A program made the translations under genes and the position numbers. From contig NZ_CP011273.1 in the NCBI RefSeq assembly GCF_001610895.1, positions 4,340,001-4,404,000 on the forward strand: a stretch of 64,000 bases of DNA, written 5' to 3'. This document shows, in pieces, positions 1 to 64,000 of this stretch. The notes beneath the pieces were generated by a model. It searched no databases, had not been told where the DNA came from, and saw only the letters and a program-made list of their open reading frames with translations. Source of the stretch: Planctomyces sp. SH-PL62 (lineage in GTDB: Bacteria; Planctomycetota; Planctomycetia; Isosphaerales; Isosphaeraceae). Position 1 is the first letter of the stretch. Each line of letters begins with the position of its first letter.

Positions 1-98
1 TGGCCCACGGGGCGAATGGATCGATCGGCATCCTGCCCTCTTACGTCGCCGCGTTCGGACCTTCGGGCGAACGCGACTTCGGCACCCGCAAAACCTGA
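1..98 (+). CDS. C-terminal end of an unidentified protein (partial)
   Basis: The frame beginning at base 3 is open from the window edge to a TGA at 96-98. It encodes about 31 residues ending in the pattern FGPSGERDFGTRKT. I do not recognise the family and too little is present to assign one. It is supported as a real gene end because a strong 10-bp hairpin begins 16 bases after the stop and the next gene has its own ribosome binding site. The frame could still be chance, since GC-rich DNA keeps frames open easily. Confidence 0.4.
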   Translation, partial: AHGANGSIGILPSYVAAFGPSGERDFGTRKT

Positions 99-114
99 TC
101 CACGCGCGGTCGAT

Positions 115-142
115 CGAGGCCCCGCTGCGAGCCGGGGCCTCG
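115..142 (+). terminator. GC-rich hairpin after the first partial gene
   Basis: A perfect 10-bp stem (115-124 with 133-142, left arm CGAGGCCCCG) encloses an 8-base loop. No T-run follows, so it is not a classical intrinsic terminator. Its place 16 bases after a stop codon suggests a transcript 3' end or RNA stabiliser. Confidence 0.45.
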
Positions 143-279
143 TCGACGACGTGACGGCCCGACTTGAAGGGCCCTGCCGACGCTTCCCTCCCGCCCTCGC
201 CGTGCTATGATGTCGCTCCAGCCGGCTCGGCCCACGTCGCGTCCGTGCCCTGGGAGCATCAGGCGAGGAGAGGGTTCGG

Positions 280-1266
280 ATGTCATCACGGTTTTCCGTC
301 GCGAGGCCCGACGTTCTGGCAACTCGAGACGCCGTCGCGGCGGATCCCCTGAGGGCGATCGTCGTCGGTGGCTCGGGACAGATCGGCGGATGGCTGCTGC
401 GATACCTCGGCGAACGCGGCCATCACGCCGTGGGGACCTTCTCGACCAGGCCCTTCCCCGGCCTGCTGCCCCTCGACGCCGCCGACGGCGAGGCCGCGAC
501 GGCGTTGATTCGGGAGCAGAAGCCCGACGTGGTCTTCTACCCCGCCGGGTTCACCTGGGTCGACGGCTGCGAGCGCGACCGCGACAAGGCCTATGGGGCG
601 AATCTCGAACAGCCGCTTCGCGTCGCCGAGGCGGCCGCGCAGGCCGGCGCGCGGTTCGTCTACTTCTCGACGGACTATGTCTTCGACGGGCTCCACGGAC
701 CCTACGCGGAAGATGTCCCGACCAATCCCCTCTCGGTCTACGGTCGGGCCAAGTACGACGCCGAAGCCGCGCTGGAGCGCTCGCTGGGCGACCGGCTCCT
801 GACCGTCCGCACCTGCTGGGTCTTCGGGCCGGAGCGCCAGGGCAAGAACTTCGCGTACCAGCTCATCCGGACGCTGAGCCAGGGCAAGGCCGTGACCTGC
901 CCGAGCGATCAGGTCTCCAGCCCGAGCTACGGGCCGGACGTCGCTGACGCCGTGCTTCGGCTCGTGGAGGCCGGGGCGTCCGGCCTCATCAACGTCGTCG
1001 GACCCGAGGTTCTCGACCGTCCGGCCTTCGCTCGCGCGATCGCCAGGGCTTTCGGTCTGGACGAAAGCCTGATCGTCGCCAGGCCGACCGCCGAGCTGGG
1101 CCAGGGGGCGCCTCGGCCCTTGAATTCCGGGCTCAAGATCGACCGGCTGGAGTCCTGCCTGCCAGGCCTGATGCGCCCCCTGATCGCGGCCCTGGCCGAT
1201 TTCCGGGTGAAGCTCGTCGCGCCCGAGTTGAATTCCTGGGTGGAACCGGCGATTCCCCCTTCATGA
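280..1266 (+). CDS. RmlD-like dTDP-4-dehydrorhamnose reductase family protein (extended SDR)
   Basis: Encodes 328 residues. A Rossmann dinucleotide-binding motif GGSGQIG lies near residue 32, followed by the FSTDYVFDG block and the active-site YGRAK (YxxxK) of extended short-chain dehydrogenases; this set is typical of RmlD, which reduces dTDP-4-keto-6-deoxy-L-mannose to dTDP-L-rhamnose. About 25 residues precede the Rossmann fold. No rfbA, rfbB or rfbC gene is beside it, so the true substrate may be another nucleotide sugar. The ATG is preceded by a purine-rich GAGGAGAG, which supports this start. A TATGAT hexamer at 206-211 is a possible -10 box with no good -35. Confidence 0.8.
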   Translation: MSSRFSVARPDVLATRDAVAADPLRAIVVGGSGQIGGWLLRYLGERGHHAVGTFSTRPFPGLLPLDAADGEAATALIREQKPDVVFYPAGFTWVDGCERDRDKAYGANLEQPLRVAEAAAQAGARFVYFSTDYVFDGLHGPYAEDVPTNPLSVYGRAKYDAEAALERSLGDRLLTVRTCWVFGPERQGKNFAYQLIRTLSQGKAVTCPSDQVSSPSYGPDVADAVLRLVEAGASGLINVVGPEVLDRPAFARAIARAFGLDESLIVARPTAELGQGAPRPLNSGLKIDRLESCLPGLMRPLIAALADFRVKLVAPELNSWVEPAIPPS

Positions 1267-1312
1267 CGCCGCATGGGCGTCTCGCCTTTCGTCGCTGAGG
1301 AGCGAGTTTCCG

Positions 1313-2491
1313 ATGGACGTACGCCCCGGGGAATTTCGGGAATCCACGCCTCCGACGATCGAGCCTCCCGGAACGCCACCCCCCGTTGACGAGGGCCTGC
1401 CCCCCGACCTGGAAGCCGCGGGGAGCATTCTGGGGCGGGCCTCGGAACTTGGCGGCTCTCGCACCCTCGCCTTCGTCCTGATCATCGTGGCGACGAGCCT
1501 TTATCTGCTTGAGCGACTGGAACCCGTCCTCCGGCCGCTGCTCATCGCGATCCTCCTCTGCTATCTGTTTCTGCCTTTCTACAACCGCCTGCGGCGGCGG
1601 GTTCGGCCGGTGGTCGCGTTCCTGATCATCACGATCGGATTCACGATCGGGACCCTGGGCCTGGGCCGGATGATCTATCACGATATCGTGAGCATCGACC
1701 AGGGCCGGCTGCGTTACCAGGAGCGCGAGGCGGAACTGGAGAAGGCCGCCCGAAAGGCCATGGCGGCGTTCACCCCGGCTTTCGCGATCAGGCCGGCGGG
1801 ACCGGAGGACGTCGCGGCGACCGACTCGCTGACCAACGAGATGGCGGAGCGGATCGTCCGAGGGGCGGCCTCGGCGTTCCTCTCGATCGGGCTGGAATCG
1901 CTCGTGATCGCCTTCTACATGATTTTCCTGCTCCAGTCGGCATCGACGCTCCCCAGCCGGATCAGCTCCAGCTTCTCCTCGGATCGCGCCGAGAGGATTC
2001 TCTCGATCGTCGAGTCGATCAATCGTGCGATCTCGGAATACCTGCTGGTGAAGGTCAAGGCGAGCCTGCTCGTGGCGCTTCCGGTGGGGGCGCTCTGCTT
2101 GGGGTTCGGCGTGACCGGGGCTGCGACCTGGGCCGTGTTAACCTTCTTCGGCAACTTCCTCCCGTACATCGGCCCCCTGGCGTCGGTCATCCCCCCGCTG
2201 GCGATCGCCCTCCTGGAGTTTCCGACGATCTGGGCCCCCCTGGCCTTCGCCGTGATCCTGCTGACCATACACGGCGTCACCGCGAACCTCATCGAACCGG
2301 CGATGACGGGCAAGGCGCTAGGGCTCAATCCGCTCGTGGTCCTCGTCGGCCTGGCCTTCTGGAGCCTTCTCTGGGGCTTCGTCGGCCTCGTCCTGGCGGT
2401 GCCGCTGACCGTCATCTTCAAGATCATCCTGGAGCATACTCCCGCGACTCGTCCGATCGCCCGCTTGATCTCTGAACAGAATTTGTCGTAA
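1313..2491 (+). CDS. AI-2E family transporter (UPF0118 permease)
   Basis: Encodes 392 residues. After a hydrophilic N-terminus of about 45 residues come several hydrophobic segments, a soluble central region around residues 125-180, and a C-terminal membrane block containing NFLPYIGPLASVIPPL, the signature region of the AI-2E/PerM family. Members are polytopic inner-membrane proteins; only some export AI-2 and others are Na+/H+ antiporters or have unknown substrates, so the transported species cannot be named. GAGGAG lies about 10 bases before the ATG. It follows the RmlD-like gene by 46 bases on the same strand and may be co-transcribed with it. Confidence 0.85.
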   Translation: MDVRPGEFRESTPPTIEPPGTPPPVDEGLPPDLEAAGSILGRASELGGSRTLAFVLIIVATSLYLLERLEPVLRPLLIAILLCYLFLPFYNRLRRRVRPVVAFLIITIGFTIGTLGLGRMIYHDIVSIDQGRLRYQEREAELEKAARKAMAAFTPAFAIRPAGPEDVAATDSLTNEMAERIVRGAASAFLSIGLESLVIAFYMIFLLQSASTLPSRISSSFSSDRAERILSIVESINRAISEYLLVKVKASLLVALPVGALCLGFGVTGAATWAVLTFFGNFLPYIGPLASVIPPLAIALLEFPTIWAPLAFAVILLTIHGVTANLIEPAMTGKALGLNPLVVLVGLAFWSLLWGFVGLVLAVPLTVIFKIILEHTPATRPIARLISEQNLS

Positions 2492-2623
2492 ATTCAGATA
2501 GTCCCGCCGAAGTCGGAGGTTTCGCCAAGATCATCGCCGATGGAATGTCGCCTCTCCTGGAGGAAGGTGGGGTGGGACGACGAGCGGCGCCGATGCGCCG
2601 AATGATGGAGCGACGGACGGCCT

Positions 2624-4189
2624 ATGAGTCGAAAGAAGCGAGTCGTGGTCATTGGGGCTGGGCCTGGAGGGTTGGCGGCCTCGATGCTGCTCTCTTCGGC
2701 CGGCTGCTCGGTGACGGTCCTGGAACGGCGTGGGCAGGTCGGAGGGCGGACCTCGACCTTTGAGGCCGACGGCTTCCGGTTCGACCTGGGACCGACGTTC
2801 TTTCTGTATCCGAGGGTCCTGGAATCGATCTTCGCGGCGGTCGGTCGCGACCTCCACGCGGAGGTTCGGATGGAGCGGCTCGATCCTCAGTACCACCTCG
2901 TTTTCGGCGCAGGCGGGGAGATGAAGGCGACGCCCGACGTGGAGCGGATGGAGCGGGAGATCGCCCGCTTCTCGCCGGACGACGCCGGGCGGCTCCGCCG
3001 GTTCCTCGACGACAACCGCGTCAAGATGGACCAGTTCCGGGCCGTATTGGAGTCGCCGTTCTTGCGATTCCGCGACCTTCTTTCGCCCAAGCTCGCGAGG
3101 ATGCTCCCCCTGCTCCGCCCCTGGCTCTCGCTCGACGGCGAGATGAAGCGGTACTTCCGCGACCCCCGCGTTCGGCTGGCGATGACATTCCAGTCGAAAT
3201 ACCTGGGAATGTCCCCATTCAATTGCCCGAGCCTGTTCTCGATCCTCTCGTTCCTCGAGTACGAGTACGGCGTCTTCCATCCCATCGGCGGCTGCGGCGC
3301 AGTGTCCGATTCCATGGCGAAGGTCGCCCAGGACCTGGGGGCGACCATCTCGCTCGACGACGAGGTCGAGGAGATCTTTTTCGAGGGCCGAAAGGCCGTC
3401 GGCGTGCGGTCTCGGTCCGGCGTCCACGAGTGCGACGCCCTCGTCATCAACGCTGACTTCGCGCGGGCCATGACGAGGCTCGTGCCCGACAGGCTCCGTC
3501 CCCGATGGACCGATCGGAAGATCGCCCGCAAACGATTCTCGTGCTCGACTTACATGCTCTATCTGGGACTGGAAGGGCGCTGCGACGACCTGGCCCATCA
3601 CACGATCTATCTGGCCGAAGACTACCTCTCGAACCTGGACGACATCGAGTCCCGGCACGTCCTTTCCCGCGACCCTTCGTTCTACGTCCAGAACGCCTGC
3701 GTCACCGACCCCTCGCTGGCGCCCGACGGCAAGAGCACCCTCTATGTGTTGGTGCCGGTCACGCATCAGCACGCGAACGTGGACTGGTCTCGCGAGGCTC
3801 CAGCTTTCCGGGAGCTGGCTCTCCGTCAGCTGGAGCGGCTCGGGCTCAAGGACGTGGCCTCGCGCATCGTGTACGAACGCCAGATCACTCCCGCCGACTG
3901 GGATCAGGAGTACGAGATTCATCTTGGGGCTACGTTCAACCTGGCGCACAACCTCAAGCAGATGCTCTATTTCCGACCCCGGAACCGCTTCGAGGGTCTC
4001 GAATCGGTTTATCTGGTCGGCGGCGGGACGCACCCGGGGAGTGGGCTGCCGGTGATCTTCGAATCCGCTCGGATCACGTCGCGGCTGGTGGGGCAGGATT
4101 TGGGAGTTCCGGTCCCCGTCGATTCCGACGACCGGCCCTTCACTCCCCCCGACGACGCGTTCCGCCCTCCCCTCGCCGGCGTCGCCTGA
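2624..4189 (+). CDS. crtN: CrtN-type dehydrosqualene/squalene desaturase
   Basis: Encodes 521 residues of the CrtI/CrtN FAD-dependent desaturase family. The N-terminal GAGPGGLAASMLL is the FAD-binding beta-alpha-beta motif, and GGRTSTF plus FDLGPT follow as in all family members. From memory of the family, residues around SKYLGMSPFNCPSLFSIL and the SCSTYMLYLGL block resemble Staphylococcus CrtN, which desaturates the C30 backbone, more than CrtP. It is first in an operon; the next gene, a CrtP-type paralogue, starts 22 bases after its stop. The ATG is preceded by GGAG. I infer that it makes a diaponeurosporene- or diapolycopene-type polyene; no C30 backbone synthase is in the window. Confidence 0.8.
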   Translation: MSRKKRVVVIGAGPGGLAASMLLSSAGCSVTVLERRGQVGGRTSTFEADGFRFDLGPTFFLYPRVLESIFAAVGRDLHAEVRMERLDPQYHLVFGAGGEMKATPDVERMEREIARFSPDDAGRLRRFLDDNRVKMDQFRAVLESPFLRFRDLLSPKLARMLPLLRPWLSLDGEMKRYFRDPRVRLAMTFQSKYLGMSPFNCPSLFSILSFLEYEYGVFHPIGGCGAVSDSMAKVAQDLGATISLDDEVEEIFFEGRKAVGVRSRSGVHECDALVINADFARAMTRLVPDRLRPRWTDRKIARKRFSCSTYMLYLGLEGRCDDLAHHTIYLAEDYLSNLDDIESRHVLSRDPSFYVQNACVTDPSLAPDGKSTLYVLVPVTHQHANVDWSREAPAFRELALRQLERLGLKDVASRIVYERQITPADWDQEYEIHLGATFNLAHNLKQMLYFRPRNRFEGLESVYLVGGGTHPGSGLPVIFESARITSRLVGQDLGVPVPVDSDDRPFTPPDDAFRPPLAGVA

Positions 4190-4211
4190 ATCATCAAGGA
4201 ATCTCGATTCT

Positions 4212-5792
4212 ATGAGCAACACGGAACGCATCGGCGTCGTCGGCGGCGGGCTGGCCGGCCTGGCCTCGGCCTGCGTGCTGGCCGCGCGCGGCTACGACGT
4301 CACCCTCTTCGACAAGAATCCCTGGCTCGGCGGCAAGGCCGCGGTCCTGGCCGAGTCCGGATTCCGGTTCGACATGGGCCCGACGATCCTCCTGATGCCT
4401 TCGGTCCTCGCGAAGATTTTCGCCGAGGCCGGACGCGACGTGAAGGACGAACTCGACCTCATCAATCTGGACCCCCAGTGGCGCTCGTTCTTCGAGGACG
4501 GAACGGTTCTGGACCTGCACGCCGACCGCGCGAGGATGGGGGAGGCCCTCGACGCCTTCGCCCCCGGCGGCGACGCGTCCGGAGACTACGGCCGCTTCCT
4601 CGACTTTTCGAAGCGGCTCGAAGAGATATCGCAGCGGTTCTACTTCTGGAAGTCGATCGGTTCCGTCCGGGACATGTTCGACCCGTCCGCCGCGTTCAGC
4701 GTCTCGATGCTCGCCGACGTGATGCGGATGCGGCCCTGGAGCACGGTGGGCAAGACGGTCCGAAGCTTCGTCAAGGACCGTCGGGTCGCGCAGATGCTCG
4801 ACCACTTCACGCAGTACGTCGGGTCGTCGCCCGACCTCTCGCCGGCGATCCTCTGCGGCATCGCCCAGATGCAGACCGGCGAAGGAGTCTGGTATCCGCG
4901 CGGCGGCACGCGGGCGGTCGCGCAGGCCCTGATCAAGCTGGCCGGCGAACTGGGCGTCCAACTCGTCCCCGGCGCCGCCGTCCGATCGATCCTGACCGAC
5001 GCGAAAGGCCGGGTCGAGGGCGTCTTGCTGGAGGACGGCACGCGCGTTCCGCTGGCGGCTGTGGTCTCGAATTCCGACGCCGTCCGCACCCATCGCGAAC
5101 TGCTCGAAGGTCGTCCCGCCGCGAAGAAGTTCGAGGGCCGTCGGAAGTACGAGCCGGCCTGTTCGGGCGTGGTCATGTACCTGGGCCTGGATCGCCGCTA
5201 CGACCAGCTTCGGCACCACGACTTCGTCTTCTCCCGCGATCCGCACGAGGAGTTCGACTACATCTATAACAAGGGCGAGCCCGCGCCCGACCCCACCTGC
5301 TACGTCTGCGCGACGGCCTGCACCGAGCCCGAGACGGCCCCGCCGGGGGGCGAGGCGCTCTACGTCCTGGTCCATACGCCCTACCTCCGTCCCCATCACG
5401 ACTGGGCGAGCCTCTATCCGACCTACCGTCGCACGATCCTCGACAAGCTCGAACGGACGGCCGGGCTGACCGACCTGGAGAAGCACATCAAGCTGGAACG
5501 CTGGCTGACCCCCCAGGACATCCACGATCGTTACCGCGTGCTGAACGGTGCGATCTACGGCCTGGCGAGCCACGGTCGGCTGAGCGGCGGATTCAAGCCT
5601 TCCAACCGCAGCCCGGACGTCCCCGGCCTCTACCTTGCGGGGGGCGCGGCGCACCCGGGCCCGGGGATGCCGATGGTCCTCATGTCCGGCTGGATCGCGG
5701 CCGACGCGCTCGACGCTGACGGCCTGGTCGCACCTCGTCGCGAGCCGATCGCGAAGCGGGCCCCGGAATCGCCGGTGGGCGTGACCAGATGA
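4212..5792 (+). CDS. crtP: CrtP-type C30 carotenoid terminal oxidase (CrtI family paralogue)
   Basis: Encodes 526 residues. The N-terminal VGGGLAGLASACVLAARG is the FAD-binding motif, followed by GGKAAV and FDMGPT. Several blocks resemble staphylococcal CrtP rather than CrtN: QWRSFFEDGTVLDL, HFTQYVGSS, MQTGEGVWYPRGG and NGAIYGLASHG. CrtP oxidises terminal methyl groups of diaponeurosporene to the aldehyde. Its stop overlaps the start of the acyltransferase gene by 4 bp (5789-5792), so translation is probably coupled. Distinguishing desaturase from oxidase by sequence alone is reliable at the subfamily level only; the exact end product is an inference from the operon. Confidence 0.8.
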   Translation: MSNTERIGVVGGGLAGLASACVLAARGYDVTLFDKNPWLGGKAAVLAESGFRFDMGPTILLMPSVLAKIFAEAGRDVKDELDLINLDPQWRSFFEDGTVLDLHADRARMGEALDAFAPGGDASGDYGRFLDFSKRLEEISQRFYFWKSIGSVRDMFDPSAAFSVSMLADVMRMRPWSTVGKTVRSFVKDRRVAQMLDHFTQYVGSSPDLSPAILCGIAQMQTGEGVWYPRGGTRAVAQALIKLAGELGVQLVPGAAVRSILTDAKGRVEGVLLEDGTRVPLAAVVSNSDAVRTHRELLEGRPAAKKFEGRRKYEPACSGVVMYLGLDRRYDQLRHHDFVFSRDPHEEFDYIYNKGEPAPDPTCYVCATACTEPETAPPGGEALYVLVHTPYLRPHHDWASLYPTYRRTILDKLERTAGLTDLEKHIKLERWLTPQDIHDRYRVLNGAIYGLASHGRLSGGFKPSNRSPDVPGLYLAGGAAHPGPGMPMVLMSGWIAADALDADGLVAPRREPIAKRAPESPVGVTR

Positions 5793-6631
5793 CGCGGCCC
5801 GCTCGCGCCGCGAACGCGAGGGGTGGGGCGCCGGACGCCCTTCCCCGGCGCTCGCCCTGGTTCTTCCGCGGCTTCCGCAAGTACGCCCGACGCTTCATCG
5901 CCCGGAATTTCCATGCGCTCCGCGTCGATCGCGAAGGTCCGTTCTCCGAACCGCCGCCCGGGCCGGTGGTCGTGGTGATGAATCACTCCTCCTGGTGGGA
6001 CCCGATGACCGCCCTCGTCCTGAGCGAGTCGTTCGGGGCCTCGCGAGCCCATTACGCCCCGATGGACGAAGGGGGCGTGAGGCAGTACCCCATCCTGGAG
6101 CGGATCGGCCTCTTCGGGATCGAACTGGAGTCCGCTCGGGGCGGGATCGCATTCCTGCGCCGCTGTTCGGCGATCCTGTCCCGACCGGAGTCGGTCCTGT
6201 GGATCACGCCGCAGGGCCGCTTCGTCGACGTCCGTGATCGCCCCGTCCGGTTCAAGGAAGGTCTCGGCAGGCTGTTGCACCGAACCTCTCGCGCGACGGT
6301 CGTCCCGCTGGCGATCGAGTATACCTTCTGGAACGACCGCAGGCCCGAGATCCTGGCGCGGTTCGGTCCCTGGACGTCGATCGAGGAACGAGGCCCGGAA
6401 TCGGCGGCTTCCTGGACCCGAAGTCTGGAAGCTGCGCTCGGGGAGGTGCAGGATGGACTGGCCGAGGCCTCCCGCCTGCGCGACCCCCTTCGGTTCGAGA
6501 CCCTGATCCAGGGCTCGTCGGGCGTCGGAGGGGTTTACGATCTCGGGCGACGGCTCCGTTCCGCCTTCCAGGGCGACCGATTCACCAGCGAACATCAGAT
6601 CCACAAGCCTACCGAGGGGCCGCTCCCATGA
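5789..6631 (+). CDS. PlsC-type acyltransferase of the carotenoid operon
   Basis: Encodes 280 residues. The motif NHSSWWD is the HX4D catalytic box of the glycerolipid acyltransferase (PlsC/LPLAT) family, and TPQGRF is the expected substrate-binding block downstream. It overlaps crtP upstream and the glycosyltransferase downstream by 4 bp each, so it belongs to the carotenoid unit. In staphyloxanthin synthesis the final step is acylation of the sugar by CrtO, which is a different, polytopic protein; here a PlsC-type enzyme probably fills this role. An ordinary role in phospholipid synthesis cannot be excluded, but the tight operon position argues against it. Confidence 0.8.
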   Translation: MTRPARAANARGGAPDALPRRSPWFFRGFRKYARRFIARNFHALRVDREGPFSEPPPGPVVVVMNHSSWWDPMTALVLSESFGASRAHYAPMDEGGVRQYPILERIGLFGIELESARGGIAFLRRCSAILSRPESVLWITPQGRFVDVRDRPVRFKEGLGRLLHRTSRATVVPLAIEYTFWNDRRPEILARFGPWTSIEERGPESAASWTRSLEAALGEVQDGLAEASRLRDPLRFETLIQGSSGVGGVYDLGRRLRSAFQGDRFTSEHQIHKPTEGPLP

Positions 6632-7788
6632 CCCCGCTGCTACTAGCCTGCCTGGCCCTCGCAATCCCTCCGACGATCCTGTTCGCGACCAACCTCAAGG
6701 CGTATCGACTCCTACCCCAACCCCAGCCCGCGGCGCAGGCCGTCTCCGTCCTGATCCCCGCCCGGAACGAGGAGTCGTCGATCGGTCGGGCGGTCGAGTC
6801 CGTCCTGGCGAACGTCGGCTGCTCGTTCGAGGTGCTCGTCCTGGACGATCGATCGGAGGATGCGACGGCGGACGTGGTGAGGGCCCTGGAGCGAAGGGAC
6901 GACCGCGTGCGGCTGATCGAGGGCGAAGGGCCGCCGCCCGGCTGGTGCGGCAAGCAGCGCGCGTGCTGGCAACTGGCCAACGAGGCGCGGAACGATCTGT
7001 TCTTGTTCCTCGACGCCGACGTCCGTCTCGCGCCCGACGCCCTCGCGCGGATGGTCCGCTTCATGACGGAGTCGGGCGTCGATCTGGCGAGCGGCATCCC
7101 TCGCCAGGAGACGGTGGGATTGATGGAACGACTGCTGATCCCGCTGATCCATTTCGTCATGCTCGGGTTCATGCCGATCGCGAGCATGAGGAGGACCCGA
7201 CTGCCGTCCCTCTCAGCCGGTTGCGGCCAGCTCTTCATCGCCCGCCGCGAAGGCTATTTCCAGGCCGGCGGGCATGCGGCGATCCGCGAGTCGCTGCACG
7301 ACGGGATCAAGCTCCCTCGCCTGTTTCGCGCAGCGGGGCTTCGGAACGACCTGTTCGACGCGACCGACGCCGCCGAATGTCGGATGTACCGGACGGCCGG
7401 CGAGGTCTGGATGGGCCTCTCGAAGAACGCGGGGGAGGCGTTGGCGTCGCCGGGGCTGATCGTCCCGATGTCGATCATCCTCCTGGGCGGGCAGGTCGCG
7501 CCGTTCGCGCTGGCGGCGGCGGCGGCCGGAGGCTGGCCGCGACCCTGGACAGCCTTCGAAAAGGTGATGGTCGTCGCTGCGGTCGGCGTCGCGTGGGCCC
7601 CTCGGCTCGTCTCCGTCGGCCGATTCCGGCAGTCGTTGGTCGGTGCCCTGCTCCACCCCGTCGGGGTCTCGCTGCTGGTCGCGATCCAGTGGTACGCCCT
7701 CGTCCGCAAGGCGTTGGGCCAGCCGAATCGGTGGAAGGGGCGGTGCTACGCGGCGTCGCAGTCAGGCTCTCTGGCCGAGCCTCGTTGA
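6628..7788 (+). CDS. crtQ: CrtQ-like family 2 glycosyltransferase
   Basis: Encodes 386 residues. One N-terminal hydrophobic segment precedes a GT-A domain with VSVLIPARNEE, VLDDRSEDAT and FLDADVRL (the metal-binding DxD-type site). Three hydrophobic segments lie at the C-terminus, which ends near RWKGRCY, similar to the C-terminal WKGRxY of staphylococcal CrtQ. CrtQ glucosylates the carboxyl group of diaponeurosporenoate. It is the last gene of the four-gene carotenoid operon and overlaps the acyltransferase gene by 4 bp. Hopanoid-type HpnB glycosyltransferases share this architecture and are the main alternative. Confidence 0.75.
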   Translation: MTPLLLACLALAIPPTILFATNLKAYRLLPQPQPAAQAVSVLIPARNEESSIGRAVESVLANVGCSFEVLVLDDRSEDATADVVRALERRDDRVRLIEGEGPPPGWCGKQRACWQLANEARNDLFLFLDADVRLAPDALARMVRFMTESGVDLASGIPRQETVGLMERLLIPLIHFVMLGFMPIASMRRTRLPSLSAGCGQLFIARREGYFQAGGHAAIRESLHDGIKLPRLFRAAGLRNDLFDATDAAECRMYRTAGEVWMGLSKNAGEALASPGLIVPMSIILLGGQVAPFALAAAAAGGWPRPWTAFEKVMVVAAVGVAWAPRLVSVGRFRQSLVGALLHPVGVSLLVAIQWYALVRKALGQPNRWKGRCYAASQSGSLAEPR

Positions 7789-7809
7789 AACTCGTGTAAC
7801 AGGGAGACT

Positions 7810-8226
7810 CTAGCTATGGTGGTGGAAGATGGCGTAGAGCAGCCCCGTCATGATCAGGACGATCGCCCAGGTCTTGACCTGCGCCCGCACGGTCGGGGGC
7901 AGCACGGGGGGCTCTTCCCCGTTGCGTCGTCGATGAATGACCGCGGGGCAGACGTGCACCCGCGACCTCACCGCGAGATCGGTCCGGCCGCAGTCCAGGC
8001 AGTGATACTGGATCAGGAACGGGCAGACGCTCGCCGCGAAGAGAGTCGCCAGGAACAGGCCGAGGTTCCTCACCTCGAGCGAGTAGCGGAACAGGACCCA
8101 GACCCCCAGCAGCGCCACCGCGGCGAGAAGCGGATTGGCGACGAGCCGTTGATAATCCGCCGCGTCCTCGGGCCGGGCCGAGGTCGGATAGGTCGCCGTG
8201 TCCATGTCGGGATCAAACGCGGTCAT
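7810..8226 (-). CDS. Small membrane protein with a CxxC pair, function unknown
   Basis: Encodes 138 residues. Two hydrophobic segments lie at about residues 33-50 and 55-73, and a third at the C-terminus (about 117-133). Between them is a cysteine cluster, HCLDC and later HVCP, that could bind zinc or form disulfides. I do not recognise a family. It converges on the carotenoid operon (22 bases between stops) and is divergent from metH. Confidence 0.6.
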   Translation of the reverse strand: MTAFDPDMDTATYPTSARPEDAADYQRLVANPLLAAVALLGVWVLFRYSLEVRNLGLFLATLFAASVCPFLIQYHCLDCGRTDLAVRSRVHVCPAVIHRRRNGEEPPVLPPTVRAQVKTWAIVLIMTGLLYAIFHHHS

Positions 8227-8328
8227 GTTGCACCTTCGGCGTCATTCCGCCGGCGCGGGCGTGCGGGCCACGGCCGTTTCTGGTTCCCGGTCGGGCCGTC
8301 AGCCGACGCCCGGCCCGCCCAAAACCGC

Positions 8329-8358
8329 TTGACACTCGCCTGAAATCGGCCGGATAAT
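8329..8358 (+). promoter_or_regulatory. Sigma70-type promoter of metH
   Basis: A perfect -35 TTGACA (8329-8334) is followed by an 18-base spacer and the -10 GATAAT (8353-8358). Transcription would begin near 8365, leaving a 5' leader of about 95 bases before the GTG of metH. I see no cobalamin or SAM riboswitch structure in that leader. Confidence 0.7.
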
Positions 8359-8458
8359 TCGTTCCCGATTCCCAAGGCTCGTCGTTCGTACCCGCCCTCG
8401 GGCTCGCCCGTCCGAACCCACGCGGCCCGGCCGCCCCTCTTCGACTGGAAACATCATC

Positions 8459-12175
<3,717 letters not shown>

Positions 12176-12180
12176 CGCAG

Positions 12181-12210
12181 CGAGGGGGGGCGGGCGGCCG
12201 TCCCCCCTCG
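12181..12210 (+). terminator. Hairpin after metH
   Basis: Starting 6 bases after the metH stop, CGAGGGGGG (12181-12189) pairs perfectly with 12202-12210, and a further G-U and three G-C pairs close on a 4-base loop. No T-run follows. It is a likely transcript 3'-end structure. Confidence 0.6.
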
Positions 12211-12330
12211 TCACCTCGCCCCGATTCGTCGGAATTCTGGGTGCAATTCCGCATCCGTCTCCTAGAATTCAGGGGACTCGCGGGTCCGAGGGATCCTCCC
12301 GAACTCGTATTCTCCAGGGATCTGCCACCG

Positions 12331-12840
12331 ATGTCGCTCACTCGTCTTCGGCTCGCCGGGCTATCGGCCGCATCTTTCACGGTGTGCGCGGCGTTCTCCA
12401 GCCTCGCCGTTTCTCAGGACGCCGTCCCCGACGCCCCGCCCGCCGCCGCGTCGCCGGGGCCGCAGGCGCCCTATCCGTCCCACATTCGGCCGCAGGCGCA
12501 CTATCCCCAGCAGCGCCGGAGCGTGGTCCAGCATTATTCGTACCCGTATCCGTCCTACTACCACGGGGACGCCTCTGGAGGCTTTCGAAACCCCGGCGGT
12601 CGCGGACGCTACGCCGAGTACTTCCCCGCGGGCGACGACTTCCACGACCAGACCGCGCAGGACCCCGTCCGCCGGGCGAAGTTCGACCAGGGGGGTGGGG
12701 CCCCGGATCGCGCCGAGCAGATCGCCGCCTATAACGCGGGGACCCAGCGGTACAACGCGATCCAGCGCAGCATCGACAGCTACGCCCGGCCCTACTGGGG
12801 CGGCGGTTTCGGCGTCGGCGGCTTCGGCGGCTTCTGGTGA
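12331..12840 (+). CDS. Small secreted protein, function unknown
   Basis: Encodes 169 residues from the ATG at 12331. An N-terminal signal peptide (LRLAGLSAASFTVCAAFSSL, likely cleaved near AVSQD) is followed by a Pro/Ala/Tyr/His-rich region and a Gly-rich C-terminus (WGGGFGVGGFGGFW). I know no family for it. A GTG further upstream at 12241 would lengthen it by 30 residues but would bury the signal peptide, so I prefer 12331. A TAGAAT at 12263-12268 is a possible -10, next to an inverted repeat GGAATT/AATTCC (12231-12250). Confidence 0.6.
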   Translation: MSLTRLRLAGLSAASFTVCAAFSSLAVSQDAVPDAPPAAASPGPQAPYPSHIRPQAHYPQQRRSVVQHYSYPYPSYYHGDASGGFRNPGGRGRYAEYFPAGDDFHDQTAQDPVRRAKFDQGGGAPDRAEQIAAYNAGTQRYNAIQRSIDSYARPYWGGGFGVGGFGGFW

Positions 12841-12850
12841 GAGCCGGTGG

Positions 12851-12881
12851 AGGGGCGGCGCCATCCGACGGCGCCGCCCCT
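12851..12881. terminator. Bidirectional hairpin between convergent genes
   Basis: A perfect 12-bp stem (12851-12862 with 12870-12881, AGGGGCGGCGCC) encloses a 7-base loop. It lies 11 bases after the secreted-protein stop and 20 bases from the stop of the convergent EF-G-like gene, so it could end both transcripts. There is no T-run on either side. Confidence 0.6.
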
Positions 12882-12901
12882 GGATCGCTCGGGGCTCGGG
12901 C

Positions 12902-14980
12902 TCACTCCTCCTCGACGCCCGTCCGGGACTTCTGATAGCGATCAACGATCTGTTGCTGGACGTTGGGCGGGACCGGCTCGTAGCCGCGCATCTCCATCGT
13001 GAACGAGCCCTGGCCCGACGTCATGCTCTTGAGCGTGGAAGCATAGGAGAGCATCTCCGCCAGCGGCACCACGGCCTGGATCGATTGCAGGCCGCCCGCC
13101 TGGGCCTCCATCCCGAGGATGTGCCCGCGACGGGTCGACATGTCCGCGGAGAGGTCGCCGAAGAAGGTCGAGGGCGAGGTGACCTCGACCGCGACGATGG
13201 GCTCCAGGAGTACGGGGTAGGCCTTCTCGAACGCCTTGCGGAAAGCATAGGCGGCGGCCGTCTTGAACGCCTGCTCCGAGCTGTCGACCGGGTGGTCCTT
13301 GCCGAAGTAGACCTCCACCTCCACGTCGACGACCTGATTGCCCGAGATCACGCCCTTGTCGAGCCGCTCCCGGACGCCCTTCTCGACGGCCGGGATGTAC
13401 TGGTTGGGGATCACGCCCCCCTTGACCGCGTCGGTGAAGACGAAGCCCTGGCCGCGTTCGACGGGGCGCACCCGCAGGTGGACCTCGGCGAACTGGCCTC
13501 GCCCGCCGGTCTGCTTCTTGTGGCGATGGTCGGCCTCGGCCGGGGCGGAGATGGTCTCCAGGTAGGGGACGTGCGGAATGTGCGTCGACATCTCCAGCTT
13601 GTAGCGATTCTTGAGCCGCTGCTGGATGACGTCGAGGTGCAGGTCGCTCATCCCCGAGATGACCAGTTCGTGGGTCTGGGCGTCGCGACGGACCGTGAAA
13701 GTCGGGTCCTCGTCGGCGATCTTGGTCAGGCCGGCCGAAATCTTGGCCTCGTCCTCGCGGGCCTTGGGCACCACCGCGCGAGGGACCATGGGGGCGGGGA
13801 AGTGGATCGGGGACGCCTGGAGCCTGGCGACGGAGGTGTTGCCGCCGATGTTGCTCACGGTGTCCGACACGTGAAGGTCCTCGAACTTGGCGATCGCCAC
13901 GAGATCGCCGGCGATGGCCTCGGGGACCTCTTCCTGCGCCTTGCCCTGGACGACGTAGACGTGCCCGGCCTTGGCGGTCTTGCCGCTCCGCAGGTTCACC
14001 AGCGTCGTGTCGGGCGTGATCTTCCCCGCGAGGATGCGGAGGAAGCTGAGCTTGCCCATGAACTGGTCGTTGGACGTCTTGAAGACCTGGGCCACGAGCG
14101 TCCCGTCCTCGACGGGGAGGATCTCCTCCTCGGTCGCGTCGGCCTCGTCGCCCCGGGTCCCGAAGCGGTGGACGTCCTCGGGGCTCAGGCCGCAGGTCGT
14201 CAGCAGGTCGAGCAGCTCCTTGAGGCCGAGATCCTTCTTGGTGCAGACGCAGAGGACCGGGACGAGCTTGCCCGCCGCGATCGCGTCGTGCGCCGCCTTG
14301 CGCAGCTCCTCGACGCCGATCTCCTCCCCTTCCAGGTAGCGGTTCATGAGAGCCTCGTCGCTCTCGACGATCTGCTCCACCACCATCTGGTAGGCTTCCG
14401 TGGGGGGGACCGGGCACTCGGCCGGGTCCTCGTCGTGCGACTGGAGGACGTCGACGAGGCCGGCGAACGACGGCCCCTGGCCGATCGGCACGTTGAACGG
14501 GACGCAGGCGGGGCCGAACGTCTCGCGGATCGCCTCCAGGTCGGAGCGGTAGTCGACGTTGTCGGCGTCCATCTTGGTGACGGCGATGAACCGGCCGAGC
14601 CCCATCTTCCGGGCCTCATGGAACAACCGACGGGTGTTGACCTCGATCCCGGCCGGGCCCGAGACGGCCAGGACCACGTTCTCGGCGGCGGCCAGGGCGC
14701 TCAGGGCGTTGCCGATGAAGTCGGGATAGCCGGGAGAGTCCAGCAGGTGGACCTGCTTGTCGTTCCAGACCAGGTGGCCGAGGTTGCAGTCGATCGTGAA
14801 ATGCCGACGCTTCTCCTCCTCGTCGTAGTCCAGCGTGCTGGTCCCCTCGTCGACCGATCCCTTGCGCGTGATGGCGCCCGCGGTGAAGAGAAGGGCGTCG
14901 GCGAGACTCGTCTTGCCGGACGCCCCATGTCCAGCCAGGGCGATGTTGCGGATGTCGGCGACGTGATAGGCCGTGGTCAT
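12902..14980 (-). CDS. Elongation factor G-like GTPase (EF-G2 subfamily)
   Basis: Encodes 692 residues from the ATG at 14980; an in-frame start 17 codons upstream is less likely because the conserved fold begins at once with IRNIALAGHGASGKTS. The G1 loop is GHGASGKT (17-24), G3 is DSPGY (81-85) and G4 is TKMD (135-138). Domains II-V of EF-G follow, ending in a typical domain V (GHILGMEAQAGG). Canonical EF-G has DTPGH at G3, where the histidine activates the hydrolytic water; here the residue is Tyr85, as I recall for the EF-G2 branch. The canonical fusA is therefore expected elsewhere in the genome. Its role is uncertain. Confidence 0.85.
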   Translation of the reverse strand: MTTAYHVADIRNIALAGHGASGKTSLADALLFTAGAITRKGSVDEGTSTLDYDEEEKRRHFTIDCNLGHLVWNDKQVHLLDSPGYPDFIGNALSALAAAENVVLAVSGPAGIEVNTRRLFHEARKMGLGRFIAVTKMDADNVDYRSDLEAIRETFGPACVPFNVPIGQGPSFAGLVDVLQSHDEDPAECPVPPTEAYQMVVEQIVESDEALMNRYLEGEEIGVEELRKAAHDAIAAGKLVPVLCVCTKKDLGLKELLDLLTTCGLSPEDVHRFGTRGDEADATEEEILPVEDGTLVAQVFKTSNDQFMGKLSFLRILAGKITPDTTLVNLRSGKTAKAGHVYVVQGKAQEEVPEAIAGDLVAIAKFEDLHVSDTVSNIGGNTSVARLQASPIHFPAPMVPRAVVPKAREDEAKISAGLTKIADEDPTFTVRRDAQTHELVISGMSDLHLDVIQQRLKNRYKLEMSTHIPHVPYLETISAPAEADHRHKKQTGGRGQFAEVHLRVRPVERGQGFVFTDAVKGGVIPNQYIPAVEKGVRERLDKGVISGNQVVDVEVEVYFGKDHPVDSSEQAFKTAAAYAFRKAFEKAYPVLLEPIVAVEVTSPSTFFGDLSADMSTRRGHILGMEAQAGGLQSIQAVVPLAEMLSYASTLKSMTSGQGSFTMEMRGYEPVPPNVQQQIVDRYQKSRTGVEEE

Positions 14981-15139
14981 GGCGGGAGTCCTGGAGTGAG
15001 GGTTCGTGGGAACGCACGAAGGTCCGCGCAAGCAACGGGCGTGGAACGATCCGACCGCCGCCGGGGCGACGGGAATCGACGGGACCGATCGGTCTTCTAT
15101 GCGACGCCTTGGATCGAGGCGCGAACAGGGAGCCTTCGC

Positions 15140-15871
15140 TCAGGAGCGGGACGAAGCCCGCTCCGCGCGTTCCACGGCGTCAGCCAGGGAGAACTTGCCC
15201 TCGTACAGAGCCCGCCCGACGATGCAGCCGACGACCGGGAGGGTCGCCAGACGCTCGACGTCGGCCAGTGCTCCGACACCACCGGAAGCGATCACCGGGG
15301 TCTTGACGTGGCGGCAGATCGCCGCCGTCGCGTCGAGATTGGGGCCTTCCAGGGTGCCGTCCCGCGCGATGTCGGTGTAGACGATCGCCGCCAGCGGCAG
15401 GTCGTCGAACTGCTCGGCCATCACGGCCGCGGCGATGTTCGACGTCTCCAGCCAGCCGTCCGTCGCGACCATCCCGTCACGCGCGTCGAGACCCAGGACC
15501 AGCCGGCCCGGATACTTCTCGGCCATCGACCGGAACCAGGACGGGTCGCGGAGCGCCTGCGTGCCGACGATCACCCGTTCGAGACCGGCGTCGAGCCAGG
15601 TCGCGATGGTGTGCTCATCCCGCACGCCTCCCCCCAGTTGACAGGGGACCTTCACGGAACCCAGCACCGCCTTGACGGCTTCCACGTTGACCGGCTTGCC
15701 GGACTTCGCGCCGTCGAGGTCGACGAGGTGGATCCGCGTCGCACCCTCCGCAACCCATCGACCGGCCATCGCCGCGGGATCGTCCCCGAAAACGGTTTCG
15801 CGGTCGTAATCCCCCTGCTGGAGGCGGACGCAAAGGCCGCCCCGCAGGTCGATGGCCGGAATCACTTGCAT
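15140..15871 (-). CDS. hisA: Phosphoribosylformimino-AICAR ribotide isomerase
   Basis: Encodes 243 residues, the normal HisA length. It opens with the beta-1 strand IPAIDLRGG, which carries the catalytic Asp8, and contains the second catalytic region YTDIARDGT and a C-terminal phosphate-binding ASGGVG. HisA performs the Amadori rearrangement of ProFAR to PRFAR in histidine synthesis. hisH lies upstream on the same strand, but a sedolisin peptidase gene separates the two. GGTGA is about 7 bases before the ATG. Confidence 0.95.
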   Translation of the reverse strand: MQVIPAIDLRGGLCVRLQQGDYDRETVFGDDPAAMAGRWVAEGATRIHLVDLDGAKSGKPVNVEAVKAVLGSVKVPCQLGGGVRDEHTIATWLDAGLERVIVGTQALRDPSWFRSMAEKYPGRLVLGLDARDGMVATDGWLETSNIAAAVMAEQFDDLPLAAIVYTDIARDGTLEGPNLDATAAICRHVKTPVIASGGVGALADVERLATLPVVGCIVGRALYEGKFSLADAVERAERASSRS

Positions 15872-16016
15872 GGATCTTCACCAAATCAAAAAACCGTCTG
15901 AATCTACAACCTCAACTCTAGCCGTCTCCCGGTGGCGTCGCAAGGACCGAGCGATCCCTCCCGAGACGGGAAAATCGGTCATGCCGCGCGGCGGTGAGGT
16001 CGCCCGCCGCGACGGG

Positions 16017-17309
16017 TCAGGAGCCGATCCCGACTCGACGCGCCGGGAGGGACTGGCGGATGATCCGGGGATGGCGAATCGGCGTGCGAACCGGCCTTGG
16101 CGCGACGGCCGGTCGGCGTCGGAACGGGGGAGTCCGGCGGATAGCCGGCCGATCCGCCACGGTCGCCGGCATCGTCTCGACGGGCGTCCGCGGCGCTTCC
16201 GCTTCCTGGGGCGCGTCGCCAGTCGTCCTCTTGCCGATCATCGCCGGGATGAGGGCCCGCGCGTCGGGGACGCCGAGCCCGGCGGCGGCCCCGGAGGCCC
16301 CCGGAGTCGTCACGTGGCGGAAGCCCGTGTCGGCGAGTGCGTAGAGCATCGGCAGCGTCTGGGACGGCCCGTCGAGGCTCCCCTGGCCGTTCAGGGCCCT
16401 CCCCTGCGCGACGATCGCCAGGATCGCCCCCCAGGCCGGAGCCCCCAGGCTCGTCCCGGCGAGGACCCGCCAGGAGCCCTGGGATTCACCAGGAGGCGTG
16501 TGGAAGACGCGCACGCCCGTCGAGGGGTCGCCCAGGAAGGCGACGTCGGGAGTGCTCCGTCGAGGTGAAGGCGTGAACGACCGCTGATAGCCCGGCTGAG
16601 AGGAGAACCGGCCAGGACCGGAGCCGCTCCGGGCCCAGACCGTCTCCGACTGCACCGTTCCCGTCGCGTCGAGGATCAGGGACGTCCCGCCGACGCCCAG
16701 CACGTTGGGCGAACTGGCGGGGTACATCGCCCCCCCCTCGGCCCCGTGGTCGCCGCTGGCCGAGATGAAGGTGATCCCGGCATGGCCCGGGGGGGTCGTG
16801 AACTGGTCGTCGTAGGCGTGCTGGCCGGCCGTCTCGGTGAAGCCGAAGCTCATCGAGACGGCGACGACGCCGGGCGCCGTCCGCGCAACGTCGACCGCAG
16901 CCAGGACGTCGTCGGCCGAATCGGACGCGGCCTCGACCATGAGGATCGACGCCCCGGGGGCGAGGGCGTGCGCCCACTGGACGTCCATCGCCGACTCCGA
17001 CGCCCAGGTCGCGTTGGTGGCGTCGCCGCCGAGATTCACGACCGTCACCTGGGCGTCGGGCAGGCCGAACGCTTCGTTGAAGACCTTCAAGTCGGAGAGC
17101 AGGTTGGGATTGTGATAGGCCCCGACGATGGCGATCGTCTGCCCGGTCCCGTCCCCCCGAACCGTCTCACCCGTCGGCGAGGTCAGGGTGATGGACGACA
17201 GCCCATAGACGGCCCCGATCTCCGCCGGGGTGAAGCCCGACGGCAGGCTGCGGGGATCGAGGCTCTCGATCGCCGGGCGCAGCCGCCGCCGACGCACGTG
17301 GTTCCCCAT
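16017..17309 (-). CDS. Sedolisin-type serine-carboxyl peptidase (family S53) without a propeptide
   Basis: Encodes 430 residues. The S53 triad is visible: Glu105 and Asp109 in ESAMD (correct +4 spacing), Ser287 in GTSLGAP, and the oxyanion Asp187 in SGDHG. The N-terminus MGNHVRRRRLRPAIESLDPR resembles the LEPR-XLL motif of planctomycete exported proteins, and the catalytic domain starts directly at TPAEIGAVYGL (about residue 27). Known sedolisins carry a propeptide of roughly 150-200 residues here, so its absence is odd. The last 75 residues form a Pro/Arg-rich basic tail. The gene sits between hisH and hisA on the same strand. It is probably an extracellular or periplasmic acid peptidase. 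Confidence 0.85.
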   Translation of the reverse strand: MGNHVRRRRLRPAIESLDPRSLPSGFTPAEIGAVYGLSSITLTSPTGETVRGDGTGQTIAIVGAYHNPNLLSDLKVFNEAFGLPDAQVTVVNLGGDATNATWASESAMDVQWAHALAPGASILMVEAASDSADDVLAAVDVARTAPGVVAVSMSFGFTETAGQHAYDDQFTTPPGHAGITFISASGDHGAEGGAMYPASSPNVLGVGGTSLILDATGTVQSETVWARSGSGPGRFSSQPGYQRSFTPSPRRSTPDVAFLGDPSTGVRVFHTPPGESQGSWRVLAGTSLGAPAWGAILAIVAQGRALNGQGSLDGPSQTLPMLYALADTGFRHVTTPGASGAAAGLGVPDARALIPAMIGKRTTGDAPQEAEAPRTPVETMPATVADRPAIRRTPPFRRRPAVAPRPVRTPIRHPRIIRQSLPARRVGIGS

Positions 17310-17513
17310 GAGTCCGTCCCTCCGACGAATTCGCAGTCCTTGCCGGGTCGTTCCATCGACCTCGTCCGCGCGTGGCGCGGTCCATCAAGGAGAGCTTATC
17401 CGGCGGAATCGCGGACGCGGGGGAATCCGAAGACCGTCGCGGGACGGACTTGACGAACGTGGGGATCGGTCGGGTTCTCCGCCCGATCGCTCGGTCGGCG
17501 GGGTCTTGCACGC

Positions 17514-18119
17514 TCAGGCTTCTGCGAAGTTGGCGTACATCGCCAGGCCGACGTGCTGGCTCTTTTCGGGGTGGAACTGGCAGGCGGTGAGGTTGTCGCG
17601 GTTGACGACGGCCGGGAACGGGTCCGGGTAGTCGGAGACCGCGGCAACGTCGCGCGGGTCCTCGGCGACGGCGTGGTAGGAGTGGACGAAGTAGACCGAA
17701 GGCTCGGGACCGACCCCTTCCAGGAGCGGGATCGGCCTGCGGATTTCGAGGGTGTTCCAGCCCATGTGGGGGATCTTGAGGCCCGGACGCGGGGCGAACC
17801 GGACGACGCGCCCGGGGATCAGGTCCAGCCCGGCGTATTCGCCGTCTTCCTCACTCGTGGTGAACAGGAGCTGGAGGCCCAGGCAGACGCCCAGGCAGGG
17901 CTTTCCGGCGCGGACGGCCTCGGTGAACGCCTGGTCCATGCCCGTCCGGCGCAGTTCGCTCATCGCGTCGGCGAAGGCCCCGACGCCGGGCAGGACGACG
18001 TGCGACGCCTGGCGGATCCGCTCCGGGTCGGTCGCGATCTCGGCGGCGCTGCCGACCGCTTCGAACGCCTTCTGCACGCTCCTCAGATTGCCCATCCCAT
18101 AGTCGATGATGACGATCAT
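17514..18119 (-). CDS. hisH: Imidazole glycerol phosphate synthase, glutamine amidotransferase subunit
   Basis: Encodes 201 residues, standard for HisH. The start MIVIIDYGMGNLRSV is diagnostic. Class I glutamine amidotransferase residues are present: the nucleophile Cys79 in GVCLGLQ and the His-Glu pair in FHPEKS. HisH supplies ammonia to HisF for closure of the imidazole ring; hisF is not in this window. The nearest downstream gene on the strand is the S53 peptidase, 204 bases away, followed by hisA. Confidence 0.95.
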   Translation of the reverse strand: MIVIIDYGMGNLRSVQKAFEAVGSAAEIATDPERIRQASHVVLPGVGAFADAMSELRRTGMDQAFTEAVRAGKPCLGVCLGLQLLFTTSEEDGEYAGLDLIPGRVVRFAPRPGLKIPHMGWNTLEIRRPIPLLEGVGPEPSVYFVHSYHAVAEDPRDVAAVSDYPDPFPAVVNRDNLTACQFHPEKSQHVGLAMYANFAEA

Positions 18120-18230
18120 GCCGCGCCTCGGTTTACGGATCGGTCCTTGCTGGACAACGATCGTACCAGCCCGCCGTGATGGACGACAGCGGAGCTCGGC
18201 TGGTTCGGTGCGGGGCGGGTCGATTCCGGG

Positions 18231-18887
18231 TCAGCGCTTCGGGGTTTCGGGCTGGTCGTCGCCGCGGGCGATCGGGACCCAGCGCAGGTCCTCCGCATTC
18301 ATGCCGAGGGAGTCGGGATCGGCGTTGCGGGTCGAGGCCGGTCGGGAGCGGCCGGAACCGGCGGCGGGGCGTCCTCGCGAGCCGTCGTCGATGCGGATGG
18401 GGGGGATCTCGTCCAGCTCGCTGGCCTTGGAGATCTGCGCTGCGGGCGACTTGCGACGGGGGGGCGTGGTGCGGCCCGCCGGAAGCGTGCGGGGGCGCGA
18501 GAGCGGCGCGTCGAGGTCCGAGTCGGCCCCGGCGTCGTACCCGCGATCCCGCAGGAGGTTCCGCGCGTTGTCGAGCTTGGTGACCAGGGTGTCGCTGTGC
18601 AGCCGCTCCTGGACCAGGCGGTCCTCGAACGCCCGGCTCTCCTCCTTGAGCCTGGCGACCTGCGTCTTGAGCTGGTCGTTCTCGAACTCAAGATGGCTGA
18701 GGCTCGATTTGAGCTGGCCGGTGGAAGGGCCGCCGGTGATGTAGGTGCCCCGCCCTGAGCAGCCGGTCAAAAGGACGGCCGCGAGGAGGACCAGGACGCG
18801 AGCCGACCCCGGCGCGCGGCGGTTGCGCCGGGCGGGATCGCCCGTCGTCTCGAACCAGGGGTGAATCGCAAGGTTTCCGCGAGCCAC
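18231..18887 (-). CDS. Coiled-coil lipoprotein, function unknown
   Basis: Encodes 218 residues from a GTG at 18887, chosen because GGAAGG sits 5 bases before it and because the signal peptide then has a normal length. An ATG at 18947 would add 20 residues and overlap the previous gene by 7 bp. The lipobox VLLTGC marks a lipid-anchored protein. The mature part starts with a predicted coiled coil (HLEFENDQLKTQVARLKEES and onward, roughly 50 residues) and ends in a disordered Pro/Arg/Ser-rich region. No family is recognised. It follows the LapA-like gene closely. Confidence 0.65.
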   Translation of the reverse strand: MARGNLAIHPWFETTGDPARRNRRAPGSARVLVLLAAVLLTGCSGRGTYITGGPSTGQLKSSLSHLEFENDQLKTQVARLKEESRAFEDRLVQERLHSDTLVTKLDNARNLLRDRGYDAGADSDLDAPLSRPRTLPAGRTTPPRRKSPAAQISKASELDEIPPIRIDDGSRGRPAAGSGRSRPASTRNADPDSLGMNAEDLRWVPIARGDDQPETPKR

Positions 18888-18940
18888 GACGGCCTTCCGA
18901 ATGGGGGACGAGATTGGAGATAGTCTAATCTTCGGCCATT

Positions 18941-19315
18941 TCACCATCCGGAATTGGGAAACCCGTCGTCGGTTTTCGAGGCGTAGTCCGGCGGGGGCCG
19001 ATCGTCGTCAATTTCGCGCCTCTCGGCGGGATCCGCAGGGCCGTGATGGCCGCGCATCTTCCGCAAGGCGAAGAAAACGGTCATGCCCAGGAAGGTCAGG
19101 AGTGACCCGCAGAGTGCACTCAGGAGGATGACCACCCCCAGGCTGCTCTCGTAGGCGCCAAGGCCGAACGGGAAGGAGACGGTCACCTCCGCGTGGTTGA
19201 CCCAGATGAACCAGAGCATCAGGCCTAGCAGGACGGCCGTCCCGATCAGCCAACGATAGACCCAGAAATTGCGGATGATCGACGGCCGCCGCCGCTTGTA
19301 CTGGTATGCCATCAT
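18941..19315 (-). CDS. LapA-domain (DUF1049-like) small membrane protein
   Basis: Encodes 124 residues. Two hydrophobic segments (about 21-39 and 58-84) flank NHAEVTVSFPFG, the pattern of the lipopolysaccharide assembly protein A domain: a membrane hairpin followed by a cytoplasmic basic and acidic tail. GGGAGG lies 5 bases before the first of two adjacent ATG codons; either could be used. The LapA role in envelope assembly is known for Proteobacteria only, so function here is an inference. It lies between the prepilin peptidase and the coiled-coil lipoprotein genes. Confidence 0.7.
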   Translation of the reverse strand: MMAYQYKRRRPSIIRNFWVYRWLIGTAVLLGLMLWFIWVNHAEVTVSFPFGLGAYESSLGVVILLSALCGSLLTFLGMTVFFALRKMRGHHGPADPAERREIDDDRPPPDYASKTDDGFPNSGW

Positions 19316-19425
19316 CAAAGCCTCCCGATTCACAGCCTCGCACCCGCCGTGCCGGATTCTAGCTGGAATCGCTTTCCCCGTCCCCCCGGAATTCCCGAGG
19401 CGGGACGTCCCGGGATCTTCGCCTC

Positions 19426-20376
19426 CTACCGAAGCGGGCCGACGTTGACGCCGAGCATCCACCAGAAGATCGCGTGGAGCATGTCGAACAGCCCCTCCGC
19501 CCAGTTCGGCCAGAGCCAGGGCCAGGAGAACAGGAGGAAGACGGCGGCCATGCTCAGGTAGGGCCCCGCCGGTATTTCGCGATCCGCGCTCGAGGATTCG
19601 AGGCCGGCCAGCCGTTTCCCGAGATATTTCGTCAACTTCCAGAGGGCGTGGGCCAGGCCGAAGAACGGGAAGAGGAAGAAGGTCAGCACGGCCGCCTGCC
19701 AGCCCAGGAACGCGCCGATCATCGCCATCAGCGTGACGTCGCCGAACCCCATCGCCTCCCGGCGCAGCAAGAAGGAGAAGCTCGACCGGACCCCGGCGGT
19801 CAGGCCCGAGCCGACGAGCAGGCCGACCACCCCCACTCCCAGCCCTCCCAGGAAGGTCGAGGCGGTCGAGGGGTCGGGTCGGACCCAGGGCATGGCCGCC
19901 CCCAGGCCCAGGCCGAGCACCATCCCGGTGACCGTTACCTCGTCCGGGATGATGAGCAGGTCGTAATCGATGAAGGTCGCCGCGACCAGCAGGGCGACGA
20001 GGAGCGCGTGATAGCCGAGCGTCGCCAGCGAGGAGACGGGGATCTGGCCGAAGGCGTCGCGGGGGGCGAGGAGGACGTCCACGCCGAAGAGGCCCAGAAA
20101 CAGCAAGCCGACCAGGGCCTCGATCAGCGGGTAGCGCGCCGAGATCGGCAGGCCGCACATCCGGCACTCGCCCCGGAGGGCCAGCCAGCCGATGATCGGA
20201 ATGTTGTCGGAGGCCGAGATCGCGCCGAAGCAGCGGGGGCAGTGCGAGGCCGGCCAGATCACGCTCTTCTGCCAGGGGATGCGGTAGATGCAGACGTTCA
20301 GGAAGCTGCCGACGACCGTGCCCACGCAGAAGACGCCGAACCCCAAAAACGCCAGGAGCGGCCAGCTCACGAACAC
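19426..20376 (-). CDS. pilD: Prepilin peptidase (A24 leader peptidase/methyltransferase)
   Basis: Encodes 316 residues. It has the N-terminal domain of type IV prepilin peptidases (GTVVGSFLNVCIYRIP) with the tetra-cysteine zinc site C46-x2-C49 and C71-x2-C74, and both catalytic aspartate regions, FIDYDLLIIPDE (D137/D139) and GFGDVTLM. About eight hydrophobic segments are visible. The enzyme cleaves and N-methylates type IV pilin or pseudopilin precursors at the membrane. Its start overlaps the end of aroK by 10 bp. No pilin or secretion-system gene lies in the window, so the substrate is unknown. Confidence 0.92.
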   Translation of the reverse strand: MFVSWPLLAFLGFGVFCVGTVVGSFLNVCIYRIPWQKSVIWPASHCPRCFGAISASDNIPIIGWLALRGECRMCGLPISARYPLIEALVGLLFLGLFGVDVLLAPRDAFGQIPVSSLATLGYHALLVALLVAATFIDYDLLIIPDEVTVTGMVLGLGLGAAMPWVRPDPSTASTFLGGLGVGVVGLLVGSGLTAGVRSSFSFLLRREAMGFGDVTLMAMIGAFLGWQAAVLTFFLFPFFGLAHALWKLTKYLGKRLAGLESSSADREIPAGPYLSMAAVFLLFSWPWLWPNWAEGLFDMLHAIFWWMLGVNVGPLR

Positions 20377-20960
20377 GAGCGCGGCTCCCCCGAGTCCTGC
20401 GACCCCTCGGCGCGGGACCAGTGCTCCAGGATGAGGTCCGCAACCTCCTTCGGTCCCCGGCTCACGGTGTCGACCACGAGATGGGCGACTTCCTCGTAGA
20501 ACGGGGTCCGAAAATCCAGCACCTCGGCGATCTCGGCCACAGCCCCCTTGGAGGTCAGCGAGGGGCGGGTCTCGCGGGTGGCGGTGTCCGCTTCCAGGCG
20601 TCGGGCCAGTTCGTCGACGTCGGCCCGGAGCCAGGCGACGAAGCCGTGGCCGCGGATCGCCCGGCGGTTGGCCTCGCGGACGATCGTCCCTCCCCCCGTC
20701 CCGAGGATGCCGCCGGGATAGGCGGCGATCAGGTCGCGCACGACCGCTTCCTCGATCACGCGGAAGGCGGGCTCGCCCGATTCCTCGAAGATGGCCCGGA
20801 TCGTCCGGCCCGCTCGGGCGACGATCTCGTCGTCGACGTCCACGAAGGGACGCCCGGTCCGCTCGGCCAGCAGCCGGCCGACCGTCGACTTCCCCGTGCC
20901 TCGATAGCCCACCAGGACCAGACCTCGTCCGTTCGTCTCGCTCATCGGTTGGCGGCTCAT
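20367..20960 (-). CDS. aroK: Shikimate kinase
   Basis: Encodes 197 residues. The Walker A loop GYRGTGKST lies near residue 18, followed by FVDVDDEI (shikimate-binding and Mg-site Asp), GTGGGTI and the lid arginine region TRPSL. It phosphorylates the 3-hydroxyl of shikimate. The start at 20960 overlaps the aroDE stop as ATGA, so translation is coupled; a second in-frame ATG at 20945 is possible. The C-terminus extends about 20 residues past the usual end. Confidence 0.95.
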   Translation of the reverse strand: MSRQPMSETNGRGLVLVGYRGTGKSTVGRLLAERTGRPFVDVDDEIVARAGRTIRAIFEESGEPAFRVIEEAVVRDLIAAYPGGILGTGGGTIVREANRRAIRGHGFVAWLRADVDELARRLEADTATRETRPSLTSKGAVAEIAEVLDFRTPFYEEVAHLVVDTVSRGPKEVADLILEHWSRAEGSQDSGEPRSCS

Positions 20961-22465
20961 TCGTCTTTCAGGGGCCCCAGCTTGCGTTTCAGGGCGGCCC
21001 GCATCACGTCGAGCGGCGCGTCCCGGTCGGTGTAGACCTTGAACTGGAGGGCGGCCTGGCGCACGAACATGTCCACGCCCGTCAGGGTCGTGCACCTGCG
21101 CTCGCGGGCCAGCTTCAGCATCATCGTGTTTTCGGGGTGGTAGATCGTGTCGAAGACGACCGTGCCGGACCGCTGGAAGGCCGACGGCGGCAGCGGCGTG
21201 TCGTCGACGTCCGGGTGCATCCCGACGGGGGTGCAGTTCACGATCACGTCCGCCAGGAGCGTCGCGCGCAGCCCCCAGTTGGCGGATCGGCAGCCGACCT
21301 CCTCCGCCAGCTTCGCCGCGCGCTCGTCGTGGCGGTTGGTGATGGTGACGCTCGCCCCCCGACGCGTCAGGCCGAACGCGATCGACCGCGCCACGCCGCC
21401 GGCGCCCAGCAGGAGCACCTGCTTGTCCAGGAGGGGGCTGGGAGCGTCCGGGGCGTCGGTCTTCCCCATGGCGTCTTCCAGCGAGTCCATCGCGGCGCGG
21501 TAGTCGGTGTTGAAGCCGGTCTTCACGCCGTCGGCGTCGATCGAGACCGTGTTGCACGAGCCCGTCCGCTCGACCGACCCCTCCTTGACCTTGAGCAAGG
21601 GGATGACGTCCTCCTTGTGGGGGATGGTGACGCTGCACCCCTTGATCCCCAGCCACTCCAGCTCGCGAAAGAAGGTTTCGAGCTGCCCCTTGGGGACCTG
21701 GAACGGCACCAGGACCTTGTTCAGCCCGAGTTGGCGGAACGCGGCGTTGTGGACGGCCGGGCTCAGGCTGTGGCCGATCGGGTCGCCGATCACGCCGTAG
21801 ACCTCGGTGTCGGCGTCGATCTGGTCGTAGAAATAGTCCTTCTTCAACTCCGACACATAAGGCATGCCCGGCGCGAAGACGCGCTCGCGGTTGAAGCCGG
21901 CGTAGGTGAACGGGGCCCCGAACTTGGCGTTCAGGACCCTCGTGAACCGGCCCATCTCCCCCATCGCGATCGTGATCGTCGGCCGCTGGGCGTCCACTCC
22001 CAGTTGGAGGATGCGGGAGACGTCGGCCAGGTTGGTGGCCGTCGCCGCGACCTTGACGACGTCCGGGTCGCATTCGTTGCAAGCGGCGACGATCTCGCCC
22101 AGGTCTTCGGGGGTCTTCTTGAGGTTGTGATAGCTGACGATCCGCTTCGTCGGTCCGAAGCGGCGGATCTTGGCGGCGACGTCGTTTTCCAGGTCGACGT
22201 AATCGACGCCCAGCGCGATGGCTTCGCGGAGGATCTGGAGCCGCTTCTCCTCGTCGCCGCGCCACATGCCGCCGTCGACGCCGCGGCGGACGGTGAAGAC
22301 CAGGGGCGTGAAGCGATCCTTGAGCAGCCGCTTGAGGTCGGGCTCGCGCCGAAGGCAGTCGACGCGCAGCTCCACCAGCCCGGCGCCCGCCTTCGCCGCC
22401 GCCTGCCACTCCTCGATCACCGAGGAATGGCGGCCTCGTCCGATCGTCGCACAGATCATCGCCAT
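20957..22465 (-). CDS. aroDE: Fused type I 3-dehydroquinate dehydratase and shikimate dehydrogenase
   Basis: Encodes 502 residues from the ATG at 22465. Residues 1-215 are a type I dehydroquinase with catalytic His113 (SYHNLKKTP) and Schiff-base Lys138 (VVKVAATA). Residues 222-502 are an AroE shikimate dehydrogenase with GDPIGHSLSP, catalytic Lys284 (IPHKED), Asp322 (NTDYRAA) and the NADP-binding GAGGVAR. The fusion performs consecutive shikimate steps (dehydroquinate to dehydroshikimate to shikimate), and the next enzyme, AroK, overlaps it. A similar bifunctional enzyme is known from plants and some bacteria, including Chlamydiae. The frame stays open upstream of 22465, but that part is unlike any family. 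Confidence 0.95.
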   Translation of the reverse strand: MAMICATIGRGRHSSVIEEWQAAAKAGAGLVELRVDCLRREPDLKRLLKDRFTPLVFTVRRGVDGGMWRGDEEKRLQILREAIALGVDYVDLENDVAAKIRRFGPTKRIVSYHNLKKTPEDLGEIVAACNECDPDVVKVAATATNLADVSRILQLGVDAQRPTITIAMGEMGRFTRVLNAKFGAPFTYAGFNRERVFAPGMPYVSELKKDYFYDQIDADTEVYGVIGDPIGHSLSPAVHNAAFRQLGLNKVLVPFQVPKGQLETFFRELEWLGIKGCSVTIPHKEDVIPLLKVKEGSVERTGSCNTVSIDADGVKTGFNTDYRAAMDSLEDAMGKTDAPDAPSPLLDKQVLLLGAGGVARSIAFGLTRRGASVTITNRHDERAAKLAEEVGCRSANWGLRATLLADVIVNCTPVGMHPDVDDTPLPPSAFQRSGTVVFDTIYHPENTMMLKLARERRCTTLTGVDMFVRQAALQFKVYTDRDAPLDVMRAALKRKLGPLKDE

Positions 22466-22533
22466 CTTCGGATGACTCCCCGCTTCGGGAGGACCGTTTC
22501 CGTTACCTATTCGACCCTTACGGCTCGCCCCGC

Positions 22534-22575
22534 GGCTCGATTCTACGCGAGCCGGGCGGGGCGAGGATAGAGGAA
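22534..22575 (-). terminator. Hairpin between mutL and aroDE
   Basis: The outer stem is 10 bp and perfect (22534-22543 with 22566-22575). A 2-base bulge then leads to a 6-bp inner stem (22544-22549 with 22558-22563) and an 8-base loop. It lies 37 bases after the mutL stop on the minus strand. No T-run follows. Confidence 0.5.
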
Positions 22576-22611
22576 GCCGCCGCCCGTCCGCGAGTCGAAT
22601 CGGACCGGCCG

Positions 22612-24612
22612 TCAGATTCGTCCGAACTGCTTCTCCAGCTCGCTCTTGGTGAAGATCAGGGCCGTGGGGCGGCCGTGGGGGCAGTGGTGCGCGTCGGCGG
22701 CCAGCTCCCGTCGCGCGAGGAGCGCCTCGATCTCGTCCGCGTTCAGCTTCTGGCCCGCCTTGACGGCCGCCTTGCACGAGACCATGTGGAGCAGCTCAGC
22801 GACCAGTCCGTCGCGGGTCGGCGGCAGGGGCTGGGTCGAGAGGTGCTCGGCCAGGTCGCGGACCAGCTGGTCGGGCTGGATCTGCGACAGCATCACGGGG
22901 GTGCTCCGGACCAGCACCGTGTCGCCCCCGAAACCCTCGACTTCAAGGCCCAGCTCGGCGAGCAGCCCGGCGTGTTCCAGCAGGATCGCGGCCTCGTCGG
23001 CCGCCATGTGGACGGGCTCGGGGACCAGCAAGCCCTGCGACTCCACCCTCCCCTCGGCCACCCGCTTGCGAAGCTCCTCGTACAGGATCCGCTCGTGGAG
23101 CGCGTGCTGGTCGATGACCATCATGCCTTCGTTCGTCTCGGCGATCAGGTAGCTGTCATGGACCTGGATCGCCTTGGCATGACCGGTCGACATGGCCTGG
23201 GGCTCGACGCGGCGTTCAGCCCGGGGCGGATCGGGGATCGGCGATGGTTCCGAAGGAGATGACAGCCCCGACCCGGCCTCGACGGGCGGCCTTGAGAACT
23301 CGTCGAACGAGCCCGCGTCCGCGAAGTCGAAGCGACCGGGGAGCGTCCGGGACCATTCTGGAGGCTGCACCTGGCCGACCGAGTCCGGGATCTGCGGTCG
23401 TTCGTCCGGGGGATGGGACGGCTGGAACCAGGACGCCACGGCCTGACGGTCGGCGAACTCGGATTCCAGGCCGTACGGCGACTCGGGGCGGATCGATGGG
23501 GCCGGTTGGGCCGACGGCGCTGCGGTCGACCATCCCGACGAAGGGGCGACGGAAGGCGAGGCCGCATGCGGAGCTTCCGACGACGGCCTCGCGGCGGGGA
23601 CCGCCTGGAGACGGCTGTGGAGGTCGCTGGACAGGAAGGTCTGGCGCAGCGTGGAGAGGAGGTGGCTGTAGATGCGCTGGGGGTCGCGGAACCGGACCTC
23701 GATCTTGGTCGGGTGGACGTTGACGTCGACCTCTTCGGCCGGGATCTCCAGGTTGAGGAAGGCCACCGGGTTGCGTCCGACCATGAGCAGGCCGCGATAC
23801 GCCTCGTTGAGCGCGTGGCTGAGGCTGCGGTCGCGGACGTAGCGACCGCCGAGGAACAGGTACTGGCTCTTGGTGCTCGACCGGCTTTGCGAGGGATGGC
23901 CGACGTAGCCCCAGAGGCTGATCTGATCCAGCTTGCCCTCGACCCAGAGCAGCGACTCGGCCAGCTCGCGGCCGAAGAAGGTGGCGACGCGCTCGCGTAT
24001 CCCGGCGACGGCGGGGAGGTCGTGGACGACCTTCCCTCCTGATCGGAACGTCATCTGGACCTGGGGATGCGCCAGGGCGATCCGCGCGAAGGTCTCGGCG
24101 ACGTGGCCCGCCTCGGTCGAGTCCGACTTCAGGAAGGTGCGCCGGACGGGGGTGTTGAAGAAGAGGTTGCGGACCTCCATGACGGTCCCGACCGGGCCGC
24201 CGCATCCCTTGATCGGCGCGGCGATCCCACCTTCGATCTGAAGCTCGGACCCTTCGTCGGCGTCGGCTCGACGGGTCTGGCAGCGGACCTTGGAAATCTC
24301 GGCGATGGCCGCCAGCGCCTCGCCCCGGAAGCCCAGCGTGCGGACCCGGTGCAGGTCGTCGGCGGTCTGGAGCTTGCTCGTGGCGTGGGGCTGGAAGGCC
24401 AGCAGCAAATCCTCGGCGGCGATCCCCTGGCCGTCGTCGGCGATCCGGATCAGGTCCTTCCCCCCGCGCTCGACGCTGACCTCGAGCCGCTTGGCCCCGG
24501 CGTCGATCGCGTTCTCCATCATCTCCTTCACCACCGACGAGGGCCGCTCCACGACCTCGCCCGCGGCGATCTGGTTCACCACCGACGGCGGCAGAATCTG
24601 GATGACGCCCAT
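22612..24612 (-). CDS. mutL: DNA mismatch repair protein MutL with endonuclease motif
   Basis: Encodes 666 residues. The GHKL ATPase N-terminus is intact (MENAIDAGA, ADDGQGI, TLGFRGEAL). A variable Pro/Ser-rich linker occupies about 340-480. The C-terminal domain holds DQHALHERILYE starting at residue 501, an exact match to the DQHA(X)2E(X)4E metal site of endonuclease-active MutL, plus SCKAAVKAG and CPHGRP. This predicts a nicking MutL as in species without MutH. A TAGAAT at 24653-24658 on the minus strand could be the -10 of its promoter, with only a weak -35. The ATG at 24612 begins the conserved MGVIQILPP. Confidence 0.95.
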   Translation of the reverse strand: MGVIQILPPSVVNQIAAGEVVERPSSVVKEMMENAIDAGAKRLEVSVERGGKDLIRIADDGQGIAAEDLLLAFQPHATSKLQTADDLHRVRTLGFRGEALAAIAEISKVRCQTRRADADEGSELQIEGGIAAPIKGCGGPVGTVMEVRNLFFNTPVRRTFLKSDSTEAGHVAETFARIALAHPQVQMTFRSGGKVVHDLPAVAGIRERVATFFGRELAESLLWVEGKLDQISLWGYVGHPSQSRSSTKSQYLFLGGRYVRDRSLSHALNEAYRGLLMVGRNPVAFLNLEIPAEEVDVNVHPTKIEVRFRDPQRIYSHLLSTLRQTFLSSDLHSRLQAVPAARPSSEAPHAASPSVAPSSGWSTAAPSAQPAPSIRPESPYGLESEFADRQAVASWFQPSHPPDERPQIPDSVGQVQPPEWSRTLPGRFDFADAGSFDEFSRPPVEAGSGLSSPSEPSPIPDPPRAERRVEPQAMSTGHAKAIQVHDSYLIAETNEGMMVIDQHALHERILYEELRKRVAEGRVESQGLLVPEPVHMAADEAAILLEHAGLLAELGLEVEGFGGDTVLVRSTPVMLSQIQPDQLVRDLAEHLSTQPLPPTRDGLVAELLHMVSCKAAVKAGQKLNADEIEALLARRELAADAHHCPHGRPTALIFTKSELEKQFGRI

Positions 24613-24763
24613 TCCGACCCTCCCCGGACGCTTGGCTCCGCCCGCTCACTTCATTCTATCTACTGGACTGACGTACAGAAAGTGCCGGACGCGACGAGAA
24701 CTCCCAATTCTTCCCCACGCCCCGCCGGAGTCGAGCGATCGAACCCAAGGGATTCCCGGAAAA

Positions 24764-25026
24764 TTGGGTTCGTTCGTCGTGGCCGTGAAGGCCGAAATCG
24801 GTGTAAACCCTTTGCCATTAACATTTGGCATGGATTGGCGATTGGCTTCGATCGGCCGAAAACGACTTCACGGAGCCTCCTGGTCCCCTGAGGATCCGCG
24901 TCAACGGGCTCTATCCTCGAAATTGGCTTCGCTCGCGGGGCGCGACGAACGAAGCCATCGGACGCAAATCCATTTCACTGTTGGTTTTATTGCGGAAAAT
25001 TCGGGTTCCTTGATTGGCTTCGTTCG
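24764..25026 (+). repeat. Four spaced copies of a TTGGSTTCGNTCG element
   Basis: Copies lie at 24764-24776, 24842-24854, 24923-24935 and 25014-25026, with starts 78, 81 and 91 bases apart. A fifth, inverted copy at 24946-24957 matches 12 of 13 bases. On the minus strand the copies read as Asn-Glu-Ala/Pro-Asn-type codons, a feature I associate with interspersed intergenic repeats in this group of planctomycetes. Confidence 0.6.
24925..24956. repeat. Hairpin formed by a direct and an inverted repeat copy
   Basis: GGCTTCGCTCG (24925-24935) pairs with CGAACGAAGCC (24946-24956) with one mismatch around a 10-base loop. It is part of the repeat cluster upstream of the glycosyltransferase gene and could fold in RNA from either strand. 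Confidence 0.5.
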
Positions 25027-25200
25027 GCGGTTTTCGTTGGTCGCGCGGGAGATTCGGTCGCTGGGGCGGGGTTGATCGAGGCCAATCCGGTCGGACGACG
25101 CACCGCCTCGTCAGATCCGGTTCGGCGCGCAGCGCCGCCGACTGGACAATACCACCGATCGTTCGGTCTGCGAGAAATCGGTCCGAGGTGGAAGTCGTAG

Positions 25201-27630
25201 TCAGGGCTGGGAGGGCGGAGGGCCGGCGAGATCCCGATCGAGGAAACCGCCGACCGACTGGGGATCGGTGTAGCCGTATCGCGTGAGGATCCGGACGACC
25301 GCGTCGGGATGGTCGGTCAGGATCGCGACGGCCTCCACCAGCCCCTCGGGGCGGGCGCGCAGGAGCTGGTCCAGAAGGTTTTTGCGGGTCGGATTGGGGC
25401 GGCCGTCGACTTCGGGGACGAGGAGCGCATGCAGGCGGCTTGCGTCGGCGTCTTCCTGGAGCGGACGACGGTCGGCGATCAGGCGGGCGGCGGCCTTGAG
25501 GCGGTCGGGCGAGGTACGGGCCCATTCGACCATCGCCTCGTTCACGCCCAGCCGGTTGTCCTTCTGGAGTCCGTCGCCCCAGAACCGCTGGAGGACGGGG
25601 AAGGACGAGCGAATCCAGGCGGGGGCGGCCGGCGGGTCGGGCGGGCTGCGGTCGGGCGCGTCGACCAGGAGGCTGAGGCCCCAGGCCCGCGAGACGGCCG
25701 TCGGGTCGGCCACGGTCACGGCCCGAAGGCCGTCGAGCTGCGACGGCGTGGAAGCGTACCAGGGCTGCATCGCGAACAGGAGCCGCGTGAAGGCCGACGC
25801 CTTGGAATCCTGCGTGAGCAGGAAGACGTAGGGGAAGCGATCGCCGCTGCGGCGGACCAGCTTGATATCGTGCCTGATGTGGCCGAGCGCCTGCTGATCG
25901 TTGAAGACCTGCATCGCCGTGTTCGTCTTGTCGTTGAGATGGTCGACCTCGGCGTCGGGCGGCAGTTTCCGATTCAGGTCTTCCATCACGCGAGGGGTGA
26001 AGGCGTCGTACCAGTATGTCAGCTCGAAGCCGCGACGCCAGGCCCCCGAGGGGCCGCCGACCAGGATGTTGTAATACGAAAGCTCATAAGGATGGATGCG
26101 TACCAGGGCGAGCAGCGCGGGTGCCAGGACGAGCGTCGCCGTCGCGATCGTCCCCCATCGGACGCGACGCGAGACGGCCGAGCCGATCCAGGCCGTCCCC
26201 CATCCCGCGAAGGCCGCCAGGAAGAAGAAGGTGGGCAGGAACAGCCGGACGCCGTCGTGGGCCGGGGTGGGGAGCATCCGAAGGACCGGAAGCGTCGTCA
26301 TGTGGAGCAGGAAATAGAGCGGCACGCGGTCCGCTCGGATCCGACGAAGCCCCCAGACGACGCCGACCAAAGCCACGGCCAGTATCGTCGGCGGGACGGT
26401 GATCGCCGTCAGGACCCAGGCGTTGTGCCAGGGGAGGCTGTACTTGTAGGTCTGCCCGAAATAGAGGATCAGGATGTCCGGCAAGGCCCCCTGGCGGTCA
26501 TTGCTCAGCGTATAATAATGCGTCATGCGCACGATGGTCTCGCGCCACCACGCGGGGTTGCCGAGCCACCCCACGACCGGAGCGAACGCCAAAATCGCGG
26601 TCAGCGTCTCCAGCCCGGGCCGTTCGACGCCCCAGATCGGGCTTTTGGGACGGAGCCGGCCGAGGAGGCGTCGGAGCACCCAGATGATCAAAGGCAAGGC
26701 CAGGATCGCGCCCGGCAAGGCGGTCTGGGGGCGGGGACTCGTCTGGAAGAACAAATCCGCCTGCGCGGGGGGCGGCAGCCGGCGCTGGAGCATCTGGATC
26801 TCGACGAACGCGATCCCGAGCGGCAGCAGCATCAGGCCCAGCGTGACCACGGAGTCGATCCAGCCGCCTCGGCCGACCTTGCGGGTGAACGCGGAGGGGA
26901 GTCGGGCGATCGTCAGCCAGATCAGGAGCGGGAGCAGCACACCCACCGCCGCCATCTTCTCCAAAAAGGCCAGACCGAGCAGCACCCCCACGAGGACCCG
27001 CCAGCGCCGCGCCCCAGGCTCGTTCAGCCCCTTCCAGAACGCGAAGGCCGTTGCGACCCAGAGGAAGAGGCCAGGGATGTCGGTGTCGAGCAGGTGGGCC
27101 TGGCCGTAGAGCCGGGGCATGAGCAGCAGACAGCCCGCCATCACCAGGCCCACGGCCGCTCCATAGCGACGGCTCAGAAAGTGAAACCCCAGCGTGATCG
27201 TCAGGGCGAACTGGAGGATCGACCCCAGCCGTCGGGATGGGATATCCTTCATCCCGCCCCCGAAAGCCGCCCGCGCGGCGAGGCTCACCTGCCCCGCGTA
27301 CGGGGGATGAAAGTTGATCCCGAATCGAGCGTAAGGCCAGTAATAGAGGAGGGCGTCGGGATCGAGCTGGGCCTGGACGTCGTCCCACGACCGGATCTCG
27401 GCCCATTGCTCCCACCACTGGGCCGAGATCACCTGGCTGTAGCGGTACGCCGGCTCGTCCCAGGTCACCCCGAAGTCCCCCGCCGTGGGCACGAGCGCCG
27501 CGATCGCCCCGAGGAACACTGCGAGCGCGGCGATCCAGAGACGGTCTCGCCGACGCCGCAAGGCTTCGAGGTCGTCCCCCGCCCCCTGGGATTCGTCCGG
27601 ATGATTGATGTCGAGACGGCGGTCCTGCAT
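25201..27630 (-). CDS. Membrane glycosyltransferase of the PMT/ArnT (GT39/GT83-like) class
   Basis: Encodes 809 residues. A hydrophilic N-terminus of about 30 residues is followed by a first transmembrane segment and the luminal loop motif TWDEPAY, whose acidic pair corresponds to the catalytic site of protein O-mannosyltransferase/ArnT enzymes. Ten or more hydrophobic segments run to about residue 500, and the last 280 residues are soluble. Such enzymes transfer sugars from polyprenyl phosphate donors outside the membrane; donor and acceptor are unknown here. AAGGA precedes the ATG at 27630 by a few bases, supporting this start. It is monocistronic by position. Confidence 0.7.
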   Translation of the reverse strand: MQDRRLDINHPDESQGAGDDLEALRRRRDRLWIAALAVFLGAIAALVPTAGDFGVTWDEPAYRYSQVISAQWWEQWAEIRSWDDVQAQLDPDALLYYWPYARFGINFHPPYAGQVSLAARAAFGGGMKDIPSRRLGSILQFALTITLGFHFLSRRYGAAVGLVMAGCLLLMPRLYGQAHLLDTDIPGLFLWVATAFAFWKGLNEPGARRWRVLVGVLLGLAFLEKMAAVGVLLPLLIWLTIARLPSAFTRKVGRGGWIDSVVTLGLMLLPLGIAFVEIQMLQRRLPPPAQADLFFQTSPRPQTALPGAILALPLIIWVLRRLLGRLRPKSPIWGVERPGLETLTAILAFAPVVGWLGNPAWWRETIVRMTHYYTLSNDRQGALPDILILYFGQTYKYSLPWHNAWVLTAITVPPTILAVALVGVVWGLRRIRADRVPLYFLLHMTTLPVLRMLPTPAHDGVRLFLPTFFFLAAFAGWGTAWIGSAVSRRVRWGTIATATLVLAPALLALVRIHPYELSYYNILVGGPSGAWRRGFELTYWYDAFTPRVMEDLNRKLPPDAEVDHLNDKTNTAMQVFNDQQALGHIRHDIKLVRRSGDRFPYVFLLTQDSKASAFTRLLFAMQPWYASTPSQLDGLRAVTVADPTAVSRAWGLSLLVDAPDRSPPDPPAAPAWIRSSFPVLQRFWGDGLQKDNRLGVNEAMVEWARTSPDRLKAAARLIADRRPLQEDADASRLHALLVPEVDGRPNPTRKNLLDQLLRARPEGLVEAVAILTDHPDAVVRILTRYGYTDPQSVGGFLDRDLAGPPPSQP

Positions 27631-27791
27631 GTTCCTTCCTCGATCGCCCGAATACGGTGAGGGCCCATGATACCAGCCGAGCGTCCGGTTTTCCCCCGCG
27701 CCGCCGGTCCCGAACTCCTTTCCCCGAAATCGTGTCCAGGCAGGGCGAACACCCCGTCACGAAACCTTCGCTGAAATCCAGGAGCCGAGCC

Positions 27792-28289
27792 ATGTCGAAC
27801 CCGCTCGCCGACCGCTTCCGACGATGGTTCCAGTATGAATGCAACGTCCACGCCCGGGTCCTCGCGTCGTTCGAGAGCGTCCCGACGGAACGTCGAGAGT
27901 CCGCCGAATTTCGCAAGGCCGTGGACCTGATGAGCCACCTCGTCGGCGCCCGCGAACGGTGGCTGGACCGGATCGAGGCCGCACCGCCCTCCAATCGTCC
28001 GCTCTTCCCCCGCGACGTCCGACTCGACGACGTGAGGCGGGATTGTAGCCAGATCGAGCGACGCTGGACTGAGACCCTGGAGAAACTCGACGACGAGGCC
28101 CTGGCTCGCGTCGTCACCTACCAGATGGTCGACGGGACCACCTCCAGCAACCAGGTGGAAGACCTCCTCGTCCAGCTGTTCGGGCATTCGTCCTACCATC
28201 GCGGCCAGATCGCGCAACTCGTCCGAGCCGCTGGCGGGACTCCCGCCGAGACCGATTTCATCCACTGGGTGCGGGATCCCGGCCCCTGA
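27792..28289 (+). CDS. DinB family protein (four-helix metal-binding)
   Basis: Encodes 165 residues from the ATG at 27792, which has GGAG 7 bases upstream. It carries the DinB/YfiT histidine triad: His49 in LMSHL and His132/His136 in GHSSYHRGQI, which bind a divalent metal in this fold. Some members, such as BstA/YfiT, are bacillithiol S-transferases, while many have no known activity. An upstream extension to 27657 is open but lacks family similarity. It stands alone, divergent from the glycosyltransferase gene. Confidence 0.88.
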   Translation: MSNPLADRFRRWFQYECNVHARVLASFESVPTERRESAEFRKAVDLMSHLVGARERWLDRIEAAPPSNRPLFPRDVRLDDVRRDCSQIERRWTETLEKLDDEALARVVTYQMVDGTTSSNQVEDLLVQLFGHSSYHRGQIAQLVRAAGGTPAETDFIHWVRDPGP

Positions 28290-28631
28290 GTCTCCACGAC
28301 GACCGAGAGCCGTGGATCTTTCGGACGCCGCGGATTCTCCGTGAAGTCGTCGGGCGTAGGCGACACCCAGGCTTAATGGTCTTTAATTAAGTTGATATAC
28401 GTGAGAACTTCTCACAAGCGAGAGATTTTTTATATTCCAAGATGTTTCGTTTCGTATTATTCGTGTAGTCGCACTTCTAGTCGTCTCCGGCCCGGCTGAG
28501 GGCGGGAGGCGGGACGACGGGGAGCCCTCGGATCGTCTCCACCGAGGGTCGGAAAAATGTGTCCAGGAACGGGCCGGCCTCGTCGCGCTTGACACCGCCG
28601 GCCGTGAAGGGACGCCGTCAGGAGGAGTTCC
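28290..28631. other. Intergenic region with an AT-rich island
   Basis: This 342-base region separates dinB from the kinase gene. Bases from about 28376 to 28470 are strikingly AT-rich for this genome. They contain a dyad at 28401-28415 and a T-run at about 28425-28431. The rest is ordinary GC-rich sequence ending in a strong GGAGGAG ribosome binding site (28621-28627) for the kinase. Confidence 0.55.
28401..28415. promoter_or_regulatory. Palindromic element in the AT-rich island
   Basis: GTGAGAA-C-TTCTCAC is a perfect 7+1+7 inverted repeat. A TTGATA lies just upstream (28392-28397), a T-run begins 10 bases downstream, and TATATT follows (28431-28436). It could be an operator, or it could be the hairpin of a terminator for dinB; sequence alone does not decide. 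Confidence 0.4.
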
Positions 28632-31145
28632 ATGGCAGCCTCGCTCCCCGATCCGGACGACCCCGACAGGCCATGCACGACGGGGATCGAAGGAATCGCC
28701 GCCCGGGGGGAGGAGCCTGCGCCAAACCTGGAACCGCCGGGCGGGGCGGCGCAGGGAGCATCGTGCGAACCGTCCGGGGACGGGATTTCGACCGAGGCGA
28801 CGCCGTCGCTCGCCCCACCCGAGCCCGGAGTCGACCGGGACGGTGACGTGGCCTCCCCCGATCCGAGGCCGGCCGTCGAACTCCCACCGACGATCCTCCT
28901 CGAGCCCGGGGGGTTCTCCCTCTCCGGCGCGGAATCGCTCGGGTTCGCCACCTTCCTCCAGGAGCCCCGGCCGGGGCTGGGATTGGGCGAGGACGGGGGG
29001 CCCACGTTCCAGTACCGGGGGTGCGTCGCCCCCGGGACGGTCATTGACGGCTACGAAGTTCTCGCGATGGTGGGCCGCGGCGGCATGGGCGAGGTTTATC
29101 GGGCTCGACATCGCATGACGGCCATGGGCCAGGTCGTCGCCCTCAAGCTCCTCCGCCGCTCGATCTGGGACGCGGAAGCCCGGACTTGCGATGCGATGCG
29201 CCAGGTCGCGCGGTTCTACGTCGAGCTAAGGGCCGCGTCCATGATCCACGACGAGCACGTCGTCCCGGTCCTGAACGCGGGCCTGCACGAAGGATTCCCT
29301 TATTACGTGATGATGTTCGTCGACGGCGACAGCCTGGCGCAACAGCTGCAATCGGGGCCGATGCCCCCGGTCCAGGCGGTCGGACTGATCGGGCCGATCG
29401 TTCGCGCCGTGGAGCATGCACACTCGAAAGGCGTGATCCATCGCGACATCAAGCCGAGCAACATCCTCATCGACGAGGCTGGGAAGCCGTATCTGACCGA
29501 CTTCGGGCTGGCGAAGCTGTTCGAGCACAAACAGTCGATGGCGCTGACGTCCAAGGACGTCTTGATGGGGACGCCCCAGTACATCCCCCCGGAACAGGTG
29601 CGGGACGCCTCGCGGGCCGACGCGCGGAGCGATGTCTACAGCCTGGGCGCGACCCTCTACGAGATGCTCACCGGAATCCCCCCGTTCCAGGGGGCCGACC
29701 CGATGGGCGTGGTCATTCGGGTCCTGAACGAGCCCGCGACGCCCCCCCAGCGGCTGAATCCGTTCGTCCCCGACGAACTGGATCGGATCTGCGTCCGATG
29801 TCTGGAGAAAGATCCGTCGCGACGCTTCAGGACGGCGGGCGAGCTGGCCGCGGAGTTGGCCCGCTTCCTCCAGGGCGTCCCCATCGAGACCCAGCCGCCG
29901 ACGTTCCTGGAGACGGCCGTCCAGTGGGTGCGCGCGCGGCCCTTGATCTCGGCCCTGATGCTCGCGATCGTCGCCTCGGTGTTGATCGGCCTGGTCTCGA
30001 CGACGGTCCAGCTTCGGAGAGCGCGAGACGCCCTGGGGAAGCTCGAATATCAGGCCTATCTGAACCATCTCGCCCTCGCCTCGGCGGCGCTCGACGCCGG
30101 GCGGGCCCTCGACGCCCGGGATCAGCTTCTGGAATGTCCGCCGATCTATCGCGACTGGGAATGGCAGTTCCTCGACCGACTGCGACATTATCGGACCCCC
30201 CTCCTGGGCGGCTACCCGGGGACGATCTACGGCCTGGCGTTCCGCCCCGGGGGCGTGAGGCTCGTCGCCGGCGGTCGTCACGGCGCGCCCTGGATCTGGG
30301 ACGCGTCGAAGGGGCGAAAGGTCGGTGTTCTGGCGGGCCTCCCGGCCGGGGCGACCGTGTACGATCTCGCCTGGTCCCGGTCGGCCGACGGCGTCGAGCG
30401 GATCGCGGCCAGTTGCAACGACGGGTGCCTGAGGATCTGGACCCGCAAGGGGGACGCCTGGGGGACGCCCCGCGAGTTGCGCGGGCACCGGGGAGGCGTC
30501 GACGCCCTGGCCGTCTCTCGCGACGGACTTCGCGTGGCGACCGGGGGCGACGACGGTCGCCTGCTGGTCTGGGACGCGACCGGCGGGTCGGACCGGCCCC
30601 TTCTCACGCTCGTGGAGGCGGGCCCGGCGATCCTGGCGCTGGCGTTCGGTCCCGTGGCCGACCGACTGGTCAGCGTCGGCGAGGAACAGCCGCCGCGTTC
30701 CTGGTCGCTGAGTTCGGGACGGGCCGTCCCCCTCCCCAAATCGGACCGATTGGAGCAAATCTCGCTCGCGGTCGCGGTCTCGCGCAGCGGACGCTATACG
30801 GCGGTCGGCGGCGACGACGGGGTCCTGACCTTGTGGGACGTCCGAGCGCCGGACGCCCCCCGCCGCCTGAAAGGGGGGTTCGACCCGATTTCTTCCGTGG
30901 TGTTCAGCCCGGATGAGAAGCGACTCCTCTCCGCGGACTCGGAGGGGACGGTCACGTTCTGGGACGTCGCCTCGTGCGAGAAGGTCTTCTCCCGCCACGG
31001 GCACGACGACGCGGTCGACGTGCTGGCGTTCCGGGACGACGGCCTGATCCTGGCGTCGGCCGGCCGGGACGGCGCGGTGAGGATCTGGGACGCCCGCCCC
31101 TGGAGCCGGGCCGATTCCCTCGGCGAGGCCAGGTCGCAACCTTGA
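28632..31145 (+). CDS. Membrane Ser/Thr protein kinase with C-terminal WD40 repeats
   Basis: Encodes 837 residues. The kinase domain spans about 138-420: Gly-rich loop GRGGMGEV (148-155), VALKLL with Lys172, HRDIKPSN with catalytic Asp272, DFG at Asp290 and the activation-loop GTPQYIPPEQ. A transmembrane segment follows at about 438-461. The C-terminal 330 residues hold WD40 repeats with GH-to-WD spacing (for example LLVWDATGG and TFWDVASC). The roughly 130-residue N-terminal extension is Pro/Glu-rich and probably disordered. Kinase-WD40 receptors of this design are abundant in planctomycetes; ligand and target are unknown. GGAGGAG 4 bases before the ATG fixes the start. Confidence 0.92.
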   Translation: MAASLPDPDDPDRPCTTGIEGIAARGEEPAPNLEPPGGAAQGASCEPSGDGISTEATPSLAPPEPGVDRDGDVASPDPRPAVELPPTILLEPGGFSLSGAESLGFATFLQEPRPGLGLGEDGGPTFQYRGCVAPGTVIDGYEVLAMVGRGGMGEVYRARHRMTAMGQVVALKLLRRSIWDAEARTCDAMRQVARFYVELRAASMIHDEHVVPVLNAGLHEGFPYYVMMFVDGDSLAQQLQSGPMPPVQAVGLIGPIVRAVEHAHSKGVIHRDIKPSNILIDEAGKPYLTDFGLAKLFEHKQSMALTSKDVLMGTPQYIPPEQVRDASRADARSDVYSLGATLYEMLTGIPPFQGADPMGVVIRVLNEPATPPQRLNPFVPDELDRICVRCLEKDPSRRFRTAGELAAELARFLQGVPIETQPPTFLETAVQWVRARPLISALMLAIVASVLIGLVSTTVQLRRARDALGKLEYQAYLNHLALASAALDAGRALDARDQLLECPPIYRDWEWQFLDRLRHYRTPLLGGYPGTIYGLAFRPGGVRLVAGGRHGAPWIWDASKGRKVGVLAGLPAGATVYDLAWSRSADGVERIAASCNDGCLRIWTRKGDAWGTPRELRGHRGGVDALAVSRDGLRVATGGDDGRLLVWDATGGSDRPLLTLVEAGPAILALAFGPVADRLVSVGEEQPPRSWSLSSGRAVPLPKSDRLEQISLAVAVSRSGRYTAVGGDDGVLTLWDVRAPDAPRRLKGGFDPISSVVFSPDEKRLLSADSEGTVTFWDVASCEKVFSRHGHDDAVDVLAFRDDGLILASAGRDGAVRIWDARPWSRADSLGEARSQP

Positions 31146-31178
31146 CGAAGGCGGGCGCGGATCAGGGCCGGGCGTCGC

Positions 31179-32048
31179 CTATCTGGCGGGACCCCGCCCT
31201 CTTGCGGCGATGCGAAGCGCCCTGATGAATTCGGGCGACGTCCCGCAGCAGCCCCCGACGAAGGCCGCACCGGCCGCGACGAGTTCGGGCAACGCCGCGG
31301 CGAACGCGTCGGCGGTCGTCTCGTAGACCGCCTTGCCGTCCACGATCGTCGGCAGGCCCGCGTTCGGCTTGATCCAGATTGGTAGGTCGCAGGCCGAGGC
31401 GAGTCGCCGACAGACTTCGGCGAACCCGGCGATGCCCGCGCCGCAGTTGGCACCCACGGCGTCGGCTCCGGCCTGGGCCATGGCTTGCGCGATCGCTTCG
31501 GGGCTCGAACCGTCCGCCGTCCTCGGCTCGCCGGACGCTTCATCAAAATAGAACGCTGCGACGACCGGGAGGCCGGTCGCCCTGGCGGCGACCAGGGCCG
31601 TCCCGGCCTCGGCCAGATCGCCGAACGTCTCCAGGACGAGGGCGTCGACGCCGCCGGCGGCCAGCGCCTCGGCCTGGAGGGTGAAGGCCTCGGCCGCGAG
31701 ATCGCGCCGGCGGCCCGTCGGCCCGATCGAGCCCAGGACGCGCACGTTCGCGCCGCCGGTCGCCCGCCGGGAGAGCCTCGCCCCCTCCTCGTTGATCCGG
31801 CGGGCCTCGCCGTCGAGCCCGACGCGGGCGAGCGCGAGGGGGCTTCCCTGGAAGGTGTTGGTCAGGATCGCCTGGGCCCCGGCCTCGACGAACGAACGGG
31901 CGACGGCCTCGACGTCGTCCGGTCGCGCGAGGTTCCAGGCGTCGGGAGACTCGCCCGGCGCGAGGCCCCGCTTTTGCAGCTCGGTGGCCCAGCCGGCGTC
32001 GAGGATCACGGGGGAGGCCGGGTCGAACAGATCCCTGAATCGGCTCAT
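31179..32048 (-). CDS. Homocysteine S-methyltransferase family protein (stand-alone)
   Basis: Encodes 289 residues from the ATG at 32048. It is a single homocysteine-binding barrel: ILDAGWATELQKRG at the N-terminus, ILTNTFQGS, LGSIGPTG, and the three-cysteine zinc site in GANCGAG and GGCCGTS. It resembles BhmT/MmuM-type enzymes that use S-methylmethionine or betaine as donor; the donor cannot be told here. It overlaps in function with the N-terminal module of MetH in the same window. The start lies 3 bases after the stop of the small membrane protein, so it is the last gene of a tight three-gene set. Confidence 0.85.
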   Translation of the reverse strand: MSRFRDLFDPASPVILDAGWATELQKRGLAPGESPDAWNLARPDDVEAVARSFVEAGAQAILTNTFQGSPLALARVGLDGEARRINEEGARLSRRATGGANVRVLGSIGPTGRRRDLAAEAFTLQAEALAAGGVDALVLETFGDLAEAGTALVAARATGLPVVAAFYFDEASGEPRTADGSSPEAIAQAMAQAGADAVGANCGAGIAGFAEVCRRLASACDLPIWIKPNAGLPTIVDGKAVYETTADAFAAALPELVAAGAAFVGGCCGTSPEFIRALRIAARGRGPAR

Positions 32049-32051
32049 CAA

Positions 32052-32438
32052 TCAGGTCGGGGTCAGATAGGCCGCGACCGCGACGATGAGGGCGATCGCG
32101 ACCGAGGTTCCGACGATCCGCCACGAAGTCCGACGGTCCACGGCGCGGGATTCCGCGTCCTCCACGGTCTCGGTCGCTCCGGCTTGCGGGCCGAAGCTGG
32201 AGACGCCGCCGAACCCGTAGTTTACGCAGAATCGCCGACGCGCCTGGAGGAAGCCGAGGGCCGACATCAAAGCCGGCCCGCCGACCCAGAGCCGGGTGGC
32301 CGGCGAGACCCCGGCCCAGAGGAAGCACCCCCAGAGCGCGACGGCCCCGACCAGCCCGGCCCAGCCTAGGAGCTTCCGCAAGCGGACCTCGGCCCCGCCG
32401 ATGTTGCAGACGCCGGGGGTGTATTCGGTGTGGCTCAT
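32052..32438 (-). CDS. Small cysteine-containing membrane protein, function unknown
   Basis: Encodes 128 residues. The pattern VCNIGGAEVRLRK at the N-terminus, two central hydrophobic segments (about 24-43 and 48-63), the block GFLQARRRFCVNYGF, and a last hydrophobic segment (about 107-125) define a conserved-looking small membrane protein, but I cannot give it a function. Its ATG overlaps the stop of the giant dehydrogenase gene by 4 bp and the homocysteine methyltransferase gene starts 3 bases after its own stop, so the three are very probably co-translated. Confidence 0.65.
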   Translation of the reverse strand: MSHTEYTPGVCNIGGAEVRLRKLLGWAGLVGAVALWGCFLWAGVSPATRLWVGGPALMSALGFLQARRRFCVNYGFGGVSSFGPQAGATETVEDAESRAVDRRTSWRIVGTSVAIALIVAVAAYLTPT

Positions 32439-35400
32439 TCGGCCTTCGTCGCGGGTTCGAGGGTAGGGTCGAGCTCAAGCTTCAGGTGCTTGAAGCGGAC
32501 CTCGGTCGCCCCGCCGGAGTGGAGCTGGAGGCCGAAGATCCCGCGCCGGGAGATCTCGGGGTCGTCGAGCACGACGGCCGGCTCGCCGTTGATCCAGGTT
32601 CGGATCGAGCCTTCTCGCGCGACGATCTCGTAGTTGTTCCACTCGCCGGGCTTGACGACGGCCTCGGCCGACTTCGGCCAGAGCAGGCCCCGGCCGTTCT
32701 CCTCGTAGAGCTTGCCCCACCAGTCGGCGCCGACGTCGGCCTGGGGGCCCTTCATCTCGCCGTCCGGGAGCGCCTCACTGCGGAACTGGACGCCGCTGTT
32801 CCCCTCGTTGCGGACGAGCTTGACCTGGAAGGTCAGGCGGAAGTCGCGGGCGCTCATCTCGCTCCTGAGGAACTCATTGTGATCCAATCCGGGGGTCTTG
32901 CCGACGATCTGCCCATCCTCTACCGACCAGAGGGCGGGGTCGCCGACCCAGCCGGTCAGGTCCTTGCCGTTGAAGAAACCCGAGAGGTTCTCGGGGGTCG
33001 CCAGCATTGGCGTCTGGGTCGGGCTGGCGAGGTAGGCGGCCAGCGAGCGGACCTCGAAGTCGGAAAGGGGCGTCCAGAGGTCGCCCGGCATCATCGACAG
33101 ATCGCTCGGGCGTCGCTCCTCGACGTCCCCGATCGGGATGACGAGCAGCTCATTGGCCGTCTGCAAGGTCAACGCATCCTGATCCTCCGACTTGATCAGG
33201 CCGGTCAGGACCCGGCCGTCCGTGGTCGCCACGACGTGCGCGAGGTAGTCGTTGCCGATCAGGGACGAGGGGTCGAGCACGTTCGAGAGCAGGTATTCGC
33301 GATCCGCGCGGTTGGAGCCGCTCAGGTCCGGGCCGATGGCCGCGCCGACGCCGAAGAGGGTGTGGCACTGCTGGCAGGTCCGGGCGAACACGGCGCGTCC
33401 CAGCTCTAGGTCGGGCTTCCGCGCGTAGCCGGCGGTCAGGATCTTGCGGTACTTCTCGATCAGCCTGCTCTTGTCGGCCGTGGTCTCTCGCGCTGTTCCC
33501 CACGACTTGGCGATCAGGGCGTCGACCTCGGCGTCCTTGTGGTTCCGCATCTGCCGGACGAGGTCGGCCGAGAGTTCCTTCGAAGCGACCAATCCGTCGC
33601 CGACGGCCGCCAGCAGGGCCTTCGCCGATGTCACCCGCGCCGCCAGCGTGTTGAGCGCGTCCCGGCGCTCCTCGGGGGTGAAGGACGGATAGAGGGCCAG
33701 GATGACCGTCGCGGTCCCGGGATCGTCGTACGCGGCCAGGCCCCGGAGCGCCTCGGCTCGGAGGCTCGCCTCGGGAAGCAGGCCCTGGAGCACCGGCGCG
33801 AGGCCGGGGTCGCGGGCCTTCAGCAGCGCGGTGAGGGCGTCTCGACGGGCGGGGAGCGGCTTGACGGGGTCGGCCAGGATCGCTCGGAAGGAGGCCAGCG
33901 CGGCCGGGTCGCCGAACGTGACGGCCAGCGCCGTGGCCTGGGATCGGATGTCCGGGTCGCCGCTCGCGCCCAACTTCTTGAAGGTCGCGGGCCAGGCGGC
34001 CGGCATGTCCACCGTGCGGCGTCCCTGGAGGGACTGGTTCACGGCCTGGAGGATGGTGAGGCGCGTGGGGTCGGAATCGGCCTGGTCGAGCGTCGCGACG
34101 ATCAGGTCGAAGGCCTGGGGCGTGCCGATCGCCGCGACGCGACGGACGGACTTCGACAGGATGCCGGGCAGCTTCGACTCCAACCCGAGCTTGAGGGCCC
34201 ACTCCGGGCCTTCTCCGGCCGTGGGCTCCATGGCGTACCAGGTCATGAGCGGCAGGTTGTGGTCCTCGGCGTCCTCGGCGTGCGAGACCAGCCCTTCCAG
34301 GATCGGGCGACGCGCCGCGATCGGCAGACGCTGGAGCGCGGACGCCAGATACAGGCGAACGACGGGCGAGCCGTCCTTGCGGGCCATCCTGGCGAAGTCG
34401 TCGAGCACCTTGCCCGACGGAGCGCCGGCCTCGGTCGCGAGCTGGACGGCCCAGGCCCGGAAGGCCGCGTCGGGGGCGGCCAGCGCCTTGAGCGTGGTCG
34501 CCTCGTCGGGGCCGGCGACGGTGTGGAGCGCCCAGAAGGCGTTAAGTCGGAGCTTGGCGTCGGGGCCGTCGAACGCCTTCGCCGCGAGGGCGGCGGCGAG
34601 TTCCCGGCGAGCCGCCTCGTCCATCGCGACGGCCCGCTCCTGGAGCAGCCGCCGGGCGTGCCGGACCTGCCAGTCGTTGGGGTGGCCGAGCAGATTCAGG
34701 AGGTCGTCGTTCGAGACCGTCCGCGGGTCGATCGCGCGGGAGGAGGCCGGTTGGTCGCCGTATCGCACGCGGAAGATCCGGCCGTTGGTGCGGTCGTGGG
34801 CGACCGGGTCGGTCAGGTGGCACTGGTTCTCGTCATACCAGTCGATCATGTACATCTGGCCGTCCGGCCCGGTCTTCAGGCTGACGATCTGCGACCAGCG
34901 GTCGTTGGCCATGAGGAAGTCGGGGGCGTGTCGGCCGACGAAGGCCGAACCGGCGGGGAGGAGGAGGTCGCGGTTCAGCCTCGCGCCGTGGATGTTGTTC
35001 ATCAGGATCGAGCCGACGTATTCGCGAGGCCAGGCGTCTCCCTGATAGATGAGCGCCCCGGCGTGGGCGTGGCCGCCGCCGGCGAGGTCCGACCGGCCGT
35101 TGGCGCCGTGGGGGTTGTTGCCGAGGTAGTGGCGATGGTCGGCGATGGTCGTGATGAGGTCGTAGGAGTACGGGTTGAAGTCCGCCCCGGCCTGACGTTC
35201 GTAGCGCCCGCCCTGGATCACCTGGTAGAGGTGGGGGATGACGCACGAGGTGAGGAACGCCCGGCCTTCGGCGTCGAAATCGACGCCCCAGGGGTTGCTG
35301 GTGCCGTTGGCGAAGACCTCGAAGGCGTGCTTCGTGGGGTGGTAGCGCCAGATGCCCGCGTTGATCGGGACGCGGTCGGCGTCGGCGGTCCCGGGCTTGC

Positions 35401-36508
35401 CGACCCGCGAGTGGGTGAAGACGCCGTGGCAGCCGTAGAGCCAGCCGTCGGGGCCCCAGTTGAAGGAGTTCAGGGTCTCGTGGGTGTCCTGGTAACCCCA
35501 GCCGTCGAGCAGGACGACCGGCTCGGAGTCGGGCGCGTCGTCGCCGTCCTTGTCGGGGATGAACAGGAACTGGGGCGCCGCTCCGACCCAGACGCCGCCG
35601 AAGCCGACCTCGATGCCGCTGGCGAGGTTGAGCTTGTCGTAGAAGACCTTGCGAGATTCGAATCGGCCGTCGCCGTCGACGTCCTCGAAGATGAGGATGC
35701 GGTCCTTCCCCTGCCCTTCGGGGAGCCGGATCGGGTAGGTGTAGGACTCGACGACCCAGAGCCGCCCGCGATGGTCGAGCGTGAAGGCGATGGGCTGGAC
35801 GACGTCGGGCTCGCCGGCGAGCAGGTCGACCTTGAAGCCCGGCGGGCCGGTCATGGCCCTGGCGGCGTCCTCGGGCGAGAGCCCTGCGTGCAGGAAGGCG
35901 TCGGCCGAGGGCAAGGTCTGCCGGGTTTCGCCCTGCGGCTTCGACTCCCAGAGCGTGAAGTCGTCGAAGTTGATGTGGCCCCAGCCCTCGGAATCGTCGT
36001 CGACGAGCCGAAGGAAGACGTCCTCGCCGACGTGCGCCGAGAGGTCGACGACCACCGGCTTCAGGTCCTCCACGCCGTCGCCCGCCGCACGGTGGATCAC
36101 GGCCTGGTCGTCGGCCTTGACGATCTCCAGCCGGGTCGTCTCGCGAGGCCCCGCGCCGATGAGGAATCGGGCGAAAGGTTTGTCGAGCTTGAACGTCGCC
36201 GAGGTGAGCGTGCCGCGGGGGCGATCGCCGCCGCGCTCGAAGCTGCCGACCCAGAATCGGCCGGCGTGTCCGCTCTTCATGTCGGTACGGCGGGCCGCCA
36301 CCGCGTCGCCTTCGATCGGCTGGCCCTGGAAGGCCTCGCCCTGGGCGGTCCAGTCGCGCAGGTCGCCCGTCTCGAAGTCCAGGTTGAGGACGCGCCCGGC
36401 GGCGTCGGTCGGGCGGTGGCCCTCCTCGGCCACGCCCCGGGCGGGTGCGATCGCGAGCACGCCGAGCACGAGGGCCAGGCGAACGGACGGGTGACTGGGA
36501 GCGGACAT
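32435..36508 (-). CDS. PVC-type haem-binding dehydrogenase with HEAT repeats and a C-terminal DUF1080 domain
   Basis: Encodes 1357 residues. A signal peptide (VRLALVLGVLAIAPARG) leads into: an N-terminal beta-sandwich-like region (about 40-190, with LDFETGDLRDW); a beta-propeller of the planctomycete membrane-bound dehydrogenase type (about 215-600, with GFKVDLLAGEPDV and GRLWVVESYTYP); a HEAT-repeat region (about 615-960); a cytochrome c module with Cys1045-x2-Cys1048-His1049 (CQQCH); and a 3-keto-disaccharide hydrolase-type DUF1080 domain (about 1165-1345, FFNGKDLTGW). Such proteins are thought to work outside the cytoplasm in polysaccharide or sugar oxidation. Fusion of the last domain to the haem dehydrogenase may let one polypeptide oxidise and cleave a glycan. 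It heads the three-gene overlapping set. Confidence 0.9.
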   Translation of the reverse strand: MSAPSHPSVRLALVLGVLAIAPARGVAEEGHRPTDAAGRVLNLDFETGDLRDWTAQGEAFQGQPIEGDAVAARRTDMKSGHAGRFWVGSFERGGDRPRGTLTSATFKLDKPFARFLIGAGPRETTRLEIVKADDQAVIHRAAGDGVEDLKPVVVDLSAHVGEDVFLRLVDDDSEGWGHINFDDFTLWESKPQGETRQTLPSADAFLHAGLSPEDAARAMTGPPGFKVDLLAGEPDVVQPIAFTLDHRGRLWVVESYTYPIRLPEGQGKDRILIFEDVDGDGRFESRKVFYDKLNLASGIEVGFGGVWVGAAPQFLFIPDKDGDDAPDSEPVVLLDGWGYQDTHETLNSFNWGPDGWLYGCHGVFTHSRVGKPGTADADRVPINAGIWRYHPTKHAFEVFANGTSNPWGVDFDAEGRAFLTSCVIPHLYQVIQGGRYERQAGADFNPYSYDLITTIADHRHYLGNNPHGANGRSDLAGGGHAHAGALIYQGDAWPREYVGSILMNNIHGARLNRDLLLPAGSAFVGRHAPDFLMANDRWSQIVSLKTGPDGQMYMIDWYDENQCHLTDPVAHDRTNGRIFRVRYGDQPASSRAIDPRTVSNDDLLNLLGHPNDWQVRHARRLLQERAVAMDEAARRELAAALAAKAFDGPDAKLRLNAFWALHTVAGPDEATTLKALAAPDAAFRAWAVQLATEAGAPSGKVLDDFARMARKDGSPVVRLYLASALQRLPIAARRPILEGLVSHAEDAEDHNLPLMTWYAMEPTAGEGPEWALKLGLESKLPGILSKSVRRVAAIGTPQAFDLIVATLDQADSDPTRLTILQAVNQSLQGRRTVDMPAAWPATFKKLGASGDPDIRSQATALAVTFGDPAALASFRAILADPVKPLPARRDALTALLKARDPGLAPVLQGLLPEASLRAEALRGLAAYDDPGTATVILALYPSFTPEERRDALNTLAARVTSAKALLAAVGDGLVASKELSADLVRQMRNHKDAEVDALIAKSWGTARETTADKSRLIEKYRKILTAGYARKPDLELGRAVFARTCQQCHTLFGVGAAIGPDLSGSNRADREYLLSNVLDPSSLIGNDYLAHVVATTDGRVLTGLIKSEDQDALTLQTANELLVIPIGDVEERRPSDLSMMPGDLWTPLSDFEVRSLAAYLASPTQTPMLATPENLSGFFNGKDLTGWVGDPALWSVEDGQIVGKTPGLDHNEFLRSEMSARDFRLTFQVKLVRNEGNSGVQFRSEALPDGEMKGPQADVGADWWGKLYEENGRGLLWPKSAEAVVKPGEWNNYEIVAREGSIRTWINGEPAVVLDDPEISRRGIFGLQLHSGGATEVRFKHLKLELDPTLEPATKAE

Positions 36509-36740
36509 GGACGGCCTCGCCTCGTGGTGGGAACTTCCTGGGGGCGCGAATCGACCCGATTCCGCGACATCTCGCCCTGCCGGGATTCGTCCCTACAAAG
36601 ATGGTCGTCGACGGCGAGCGAAGCAAGGGGCTGTCCGAGGTTTCGCCGTCGTCGCCGTTCGGCCGGGGGGTAGGTGCGGGCCCGGGGATGCGGTATCCTC
36701 GGCTCTGGAGTTCCGGGGGGACGATCGGGGCTGGACCGGA

Positions 36741-36746
36741 AAGGAG
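36741..36746 (+). promoter_or_regulatory. Ribosome binding site that fixes the M2 peptidase start
   Basis: AAGGAG lies 8 bases before the GTG at 36755. It identifies that codon as the start instead of upstream in-frame codons, and the resulting N-terminus carries a Tat signal. A TATCCT at 36694-36699 is a possible -10. Confidence 0.6.
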
Positions 36747-36754
36747 CGGCGACC

Positions 36755-38638
36755 GTGGATCGACACGAAGCGCGAGCGGCGGGGCGAGATGGGGACGTGG
36801 TTCGCGGGGATCGTCGTGACTTCCTGAAGGCCGCCGCGGCGCTCGCGGCGGCCGGGGCGATGCCGGGCCGGGCCGGGGCCGCGGAGATCCGCGATGAGGT
36901 CGACGCGTTCCTGAAGGATTACACGACGCGCTGGCTCCCCCTGGAGACGAAGGCCGGAGAGGCCGCCTGGGCAGCCTCGACGGACGTCTCCGAGGCCCAC
37001 ACCGCGGCGCAGGTCGCGGCGAATCAGGCGGTGAATCAGGTCGTCGGCTCGCCCGAGGTCATCGACAAGACGGCCCGGTTCCTGCGAGAGAAGGATCGAC
37101 TCACCGAGTTGCAGGTCCGCCAGTTGGAAAAGGTCCGCCTCCGATCCGCCGAGGCCCCCGGGACGCTCCCCGAAGTGGTCAAGGCGAGGGTGGAGGCCGA
37201 GGCCAAGCAGTCGGCGACCCAGGACGCCTTCGCCTACACCGTCAAGAAGGCCGACGGCTCGGTGGAGAATCCCTCGGCCAACCGGATCGACCAGGTGCTC
37301 CTCACGTCGAAGGACCTCGACGAGCGGAAGGCCTACTGGGAGGCGTCCAAGGAAATCGGCGCCCCGCTTCGCGAGGGGATCTTGAAGCTTCGCGACCTCC
37401 GCAACAAGGTCGCCCGGGAACTCGGGTTCGCGGACTTCTTCGCGCTCCAGGTGGCCGATTACGGGATGAGCGTCGACGAGATGCTCGCCCTCTGCGACCG
37501 GATCGTCGCCGACGTCCGCCCGCTCTACGCCCAGCTCCACACCTGGGCCAAGCATCAGCTCGCCCGTCGTTACGGCGTCGAGGCCCCGGACGGAGCGATC
37601 CCCGCGCACTGGCTCTCAAATCGTTGGGGGCAGAACTGGCCGGGGTTCGTCGAGGGGGTCGACATGGACGCCCCGTTCCGGGGCAAGCCGCGCGAATTCA
37701 TCACCGAGCAGGCCGAGCGGTTCTACACCTCGATGGGCTTCCCCAAGCTCCCGCCGAGCTTCTGGAGCCGGTCCGACCTCTACCCGGCCGATCCCGCCTC
37801 CGGCCGCAAGAAGAACAGCCACGCCAGCGCCTGGCACATCGACCTGGACCAGGACGTCCGCAGCCTGATGTCGATCGAGCCCGACAACCAGTGGTTCGAC
37901 ACCGCCCACCATGAGCTCGGGCACATCTACTACTTCCTGAGCTACGCGAGGCCCGAGGTCCCCCCCCTGCTCCGTCAGGGCGCGAACCGGGCGTTCCACG
38001 AAGGGGTCGGCGACCTCATCGGCCTGGCGGCGGGGCAGCGCCCGTATCTCAAGCAGGTCGGCCTGCTGACCCCCGAGGCCGAGGCCGCGCCGGCGACCAC
38101 CTTCCTGCTCAGCTCCGCCCTCGAAGGCTCGTCGATCGTCTTCCTCCCCTGGTCGGCCGGCGTCATGACCCGCTTCGAACGCGACTTCTACGCCGGGACG
38201 ATCGCCGACGACTCCCTCAACGCCGGCTGGTGGGAGCGGGTCGGCAAGTACCAGGGGATCGCCCCGCCGGGCGAGCGTCCGGAAACCCTCTGCGACGCCG
38301 CGACCAAGACCCACATCAACGACGACCCCGCGCAGTACTATGACTACGCGATCGGCACCGTGCTGAAATTCCAGCTTCACGACCACATCGCGCGGGAGAT
38401 CCTCAAGCAGGACCCCCGCGAGTGCAACTACTTCGGCAACGCCAAGGTCGGCGACTTCCTCCGGTCGATCCTCCGGCTTGGCGCCACCCGCGACTGGAAC
38501 GCCGTGCTCCGCGAGGCGACGGGGGAAGGTTTGACCGCCCGGCCCCTCGTCGCGTACTTTGAACCGCTGAGGGAATGGCTGGAAGTCGAGAACAAGGGCC
38601 GGGCGTCCGGCTGGCCCCAGGACCCCGGAAAACCATGA
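36755..38638 (+). CDS. Tat-exported peptidase of the M2 (angiotensin-converting enzyme) family
   Basis: Encodes 627 residues from GTG. RRDFLK (Arg20-Arg21) followed by an Ala-rich hydrophobic stretch is a twin-arginine signal. The zinc site is His386-Glu387-x2-His390 in AHHELGH, and the third ligand Glu416 lies in FHEGVGD after the conserved RQGAN block. Both the motif order and the length fit family M2 dipeptidyl carboxypeptidases. The HExxH-to-Glu distance is two residues longer than in ACE. It is exported folded, so the metal is probably inserted in the cytoplasm. Its stop overlaps the start of the formylglycine-generating enzyme gene by 4 bp. Confidence 0.88.
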   Translation: MDRHEARAAGRDGDVVRGDRRDFLKAAAALAAAGAMPGRAGAAEIRDEVDAFLKDYTTRWLPLETKAGEAAWAASTDVSEAHTAAQVAANQAVNQVVGSPEVIDKTARFLREKDRLTELQVRQLEKVRLRSAEAPGTLPEVVKARVEAEAKQSATQDAFAYTVKKADGSVENPSANRIDQVLLTSKDLDERKAYWEASKEIGAPLREGILKLRDLRNKVARELGFADFFALQVADYGMSVDEMLALCDRIVADVRPLYAQLHTWAKHQLARRYGVEAPDGAIPAHWLSNRWGQNWPGFVEGVDMDAPFRGKPREFITEQAERFYTSMGFPKLPPSFWSRSDLYPADPASGRKKNSHASAWHIDLDQDVRSLMSIEPDNQWFDTAHHELGHIYYFLSYARPEVPPLLRQGANRAFHEGVGDLIGLAAGQRPYLKQVGLLTPEAEAAPATTFLLSSALEGSSIVFLPWSAGVMTRFERDFYAGTIADDSLNAGWWERVGKYQGIAPPGERPETLCDAATKTHINDDPAQYYDYAIGTVLKFQLHDHIAREILKQDPRECNYFGNAKVGDFLRSILRLGATRDWNAVLREATGEGLTARPLVAYFEPLREWLEVENKGRASGWPQDPGKP

Positions 38639-39789
38639 ACCGACTCGTCTGGATTCCGCGCCCCGCCGGGCTCCGATTGCTCGCCCTGATCCTGTCCTCG
38701 GCGGTCCTCGGCTGCGGGGAGTCGCCGGCGCCGTCCCCCGAGACGACGGCCGCGACAGCGCCGGAACAGACCGCCGTCGCGGCCCCGGCGGTCCCCGTCG
38801 ATCCCGACGCTCCCCCCGCCGAGCCCGCGCCCGAAGGCATGGTCTGGATTCCGGGGGGCGTCTTCACGATGGGGACGAACGATCCCGAGGCCCACGTCTC
38901 CGAGCGTCCTGCGCATCGCGTGAAGGTCGACGGCTTCTGGGTCGACGCGACCGAGGTCACCAACGCCGAGTTTCGCAAGTTCGTGGATGCGACCGGATAC
39001 AAGACGACGGCCGAACGCCCCGTCGACTGGGAGGTCATCAAGGCCCAGCTCCCGCCGGGGACGCCCAAGCCTCCCGACGAGCAGCTCGGCGCGGGGTCCC
39101 TGGTCTTCACGCCTCCCGCCGGGGCCCTCCCCCCCGGCGGGCTCGACGACCTGACCAACTGGTGGCGGTGGGTGCTCGGCGCCGACTGGAAGCATCCCGA
39201 CGGCCCAGACGACTCGATCGAGGGCCAGGACGACTTCCCCGTCGTCCACGTGTCATATGACGACGCGGTCGCCTACGCGGAATGGGCCGGGAAGCGGCTC
39301 CCGACCGAGGCCGAGTGGGAACGCGCCTCGCGCGGCGGTCTCGACGGCGCGAAGTACGGCTGGGGAGACGTCTTCACCCCCGGCGGCAAGCGGATGGCCA
39401 ACACCTGGCAGGGCCGCTTCCCAGAGGTGGTCGAGGACCAGGACGGCCACCCCCGGATCGCCCCCGTGAAGTCGTTCCCTCCCAACCCCTACGGCCTGTA
39501 CGACACCATCGGCAACGTCTGGGAATGGTGCTCCGACTGGTATCGCCCCGACACCTACCGGCTCCACGGCGAGGTCGACGTGACGGTCGACCCCAGGGGA
39601 CCCGACGAAAGCTACGATCCCGACGAGCCGTTCCAGCCCAAACGCGTCACGCGCGGCGGGTCGTTCCTGTGCAGCTCCAATTACTGCTCGAACTACCGGC
39701 CCAGCGCCCGTCGCGGCACCGCGACCGACTCGGGGATGTCTCACCTGGGATTCCGCTGCGTGAAGCCCCCGGCGTCACCCGCGAAGTGA
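38635..39789 (+). CDS. Formylglycine-generating enzyme-type lipoprotein with both catalytic cysteines
   Basis: Encodes 384 residues. A lipoprotein signal with lipobox AVLGC (Cys27) and an Ala/Pro/Thr-rich linker precede an FGE-sulfatase (SUMF1) domain from about residue 68: GMVWIPGGVFTMG, RLPTEAEWE, YDTIGNVWEWCSDWY and the C-terminal GGSFLCSSNYC. Cys346 and Cys351 have the spacing of the copper-binding catalytic pair of human SUMF1 (Cys336/Cys341), and the tail SHLGFRC also matches. Most bacterial proteins with this domain lack the cysteines. The predicted reaction is oxidation of a sulfatase active-site cysteine to formylglycine. The ATGA overlap couples it to the M2 peptidase. No sulfatase gene is in the window. 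Confidence 0.88.
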   Translation: MNRLVWIPRPAGLRLLALILSSAVLGCGESPAPSPETTAATAPEQTAVAAPAVPVDPDAPPAEPAPEGMVWIPGGVFTMGTNDPEAHVSERPAHRVKVDGFWVDATEVTNAEFRKFVDATGYKTTAERPVDWEVIKAQLPPGTPKPPDEQLGAGSLVFTPPAGALPPGGLDDLTNWWRWVLGADWKHPDGPDDSIEGQDDFPVVHVSYDDAVAYAEWAGKRLPTEAEWERASRGGLDGAKYGWGDVFTPGGKRMANTWQGRFPEVVEDQDGHPRIAPVKSFPPNPYGLYDTIGNVWEWCSDWYRPDTYRLHGEVDVTVDPRGPDESYDPDEPFQPKRVTRGGSFLCSSNYCSNYRPSARRGTATDSGMSHLGFRCVKPPASPAK

Positions 39790-39888
39790 CGAAATCGCGG
39801 CTCGAAGCGACTTGGATGATTCCTCGGATCGTCCCGCCGCGACGGGGAATCCCGCGCGGCGGCCGTCGCATCGTCGGGGCGCCTCCGG

Positions 39889-39894
39889 TATACT
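39889..39894 (+). promoter_or_regulatory. Candidate -10 box of pyrG
   Basis: TATACT lies 43 bases before the pyrG ATG in an otherwise GC-rich gap. No convincing -35 sits 16-18 bases upstream, so an extended or activator-dependent promoter would be needed. Confidence 0.35.
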
Positions 39895-39937
39895 GGGCTT
39901 TTACCACCGGCTGCGAGAACAACCACAAGGTTAGGCG

Positions 39938-41593
39938 ATGGCCAAGCACATCTTCGTGACGGGCGGCGTGGTCAGCTCGCTCGGCAAGGGGCTCACCTGC
40001 GCGTCGATCGGCATGATCCTGGAACAGCGCGGGCTTCGGGTGCGGCTCCAGAAGTTCGATCCCTACATCAACGTCGACCCGGGCACGATGAGCCCGTACC
40101 AGCACGGCGAGGTCTACGTCCTGGACGACGGTTCGGAGACGGACCTCGACCTGGGGCACTACGAGCGGTTCACCCACGCGACGCTCACGAAAGACTGCAA
40201 CTACACGACCGGCAAGATCTACCTCTCCGTGATCCAGAAGGAGCGCGAGGGGCGGTACTATGAAGGGAAGACGGTCCAGGTCATCCCCCACGTCACCGAC
40301 GAGATCAAGGCGGCGGTCCACCAGCTTGCGACCGACGACGTGGACGTGGTCATCACCGAGATCGGCGGCACCGTCGGCGACATCGAGAGCCTGCCGTTCC
40401 TGGAGGCGATCCGCCAGTTCGCGCTCGACGTGGGCCGCGAGAACTGCGCGTACATCCACCTGACGCTCGTCCCCTACCTGAAGGCGGCGGCCGAGCTGAA
40501 GACCAAGCCGACGCAGCACTCCGTCGGCGCGCTCCGGCAGATCGGCATCCAGCCCGACATTCTCATCTGCCGCACCGAGCAGCCGATCCCGACCGACGAC
40601 AAGGACAAGATCGCGCTCTTCTGCAACGTCGAGAAGAAGGCCGTCATCGAGGAGCGCGACCGGCAGTACAGCATCTACGAGGTGCCGCTCAGCCTCGTCC
40701 AGAACGGGCTCGACAACCTGCTGGTCAAGCGGCTCGGGCTGAAGGCCAGCCCGCTCGACCTGACCGAATGGACCGAGATGGTCGACCGGATCGTGCACCC
40801 GAAGCATGAGGTCCGGATCGCGGTCGTCGGCAAGTACATGAAGCACCGCGACGCCTACAAGTCGGTGTACGAGTCGCTCGACCACGCGGGCATCGCCCAC
40901 CGCTCCCGCGTCTCGGTCGTGCGGATCGAGGCCGAGGAGGTCGGGACGCGTGGCGCCGACGCCCTGCTGGGCGGGGTCGACGGGATCCTCGTCCCCGGCG
41001 GGTTCGGCATGCGGGGCATCGAGGGCAAGATCGAGGCCATCCGCTACGCTCGCACCCGCGGCATCCCGTTCTTCGGCATCTGCCTGGGGATGCAGTGCGC
41101 GGTGATCGAGTTCGCCCGCAGCGTCCTGGGGCTCGAAGACGCCAACAGCACCGAGTTCGAGAAGGACTGCGAGCACCCGGTCATCGCCCTGATGGAAGAT
41201 CAGCTCGGGGTCACGAAGCGCGGCGGGACGATGCGACTGGGCGCCTGGCCCTGCACGCTCCAGCCCGGAAAGCTGGCGAGGTCGGCCTACGGCGTGGATC
41301 AGATCTCGGAGCGCCATCGCCACCGCTACGAGTTCAACAACACGTATCGCGAAGCGATGGAGAAGGCCGGGCTGGTCGCCTCGGGCACGAGCCCCGACGG
41401 TCAACTCGTCGAGATCGTCGAGCTGGCCGATCATCCCTGGTTCGTCGCCGTGCAGTTCCATCCCGAGTTCAAGTCGAAGCCGACGCATCCCCATCCGTTG
41501 TTCCGCGACTTCATCGGCGCCGCGCTCCAGCGACGCGAAGCGGGGCGAGGCGCGGGGGTCGACGGGGCGTCGGCCAGGCCGGCGACGTCATGA
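39938..41593 (+). CDS. pyrG: CTP synthase
   Basis: Encodes 551 residues. It opens with [16 protein letters not shown] (ATP/UTP-binding synthetase domain) and continues with [15 protein letters not shown] and LGHYERF. The C-terminal class I glutamine amidotransferase has its nucleophile in GICLGMQ and the His/Glu pair in QFHPEF. The enzyme makes CTP from UTP with glutamine. Its stop overlaps the NagA gene start as ATGA. Lengths and motifs are wholly normal. Confidence 0.97.
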
Positions 41594-42732
41594 TCGTCAG
41601 GGCCCGAGACTGGGACGCGTCGCGCTGGATCGAGATCGAGATCCGCGACGGCATGCTCGAACGGATCGACGAATGCGACCGACCTCGGGACGGCGGGGAG
41701 GACGAGGTTTTCGTCGCCCCGGCGTTCTGGGACATCCAGACCAACGGGCGCTGGGGACATTCGTTCTCCAGCCCAGACGTCACAGTCGATCAGGTCGTCT
41801 CCATCATCCGCGCCCAGCGCGGCCTGGGGGCGGCCCGGATCTGCCCGACGCTCATCACGGCTCCCGTCGACGACACGCTGCACGGCCTGCGCACGGTGGC
41901 CGAGGCCTGCGACTCCCATCCCGACGTGGACCGCATGGTCGTCGGCGTCCACCTGGAGGGGCCGTTCCTCTCCGACCAGAACGGATACAAGGGGACGCAT
42001 CCGGCCGACGCCATGCGCGACCCGGACTGGAGCCTCTTCGAGAGGTTCCAGGAGGCTTCCGGCGGGCGCGTCATCCTGATGACGCTCGCTCCCGAGCGTC
42101 CGGGGTCGGCCGAGTTCATCCGCAAGGCGGTCGCCTCCGGTGTGACCGTTTCGGTGGGCCACACGGCCGTCGACCGCGATTCGCTCAGCGAGGCGGTCGA
42201 GGCGGGGGCCACGCTGAGCACTCACCTGGGGAACGGCATCGCCGCCGAGCTTCCCCGCCATCCCAACCCGATCTGGTTGCAGGCGGCCGAGGATCGGCTC
42301 TACGCGTCATTGATCGCCGACGGCCATCATCTGGATCGGGAAGTCCTCCGGGTGCTGGCGCGGGCGAAGGGTTGGCATCGGCTGATCCTCGTCAGCGACG
42401 CCGGCTGGCTCGCCGGGCTCCCCGCCGGGAATTACGGGGCCTGGGACGTCGATCCCTCGGGCAAGATCGTGCTCGCCGGGACCCCCTACCTCGCCGGCTC
42501 GACCCAGGGCCTGGAGACCGGCCTTCGCATCCTCGACGAGGTCGAGCCGAGCTTCCCCCGGCCGCTGCTCGACACCGTCACCGTCAATCCCGCACGTTTG
42601 TTGAATCAGCCCGCGCCGCGTCTCGCCGTCGGCGAGCCGGCCGACCTGACGCTGCTTCGAAGACCGGCTCCGGGCCGACTGATGCTGGAAAAGACGTGCG
42701 TCGGCGGCGAGTGGTTCGAGCGGTCGGTCTGA
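41590..42732 (+). CDS. nagA: N-acetylglucosamine-6-phosphate deacetylase family protein
   Basis: Encodes 380 residues from the ATG at 41590, which overlaps the pyrG stop by 4 bp. Amidohydrolase motifs of NagA are present: HLEGPFLS with the metal-binding Glu, KGTHP, SVGHT and THLGNG with metal-ligand histidines, DGHHLD and the catalytic Asp in LVSDAGW. The product would deacetylate GlcNAc-6-P in amino-sugar catabolism or cell-wall recycling. The N-terminal HxH of many amidohydrolases is replaced by DIQTNG, as in NagA. No nagB is nearby. Confidence 0.85.
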
Positions 42733-42760
42733 AATCCGCCCGCTGATCGACTTCGAAAAA

Positions 42761-42808
42761 CCCACACCCCGCGATCCCGGCTCGACGGCCGTGATCGCGG
42801 GGCGTGGG
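42761..42808 (-). terminator. Intrinsic terminator of the MocA oxidoreductase gene
   Basis: A 16-bp stem with one mismatch (42761-42776 with 42793-42808, CCCACACCCCGCGATC) encloses a 16-base loop. The plus-strand sequence just before it is AAAAA (42756-42760), so on the minus strand the stem is followed by a run of T. This is a classical rho-independent terminator reading leftward. Confidence 0.75.
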
Positions 42809-42816
42809 TGAAGTTG

Positions 42817-42847
42817 ACGGCCGCGCCGGAGTCCCCGGCGCGGCCGT
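42817..42847. terminator. Second perfect hairpin between convergent genes
   Basis: A perfect 13-bp stem, ACGGCCGCGCCGG (42817-42829) with 42835-42847, encloses a 5-base loop. It lies 14 bases after the oxidoreductase stop on the minus strand and 8 bases from the first hairpin. No T-run adjoins it. Confidence 0.6.
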
Positions 42848-42861
42848 TCGCGAATCTCGGA

Positions 42862-44373
42862 TCAGGCGTTCTCGGCCGGGTCCTGCCCGTCGATCCACGC
42901 GCCGCCGAGCTTCTGGTACTCGGGGGATTCGAGGAGCGAGCCGGTGTCGCCGGCCTTCCAGCCCTGGATCTGGTTGGGCTTGCCGCGGAGCTTGCTGCGC
43001 TCTTCCCAGCGGACGGCCCAGGCGGAGTCGGCGTCGACGACGTTGCCGGTCTCCTTGTCGATGTAGTAGGCCTTGCCCTCGCGGTGCGAGCGGACGCCGA
43101 GGTTGACCGTGGCGATCGCGGCGTAGCCGAGTTCGACCGGGCAGAGGGTCTCGGGGTTGCGCGACCGGGTGCACTCGAGGAAGTGCTCCCAAAGGGCGCG
43201 GGTGTCTTCGCGGGGCTGCTCGGGGGTGAACTTGTCGCCGCCCTCGCCCTGGTTGGTGCCCGGAGGGGCCGGGCGGCCTTCCAGCTTCTGCTGGACGACC
43301 GAGTAGCCGCCCTTCGGCGAGGGGTCGAACCGGACGGTCGCGGTGTGGCCGCGGATCAGCTCGGGGAGCTGCACGTCGTTGCACATGGTGGCCGAGATGA
43401 GGACCTGGCAGCCCTCGTCATAGTCGGCGACCACAGTGGCGACGTCCGGCACGTCGCGGCCGTCGTACTCGAGGTAGAGGCCGCCGGCGCCGACGACCCG
43501 ACGCGGCAGGCGGACGCCCATCGCCAGGATCAGGTGGGTGAGCTGGTGGACGAACAGGTCGGTGTACATGCCGCCGCCGAAGTCCCAGTAGCAACGCCAC
43601 TGGGCGTACCGGGCGCGATCGAAGGGCTGGTCCGGGGCGAGACCGAAGTCGGTCCCCAGGAACATCTTCCAGTCGACCGTCTTGGGGGTCATGTCCTTGG
43701 TGAGCTTGTAGTACCGCCACTGGCCGACGTTGCTGTTGCGGTAGTACGAGGTCTGGCCCTGCATCACGTGGCCGATCTTGCCCTCGGTGATGAGCTTGTT
43801 GGCCTCGCGCCAGCGGGGGTCGGCGGTCGACTGGACGCCGACGGTGAAGACCTGCTTCGTCCGATTGACCGTCTCGACGAGCTTGCGGGCCTCCTCGATG
43901 GTGTGGGTCATCGGCTTTTCGCAGAAGACGTCCTTGCCCGCCTCCATCGCGTCCTGGCTCATCTTCGCGTGCCAGTGGTCCGGCGTGGCGATGAGGACGA
44001 CGTCGATGTCCTTGTTTTCAAGGAGCTTCCGGTAATCCTTGGTGATCCGGTCCTTGTCCTTGCCCTCGGCGTCGAGCCCGCACCGCTTGGCCGAGTAGTA
44101 GAGGCCGCGCTTGGCGTCGTCGTTGCCGTCCCAGACGTCGCAGAGGCCGATGATGTCGACCAGCTTGGTCTCTTCCTTCAGATTCCCCAGGATGCGGATG
44201 TGCTCCTGGGCGCGGCCGCCGGGGCCGAGGATCGCGACGTTGATCCGCTCGTTGGCGCCCTTGACGGCACCGATGGCGGGGTGGGCGAAGGTCCCGGCGG
44301 CCACCGCCGCACCGGTCGCCGCGCCGGCCGTCTCCAGGAAGGTCCGACGGTTCACCAGCGGTTTGTTCTGCAT
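42862..44373 (-). CDS. Tat-exported Gfo/Idh/MocA family oxidoreductase
   Basis: Encodes 503 residues. NRRTFLE followed by an Ala/Gly-rich stretch is a twin-arginine signal. The Rossmann fold begins at INVAILGPGGRAQEH, and CEKPMTHTIEEA is the conserved EKP motif of the family. Planctomycetes encode very many exported members of this family with uncertain sugar-like substrates. Export through Tat lets NAD(P) be bound before translocation. It is followed by two hairpins, one an intrinsic terminator, so it is likely monocistronic. Confidence 0.92.
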   Translation of the reverse strand: MQNKPLVNRRTFLETAGAATGAAVAAGTFAHPAIGAVKGANERINVAILGPGGRAQEHIRILGNLKEETKLVDIIGLCDVWDGNDDAKRGLYYSAKRCGLDAEGKDKDRITKDYRKLLENKDIDVVLIATPDHWHAKMSQDAMEAGKDVFCEKPMTHTIEEARKLVETVNRTKQVFTVGVQSTADPRWREANKLITEGKIGHVMQGQTSYYRNSNVGQWRYYKLTKDMTPKTVDWKMFLGTDFGLAPDQPFDRARYAQWRCYWDFGGGMYTDLFVHQLTHLILAMGVRLPRRVVGAGGLYLEYDGRDVPDVATVVADYDEGCQVLISATMCNDVQLPELIRGHTATVRFDPSPKGGYSVVQQKLEGRPAPPGTNQGEGGDKFTPEQPREDTRALWEHFLECTRSRNPETLCPVELGYAAIATVNLGVRSHREGKAYYIDKETGNVVDADSAWAVRWEERSKLRGKPNQIQGWKAGDTGSLLESPEYQKLGGAWIDGQDPAENA

Positions 44374-44754
44374 TCTGAAGGTCTCCGGACCATGGGAAAA
44401 AGATCGGAGGGGACGGCCGCGAGCGGTCGACCCGGCTGGGCGAGGCGACGCGTGGCGAGGACTCGCGCTTGATCGGTGGACCGCGGGTTCTCGACCGACG
44501 GTTCGATCTCAAGGCTAACCCTGACCCGGCCGGTCAGTCAAGGACTCGCCGGCTTCCGCCGGAAGACGCCGGACGGCCTGGGTCGGCCGCGCCGGAAAGA
44601 TCATCCCGCGACCCGGCGATGGGGCGGCCCGAGAGGTCGAAGCGTCGGGCCGGCCTGGAGATCGGGGGGAATCCTTGGAGATTTACAGAACGTCGAGGTT
44701 TCCCTAGCTTGTTATGAGCGGCGGTGAATCGTAGGGAAGGGAGAGTCGAGGTCC
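44374..44754. other. Divergent intergenic region
   Basis: The 381 bases between the divergent oxidoreductase and SRPBCC genes hold no supported gene. The sequence is GC-rich with local inverted repeats around 44570-44620. A promoter candidate for the rightward gene is listed separately. I see no clear promoter for the leftward gene. Confidence 0.5.
44682..44710 (+). promoter_or_regulatory. Candidate promoter of the SRPBCC gene
   Basis: TTTACA (44682-44687) and TAGCTT (44705-44710) are separated by 17 bases. The -35 matches the consensus at 5 of 6 bases and the -10 at 3 of 6. The ATG lies 44 bases downstream. Confidence 0.35.
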
Positions 44755-45231
44755 ATGCAGCGTTTCATCATGGAATCCCGGATCGCGGCTCCTCCGGACG
44801 CCGTCTTCGCGTTCTTCGAGCGGCCCGACGCCTTCCAACTGCTGGTCCCTCCCGACGAGCCTGTCGAGGTCGTCGAGGCCCCGCGCTCGCTGGAAGTCGG
44901 CGCCCGCGCCGTGATCCGGATGCGGGTCGGGCCGTTTCCGGTCGAATGGGTGGCCGAGCACATCGAATACATTCCCGGCCGACTCTTCGTCGACCGCCAG
45001 GTGAAGGGCCCGTTCGCGGCCTGGGTTCATCGCCATGAGTTCCTCGACGACGGCGAGGGAGGGACTCTGCTCCGGGACGTGGTGGCGTATCAGCCCCCTC
45101 TCGGATTGCTGGGCGGGCTCGTGGCAGGGCCGATCATCGAATCCAAGCTCCGACGCCTTTTCGAGTATCGCCACGAGGTGGTGAAAAAGGCCTTCGAGCA
45201 GACCGAGGGGGACGCCGCCGAACCGGCCTGA
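44755..45231 (+). CDS. SRPBCC family protein (cyclase/coenzyme Q-binding-like)
   Basis: Encodes 158 residues. The start MESRIAAPPDAVFAFFERPD is the typical first strand and helix of SRPBCC lipid-binding proteins, and the C-terminal helix ESKLRRLFEYRHEVVKKAF closes the cavity. It resembles the ligand-binding proteins of COG4276 more than ring cyclases. The ligand is unknown. The zinc-ribbon gene follows at 217 bases on the same strand. Confidence 0.8.
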   Translation: MQRFIMESRIAAPPDAVFAFFERPDAFQLLVPPDEPVEVVEAPRSLEVGARAVIRMRVGPFPVEWVAEHIEYIPGRLFVDRQVKGPFAAWVHRHEFLDDGEGGTLLRDVVAYQPPLGLLGGLVAGPIIESKLRRLFEYRHEVVKKAFEQTEGDAAEPA

Positions 45232-45447
45232 ATCTCGAATCTCCTCGGGGTGGATCGAGGCCGAAAGGCTGTGATCTCGGACTTTCCCGGCCGCTTCGCT
45301 AATGTTTTACTTGCCTCGAACGTAGATAGGGTAGAATTCGGGGGGACGGCTCGATCGCAGCATCGGGACAGTTTGCCGTCCATCGCGCCACGGTGCGGCG
45401 TCGGAGACCCACGGGGCAGGCCAATCGATATGATAGGCGACGGGATC

Positions 45448-46467
45448 ATGCCGCGCACCATCACATGCGAGCAATGCAAAGCCGTTCTCAACCTGCCTGA
45501 GCAGGTGCCGACGGGCAAGCGCCTCAAATGCCCCAAGTGCCAGCACCGATTCACGGTGACCCAGAAGGACGCCAATTCGGCCTCGACCCGTCCCGGCGAG
45601 GCCGACGCGGCGAACACCTCCACTTACGAGATGCCCAACGGCCTCCCCTCGCTCGACGACCTCCCCTCGCCTCGGGCGGAGGGGGACCTTCGTGAGACCT
45701 TCGACCTGCCGCTCCTGGCCGGCGAGGCCGAGAAGAGCATCGGCGGGGGCTCGGCGGCGATCGGCGACGCCGCCGCCCTGTTCAAGGAGGAGCCTCGGCG
45801 GAAAAAGAAGCCGGTCGGGGCCGAGGCCCGGTCGCAGGCCCGGCGTTGCATCCGATGCCACGGCTCGGTGCCCCAGGGCATGTCGATCTGCCCGACGTGC
45901 GGGACCGACCAGGATTCCGGGATGCACGTCGGACTCGACGACGACCTCTTCCCGCCGCCCCCCCCGCCCCCCTCGGGCATCCCGCTGCTCATCGCGATTC
46001 CGGGGATGTTTTGCGGACTCGCGGGGGTCCTCCTGACGATCCTCTCGCTGGTCCAATCGGTGCGCGTCGAGGCCGGGGTCTACCAGTACGGCTGGCTGAT
46101 GTTGGCGGTCGTGGCGGGTTACGGGGTCTACGGCGCGGCCCAGTTCCTTCGGGGGAAATCCCTGAAGGTGCTCCTGCTCGCGCTGACGCTGGGCGCCATC
46201 GTCGACGTCATCGCGATGATCGGACTGCCCATCTTCGAGGCCAACTTTGCGGAGCAGAGCGATCTGGTGACGCGATCGACGACGCCCGTCGAGGACGTGT
46301 CCGCGCGGGAGTTGGCGGACTCCGAGTACAAGCCCCTCGTCGATCGGCTGGATCAGGACCGGATCACCCTCGGGGTGACCTTCATCATCATCTACGCCCT
46401 GTTCGCGGTCTACTTGAACTCGCCGCCGGTGCGTCGCTACTTCACTCGCAGGCAATTCTTCCCGTAG
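45448..46467 (+). CDS. Zinc-ribbon (MJ0042-type) membrane protein
   Basis: Encodes 339 residues from the ATG at 45448; an ATG at 45430 would add six residues. The N-terminus is an MJ0042-type zinc ribbon (ITCEQC then LKCPKC), then a Glu/Asp/Pro-rich linker, a second zinc ribbon (RRCIRC then SICPTC), a Pro-run and four hydrophobic segments (about 175-330). Planctomycetes encode many proteins of this plan with unknown function. Upstream bases 45250-45447 are open in frame but contain a likely promoter-like TTGCCT/TAGAAT pair (45311-45337) with a short 15-base spacer, so the gene probably begins at 45448. Confidence 0.75.
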   Translation: MPRTITCEQCKAVLNLPEQVPTGKRLKCPKCQHRFTVTQKDANSASTRPGEADAANTSTYEMPNGLPSLDDLPSPRAEGDLRETFDLPLLAGEAEKSIGGGSAAIGDAAALFKEEPRRKKKPVGAEARSQARRCIRCHGSVPQGMSICPTCGTDQDSGMHVGLDDDLFPPPPPPPSGIPLLIAIPGMFCGLAGVLLTILSLVQSVRVEAGVYQYGWLMLAVVAGYGVYGAAQFLRGKSLKVLLLALTLGAIVDVIAMIGLPIFEANFAEQSDLVTRSTTPVEDVSARELADSEYKPLVDRLDQDRITLGVTFIIIYALFAVYLNSPPVRRYFTRRQFFP

Positions 46468-46480
46468 CGCGAGTCCGACG

Positions 46481-46499
46481 CTTGCGGCCGTGACGCAAG
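46481..46499. terminator. Short hairpin between convergent genes
   Basis: CTTGCG (46481-46486) pairs perfectly with CGCAAG (46494-46499) around a 7-base loop, 14 bases after the zinc-ribbon gene stop. The stem is only 6 bp, so support is modest. Confidence 0.35.
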
Positions 46500-46588
46500 A
46501 AGGCTGGGGCGTCGCTCATCCTTCTCTCCTGGGGCCGAGTCTCGCCGCCCCGATTCAAAGCGACCGGCGAGCCGGGCCGTCGGGGCCG

Positions 46589-47869
46589 TCAGGCGGTGGC
46601 CGAGTCGAGCGGGCTGCGCCAGATCGGCTGGACCGGGAAAAGGATCCGGGCGGCGTCCAGGGCGGTCGCCGTGGAGGCGATGAAGCCGTCTTCCTCGGCC
46701 GCCTCGTCGACTCCGACGTGGCCCATGGCGAGCCGCGTGAACGTCGCCGAGGTGAGCGAGAGATGGCGGCGGCTGAGTTTGTCGGGCTCGACCCGCGAGT
46801 CCTTGCCGTTGGCGTGGATCAGCCAGCGATGGTCGTCGACCGTCAGGCCGAGCTCGACCGGCGAGGCGACACCGGCGTCGTGGGCGCGACGGCTCAATTC
46901 AGGCAGGATGGCGCGTAGGAACCGTCCGACGTCCGGGACGTGGTACATGGAGACGGAGCCGTCAATCGCGTCCTGATCGAAGACCTTCCCCGAGGCCGCT
47001 CGACAGGCGTCGAGCGCGGGGTGATCGACGGGCGCATTGATCATGACTTCGGGATAGGCCCGTTCGAGGGCCTCGGCCCGGACCCGTCCGAGGAGCGCGC
47101 GGAGGGCCTGGGGATACGCCGGGTCGGACGCGATCTCGAGGATGCGATGGTCCTTCACGAACGCGTAGCCGCGCACGGCATCGCCCTGGCACGCCACCCA
47201 GATGACGTGGGCGTAGCGACGGCCGATGAGCCATCGCCAGTATTCCTCGGAGCGGATCGTCGTCCCGGTGGCCGTCCGGTATTGCATGTCGTAGAGGACC
47301 ATGAGGTCGCCCAGTTCGACTTGCCGCCAGGGACGGACGTGCCAGCCTCCCCCCTTCGCCTCGACGACGCCGTCGGTCGCCTGGGGGAGATTTCGACTCA
47401 GCGTCTGGCCGAAGGTGCTTCGGCCGCAGACCCCCCAACCCAGCGGCTTGTAGAACCGAGGCATCCGGGTCGTCAGGGCCTGGACCACCGCCCCGGTCGC
47501 CCGGGTCCGTTCGTCGGCGAGGCGCATCAGATTCTGGGCGAATCCGAGGCCCCGGTATTCGGGCAGGGTGCCGACCCAGACGACGCCGTTCATCGGCAGC
47601 GTCACCTCGCCATAGCGGATCTGGCGTTCGGTGAGGTGGGCGTGGCAGGCGATCCGGCCGTCGACCTTGACGAGCAGGCGCTGCTCGGGCCGGTACGCGG
47701 GGTCGCTCAAGGCCCCGAGGAAGGCCTCGCGATCCGGTCCGTGGAAGACGTGGAGCAGAGTCTGGTAGACCGCCTCATGATCGGCTTCGGTCCCCAGGCA
47801 ATACTCCACCGATCCTCGACGAAACGGGAGCCGAGTCTCCGGTGTGGAGGCTTTCATCGGGTCGACCAT
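46589..47869 (-). CDS. GNAT family N-acetyltransferase (Eis-like, two-domain)
   Basis: Encodes 426 residues. The first 150 residues form a GNAT domain with the acetyl-CoA-binding pattern VGTLPEYRGLGFAQNLM, followed by the FYKPLGW end block. A second GNAT-like domain (about 200-300) and a C-terminal SCP2-like region complete the Eis architecture, which acetylates amines such as aminoglycosides in mycobacteria. The substrate here is unknown. An ATG four codons downstream (47857) is an alternative start. It is separated from the BshC-like gene by a terminator. Confidence 0.8.
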   Translation of the reverse strand: MVDPMKASTPETRLPFRRGSVEYCLGTEADHEAVYQTLLHVFHGPDREAFLGALSDPAYRPEQRLLVKVDGRIACHAHLTERQIRYGEVTLPMNGVVWVGTLPEYRGLGFAQNLMRLADERTRATGAVVQALTTRMPRFYKPLGWGVCGRSTFGQTLSRNLPQATDGVVEAKGGGWHVRPWRQVELGDLMVLYDMQYRTATGTTIRSEEYWRWLIGRRYAHVIWVACQGDAVRGYAFVKDHRILEIASDPAYPQALRALLGRVRAEALERAYPEVMINAPVDHPALDACRAASGKVFDQDAIDGSVSMYHVPDVGRFLRAILPELSRRAHDAGVASPVELGLTVDDHRWLIHANGKDSRVEPDKLSRRHLSLTSATFTRLAMGHVGVDEAAEEDGFIASTATALDAARILFPVQPIWRSPLDSATA

Positions 47870-47985
47870 CTTTCGGACGCGCCGCCAGGGCGAGGGCTGT
47901 CAACCGTGGAATCGGCGCTTGCGTCGCTATTCACGACGCGGCACCGGGCTTCATCCATTCTACGGCCTGGTAAAGGGGCTCGCCC

Positions 47986-48014
47986 GAAAAAGTGGGGCCT
48001 TACCCTGCTTTTTC
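47986..48014 (-). terminator. Terminator after the BshC-like gene
   Basis: GAAAAAG (47986-47992) pairs with CTTTTTC (48008-48014), and GGG/CCC extends the stem after a small internal loop. It lies 28 bases after the stop on the minus strand, and the T-run is part of the arm. It can act in both directions. Confidence 0.55.
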
Positions 48015-48041
48015 CGCAAGCCGTAACGAACTCAACGGTTG

Positions 48042-49676
48042 TTACGACTCGGCGACCCCTGGAATGGGGTCTGCGGACGGTTTTGCGAGGTTCGTCATCA
48101 GGCCGCGCAGGCGATCGTGAGGATACAGGATGATTGCGTACTCACGACTCCGCGCCAGCCGGTTCTGATCGAGATCGGCGACGGTTTCGACGCGCCGTCT
48201 TTTCTGGGCCTCAATGCGATCGGCGACCAGGGGGTGCAGGGCTTCGTTCAAACTGCGAATTCTTCGGAATCGCGCCCGGCGTTCCTCGGGCCGCGTCGGA
48301 TCGGCGACCTGGAGCGTGCGCTTCTCCTCGACGACCGCCTGCTGCTCCGGCGTCAGGGGCTTGGCCAGGTGGCGGTCGGGATTGTACTCCAGGCTTCGAA
48401 GGTCGCGATCCAGTTCGGCCAGAGACTGCGACGATGCGGCGGACTGTGGCAAACCGAGCTGGACGGTCATCGAGAGAGTGAGAAATCCCGGAGGAGCGGC
48501 GTCGGCGAAGAATTTACGGGCCACCACGTCTCCCAACTCATCGTACTTCGCGCCGCCGATGCCGTGAATGAACAGATCGCTCAGGAGAAAGCGACTGAAC
48601 ATCGTCGTCGTCAGGGCACGAGTGCGGAGCCTCACGCCGGTGCTCGGCAGGTCCTGGAGCCGCTCGACCGCGCAACAGGCTTCACGATCCGGCGCCAGGG
48701 GAAGTTCCAGGAACGGCTCGGCCTCGTCGGAGATCCGTAATGACATCGTGCGGGCGTCCTGACGCACCATCAGGGGGCGTCGCCGCGGGCGCCCGGCACG
48801 CCAGGTCCAGAATGGGGCTTCGAGCCAGTCGCCCTCGCGCTTGAGGGCCGACACCGGATGGTTCTTGCTCCGGATCTTGTAGAACTCGCGGTACTCCTGG
48901 AGCGACTGGTTGTGGATCGCCTGGAACCTGGGCAGTTGCGCGAGCAGGTGGCAGGCGAACCACAAGAAGCCTTCGGTCTGGCAGATGCGGCTGAACGGCA
49001 CTTCCAGATTGCGGACGCCCCACGACTCCTCGATCCGCCTCCGGGCCGCGGCCAGGCGAAGGCCCAGGGGGAGGCCGCCGTCGCGATAGCGAGCGACCTC
49101 GGGCCAGAATCGTTCGATGAGCGGATCGACGGTCAGCCCATCAAGCTCATCCAGGACGCGGCCGCCGAACGAGGCGAAGAACGCTTCGTCGTGGACGGGG
49201 AGATCCTCATAAGGGGCCTCCCCTTCCCAGCGGTCGAAGTCGACGCGGCGCACCGCGAGCCGGCCGTCCTTGACGTGGGGGACCCGGATGGAGGCCGACT
49301 TGGGGATGTCGTCGTCGATGATGAGGTTGAGCGCCGAGGCGTCACGGCGGGCGGCGATCCCGGCGGCGGCGAAATTCTTCACCCAGACGCCCGGATGGAA
49401 CAGCTCGGGCTGATGGCCGGTCACGATCAGGCCGCTCCGGCCCTCGATGGCCGGGGGGGGCTCGACGCCGATCTCGGCCAGATACGAGCGGGCCTCGTCC
49501 GCGGCCTGTCGGCGCACCAGGTCGCGCAGCGGCCCGGCGGGTCGGCCCTGGAAATCGTACTCCCAGGTGGAGGCCCGTTGGATGTTGGCGTCGACGAGTG
49601 AAGGGGCCTGGTCGAGGGGAGGCGTCGCCAGCAGGCCGCCGTCATTCGAGGGAGCCCGCAGGCGCGTGCCTTTCAT
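48042..49676 (-). CDS. BshC-like conserved protein, function uncertain
   Basis: Encodes 544 residues from the ATG at 49676, which overlaps the glycosyltransferase stop by 4 bp. Near residue 80 it reads LIVTGHQPELFHPG, reminiscent of the TGQQxGLF block of BshC, the cysteine-adding enzyme of bacillithiol synthesis, and the length also matches (about 540). The remainder shows an acidic central domain and a helical C-terminal part (ESWGVRN, LGLPQSAASSQ). The relation is remote and a planctomycete-specific function is possible. Frame extends upstream without family similarity, so the internal start is preferred. It is coupled to a GT2 enzyme. Confidence 0.6.
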   Translation of the reverse strand: MKGTRLRAPSNDGGLLATPPLDQAPSLVDANIQRASTWEYDFQGRPAGPLRDLVRRQAADEARSYLAEIGVEPPPAIEGRSGLIVTGHQPELFHPGVWVKNFAAAGIAARRDASALNLIIDDDIPKSASIRVPHVKDGRLAVRRVDFDRWEGEAPYEDLPVHDEAFFASFGGRVLDELDGLTVDPLIERFWPEVARYRDGGLPLGLRLAAARRRIEESWGVRNLEVPFSRICQTEGFLWFACHLLAQLPRFQAIHNQSLQEYREFYKIRSKNHPVSALKREGDWLEAPFWTWRAGRPRRRPLMVRQDARTMSLRISDEAEPFLELPLAPDREACCAVERLQDLPSTGVRLRTRALTTTMFSRFLLSDLFIHGIGGAKYDELGDVVARKFFADAAPPGFLTLSMTVQLGLPQSAASSQSLAELDRDLRSLEYNPDRHLAKPLTPEQQAVVEEKRTLQVADPTRPEERRARFRRIRSLNEALHPLVADRIEAQKRRRVETVADLDQNRLARSREYAIILYPHDRLRGLMTNLAKPSADPIPGVAES

Positions 49677-50392
49677 CCTCCACAGCCTCCGCCCACTTCC
49701 AGGCCCGCGCGCTTCAGGGCGTCGGCGAAGACCTGGCGATAGTGGTTCAGCCGATAGGTCGAGTCGTCGAGCGAGCCGCCGAACGCCCGCGATTCGTCGA
49801 GGTAGATCAGGGGGACCGCGGCCTCGACGATCTTCAGCCCGTGCTGGACCGCCTGGACCCAGATCTGGAGCGGCATGGCGTAGCCCAGGTCGGTGACCTC
49901 GAAGCTCTCCAGGGCGCGGCGGTTGTAGGCCTTGAAGCCGCAGAAGGCGTCGGTCAGGTGGAGGCCCAGGCACTCGTTGAGCCAGCGGGTGACCTCGACG
50001 TTGATCCGCCGCCGCTCCTCCGGGGGGCGCTGGTCGGGATCGAAAACCTGGAGATAGCGGCTGCCGGAGACCATGTCGGCCTCGGCCAGCCGGGCGCCGA
50101 TCGCGGGGATCATCGCGGGCTCGTGCTGGCCGTCGCAGTCGAGCGTCACAAGGCCGTCGTAGTCCCCTTCAAGCGCCCGGGCGAAGGCCGTCTTGAGCCC
50201 CGCGCCGTAGCCGAGGTTGGTCGGATGGCGGACGACCTGGACGGACGGGAAGCGGCCGAGCAACTCCGGGGTCCGGTCGGTCGAGCCGTCGTCCACCACC
50301 AGCACGTCGCCGGCGTATTGAAGGACCTGGCGAAGCACCTCTTCCAGGTACTTCTCCTCGTTGTGGACGGGGATCGCGGTGAGGAGTTTCAT
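49673..50392 (-). CDS. Family 2 glycosyltransferase (dolichyl-phosphate mannose synthase-like)
   Basis: Encodes 239 residues from the ATG at 50392. LLTAIPVHNEEKYLEEVL, VVDDGSTD and DCDGQHEP (DxD metal site) define a single-domain GT-A enzyme without membrane segments, close to polyprenyl-phosphate sugar synthases. Such enzymes charge polyprenyl phosphate with a hexose that PMT-type transferases can use; one such transferase is encoded elsewhere in this window. The upstream in-frame extension to 50557 is unrelated to the fold. It is the first gene of a two-gene overlapping unit. Confidence 0.85.
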   Translation of the reverse strand: MKLLTAIPVHNEEKYLEEVLRQVLQYAGDVLVVDDGSTDRTPELLGRFPSVQVVRHPTNLGYGAGLKTAFARALEGDYDGLVTLDCDGQHEPAMIPAIGARLAEADMVSGSRYLQVFDPDQRPPEERRRINVEVTRWLNECLGLHLTDAFCGFKAYNRRALESFEVTDLGYAMPLQIWVQAVQHGLKIVEAAVPLIYLDESRAFGGSLDDSTYRLNHYRQVFADALKRAGLEVGGGCGG

Positions 50393-50650
50393 CGGCGAAG
50401 TTTCGCAAGGGGTTCGGGGGGCCGGGAGAGAGCGAGAGCGAGCGATTTCGGTCCGGCCGCCGTTCTCGGAACCTACGCATTCTAGGTTAGGGTCGGTCGA
50501 AGTCAACGACCCCGGCGGCCACCCCCCTTGACCGCCCTCCGCAACGGCTCCTAGCATGAATCCTCCTTCCGTCGATCGAGGTGCGCGACGCCGTCCGTCG
50601 ACCCTGGCCCGATTTCGCGATCATTCGGATTCTCTTGCCGGCTGAATCTC

Positions 50651-53600
50651 ATGACACGACCCGACGCCTCCTCGCCCGTCCCCGACAAGAAACGCCACCA
50701 CGACGACGCCGATCCCCGCCCCGAGGCTGTGGATGCGGCCGAGCCGCCCGACGCGGAGCCGGAGCCGGAGCCGTGGACGCCCGAGCGCGTCTCGGAGTGG
50801 AACGCGTATTACGACCTGTACGTCCTGGGGGCCGTGCTCCTGCTGGCGTTCGCGGCGTCCTGCATCCGGACCAATCACTCGCCGCTCTGGGCTAATCTCA
50901 AGATGGGCCGGGAGATCCTCGCCAGGGGGACGCCGGTGATGGCCGACGCCTTTTCCTACACCGAACAGGGCCGCAGCTGGGTCAACATCCCCTGGCTCTT
51001 CCAGGCGGCCGGCGCCGGGCTCTACAACGTCGCGTACGGCCTGGTGCCCGAGGCCCCGGACGATCCCACCGCCAACCGCGCCTCGGCCGAGCAGATCGCG
51101 ACCGGTGCCCTGGTGGCCCTCACGGCGCTCGCGAGGCTGCTGACGGCCTATTTGTTGCTGCGCGTGAGGCATCGAGGGCCCGGCCTCTGGTGGACGGCGG
51201 TCTGCACGGCCCTGGCGTTGGGCGCGATCATCGGCCCCGCCGGCCTGATGCTCGGGGGAGTCGCACAGCCGGCCGTCGTCGGCCCTTCGACCTGGGGCGT
51301 CCTTTTCCTCGCCTTCGAGACGCTCTGGTTGTTCCGGGCCTTCGTCCAGAAGAAGGCCGGCGCGCTTTACGCGCTCGTGCCGCTCTTCCTGGTCTGGGCG
51401 AACGTCGACGACTCGTTCCTGTTCGGCCTGCTGATCCTGGGCGCCGCCGTCCTGGGCAAATTCCTGGACGGCCGCCGTTCGGTTGAGAACGCCCCGGTCG
51501 GACGTCGGCCGGTCGACGACGAGGAGGAGCGGGCCCCGGTCTCGACCGGCCTGGCGGCCTCGATCCTCCTGGCCTGCGCCGTGGTCGTGCTGGCCAACCC
51601 GTCGCACGTGAAGATCTATCCGGCCGCGCTGGAGCCGGTGACGAGCTTCTTCTCGGGAGGCGAGCCGCCGACGACCTTCGACCAGCTCTCGTATTTCGGC
51701 AAGACGATCCGCACCCAGTACCCCGCGGGGTGGCACTGGCTGACCCTGTATTACCTGGTCGTCGTCTCCCTGGCGGCAGCGACGTTCGTGCTGAACGCGG
51801 CGAGATTTTCGTGGGCCCGATTCCTGCCGTTCGCCTTCGCGGCGTTCGCCTGGGCCGTCTACATGCGGTACAGCGCCGAGTTCGCCGTCGTGGCGGCGGC
51901 GGTCGCGGCGCTCAACGGGCAGGAGTGGTATCAGCGGCGATTCGGCGTCGAGGGGAAGCTCGGCACGGGCTGGGCGGTCTGGTCGACCGGGGGCCGACTG
52001 GTCACGCTGGCGTCCCTGTTCCTCTGCGTCAGCATCTCGATCACCGGCTACGGCAAGTCTCCGGGCGACCCCCGCTTCGGCTTCGGCTTCGATCCGAACG
52101 ACTTCGCGTTCGAGGCGGCCGAGTATCTCGCGGCGCACGACGACATCAAGGGGAACGTCTTCAACTGGACCCCCAGCCAGGGGGACGCGCTGCTTTGGAA
52201 GGCCGGAGCGACCCGCAAGACGTTCGTCGACAATCGCTCCCGGCTCTTCCCCGATTCGATTCTGGAAGAGCATCGGACGCTCCTCAACGCCCTGCGCGAC
52301 GACGACCCGGAGATCTGGAAGCCGATCTTCGACAAGTACGGCGTGTCGACGGTCATGCTGGATTCGGCGACCGCGACCAACACCTATCGACGGCTCACCC
52401 AGAGCCCCAACTGGATCCCGTTCTACGACGACGGCCGGGTCGTGATGTTCGGCCGTGCGGATGCGGCCGAGCCCGACCTCGCGACGTTCCGGGCGAACCG
52501 TCTCGACCCCGATCTGAGGGCGTATAAGGTCACCTCGCCGACGCCGGCCGCCGACCGGCCGCCCACGCCCGTGAACTGGATCGACGACGTCTTCCAGAGC
52601 CGCGCCCTGACCCCCCCGCGCACGCGCAACAACGCCGCCCGCCGGTGGCTCACCACCGGAGTCGACTCCGACGGCGCCCCCGTCCCGCCCGACCCGGCCC
52701 GCTGCCTGCTGGCGATCCGCGAGGCCCGGACCGCCCTGTCGCTGAACCCGGACGACACCACGGCGTATCGCCTGCTCGTCCTCGCCTATCGTGGACTGGC
52801 CCAGCAGGAGGCCGCCCTGATCGGGGGCGTTGAGCTGACCCCCGAGAACCGCGAGCGGATCGCCGCGATCAAGCCCGGCGGCGCGCTCATGAGCGATCGG
52901 CTCCGTCAGATCGTCACCTCGCTGAACTACGCGATCCAGACGACCCCCCCGCCCGCGACGCCCGACGAGCGCCGCGAGTTGATGTCGCTCCAGTTCGAGT
53001 TGTTCGAGACCTACCTGCAACTCGGATTCATCGACCTGGCCCGCGACCAGCTCCGGGCTTTCCTCGACGCCGCCAAGCCGGGCGAACTCGAGCCCCAGGT
53101 CCGCAGCGTCTACGCGAACCAGCTCGACACGCTGAACCGCCAGATGGAGCAGATCAGCCAGACGCTCGGCACCCTCCAGATCGAGCGCCAGGCGGGGCCG
53201 ATCGAGCTCGGACAGTTCGCCATGAGCCAGGGGGCGGCCGGTCTGGCCATCATCCAGTTCGAGGACGCCGAGCGGGGCAATATGAGCCCGATGATCGTCA
53301 AGCCGCAGCTCCTCGACCTGTATTGCGGCACGGGCCAGCCGGATCGCGCGCTGGAGTTGCTCTCCGCGGCCGGCGTCGACGACGCCAGCCTCGGCGATCC
53401 CGGGCTGGCGACGTTCCGTCAGGGGCTGGTTTACAAGCTCCTGGGGAACTACGCATCGGCTGCGTCGCTCTGGCAAGGCCGCTCGATCCCGAGACTGGCT
53501 TACGACCGGAGCACGAAGGCGATCGGCATCGCCACCCGGATGCTCCACGGCGACCTCGTCGGTGCGGCCAATGACGGCATGTCGGCCCCCAGCCTGCTCG

Positions 53601-53938
53601 GCCGCGAGGCCGACTGGGAATTCGACCTGGCCCAGTGCCTGCTGGAGTCCGGTGAGCCCGAGCGGGCCGCCGAGCACTACACGAAAGCCCTGGAACTGAC
53701 CCCGGAAAGCGCCGTCCGTCCGCTCATCGCCTACTACCTGGAGAAGATCGGCAAGCCCGTCCCGCCGAAGCCGGAGCCGGCCCAGGCCCCCGCCGCCGAG
53801 GCCGCCAAGCCGGCAGCGACTCCATCTGAGGAGCCCAAGGCCGAGGCTCCCAAGGCCGAGGAGCCGAAAGCCGAGGCTCCCAAGGCCGAGGAGCCGAAAG
53901 CCGAGGCTCCCGGGCCGGAGGGGGCCGGGAAGCCCTGA
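50651..53938 (+). CDS. Large membrane protein with TPR region and a PKAE repeat tail
   Basis: Encodes 1095 residues. An acidic N-terminus of about 55 residues is followed by roughly ten hydrophobic segments to about residue 470, including WVNIPWLFQ, which recalls glycosyltransferase-39-like planctomycete proteins. Residues about 690-1030 are helical and TPR-like (DRALELLSAAGV, EPERAAEHYTKALELTPES). The last 40 residues are a Pro-Lys-Ala-Glu repeat. I cannot name the function. It diverges from the GT2 gene across a 258-base gap. Confidence 0.65.
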   Translation: MTRPDASSPVPDKKRHHDDADPRPEAVDAAEPPDAEPEPEPWTPERVSEWNAYYDLYVLGAVLLLAFAASCIRTNHSPLWANLKMGREILARGTPVMADAFSYTEQGRSWVNIPWLFQAAGAGLYNVAYGLVPEAPDDPTANRASAEQIATGALVALTALARLLTAYLLLRVRHRGPGLWWTAVCTALALGAIIGPAGLMLGGVAQPAVVGPSTWGVLFLAFETLWLFRAFVQKKAGALYALVPLFLVWANVDDSFLFGLLILGAAVLGKFLDGRRSVENAPVGRRPVDDEEERAPVSTGLAASILLACAVVVLANPSHVKIYPAALEPVTSFFSGGEPPTTFDQLSYFGKTIRTQYPAGWHWLTLYYLVVVSLAAATFVLNAARFSWARFLPFAFAAFAWAVYMRYSAEFAVVAAAVAALNGQEWYQRRFGVEGKLGTGWAVWSTGGRLVTLASLFLCVSISITGYGKSPGDPRFGFGFDPNDFAFEAAEYLAAHDDIKGNVFNWTPSQGDALLWKAGATRKTFVDNRSRLFPDSILEEHRTLLNALRDDDPEIWKPIFDKYGVSTVMLDSATATNTYRRLTQSPNWIPFYDDGRVVMFGRADAAEPDLATFRANRLDPDLRAYKVTSPTPAADRPPTPVNWIDDVFQSRALTPPRTRNNAARRWLTTGVDSDGAPVPPDPARCLLAIREARTALSLNPDDTTAYRLLVLAYRGLAQQEAALIGGVELTPENRERIAAIKPGGALMSDRLRQIVTSLNYAIQTTPPPATPDERRELMSLQFELFETYLQLGFIDLARDQLRAFLDAAKPGELEPQVRSVYANQLDTLNRQMEQISQTLGTLQIERQAGPIELGQFAMSQGAAGLAIIQFEDAERGNMSPMIVKPQLLDLYCGTGQPDRALELLSAAGVDDASLGDPGLATFRQGLVYKLLGNYASAASLWQGRSIPRLAYDRSTKAIGIATRMLHGDLVGAANDGMSAPSLLGREADWEFDLAQCLLESGEPERAAEHYTKALELTPESAVRPLIAYYLEKIGKPVPPKPEPAQAPAAEAAKPAATPSEEPKAEAPKAEEPKAEAPKAEEPKAEAPGPEGAGKP
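53834..53911 (+). repeat. Tandem 30-bp repeat encoding PKAEAPKAEE
   Basis: Two complete 30-bp units (53834-53863 and 53864-53893) and a partial third (from 53894) encode the decapeptide PKAEAPKAEE at the C-terminus of the TPR membrane protein. Such units vary in number by slippage. Confidence 0.85.
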
Positions 53939-53969
53939 CGGGACTTGCCGACGGCGGGCCGTCGACCTG

Positions 53970-54686
53970 TCAGCGGACGGGTTCGGCGGCCCTGGCCGGC
54001 CCGAGGAGGACGACGTTGTCGACCTGGCAGACCACGTCCTGGAAATCGTCGTTCGTCGAGTATTCCCAGCCGATCAGGTAGCTGTTCGGGATCGGCTTCC
54101 CGGTGGCCTTGTCGCGGTTGGGATAGATCATTGCCTTGTACGGCTGGGGGGCGAGCCGCTTGTTGACGCGGGCGACGACGGCCGGTTCCGAGAAGACGCC
54201 GCCGTCGTCCAGGCCGTCGTTCGACGCCCAGAGGCCGAACGGTTCGTCGCCCGGGTCGAACTCGACCTTCGCTCCCGCTTCGAGAGGGGGCGGGAGGTTG
54301 GCGTCGGTCTCCAGGTCCCTGGTCGTGTTCTTGAAGGTATAGGTCCAAGTCTCGCTTTTCGACGGCGCGCCGACGGCTTGCGGCCGATACCAGCCGCCTC
54401 GGTTCCGGGTCTCCAGCCCCAACGCGATGACCGGCCGATAGATCACCGGGCCGTCGCCGGCCTTGCGGAACAGGCCCGAGGTCTCTGCGGCCGTCGTGAC
54501 GACCGGGTTGAGCAGGTCGTCGTACATCGACAGGCCGTAACGGTCCTTCAGGACGACGATCCAGTCGGGTTCGTTCGGCCCCGGCGCGATCTTCGGCTGG
54601 GCCGGCGTTTGGGCCGACGCGGCCCCGAGGCAGGTCGCGGCGACCATCCCGCAGGCGGCCGATCGCAACGATCGTTTCATCGACAT
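53970..54686 (-). CDS. Secreted protein, function unknown
   Basis: Encodes 238 residues. A signal peptide (SLRSAACGMVAATCLGAASA) is followed by a mature protein whose last 30 residues (GWEYSTNDDFQDVVCQVDNV) resemble the Asp-rich repeated end motif of planctomycete extracellular proteins. I recognise no catalytic family. The start at 54686 lies 4 bases after the YfhO-type gene stop, so the two are probably co-transcribed; a second ATG at 54680 is possible. Confidence 0.65.
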   Translation of the reverse strand: MSMKRSLRSAACGMVAATCLGAASAQTPAQPKIAPGPNEPDWIVVLKDRYGLSMYDDLLNPVVTTAAETSGLFRKAGDGPVIYRPVIALGLETRNRGGWYRPQAVGAPSKSETWTYTFKNTTRDLETDANLPPPLEAGAKVEFDPGDEPFGLWASNDGLDDGGVFSEPAVVARVNKRLAPQPYKAMIYPNRDKATGKPIPNSYLIGWEYSTNDDFQDVVCQVDNVVLLGPARAAEPVR

Positions 54687-54690
54687 GTTT

Positions 54691-57600
54691 TCAGGCTCCC
54701 GGCTTCGCGACGGCGGCCGTCCAAGGCAGGGGCGTCCGGGGCCGCCGCGAGGCGAACGCCGCGAGGCCGAGCGCCACGCCCAGCCCCGCCATTGAGACGA
54801 GCAGGCCGAGCCGGAACGATCGCGGCTCGTAACTGTAGACGAGGTGATGCGTCCCCGACTCGACGGCGGCCCCGCGCATCATGCGGTTCACGCGGTACAC
54901 CGGCGAGGGCTGGCCGTCGATGGTCAGCTTCCAGCCCGGATAATAAACGTCGGCCAGGACGACGATCCCCGGCGCATCCAGGGTGACGTCCAACTCCACT
55001 CGGTCCGAGCGTGGATAGCCGACCTTCACCACTTCCGACGGTCGGGAGACCCCCCCGCGCGTGAACGGGGCGAGGGCCGCCGCGTCGTCGTTCTCGACCC
55101 AGGCGATCTGCCTCGGGTCGTAGGAGATCATCGTCGGGTCGCGCCAGATCGGGTCGTTGTCGTCGTACATGATCTCCATCATGGGGCCGCTGCGGGCCTC
55201 GGGCGACATACCTCTCAGCGTCGTCAGCCCCTTGGCCCGATGGACGACCCAGGCCCTCGGAAACTGGTTGAGGTTGCGACGGATCTGGTAATCCTTGGTT
55301 TTCACCCAGTCCTCGGCCTGCTTGCGCGATTCGGGCGAGTCGGTTTTGCCGGGCCTGGGGTGGATGATCTCGGTGTCGGCGAGGAACGCGGCGAAGCCCC
55401 GATTTTCGTCGAGCCAGTCGTTCGTGTAGGAGGGGAGGATGAAGTACCGCGTGTTCCACATATCGAACGAGCGGCGGGGGAAATAGACCACCTTCTGGCC
55501 GGGCGTGATCCCGATGCTGCGGGCGAACTCGGGCGAGGTGGAGAAGAGCCAACCCCCGAAATACCACTCGTAGTCGTACAACTCGGCGACGCCGATCGTG
55601 TGCGTGTACTCGACCCCCAGCGTGATCCCGTACTTGGGCTGGATCGTCGCTCGTTCCCATTCCATGAAGTCGCGGACGCGGTCGTCGGAAGCGGACTCGA
55701 TCCACCCAGCGGGATTCCAGATCGGCGAGCGATGGATGCGATAAGGTCCATCCGACGGCCTGGCCGCCTCGGCGGCCTTGATGACGCCGAGGACCTCGGG
55801 CTCCACCTCGAACAGCTCCTGGGGCGCGGTGGCGATCATACGCCGGTTGGCCAATCCGAGGTCGAGCGTGACCAGCAAGAGCACCGCCGCACACGCCAGG
55901 CCGGGACGACGAGGGCGCAGCGCGACGAGACCCAGGGTCGCGGCGAAGACGAGAACCCCCTGGCCGAGCGCACGTCGGGTCTCGCCATAGGCCGCGACCG
56001 GGTCGAACGGGCCGAACGAGCTGGAGAGCTGCGCCCCCTCGAAGACCTTCAGGATCGGGCCGCGCGCGGACAGCCATCCCAGAAGGCAGGCCGAAGAGAG
56101 GCTGAGGAGCACGACGGTCGACCTACGGAGCCTCCGTTCCCGGCCTCGCCCCAGGTCGTCCCAGCCGAACCCGGCCAGCGCGGCGATCCCCAGGATCGAG
56201 AAGGTCATCAGCTTGCTCGGGAAGCGGAACTGGCGGAACCCGGGCAGGAACGTGGTCATCGCCCAGTAGACGCCGCCGTCGCCGTCGCGGAGGTGTCCGT
56301 CTTTCCTCAGCGGCGGATCGTTGGGTGGGTCGAACGGCCCGATGCCCGGGTAGCCGACGCCGAGGGTCGAATTCGCGAATCGCGAGGCCCAGATCGGGCT
56401 GCTGAACTCGCCGAAGCTGCCGAGCAGCGTGACCACCACGATCCAGGAGAGCCAGACCCGCGCCGCATCGCCCCGACGGAACGCGACCGCGGCCAAAGCC
56501 AGCAGGATCACCGCCCCGCCCATGTAAAGCGAAGGGACCCAAACCTTGCTGCGGTCCGCCGAGATCTTGACGAGGTCGACCCAGCTGGCGTTGCCGTCGA
56601 AGTAGGACCCGAAGACGTTGGGCCAGAGCATCTCGACCAGACGAAACGGCTCGACGCTGAACGGGTAGATCTCGTGGGGCCCGCCCGCCGCCGCACGAGT
56701 CGTCTGTTGCGTGAACTCGACCACGGGGAGGAGCTGCGCGGCGGTCAGCGCCCCCGCCAGCGCCCCGGCGACCCCCAGGCCCATCGCCAGCCGCCACACG
56801 GTCCGTCGCTCCCGCGTCGGCTTCTTCCGGACGAAGTAGATCGCCAGGACGATCGCCCAGACGACCGGCACCACGGCCGGCGCCCAGAGCATCCAGGGGA
56901 GCGGGGGCGTGGGCTTGTCGGGAAGCTTGGCGGGGCGGAGGCTCGGCAAGACTCGCGCCAGCTCCAGGGTCGCCATCGTCCAGATCCCGGCGACGAGCAA
57001 CCCGAGCAGGATCGCTCGCCAGGGAAGCGCCGTGCGCGTCGTCGAAGGCTCGGGCGGCTGGGCTTCGCGGAAGCCGCGACCCGAGGTCCAGGCCGCGCCC
57101 GCCGCGTAGGCTAGCGCGCAAAGCCCCATCAAGTAGGCGGACTGGGGATCGCCGCCGAGCGTCTGCATCGCCAGCACGACCGCCAGGCCGAGGACGGCCC
57201 ACCGCGACCCGTCGCGGATCCATCGGTCCACCGCGAGGAAGCCCAAAGGCAGCCACGCCGCGCCCACCAGATAGATGATGTTGCAGTACTGGAACAGGAT
57301 CGGCCCGCAGAACGAGTACGACAGCGCGCTCAGCCCCGCGCCGGTCCAGCTCACCTTCCAGGAACGCATCAGGGCGAGCATCGCCGCGAAGGCCAGCGCC
57401 ACATGGCCGACGATGTAGAGGCGAGCGGCCCAGGCGTAGGGGAGGACGGCGTACACGACCTTGCCGGGATAGAGGACGGCGGCCGTGGGATTGCCCATGA
57501 GAGGCATCCCGGAGTTTTCTTCGGGCTCCCAGAGCGGCCAGCGACCCGCGTCCCACTCGCGCTGCACGCGCTCGTAGAGGGGGTAATAGAAATGGGCCGC

Positions 57601-57714
57601 GTCGCGGTAGGCGAACTGGTGGCCGTCGAGGAGGACTCGATGGAAGCAGGCGAGCAGCAGCGCCGCCAGGCAACCGAACACGAGGAGCTTGGCGATCAGG
57701 GAGTCGCGAGTCAT
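54691..57714 (-). CDS. YfhO-type large membrane protein
   Basis: Encodes 1007 residues. The first segment after a short N-terminus contains YRDAAHFYYPLYERV, and about a dozen hydrophobic segments follow up to about residue 620. The C-terminal soluble part ends with a beta-rich domain and a final transmembrane segment (LGLLVSMAGLGVALGLAAFA). This plan matches YfhO, a membrane GT-C-type protein linked in Gram-positive bacteria to glycosylation of lipoteichoic acid. The role in a Gram-negative-type planctomycete is unknown. It is co-transcribed with the secreted protein gene downstream. Confidence 0.8.
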   Translation of the reverse strand: MTRDSLIAKLLVFGCLAALLLACFHRVLLDGHQFAYRDAAHFYYPLYERVQREWDAGRWPLWEPEENSGMPLMGNPTAAVLYPGKVVYAVLPYAWAARLYIVGHVALAFAAMLALMRSWKVSWTGAGLSALSYSFCGPILFQYCNIIYLVGAAWLPLGFLAVDRWIRDGSRWAVLGLAVVLAMQTLGGDPQSAYLMGLCALAYAAGAAWTSGRGFREAQPPEPSTTRTALPWRAILLGLLVAGIWTMATLELARVLPSLRPAKLPDKPTPPLPWMLWAPAVVPVVWAIVLAIYFVRKKPTRERRTVWRLAMGLGVAGALAGALTAAQLLPVVEFTQQTTRAAAGGPHEIYPFSVEPFRLVEMLWPNVFGSYFDGNASWVDLVKISADRSKVWVPSLYMGGAVILLALAAVAFRRGDAARVWLSWIVVVTLLGSFGEFSSPIWASRFANSTLGVGYPGIGPFDPPNDPPLRKDGHLRDGDGGVYWAMTTFLPGFRQFRFPSKLMTFSILGIAALAGFGWDDLGRGRERRLRRSTVVLLSLSSACLLGWLSARGPILKVFEGAQLSSSFGPFDPVAAYGETRRALGQGVLVFAATLGLVALRPRRPGLACAAVLLLVTLDLGLANRRMIATAPQELFEVEPEVLGVIKAAEAARPSDGPYRIHRSPIWNPAGWIESASDDRVRDFMEWERATIQPKYGITLGVEYTHTIGVAELYDYEWYFGGWLFSTSPEFARSIGITPGQKVVYFPRRSFDMWNTRYFILPSYTNDWLDENRGFAAFLADTEIIHPRPGKTDSPESRKQAEDWVKTKDYQIRRNLNQFPRAWVVHRAKGLTTLRGMSPEARSGPMMEIMYDDNDPIWRDPTMISYDPRQIAWVENDDAAALAPFTRGGVSRPSEVVKVGYPRSDRVELDVTLDAPGIVVLADVYYPGWKLTIDGQPSPVYRVNRMMRGAAVESGTHHLVYSYEPRSFRLGLLVSMAGLGVALGLAAFASRRPRTPLPWTAAVAKPGA

Positions 57715-57837
57715 GAAGGCGTCTCGAGGCCCGAGGGGAAGGCTGAGGCGTTGTCGCGGGCGATTCGAGCCTATCCTACCACGTCACCAACCCGGAGTCG
57801 CATCCGGCGACCGTCGTTGCAACGCTCCGCGCGCGGG

Positions 57838-57879
57838 GACGCCCGCCGGGCCCGGTTTCACTCGGGCGCGGCGGGCGTC
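57838..57879 (-). terminator. Hairpin after the dihaem peroxidase gene
   Basis: The outer stem is 11 bp and perfect (57838-57848 with 57869-57879, GACGCCCGCCG). A G-G mismatch leads to a 5-bp inner stem (57850-57854 with 57863-57867) and an 8-base loop. It lies 32 bases after the stop on the minus strand. No T-run follows. Confidence 0.5.
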
Positions 57880-57910
57880 GTGGGGCGTCCGAGGATTCAC
57901 GATCCCGCGA

Positions 57911-59209
57911 TCAGCCGCCGGGAGGCGTCAACGCGGCGACCGGGTCGGGGCAGGTGCCGTCGGGGTTGTCTGGCAGCTTGGCCGGGAGCAGCTCGGCTGT
58001 CGACTTCACCTCGCCGGTGAGGGCCCTCATGAAGGCGATGACGTCGGCGATCTCCTGGGGGGTCAGCTTCAGGGGGACCATGTCCTTGTCGAGCGACGGG
58101 TTCGGGGTGCCGCCCTTGTTGTAGTGGTCCATGACCTCTTCGAGCGTCTTCATGCTTCCGTCGTGCATGTACGGGGCGGTGAGTTCCACGTTGCGGACGG
58201 TCGGGGTCTTGAAGGCGCCCAGGCTGTGGTCCCCCTTCTGACCGATCGGCTCGGGGGCCCAGCGACCGGGATCGTCGTGCTGTTTCTTGGCCTCGTTCCA
58301 GCCGATGCCCAGGTTATGGAATTCCTCGTCCGTGAAATTGGCGCCGACGTGGCAGAGGGTGCACTTGGCTTTCTGGAGTTCGACCGTCGGCTCGTACTCG
58401 TCTTCGGGGTCGAGCCGGAGGCCGAAGAGCACCATCCCGCGCTTCTCGCTCTCATTCAGGACGTCGTACTCGCCGTGGATGTAGCGGTCGTATTTCGAGT
58501 TGCCGGAGAGGGCCGCGACCCGCTCGAAGGTGGCGATGGCCTTGGCCATGCCGTCGAGGGTGACGTCGGTGCCGAACACCTTGCGGAACCACTGCCGGTA
58601 CTCGGGGACCTCGCGAAGCCGCTTGACGATCTGCTCGTGCTTCTGCTCGCCCATCTCGATCGGGTTGACCATCGGGCCTTGCGCCTGGCCCTCCAGGCTC
58701 GGGGAGCGACCGTCCCAGAACATGTGCTTGCCGTAGGCCGTGTTGAAGACCGTGGGGGAGTTGCGATTTCCGCGCTGGCCGTCGATGCCGGCCGAGACCC
58801 GGCCGCCGTCGCTCCAGCCCTTGTCCGGGTTGTGGCAGGTCGCGCAACTCACGCTCCCGTCGAGCGAGACGCGAGGGTCGAAGTAGAGGAGGCGGCCCAG
58901 TTCGTACTTGCCCTTGGTGATCGGGTTGGAGAGCGGGACGACGCTCTTGGGGGTCAGCGGCGGAAGGCCCTTGGGGACGACGACCTCGAGCGGCTCGTCG
59001 TCGATCAGGCTCGGATCCGAACGCTGATAGAGGAACTCGGCGGGGTTGGCCGGATCTTCATCGGGGGGCTTGTTCGGCTCGTCCTGGAGCATCGCGAGGA
59101 TGCGCGGGCCCCCCTTGGCGGCGGCCTGCATGGACTGCTGGAGGAGGGCCGATCCCGCGAGCAGCAGCACGCCGGGGACCAGCAGCGGACGCAATCTCGA
59201 CATCGTCAT
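57911..59209 (-). CDS. MauG/cytochrome c peroxidase-type dihaem protein
   Basis: Encodes 432 residues from the ATG at 59209, which has GGAG 7 bases upstream. After a signal or anchor segment (LLVPGVLLLAGSALL) come two c-type haem sites, SCATCH and CTLCH, with the family blocks LGRLLYFDPRVS, NSPTVFNTAYG and FKTPTVRNV and a terminal helix. Cytochrome c peroxidases reduce H2O2; MauG-type enzymes oxidise protein residues. Which applies cannot be read off here. A ferredoxin gene is located 112 bases upstream on the same strand. Confidence 0.88.
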   Translation of the reverse strand: MTMSRLRPLLVPGVLLLAGSALLQQSMQAAAKGGPRILAMLQDEPNKPPDEDPANPAEFLYQRSDPSLIDDEPLEVVVPKGLPPLTPKSVVPLSNPITKGKYELGRLLYFDPRVSLDGSVSCATCHNPDKGWSDGGRVSAGIDGQRGNRNSPTVFNTAYGKHMFWDGRSPSLEGQAQGPMVNPIEMGEQKHEQIVKRLREVPEYRQWFRKVFGTDVTLDGMAKAIATFERVAALSGNSKYDRYIHGEYDVLNESEKRGMVLFGLRLDPEDEYEPTVELQKAKCTLCHVGANFTDEEFHNLGIGWNEAKKQHDDPGRWAPEPIGQKGDHSLGAFKTPTVRNVELTAPYMHDGSMKTLEEVMDHYNKGGTPNPSLDKDMVPLKLTPQEIADVIAFMRALTGEVKSTAELLPAKLPDNPDGTCPDPVAALTPPGG

Positions 59210-59321
59210 CAAGGGGCTCCGGATGGAAGGGGTGCCGAGCAGGTCCGCGTCGTCGCGGCTCGCGACTTCTCGCCAGCCGTCGCGACGGCGAACCCCGGGC
59301 GGCCGGCTCGTGGCCGCCACG

Positions 59322-59693
59322 TCATTTCCGTTTCTTCGCGAGGAACTCCTCGGCGTTGCGAAGGGCCTGGTCCACCAGGTCGTCCCACGCCTCGTCGATG
59401 TATCGGGGCGGGCCCCCCTTGGCCGCGACGTGGGACGCCACGTCCGCAGTGTCGACCATCTCGATCGCGTCCCAGGGGCAGATTTGCTGGCAGTGCTTGC
59501 AACCGATGCAGCGATCCAGATCGATGTCGCAGAAGCCCATCAGGCCCGGATGGTCCTCGCCGGCGACCTTGTAGATGCACTCGACGGGGCAGATTTCCAG
59601 GCAGGCGTCGCAGCCTGTGCAGCCGTCGGCGTTGATCACCGCGAGGATTTTGGGGATGACTTTCCGAGGTTTTTGAGCGAGCGACGCCGACAT
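59322..59693 (-). CDS. 2[4Fe-4S] ferredoxin-like protein
   Basis: Encodes 123 residues from the ATG at 59693, with AAGGA 7 bases before it; a further ATG seven codons upstream has no such site. Two clusters are specified by C25-x2-C28-x2-C31-x3-C35 and C62-x2-C65-x2-C68-x3-C72, with additional Cys39 and Cys55. The loop between the two sets is longer than in clostridial ferredoxins. A C-terminal extension of about 45 residues (ending in LRNAEEFLAKKRK) is charged and helical. A strong promoter lies upstream. It may pass electrons to the neighbouring dihaem protein only if an export route exists, which is not seen. Confidence 0.88.
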   Translation of the reverse strand: MSASLAQKPRKVIPKILAVINADGCTGCDACLEICPVECIYKVAGEDHPGLMGFCDIDLDRCIGCKHCQQICPWDAIEMVDTADVASHVAAKGGPPRYIDEAWDDLVDQALRNAEEFLAKKRK

Positions 59694-59815
59694 CGCCGTC
59701 CTTCCCGAAAACACGGACGCCGCAGCCGATCCCCCCTCCCGAGGGAGGCGGGGCGGCCCGCCGAACCTCGCGTCGACATTCGCCGCGAGCCCGGACTCGC
59801 CAGGCGGCCGAATCT

Positions 59816-59845
59816 CTTATATCGTACCGGAGAGGCCCTTATCAA
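59816..59845 (-). promoter_or_regulatory. Sigma70-type promoter of the ferredoxin gene with an adjoining dyad
   Basis: On the minus strand TTGATA (59840-59845) and TATAAG (59816-59821) are separated by 18 bases. Transcription would start near 59808, giving a leader of about 115 bases. The inverted repeat AGAAT-C-ATTCT (59845-59855) touches the -35 box and could be an operator. Confidence 0.6.
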
Positions 59846-59899
59846 GAATCATTCTCGATCCCCGGCCGGCATCGGACCGGGGCGAACCGGAGCGCGACC

Positions 59900-60307
59900 T
59901 TGAAACAGACGCCGAGGACGGGCCTGACGGGCGAGATGATCGTCGAGGTCGTGGAGGAGAACTGCATCAACTTCGCCGACGGCCGAATGCCGGCGGTCCT
60001 GTCGACGCCCTGGCTCGTGGCGTACCTCGAATTCGTCGCCCGAGACGCGCTGGCGGTCTGCCTGGAGGACCACGAGCGGAGCGTCGGCGCGCTGGTCGAG
60101 ATCGAGCACCTGGCCCCGAGCCCGATCGGCGCAAGGGTGACGTGCCGGGCTCGCGTGATCCACGTCGACGGCCCGATCGTGACGTTCCACATCGAGGCGT
60201 TCGACGAGACCGAGGCGGTCGCCCGGGGCCTCCACAAGCGCCGGGTCATCGACGCCGACCGATTCGCCCGTCGGGTCGAGAAAAAGCGCAGGCCCGCCGG
60301 CTCATGA
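59900..60307 (+). CDS. FlK-type hotdog thioesterase
   Basis: Encodes 135 residues from a TTG, supported by GGAG 7 bases upstream. It is a small hotdog fold. Thr36, Glu44 and His70 reproduce exactly the spacing (T-x7-E-x25-H) of the catalytic triad of the fluoroacetyl-CoA thioesterase FlK (Thr42, Glu50, His76). The acyl-CoA substrate here is unknown; fluoroacetyl-CoA is unlikely. The end overlaps the convergent carbonic anhydrase-like gene by 6 bp, an antiparallel overlap of stop regions. Confidence 0.8.
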   Translation: MKQTPRTGLTGEMIVEVVEENCINFADGRMPAVLSTPWLVAYLEFVARDALAVCLEDHERSVGALVEIEHLAPSPIGARVTCRARVIHVDGPIVTFHIEAFDETEAVARGLHKRRVIDADRFARRVEKKRRPAGS

Positions 60308-60856
60308 GGGCTCGGGCTCCGCGTGGTCGGCCGCGACGAACGGCGGGAATTCGCCCGCGCGATGCCGTCGGGCGAGGTCGCGGTAGTGCCTCCAGGACTG
60401 CTCGAGCTTCCACTGCGTCGACTCGCCGAGGAGCCGAAGGACGCGCGCCGGCGAGCCGACGACGAGCGAGCCGGGGGGGATTTCCATGTTCTCCAGTAGG
60501 AGCGCGCCGGCCCCGACCACCGACCCCGCCCCGACCTTTGAACCGTTGAGCAGGACGGCCCCCATGCCGATGAGGCAGTCGTCCTCGACGCGGCAGCCGT
60601 GAAGGATCGCCCGGTGGCCGACGGTCACGCGGTTGCCGACGACGCACGGCGCCCCGGGGTCGGCGTGGATCATCGTCAGGTCCTGGATGTTGGTCGACGC
60701 GCCGATGCGGATCTGCTCCGTATCGCCCCGGATGACGGCGTGATACCAGACGCTGGAATCGGGACCGATGTGGACGTCGCCCATCACGAACGCGCCGGGG
60801 GCGACGAAGGAGGCGGGGTCGATCTTTGGTTGCCCGGGACTTGATGAGTCGGCCAT
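60302..60856 (-). CDS. Gamma-carbonic anhydrase family protein (left-handed beta-helix)
   Basis: Encodes 184 residues. Hexapeptide-repeat turns such as IGPDSSVWYH, VGNRVTVGH and IPPGSLVVGSPARV form a left-handed beta-helix, and the C-terminal helix is YRDLARRHRAGEF. The metal histidines of the Cam/YrdA group are His64 (MIHADPG), His81 and His86 (GHRAILHGC). YrdA-like members bind zinc but often lack measurable activity. The gene is convergent with the thioesterase gene and divergent from the PSD1 gene. Confidence 0.88.
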   Translation of the reverse strand: MADSSSPGQPKIDPASFVAPGAFVMGDVHIGPDSSVWYHAVIRGDTEQIRIGASTNIQDLTMIHADPGAPCVVGNRVTVGHRAILHGCRVEDDCLIGMGAVLLNGSKVGAGSVVGAGALLLENMEIPPGSLVVGSPARVLRLLGESTQWKLEQSWRHYRDLARRHRAGEFPPFVAADHAEPEPS

Positions 60857-60933
60857 AATGATGAGTTGAGTCGTGAGCCGAACGATGCGACCCGTCTCGA
60901 TCCGCGAGACCGACCCGAGGAGCGCCTCCCCGC

Positions 60934-63900
60934 ATGCCTCCGTATCGATCCTTCGTCGCCGCGTTCTGTCTGGTCGTCGTCCTCGCGGCCCCGGCCGGGA
61001 AGGCCGAGCCCCCCTCGGTCGACTTCAGCCGCGACGTCCTCCCCATCCTCTCCGAAAATTGCCTCCTCTGCCACGGTCCTGACGCCGCCGCCCGCAAGGC
61101 CGACCTCCGCCTCGACGTGTCGGAGAGCGCCCTCCGCAAGGAGGAGCCGATCATCGTGCCCGGCGATCCCGAGGAGAGCGAGTTCCTCCGACGGCTCACG
61201 ACCGACGACGCCGACGAGAAGATGCCGCCGGCGAAATCGGGCAAGACGCTCACTCCCGAGCAGGTCGCGACCCTCACGAAGTGGGTCGAGGAAGGCGCGC
61301 GATGGGGCAAGCACTGGGCCTTCGACGCCCCCCGCCGGCCCGAACCGCCGGTCGTGCATCGTCCCGAATGGGTCCGCAACCCGATCGACCGCTTCGTGCT
61401 GGCCCGGCTGGAACGGGAAGGGATCGCGCCCGCCCCCGAGGCCGATCCCGCGACCCTGATCCGTCGGCTTTCGCTCGACCTCACGGGGCTGCCGCCGACC
61501 CTGGCCGAGATCGAGGCTTTCGCGTCCGATCCTGCGGCCGACGCCTACGAGAAGCTCGTCGACCGGCTGCTCGCGTCGCCGCGATACGGCGAGGCGATGG
61601 CGAGCGACTGGCTCGACGCCGCCCGCTACGCCGACACGAACGGCTATCAGAACGACTTCGCCCGGACGATGTGGCCATGGCGCGACTGGGTGGTCGCCGC
61701 CTTCAACCGAAATCAGCCTTTCGACCAGTTCGCGATTGAGCAGATCGCCGGCGACCGACTCCCGAATCCCAGCCTCGCCCAGAAGATCGCCACCGGCTTC
61801 AACCGCAACAACCGCACCGTCACCGAGGCCGGCTCGATCGACGAGGAGTATCGAATCGAGAACGCCGTCGACCGCGTGGAGACCACGTCCACCGTGTTCC
61901 TCGGGCTGACGATGGGTTGCGCCCGCTGCCACGACCACAAGTACGACCCGGTGACGCAGAAGGAGTTCTACGAGTTCCTCGGCTTCTTCAACAACTTGAA
62001 CGAGAAGGGCGTCTACACCGAGACTCGGGGCAACGTCCCGCCCCTGATCGCGGCTCCCTCGCCCGAGCAGCAGGCGCAGATGAAGGGGCTCGAAGCGGCG
62101 ATCGCCGAGGCTGCGGAGGTGGCCCGGAAGGCGGAAGCGGGCCTCGACGCCAAGCAGGCCGCCTGGGAGGAGACCGCGCGCGGCGAAGCCGTCCCGAGCG
62201 AGCCGATCGACTGGTCGCTCCGTTTCCCGCTCTCTGGCGACCTGGCGGGGGACGCCCCGGCCGGCGCGACGGCCTCGGGCTCCTTTCAAGGAGAAGGAGA
62301 GCCGATCTGGGTCGACGGCCCCATATCGCGCGGCCTGACGCTCGACGGGCGTCCTGAATCGTATGTCGAGGCCGGGCCCGGCCTCCCCCTCGAACCGACC
62401 TCGCCTTTCACCTTCGCCATGTGGGTGCGTCCGCTGGGCGACGGAGCCTGCCTGAGCAAGATGGACGAGCAGGCCGCCCATCGGGGTTACGACGTCTGCG
62501 TCCTGGAAGGCAAGATCACGGTCCATTTGATCCACTCCTGGCCCGGCGACGCAATCAAGGTCAAGACGAAGGAGCCGCTCCCTCGCGCCCCCTGGTCGCA
62601 CGTGGTCGTCGGCTACGATGGCTCGGGCAAGGCGCAGGGAGTGAAGATCCTCGTCGACGGCAAGGCCGCCGCAATCGAGGTCGAGGCCGACGCCCTCAAG
62701 AACACCCTCGCCACCGATCAGCCCCTGCGAATCGGCCGACGGACGACGGGCCTGCCGTTCCGGGGCGAGTTGGCCGACGTCCGCTTCTATAACCGGGACC
62801 TCTCGGCCGACGAGGTCCGTCGCCTGTTCGAGCGGCCGATCGTCGAGATCGCACGACTCTCCGACGCCGACAGGACCCCGATCCGCAGGGAGGTCCTGGC
62901 CCGATACTTCCGCGAAAGCGTGGACCGCGAACTTCCGCCGCTCGCCGCGCGGCTGGCACGGCTCCAGGGCGAGAAGGCGGAGGCCGAGAAGGCGATTCCG
63001 ACGGTGATGATCATGGAGGACGCGGCCGAGCCTCGACCGCTCCACCTGCTCAAGCGCGGCCAGTACGACCAGCCCGAGACGTCGGAGTCGCTGACGGCCG
63101 GCGTCCCCGCATGCCTCCCCCCCCTCCCCTCGGGCGTCGCCCCCGATCGCCTGGCGCTGGCCCGATGGCTGGTCGCCCCGGAGAATCCGCTCACGGCCCG
63201 CGTGACCGTCAACCGGATCTGGCAGCGTCACTTCGGCGAGGGCCTGGTCAAGTCGTCGGAAAACTTCGGACTCCAAAGTGAGCCTCCGACGCACCCCATG
63301 CTCCTGGATTGGCTGGCGACGGAACTGGTCCGCGGGGGCTGGGATCTCAAACACCTGCACCGGCTGATCGTCACGAGCGCCGCTTACCGGCAGTCGTCCC
63401 GGGTGCCGGCCGAGCTGGTTCAGCGCGACCCGGAGAATCGACTCCTCGCCCGCGGCCCGCGATTCCGACTGGGCGCGGAAGCGGTCCGCGATAACGTGCT
63501 GGCGATCTCGGGCTTGCTCGCCTCGCGATTCGGCGGCCCATCCGACAAGCCGTACCAGCCCGCCGGGCTGTGGGAGGAACTGGCCGGAGGCGCGGGAGAA
63601 GGCCCCTACATCCAGGACAAGGGGGAGGGACTCTACCGTCGCAGCCTCTACATCTACCGGAAGCGGACGGTCCCCCACCCCGTCATGGCCACCTTCGACG
63701 CTCCCAGCCGTGAGATCTGCCAGGTCAAGCGGGATCGGACCAATACGCCCCTGCAGGCGCTGGAGCTGCTCAACGACGTGGTCTACGTCGAGGCCGCGCG
63801 GAGCCTGGCCACCCTGATGCTCGAGAAGGGGGGATCGACGCCGGAGGACCGCATCGCCTACGCCTTCCGACGCGCGACCGCGAGGGAACCGAACCAGAAC

Positions 63901-64000
63901 GAACGCCGCGTTCTGCTGGCCGGTCTGGAGCATTATCTGGAAGCGTTCCGCGCCGAGCCCGAAGCGGCGAAAGCCCTGATCGGTCAGGGTGAGCGCCCCA
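60934..64000 (+). CDS. PSCyt1-PSCyt2-LamG-PSD1 planctomycete cytochrome protein (truncated by window)
   Basis: The frame stays open for at least 1022 residues to the window end. A signal peptide (SFVAAFCLVVVLAAPAG) leads to a PSCyt1 haem motif C43-LL-C46-H47 (PF07635), a DUF1549/PSCyt2 region (about 145-350, including a second haem-like CARCH at 329-333), a LamG/concanavalin-like domain (about 435-635, FTFAMWVRP), a short coiled segment and the DUF1553/PSD1 domain (from about 725, ending in LNDVVYVEAAR and the run-out helices). These proteins are nearly confined to Planctomycetes and related phyla and are thought to be outer-membrane or periplasmic oxidoreductases acting with sulfatases or glycan enzymes. 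The last few residues lie beyond the edge. Confidence 0.92.
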   Translation, partial: MPPYRSFVAAFCLVVVLAAPAGKAEPPSVDFSRDVLPILSENCLLCHGPDAAARKADLRLDVSESALRKEEPIIVPGDPEESEFLRRLTTDDADEKMPPAKSGKTLTPEQVATLTKWVEEGARWGKHWAFDAPRRPEPPVVHRPEWVRNPIDRFVLARLEREGIAPAPEADPATLIRRLSLDLTGLPPTLAEIEAFASDPAADAYEKLVDRLLASPRYGEAMASDWLDAARYADTNGYQNDFARTMWPWRDWVVAAFNRNQPFDQFAIEQIAGDRLPNPSLAQKIATGFNRNNRTVTEAGSIDEEYRIENAVDRVETTSTVFLGLTMGCARCHDHKYDPVTQKEFYEFLGFFNNLNEKGVYTETRGNVPPLIAAPSPEQQAQMKGLEAAIAEAAEVARKAEAGLDAKQAAWEETARGEAVPSEPIDWSLRFPLSGDLAGDAPAGATASGSFQGEGEPIWVDGPISRGLTLDGRPESYVEAGPGLPLEPTSPFTFAMWVRPLGDGACLSKMDEQAAHRGYDVCVLEGKITVHLIHSWPGDAIKVKTKEPLPRAPWSHVVVGYDGSGKAQGVKILVDGKAAAIEVEADALKNTLATDQPLRIGRRTTGLPFRGELADVRFYNRDLSADEVRRLFERPIVEIARLSDADRTPIRREVLARYFRESVDRELPPLAARLARLQGEKAEAEKAIPTVMIMEDAAEPRPLHLLKRGQYDQPETSESLTAGVPACLPPLPSGVAPDRLALARWLVAPENPLTARVTVNRIWQRHFGEGLVKSSENFGLQSEPPTHPMLLDWLATELVRGGWDLKHLHRLIVTSAAYRQSSRVPAELVQRDPENRLLARGPRFRLGAEAVRDNVLAISGLLASRFGGPSDKPYQPAGLWEELAGGAGEGPYIQDKGEGLYRRSLYIYRKRTVPHPVMATFDAPSREICQVKRDRTNTPLQALELLNDVVYVEAARSLATLMLEKGGSTPEDRIAYAFRRATAREPNQNERRVLLAGLEHYLEAFRAEPEAAKALIGQGERP

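Follow-up and report, generated by a model that had tools for sequence, protein, structure and literature searches.

Where in the bacterial cell is the cysteine of a sulfatase converted to formylglycine? Bacterial formylglycine-generating enzymes (FGEs) are taken to be cytoplasmic, and bacterial sulfatase maturation is usually pictured as taking place there as well. A locus of Planctomyces sp. SH-PL62 may put this picture in question. A preliminary description of the window, that is, the whole stretch of 64,000 nucleotides analysed (contig NZ_CP011273.1, positions 4,340,001 to 4,404,000), had reported a Tat-exported ACE-like peptidase whose gene overlaps that of a catalytically complete FGE lipoprotein, and had proposed that the latter activates sulfatases or the peptidase outside the cytoplasm.

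The M2 peptidase and its overlap with the FGE gene

The upstream gene (36755..38638, forward strand) extends from a GTG start codon to the stop codon at 38638 and encodes a protein of 627 residues that matched the PF01401 profile over the whole domain with 336.5 bits. The TAT_signal profile (PF10518) matched residues 19-37 with 26.4 bits (cut-off 22.7), and this segment contains the motif RRDFLK (residues 20-25, 36812..36829, forward strand), which fits the twin-arginine pattern RRxFLK of Tat substrates. Alignment with ACE placed the zinc motif HELGH (residues 386-390, 37910..37924) and the third zinc ligand E416 (38000..38002), both on the forward strand and the latter within FHEG at residues 414-417, on the ACE zinc site. 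H386, E387, H390 and E416 are thus intact, as first described, and the HExxH motif with its downstream glutamate assigns the protein to family M2. It shares the zinc site and the PF01401 match with ACE and differs in being bacterial, single-domain and Tat-signalled, as an ordinary member of the family.

The second gene encodes a 384-residue protein, hereafter P0002 (38635..39789, forward strand). Its ATG at 38635 overlaps the TGA of the peptidase by 4 bp (ATGA), and both overlapping ORFs were found at the positions originally given. A longer ORF of 404 residues starts at 38575; 38635 is the likelier start, as this is where the signal peptide begins.

The overlap suggests coupled translation, and the gene pairing is kept in all six genomes of the genus, two observations that would suit an activation of the M2 peptidase by P0002. 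However, the peptidase, which has three cysteines, lacks a C-x-[PA]-x-R motif, and no M2 gene was found nearby in the 24 other family loci (1.5-kb flank) or in 150 wider loci. Tat export also implies that a protein folds before it is exported, and a need for formylglycine is not known in any M2 enzyme, both of which count against such an activation. It is therefore extremely improbable, and we rejected a functional FGE-peptidase unit, and with it the formylglycine link first drawn between the two proteins. The peptidase looks like an ordinary neighbour of the FGE.

P0002 as a predicted exported protein with the FGE cysteine pair

P0002 contains cysteines at positions 27, 299, 346, 351 and 375, the first of which belongs to a lipobox (VLGC, residues 24-27, 38704..38715, forward strand). 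This lipoprotein signal, judged by eye and from the N-terminal hydrophobic segments of relatives, agrees with the export originally proposed for the protein. The sequence GGSFLCSSNYC of P0002 aligned with GGSYMCHRSYC (human FGE) and GGSFLCHESYC (Thermomonospora curvata FGE), so that C346 (39670..39672) and C351 (39685..39687), both on the forward strand, are the equivalents of the human copper ligands C336 and C341, a numbering confirmed by mutant entries among the PDB matches. The pair was invariant in a 27-row alignment, and its equivalence to the SUMF1 pair, as claimed in the preliminary description, held when checked in this way. P0002 also matched the FGE-sulfatase profile PF03781 with 280 bits, and the 26 best Foldseek chains for its predicted model were all FGE crystals, with 43-45% identity and a TM-score by target of 0.84-0.92. 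Alignments, profile scores and PDB matches together rule out chance or misaligned cysteines.

P0002 shares the fold, the cysteine pair and the serine of GGS with the canonical FGEs of human, Streptomyces coelicolor and T. curvata. It differs from them by its lipoprotein signal and by inserts, one of which (DPDEPF) precedes the cysteine pair while another lies around residues 130-175, and the tree places it on a branch of its own, apart from human and T. curvata FGE. PvdO, which takes part in pyoverdine maturation in Pseudomonas, is an FGE-family protein that acts in the periplasm, with a chemistry that differs from that of FGE. Its similarity to P0002 is weak (E 7e-13) and confined to residues 202-304, leaving the pair outside the aligned part.

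Exported proteins with an FGE fold and a structural role do exist, namely PorK, GldK, GldJ and OCTIN, and P0002 could in principle be a non-catalytic lipoprotein of this kind. In contrast to P0002, these proteins lack the catalytic cysteines, according to the accessible portions of the articles describing them (PMC12421860, PMC5915273). Furthermore, the pair is kept in 65/70 and 80/80 relatives in two sets and in all 29 family loci considered below, which makes a structural role of P0002 very improbable.

Distribution and phylogeny of putatively exported FGEs

An FGE match was found in 41 of the 45 genomes of the family to which SH-PL62 belongs. At all 29 other places read (of 49), the cysteine pair was accompanied by a hydrophobic export or anchor segment, as judged by eye, with the anchor switching between a lipobox and a transmembrane segment. 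In the wider set, 117 of 146 pair-bearing loci carry a lipobox, signal or anchor, a count that includes 12 loci of ambiguous or low signal score reassigned to the exported group by eye (L064, L072, L074, L076, L080-L082, L085, L137, L139, L145, of which only the lipobox part is visible since it begins at a contig end, and L210). Another 23 of the 146 are unsignalled and all fall in one nested clade, while L198, cut by a contig end, was assigned to neither group. The hydrophobicity score used for these calls, which together with inspection by eye also identified the N-terminal segment of P0002, had a false-call rate of 19/549 on internal positions. The exported form occurs under the record labels of six phyla.

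In a quick tree rooted on human FGE, P0002 lies within a 141-row branch (SH-aLRT 99, length 0.51) that excludes both characterised FGEs of the tree, those of human and T. curvata, and contains no biochemically characterised FGE among the tree rows; grouping with such enzymes is not required for activity. By sequence, P0002 is a member of a second, mostly exported FGE branch with a nested unsignalled clade. The extracytoplasmic FGE of the preliminary description retains its export signal, loses its link to the peptidase, and belongs to a large class, which is a stronger case than that description made.

Maturases, sulfatases and their export routes

The SH-PL62 genome contains five FGE-domain loci, among which P0002 alone has the cysteine pair. 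The radical SAM maturases known as anSMEs yield the same reaction product as FGE; they are unrelated to it and oxygen-independent, and none was matched in this genome at E<=1e-3 with a model that gave matches in 12 of 14 controls, above the cut-off in two. Potential substrates are plentiful, as a search for exported CxPxR-type sulfatases, suggested at the outset, found C-x-[PA]-x-R in 20 of 24 sulfatase ORFs. All 20 carry an N-terminal export signal by eye, and a loose Tat pattern fits only two of them (L019 and L020). No sulfatase was found within 500 kb of P0002. P0002 appears to be the sole catalytically complete FGE copy of this bacterium, predicted to be membrane-tethered outside the cytoplasm.

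An anSME above the cut-off was absent from 44 of the 56 exported-FGE genomes tested, and sulfatases were present in all 25 searched among those 44 (1 to 61 each). Among 60 FGE genomes, anSME matches rose above the cut-off in 14 and were found at any strength in 43. Sulfatases also occur in 10 of 11 planctomycete genomes without a pair-bearing match, nine of which hold 35-96 each. No anSME above the cut-off was found in these 11 genomes, and no cysteine pair at 37 PF03781 places (E<=1e-10) in four of the nine sulfatase-rich ones. Because of these nine relatives, elimination does not prove that P0002 is the maturase; the argument holds within the SH-PL62 genome and is weaker than hoped. Such bacteria may possess a further maturation route, possibly also active in SH-PL62.

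These nine genomes lend some weight to the view that another, unrecognised enzyme matures the sulfatases here while the cysteines that the exported FGE oxidises belong to other exported proteins, as does the position of the two characterised FGEs across the branch from P0002. Gene neighbourhoods argue against it. Of 60 planctomycete loci with an exported FGE, 19 have a C-type sulfatase within about 4 kb, where the density of PF00884 matches (785 in 124 Mb) would predict about 5%; the enrichment is about six-fold (binomial p 2e-10). In 17 loci, under several phylum labels, the FGE has a CTAGR sulfatase as a neighbour, and genome G270 encodes one exported FGE together with one CTPTR sulfatase, likewise exported. 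We consider this alternative unlikely.

Furthermore, the export route of neighbouring sulfatases differs with the type of FGE. Sulfatases adjoining exported FGEs are of the Sec type in 42 of 44 cases, whereas those adjoining FGEs of the unsignalled clade are cytosolic or Tat-type in 10 of 15 and Sec-type in 5 of 15 (Fisher p 2.6e-6, or 9e-5 if three further exported-side neighbours were misjudged), in a test that ignores relatedness and with neighbour classes and many signals assigned by eye. The count omits L120, which lies at a contig end and showed no pair, L190, whose sequence duplicates that of L113 in the tree, the incomplete loci L161, L178 and L201, and sulfatase matches without a readable motif, and it sets aside L124, a canonical FGE beside one sulfatase with a loose Tat-pattern signal. 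Among the exported FGEs the exception is L067, which adjoins one unsignalled and one Tat-like sulfatase.

This contrast bears on the textbook-style possibility that a signal-bearing FGE modifies sulfatases while still in the cytoplasm, either ahead of its own export or in the course of it. The export signal of the FGE is a predicted one, which would accommodate such a scheme. Yet an export or anchor segment persists in all 29 family loci read despite the switching of anchor type, and unsignalled relatives pair mostly with cytosolic and Tat-type sulfatases, making cytoplasmic action improbable.

Our preferred reading, to which we give a probability of roughly 70%, is that P0002 is a copper- and oxygen-dependent FGE, exported by Sec and lipidated, that matures Sec-exported sulfatases outside the cytoplasmic membrane. 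The analysis shows the sequence, the predicted fold, the cysteine pair, the export segments of relatives, the gene neighbourhood and the lack of other recognised maturases in the genome; where P0002 is located, its catalytic activity, its use of copper, and which substrates it meets and when are inferred. Counting against this reading, besides the nine sulfatase-rich relatives, are the inserts of P0002, the branch without a characterised FGE, the absence of a sulfatase within 500 kb, the anSME matches in some FGE genomes, and the neighbours that break the route pattern. After passing through Sec, P0002 would receive a lipid at C27 and stay tethered to a membrane outside the cytoplasm. There it would meet sulfatases emerging unfolded from the Sec channel and turn their C-x-[PA]-x-R cysteine into formylglycine, the reaction that human FGE carries out in the lumen of the ER. 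The nested unsignalled clade would serve mostly cytosolic and Tat-type sulfatases. With somewhat less assurance, we favour the existence of a distinct membrane-anchored FGE class, spread over several phyla (six by label), that makes formylglycine extracytoplasmically, the compartment of each FGE matching the route of its clients: Sec for exported FGEs, cytosolic and Tat for unsignalled ones.

The novelty claimed for an exported, complete FGE agrees with the literature searched, in the accessible portions of which no exported FGE bearing the cysteine pair is described from bacteria. Human FGE is located in the ER, according to the accessible portion of PMC7279497. If true, an exported class would give bacteria an equivalent of the sulfatase activation that takes place in the ER lumen, and its placement outside would ease the supply of copper and oxygen, both at hand there. 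Sulfatase-rich genomes without a recognised maturase raise a further question of maturation beyond the exported FGE. Planctomycetes and other organisms that degrade sulfated polysaccharides are rich in sulfatases. A class of exported FGEs would shift the place and time of sulfatase activation, account for the maturation of Sec-exported cysteine-type sulfatases, suggest how a bacterial copper enzyme obtains its metal, and provide a periplasmic tool for protein aldehyde tagging.

The peptidase and FGE genes and the cysteine pair of P0002

The host genome (5 contigs, 6.78 Mb, completeness 100), probably that of a planctomycete to judge by its relatives, carries, on the forward strand, an M2 peptidase gene (36755-38638, 627 residues, GTG start with AGGAG ahead of it) whose TGA shares bases with the ATG of the gene for the FGE lipoprotein P0002 (38635-39789, forward strand, 384 residues). 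The peptidase has the Tat motif RRDFLK and, as the preliminary description had stated, a complete zinc site (H386, E387, H390, E416). P0002 has a signal peptide up to the lipobox VLGC, followed by a full FGE domain. C346 and C351 of P0002 were matched by phmmer to the copper-binding cysteines of the human and T. curvata enzymes (E-values near 1e-77), and both cysteines, together with the serine of GGS, were invariant in a 27-row alignment. The top Foldseek matches of an AlphaFold2 model of P0002 (mean pLDDT 84.6, residues 1-54 below 50) were 26 FGE crystal chains with 43-45% identity, followed by two chains of the human paralogue SUMF2 (33% identity), which is not known to carry the cysteine pair. 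These results bear out the proposed equivalence of C346/C351 to the SUMF1 pair and confirm that a Tat-type M2 peptidase overlaps a pair-bearing FGE lipoprotein.

The peptidase had also been put forward as a possible client of the FGE. It contains three cysteines, and the C-x-[PA]-x-R motif is absent from its sequence. An M2 gene lies immediately upstream of the FGE gene, on the same strand, in the 5 other genomes of the genus, and was found at none of the 24 other family loci (1.5 kb flank read) and near none of 150 wider loci (flank of 3.5-4 kb in most). The pairing is a local arrangement, and a link of the peptidase to the FGE is not supported.

Distribution of pair-bearing and exported FGEs

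A search of the phylum with P0002, scoring up to six candidates per genome, matched 66 of 294 sampled genomes at E<=1e-30, at 72 places. Seventy were fetched; the other two were the window's own locus and a short fragment from G210. The pair was present at 65 of these loci; L120, one of the five pairless loci, stops at a contig end. A wider contig scan, whose patterns did not include the pair, gave the pair in 80/80 of the best 80 of 583 confirmed loci, for a total, including the window's own, of 146 of 151. An export or anchor segment was assigned, by score and by eye, in 117 of the 146 pair-bearing loci (the score gave false positives at 19 of 549 internal positions). The others comprised 23 loci of a nested clade without such a segment, five canonical-type FGEs likewise without one (L123-L127), and L198, an incomplete sequence. 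By record label, exported FGEs occur in Planctomycetota, Bacteroidota, Verrucomicrobiota, Pseudomonadota, Cyanobacteriota with Melainabacteria, and Vulcanimicrobiota, many records being MAGs and the last a single MAG contig. In the family of the window's genome, matches occurred in 41 of 45 genomes; 29 of the 49 places besides the window's own were read, and all 29 combined, by eye, the pair with an export segment, a lipobox in some and a membrane anchor in others.

A quick LG+G4 phylogeny of 148 rows, with human FGE as the root and SH-aLRT as sole branch support, placed 141 rows in a branch (SH-aLRT 99) separate from human, T. curvata and five canonical-type planctomycete FGEs. P0002 fell in a 63-row group (SH-aLRT 95), all exported after by-eye reassignments, and the unsignalled clade was nested within the 141-row branch, with three exported members inside it (L179, L191, L192). 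The canonical-type L123, L124, L125, L126 and L127 share an N-terminal CC-x-P element (e.g. CCTP, CCNPDR) that looks like the sulfatase motif as well as like a redox pair of cysteines; the exported FGEs L072, L081 and L134 likewise contain a CC motif.

Sulfatases and maturases within and beyond the window's genome

The sulfatase model PF00884 matched 28 places in the window's genome, read as 24 ORFs (L025 continues L024 and L026 continues L018; L027 and L028 were weak). The preliminary description had suggested a search for CxPxR sulfatases with a Sec signal; C-x-[PA]-x-R stood at the expected place in 20 of the 24, and by eye all 20 had an N-terminal signal, two (L019, L020) fitting a loose Tat pattern. 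L013, L021 and L023 lack the motif. L014, a sulfatase-like protein with CSPSL instead of CxPxR, is probably not modified. Of L018 and L024/L025, one sulfatase, on contig C4, has an in-frame TAG within the match and the other is split across two frames; these may be pseudogenes or assembly errors. No sulfatase lay within 500 kb of the FGE gene.

The FGE-domain model PF03781 matched seven places in the window's genome, read as five loci, and the pair was not seen in the four other than P0002; L031 is spread over two frames and L032 resembles EgtB by eye. TIGR03942, the model for the radical SAM maturase anSME, had zero matches there at E<=1e-3. Of 14 control genomes, 12 gave a match and 2 gave one above the cut-off; low-scoring hits thus come mostly from other radical SAM proteins. 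Among 60 FGE-bearing planctomycete genomes (exported FGE in 56, canonical type alone in 4), TIGR03942 matched 43 at E<=1e-3 and 14 above cut-off, 12 of the latter being exported-FGE genomes; matches in G231 (just under cut-off) and G129 (in fragments) may be real. Among the phylum matches fetched, exported and canonical FGEs occur together in G231 only. PF00884 was run on 25 of the 44 exported-FGE genomes without anSME above cut-off and found sulfatases in every one (1 to 61); in the minimal case, G270, a single exported FGE is accompanied by a single exported sulfatase, whose motif is CTPTR.

Eleven genomes without a pair-bearing phylum-search match were also tested. Ten contain sulfatases: 35 to 96 each in G048, G069, G181, G227, G238, G167, G274, G121 and G205, and 7 in G007; a PF00884 search found zero in G012. 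None of the 11 had anSME above cut-off; G007 gave one 110-bit match. In G048, G238, G167 and G274 the pair was seen at none of 37 PF03781 places (E<=1e-10), several without a readable GG segment and some at contig ends; for G069, G181, G227, G121 and G205 the no-pair status comes solely from the phylum search, with six candidates scored. Fifteen sulfatase loci were sampled across the nine genomes with 35 to 96 sulfatases; start and motif could be read in 13, and all 13 had C-x-P-x-R with an apparent signal. Either these planctomycetes possess a further maturation route, which is possible, or their sulfatases work without formylglycine maturation. Lacking a recognised maturase in these searches, the nine sulfatase-rich genomes weaken the elimination argument for the window's genome.

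Export route of neighbouring sulfatases and proposed site of FGE action

A C-type sulfatase lay within ~4 kb at 19 of 60 exported-FGE planctomycete loci, against an expected chance rate of ~5% calculated from 785 PF00884 matches in 25 genomes (124 Mb), a density somewhat low because up to ~60 candidates per genome were scored. From their N-termini, 42 of 44 sulfatases neighbouring exported FGEs were Sec-type, the exceptions being one Tat-like and one unsignalled sulfatase, both adjoining L067. The 15 neighbours of nested-clade unsignalled FGEs comprised 6 cytosolic, 4 Tat-type (SRRKIL, TRRNVL, NRRDVL, DRRSLL) and 5 Sec-type sulfatases, three of the last at L181. The two sets differed in route (Fisher p 2.6e-6, a statistic that ignores relatedness).

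A sulfatase with the motif CTAGR recurs beside exported and unsignalled FGEs alike (L063, L069, L070, L072, L075, L136-L138, L144, L164, L180, L185, L189, L193, L206, L209, L212); it is Sec-type beside the former and cytosolic or Tat-type beside the latter.

Bacterial FGE is usually taken to act in the cytoplasm, as the preliminary description also states. In the parts of the literature consulted, we found no description of a bacterial FGE that is exported and carries both cysteines. Published reports describe a human FGE located in the ER and two prokaryotic structures with bound copper, in which two cysteines hold Cu(I) (PMC7279497), exported FGE-fold proteins without catalytic cysteines (PMC5915273, PMC12421860), and two Kiritimatiellales strains with export signals on most sulfatases and one anSME per strain (PMC6388578). 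PMC3920027 places cysteine-type sulfatases typically in the cytosol and serine-type ones in the periplasm, a rule with which the 20 exported cysteine-type sulfatases of the window's genome are at odds. Although not proven, extracytoplasmic action of P0002 is well supported.
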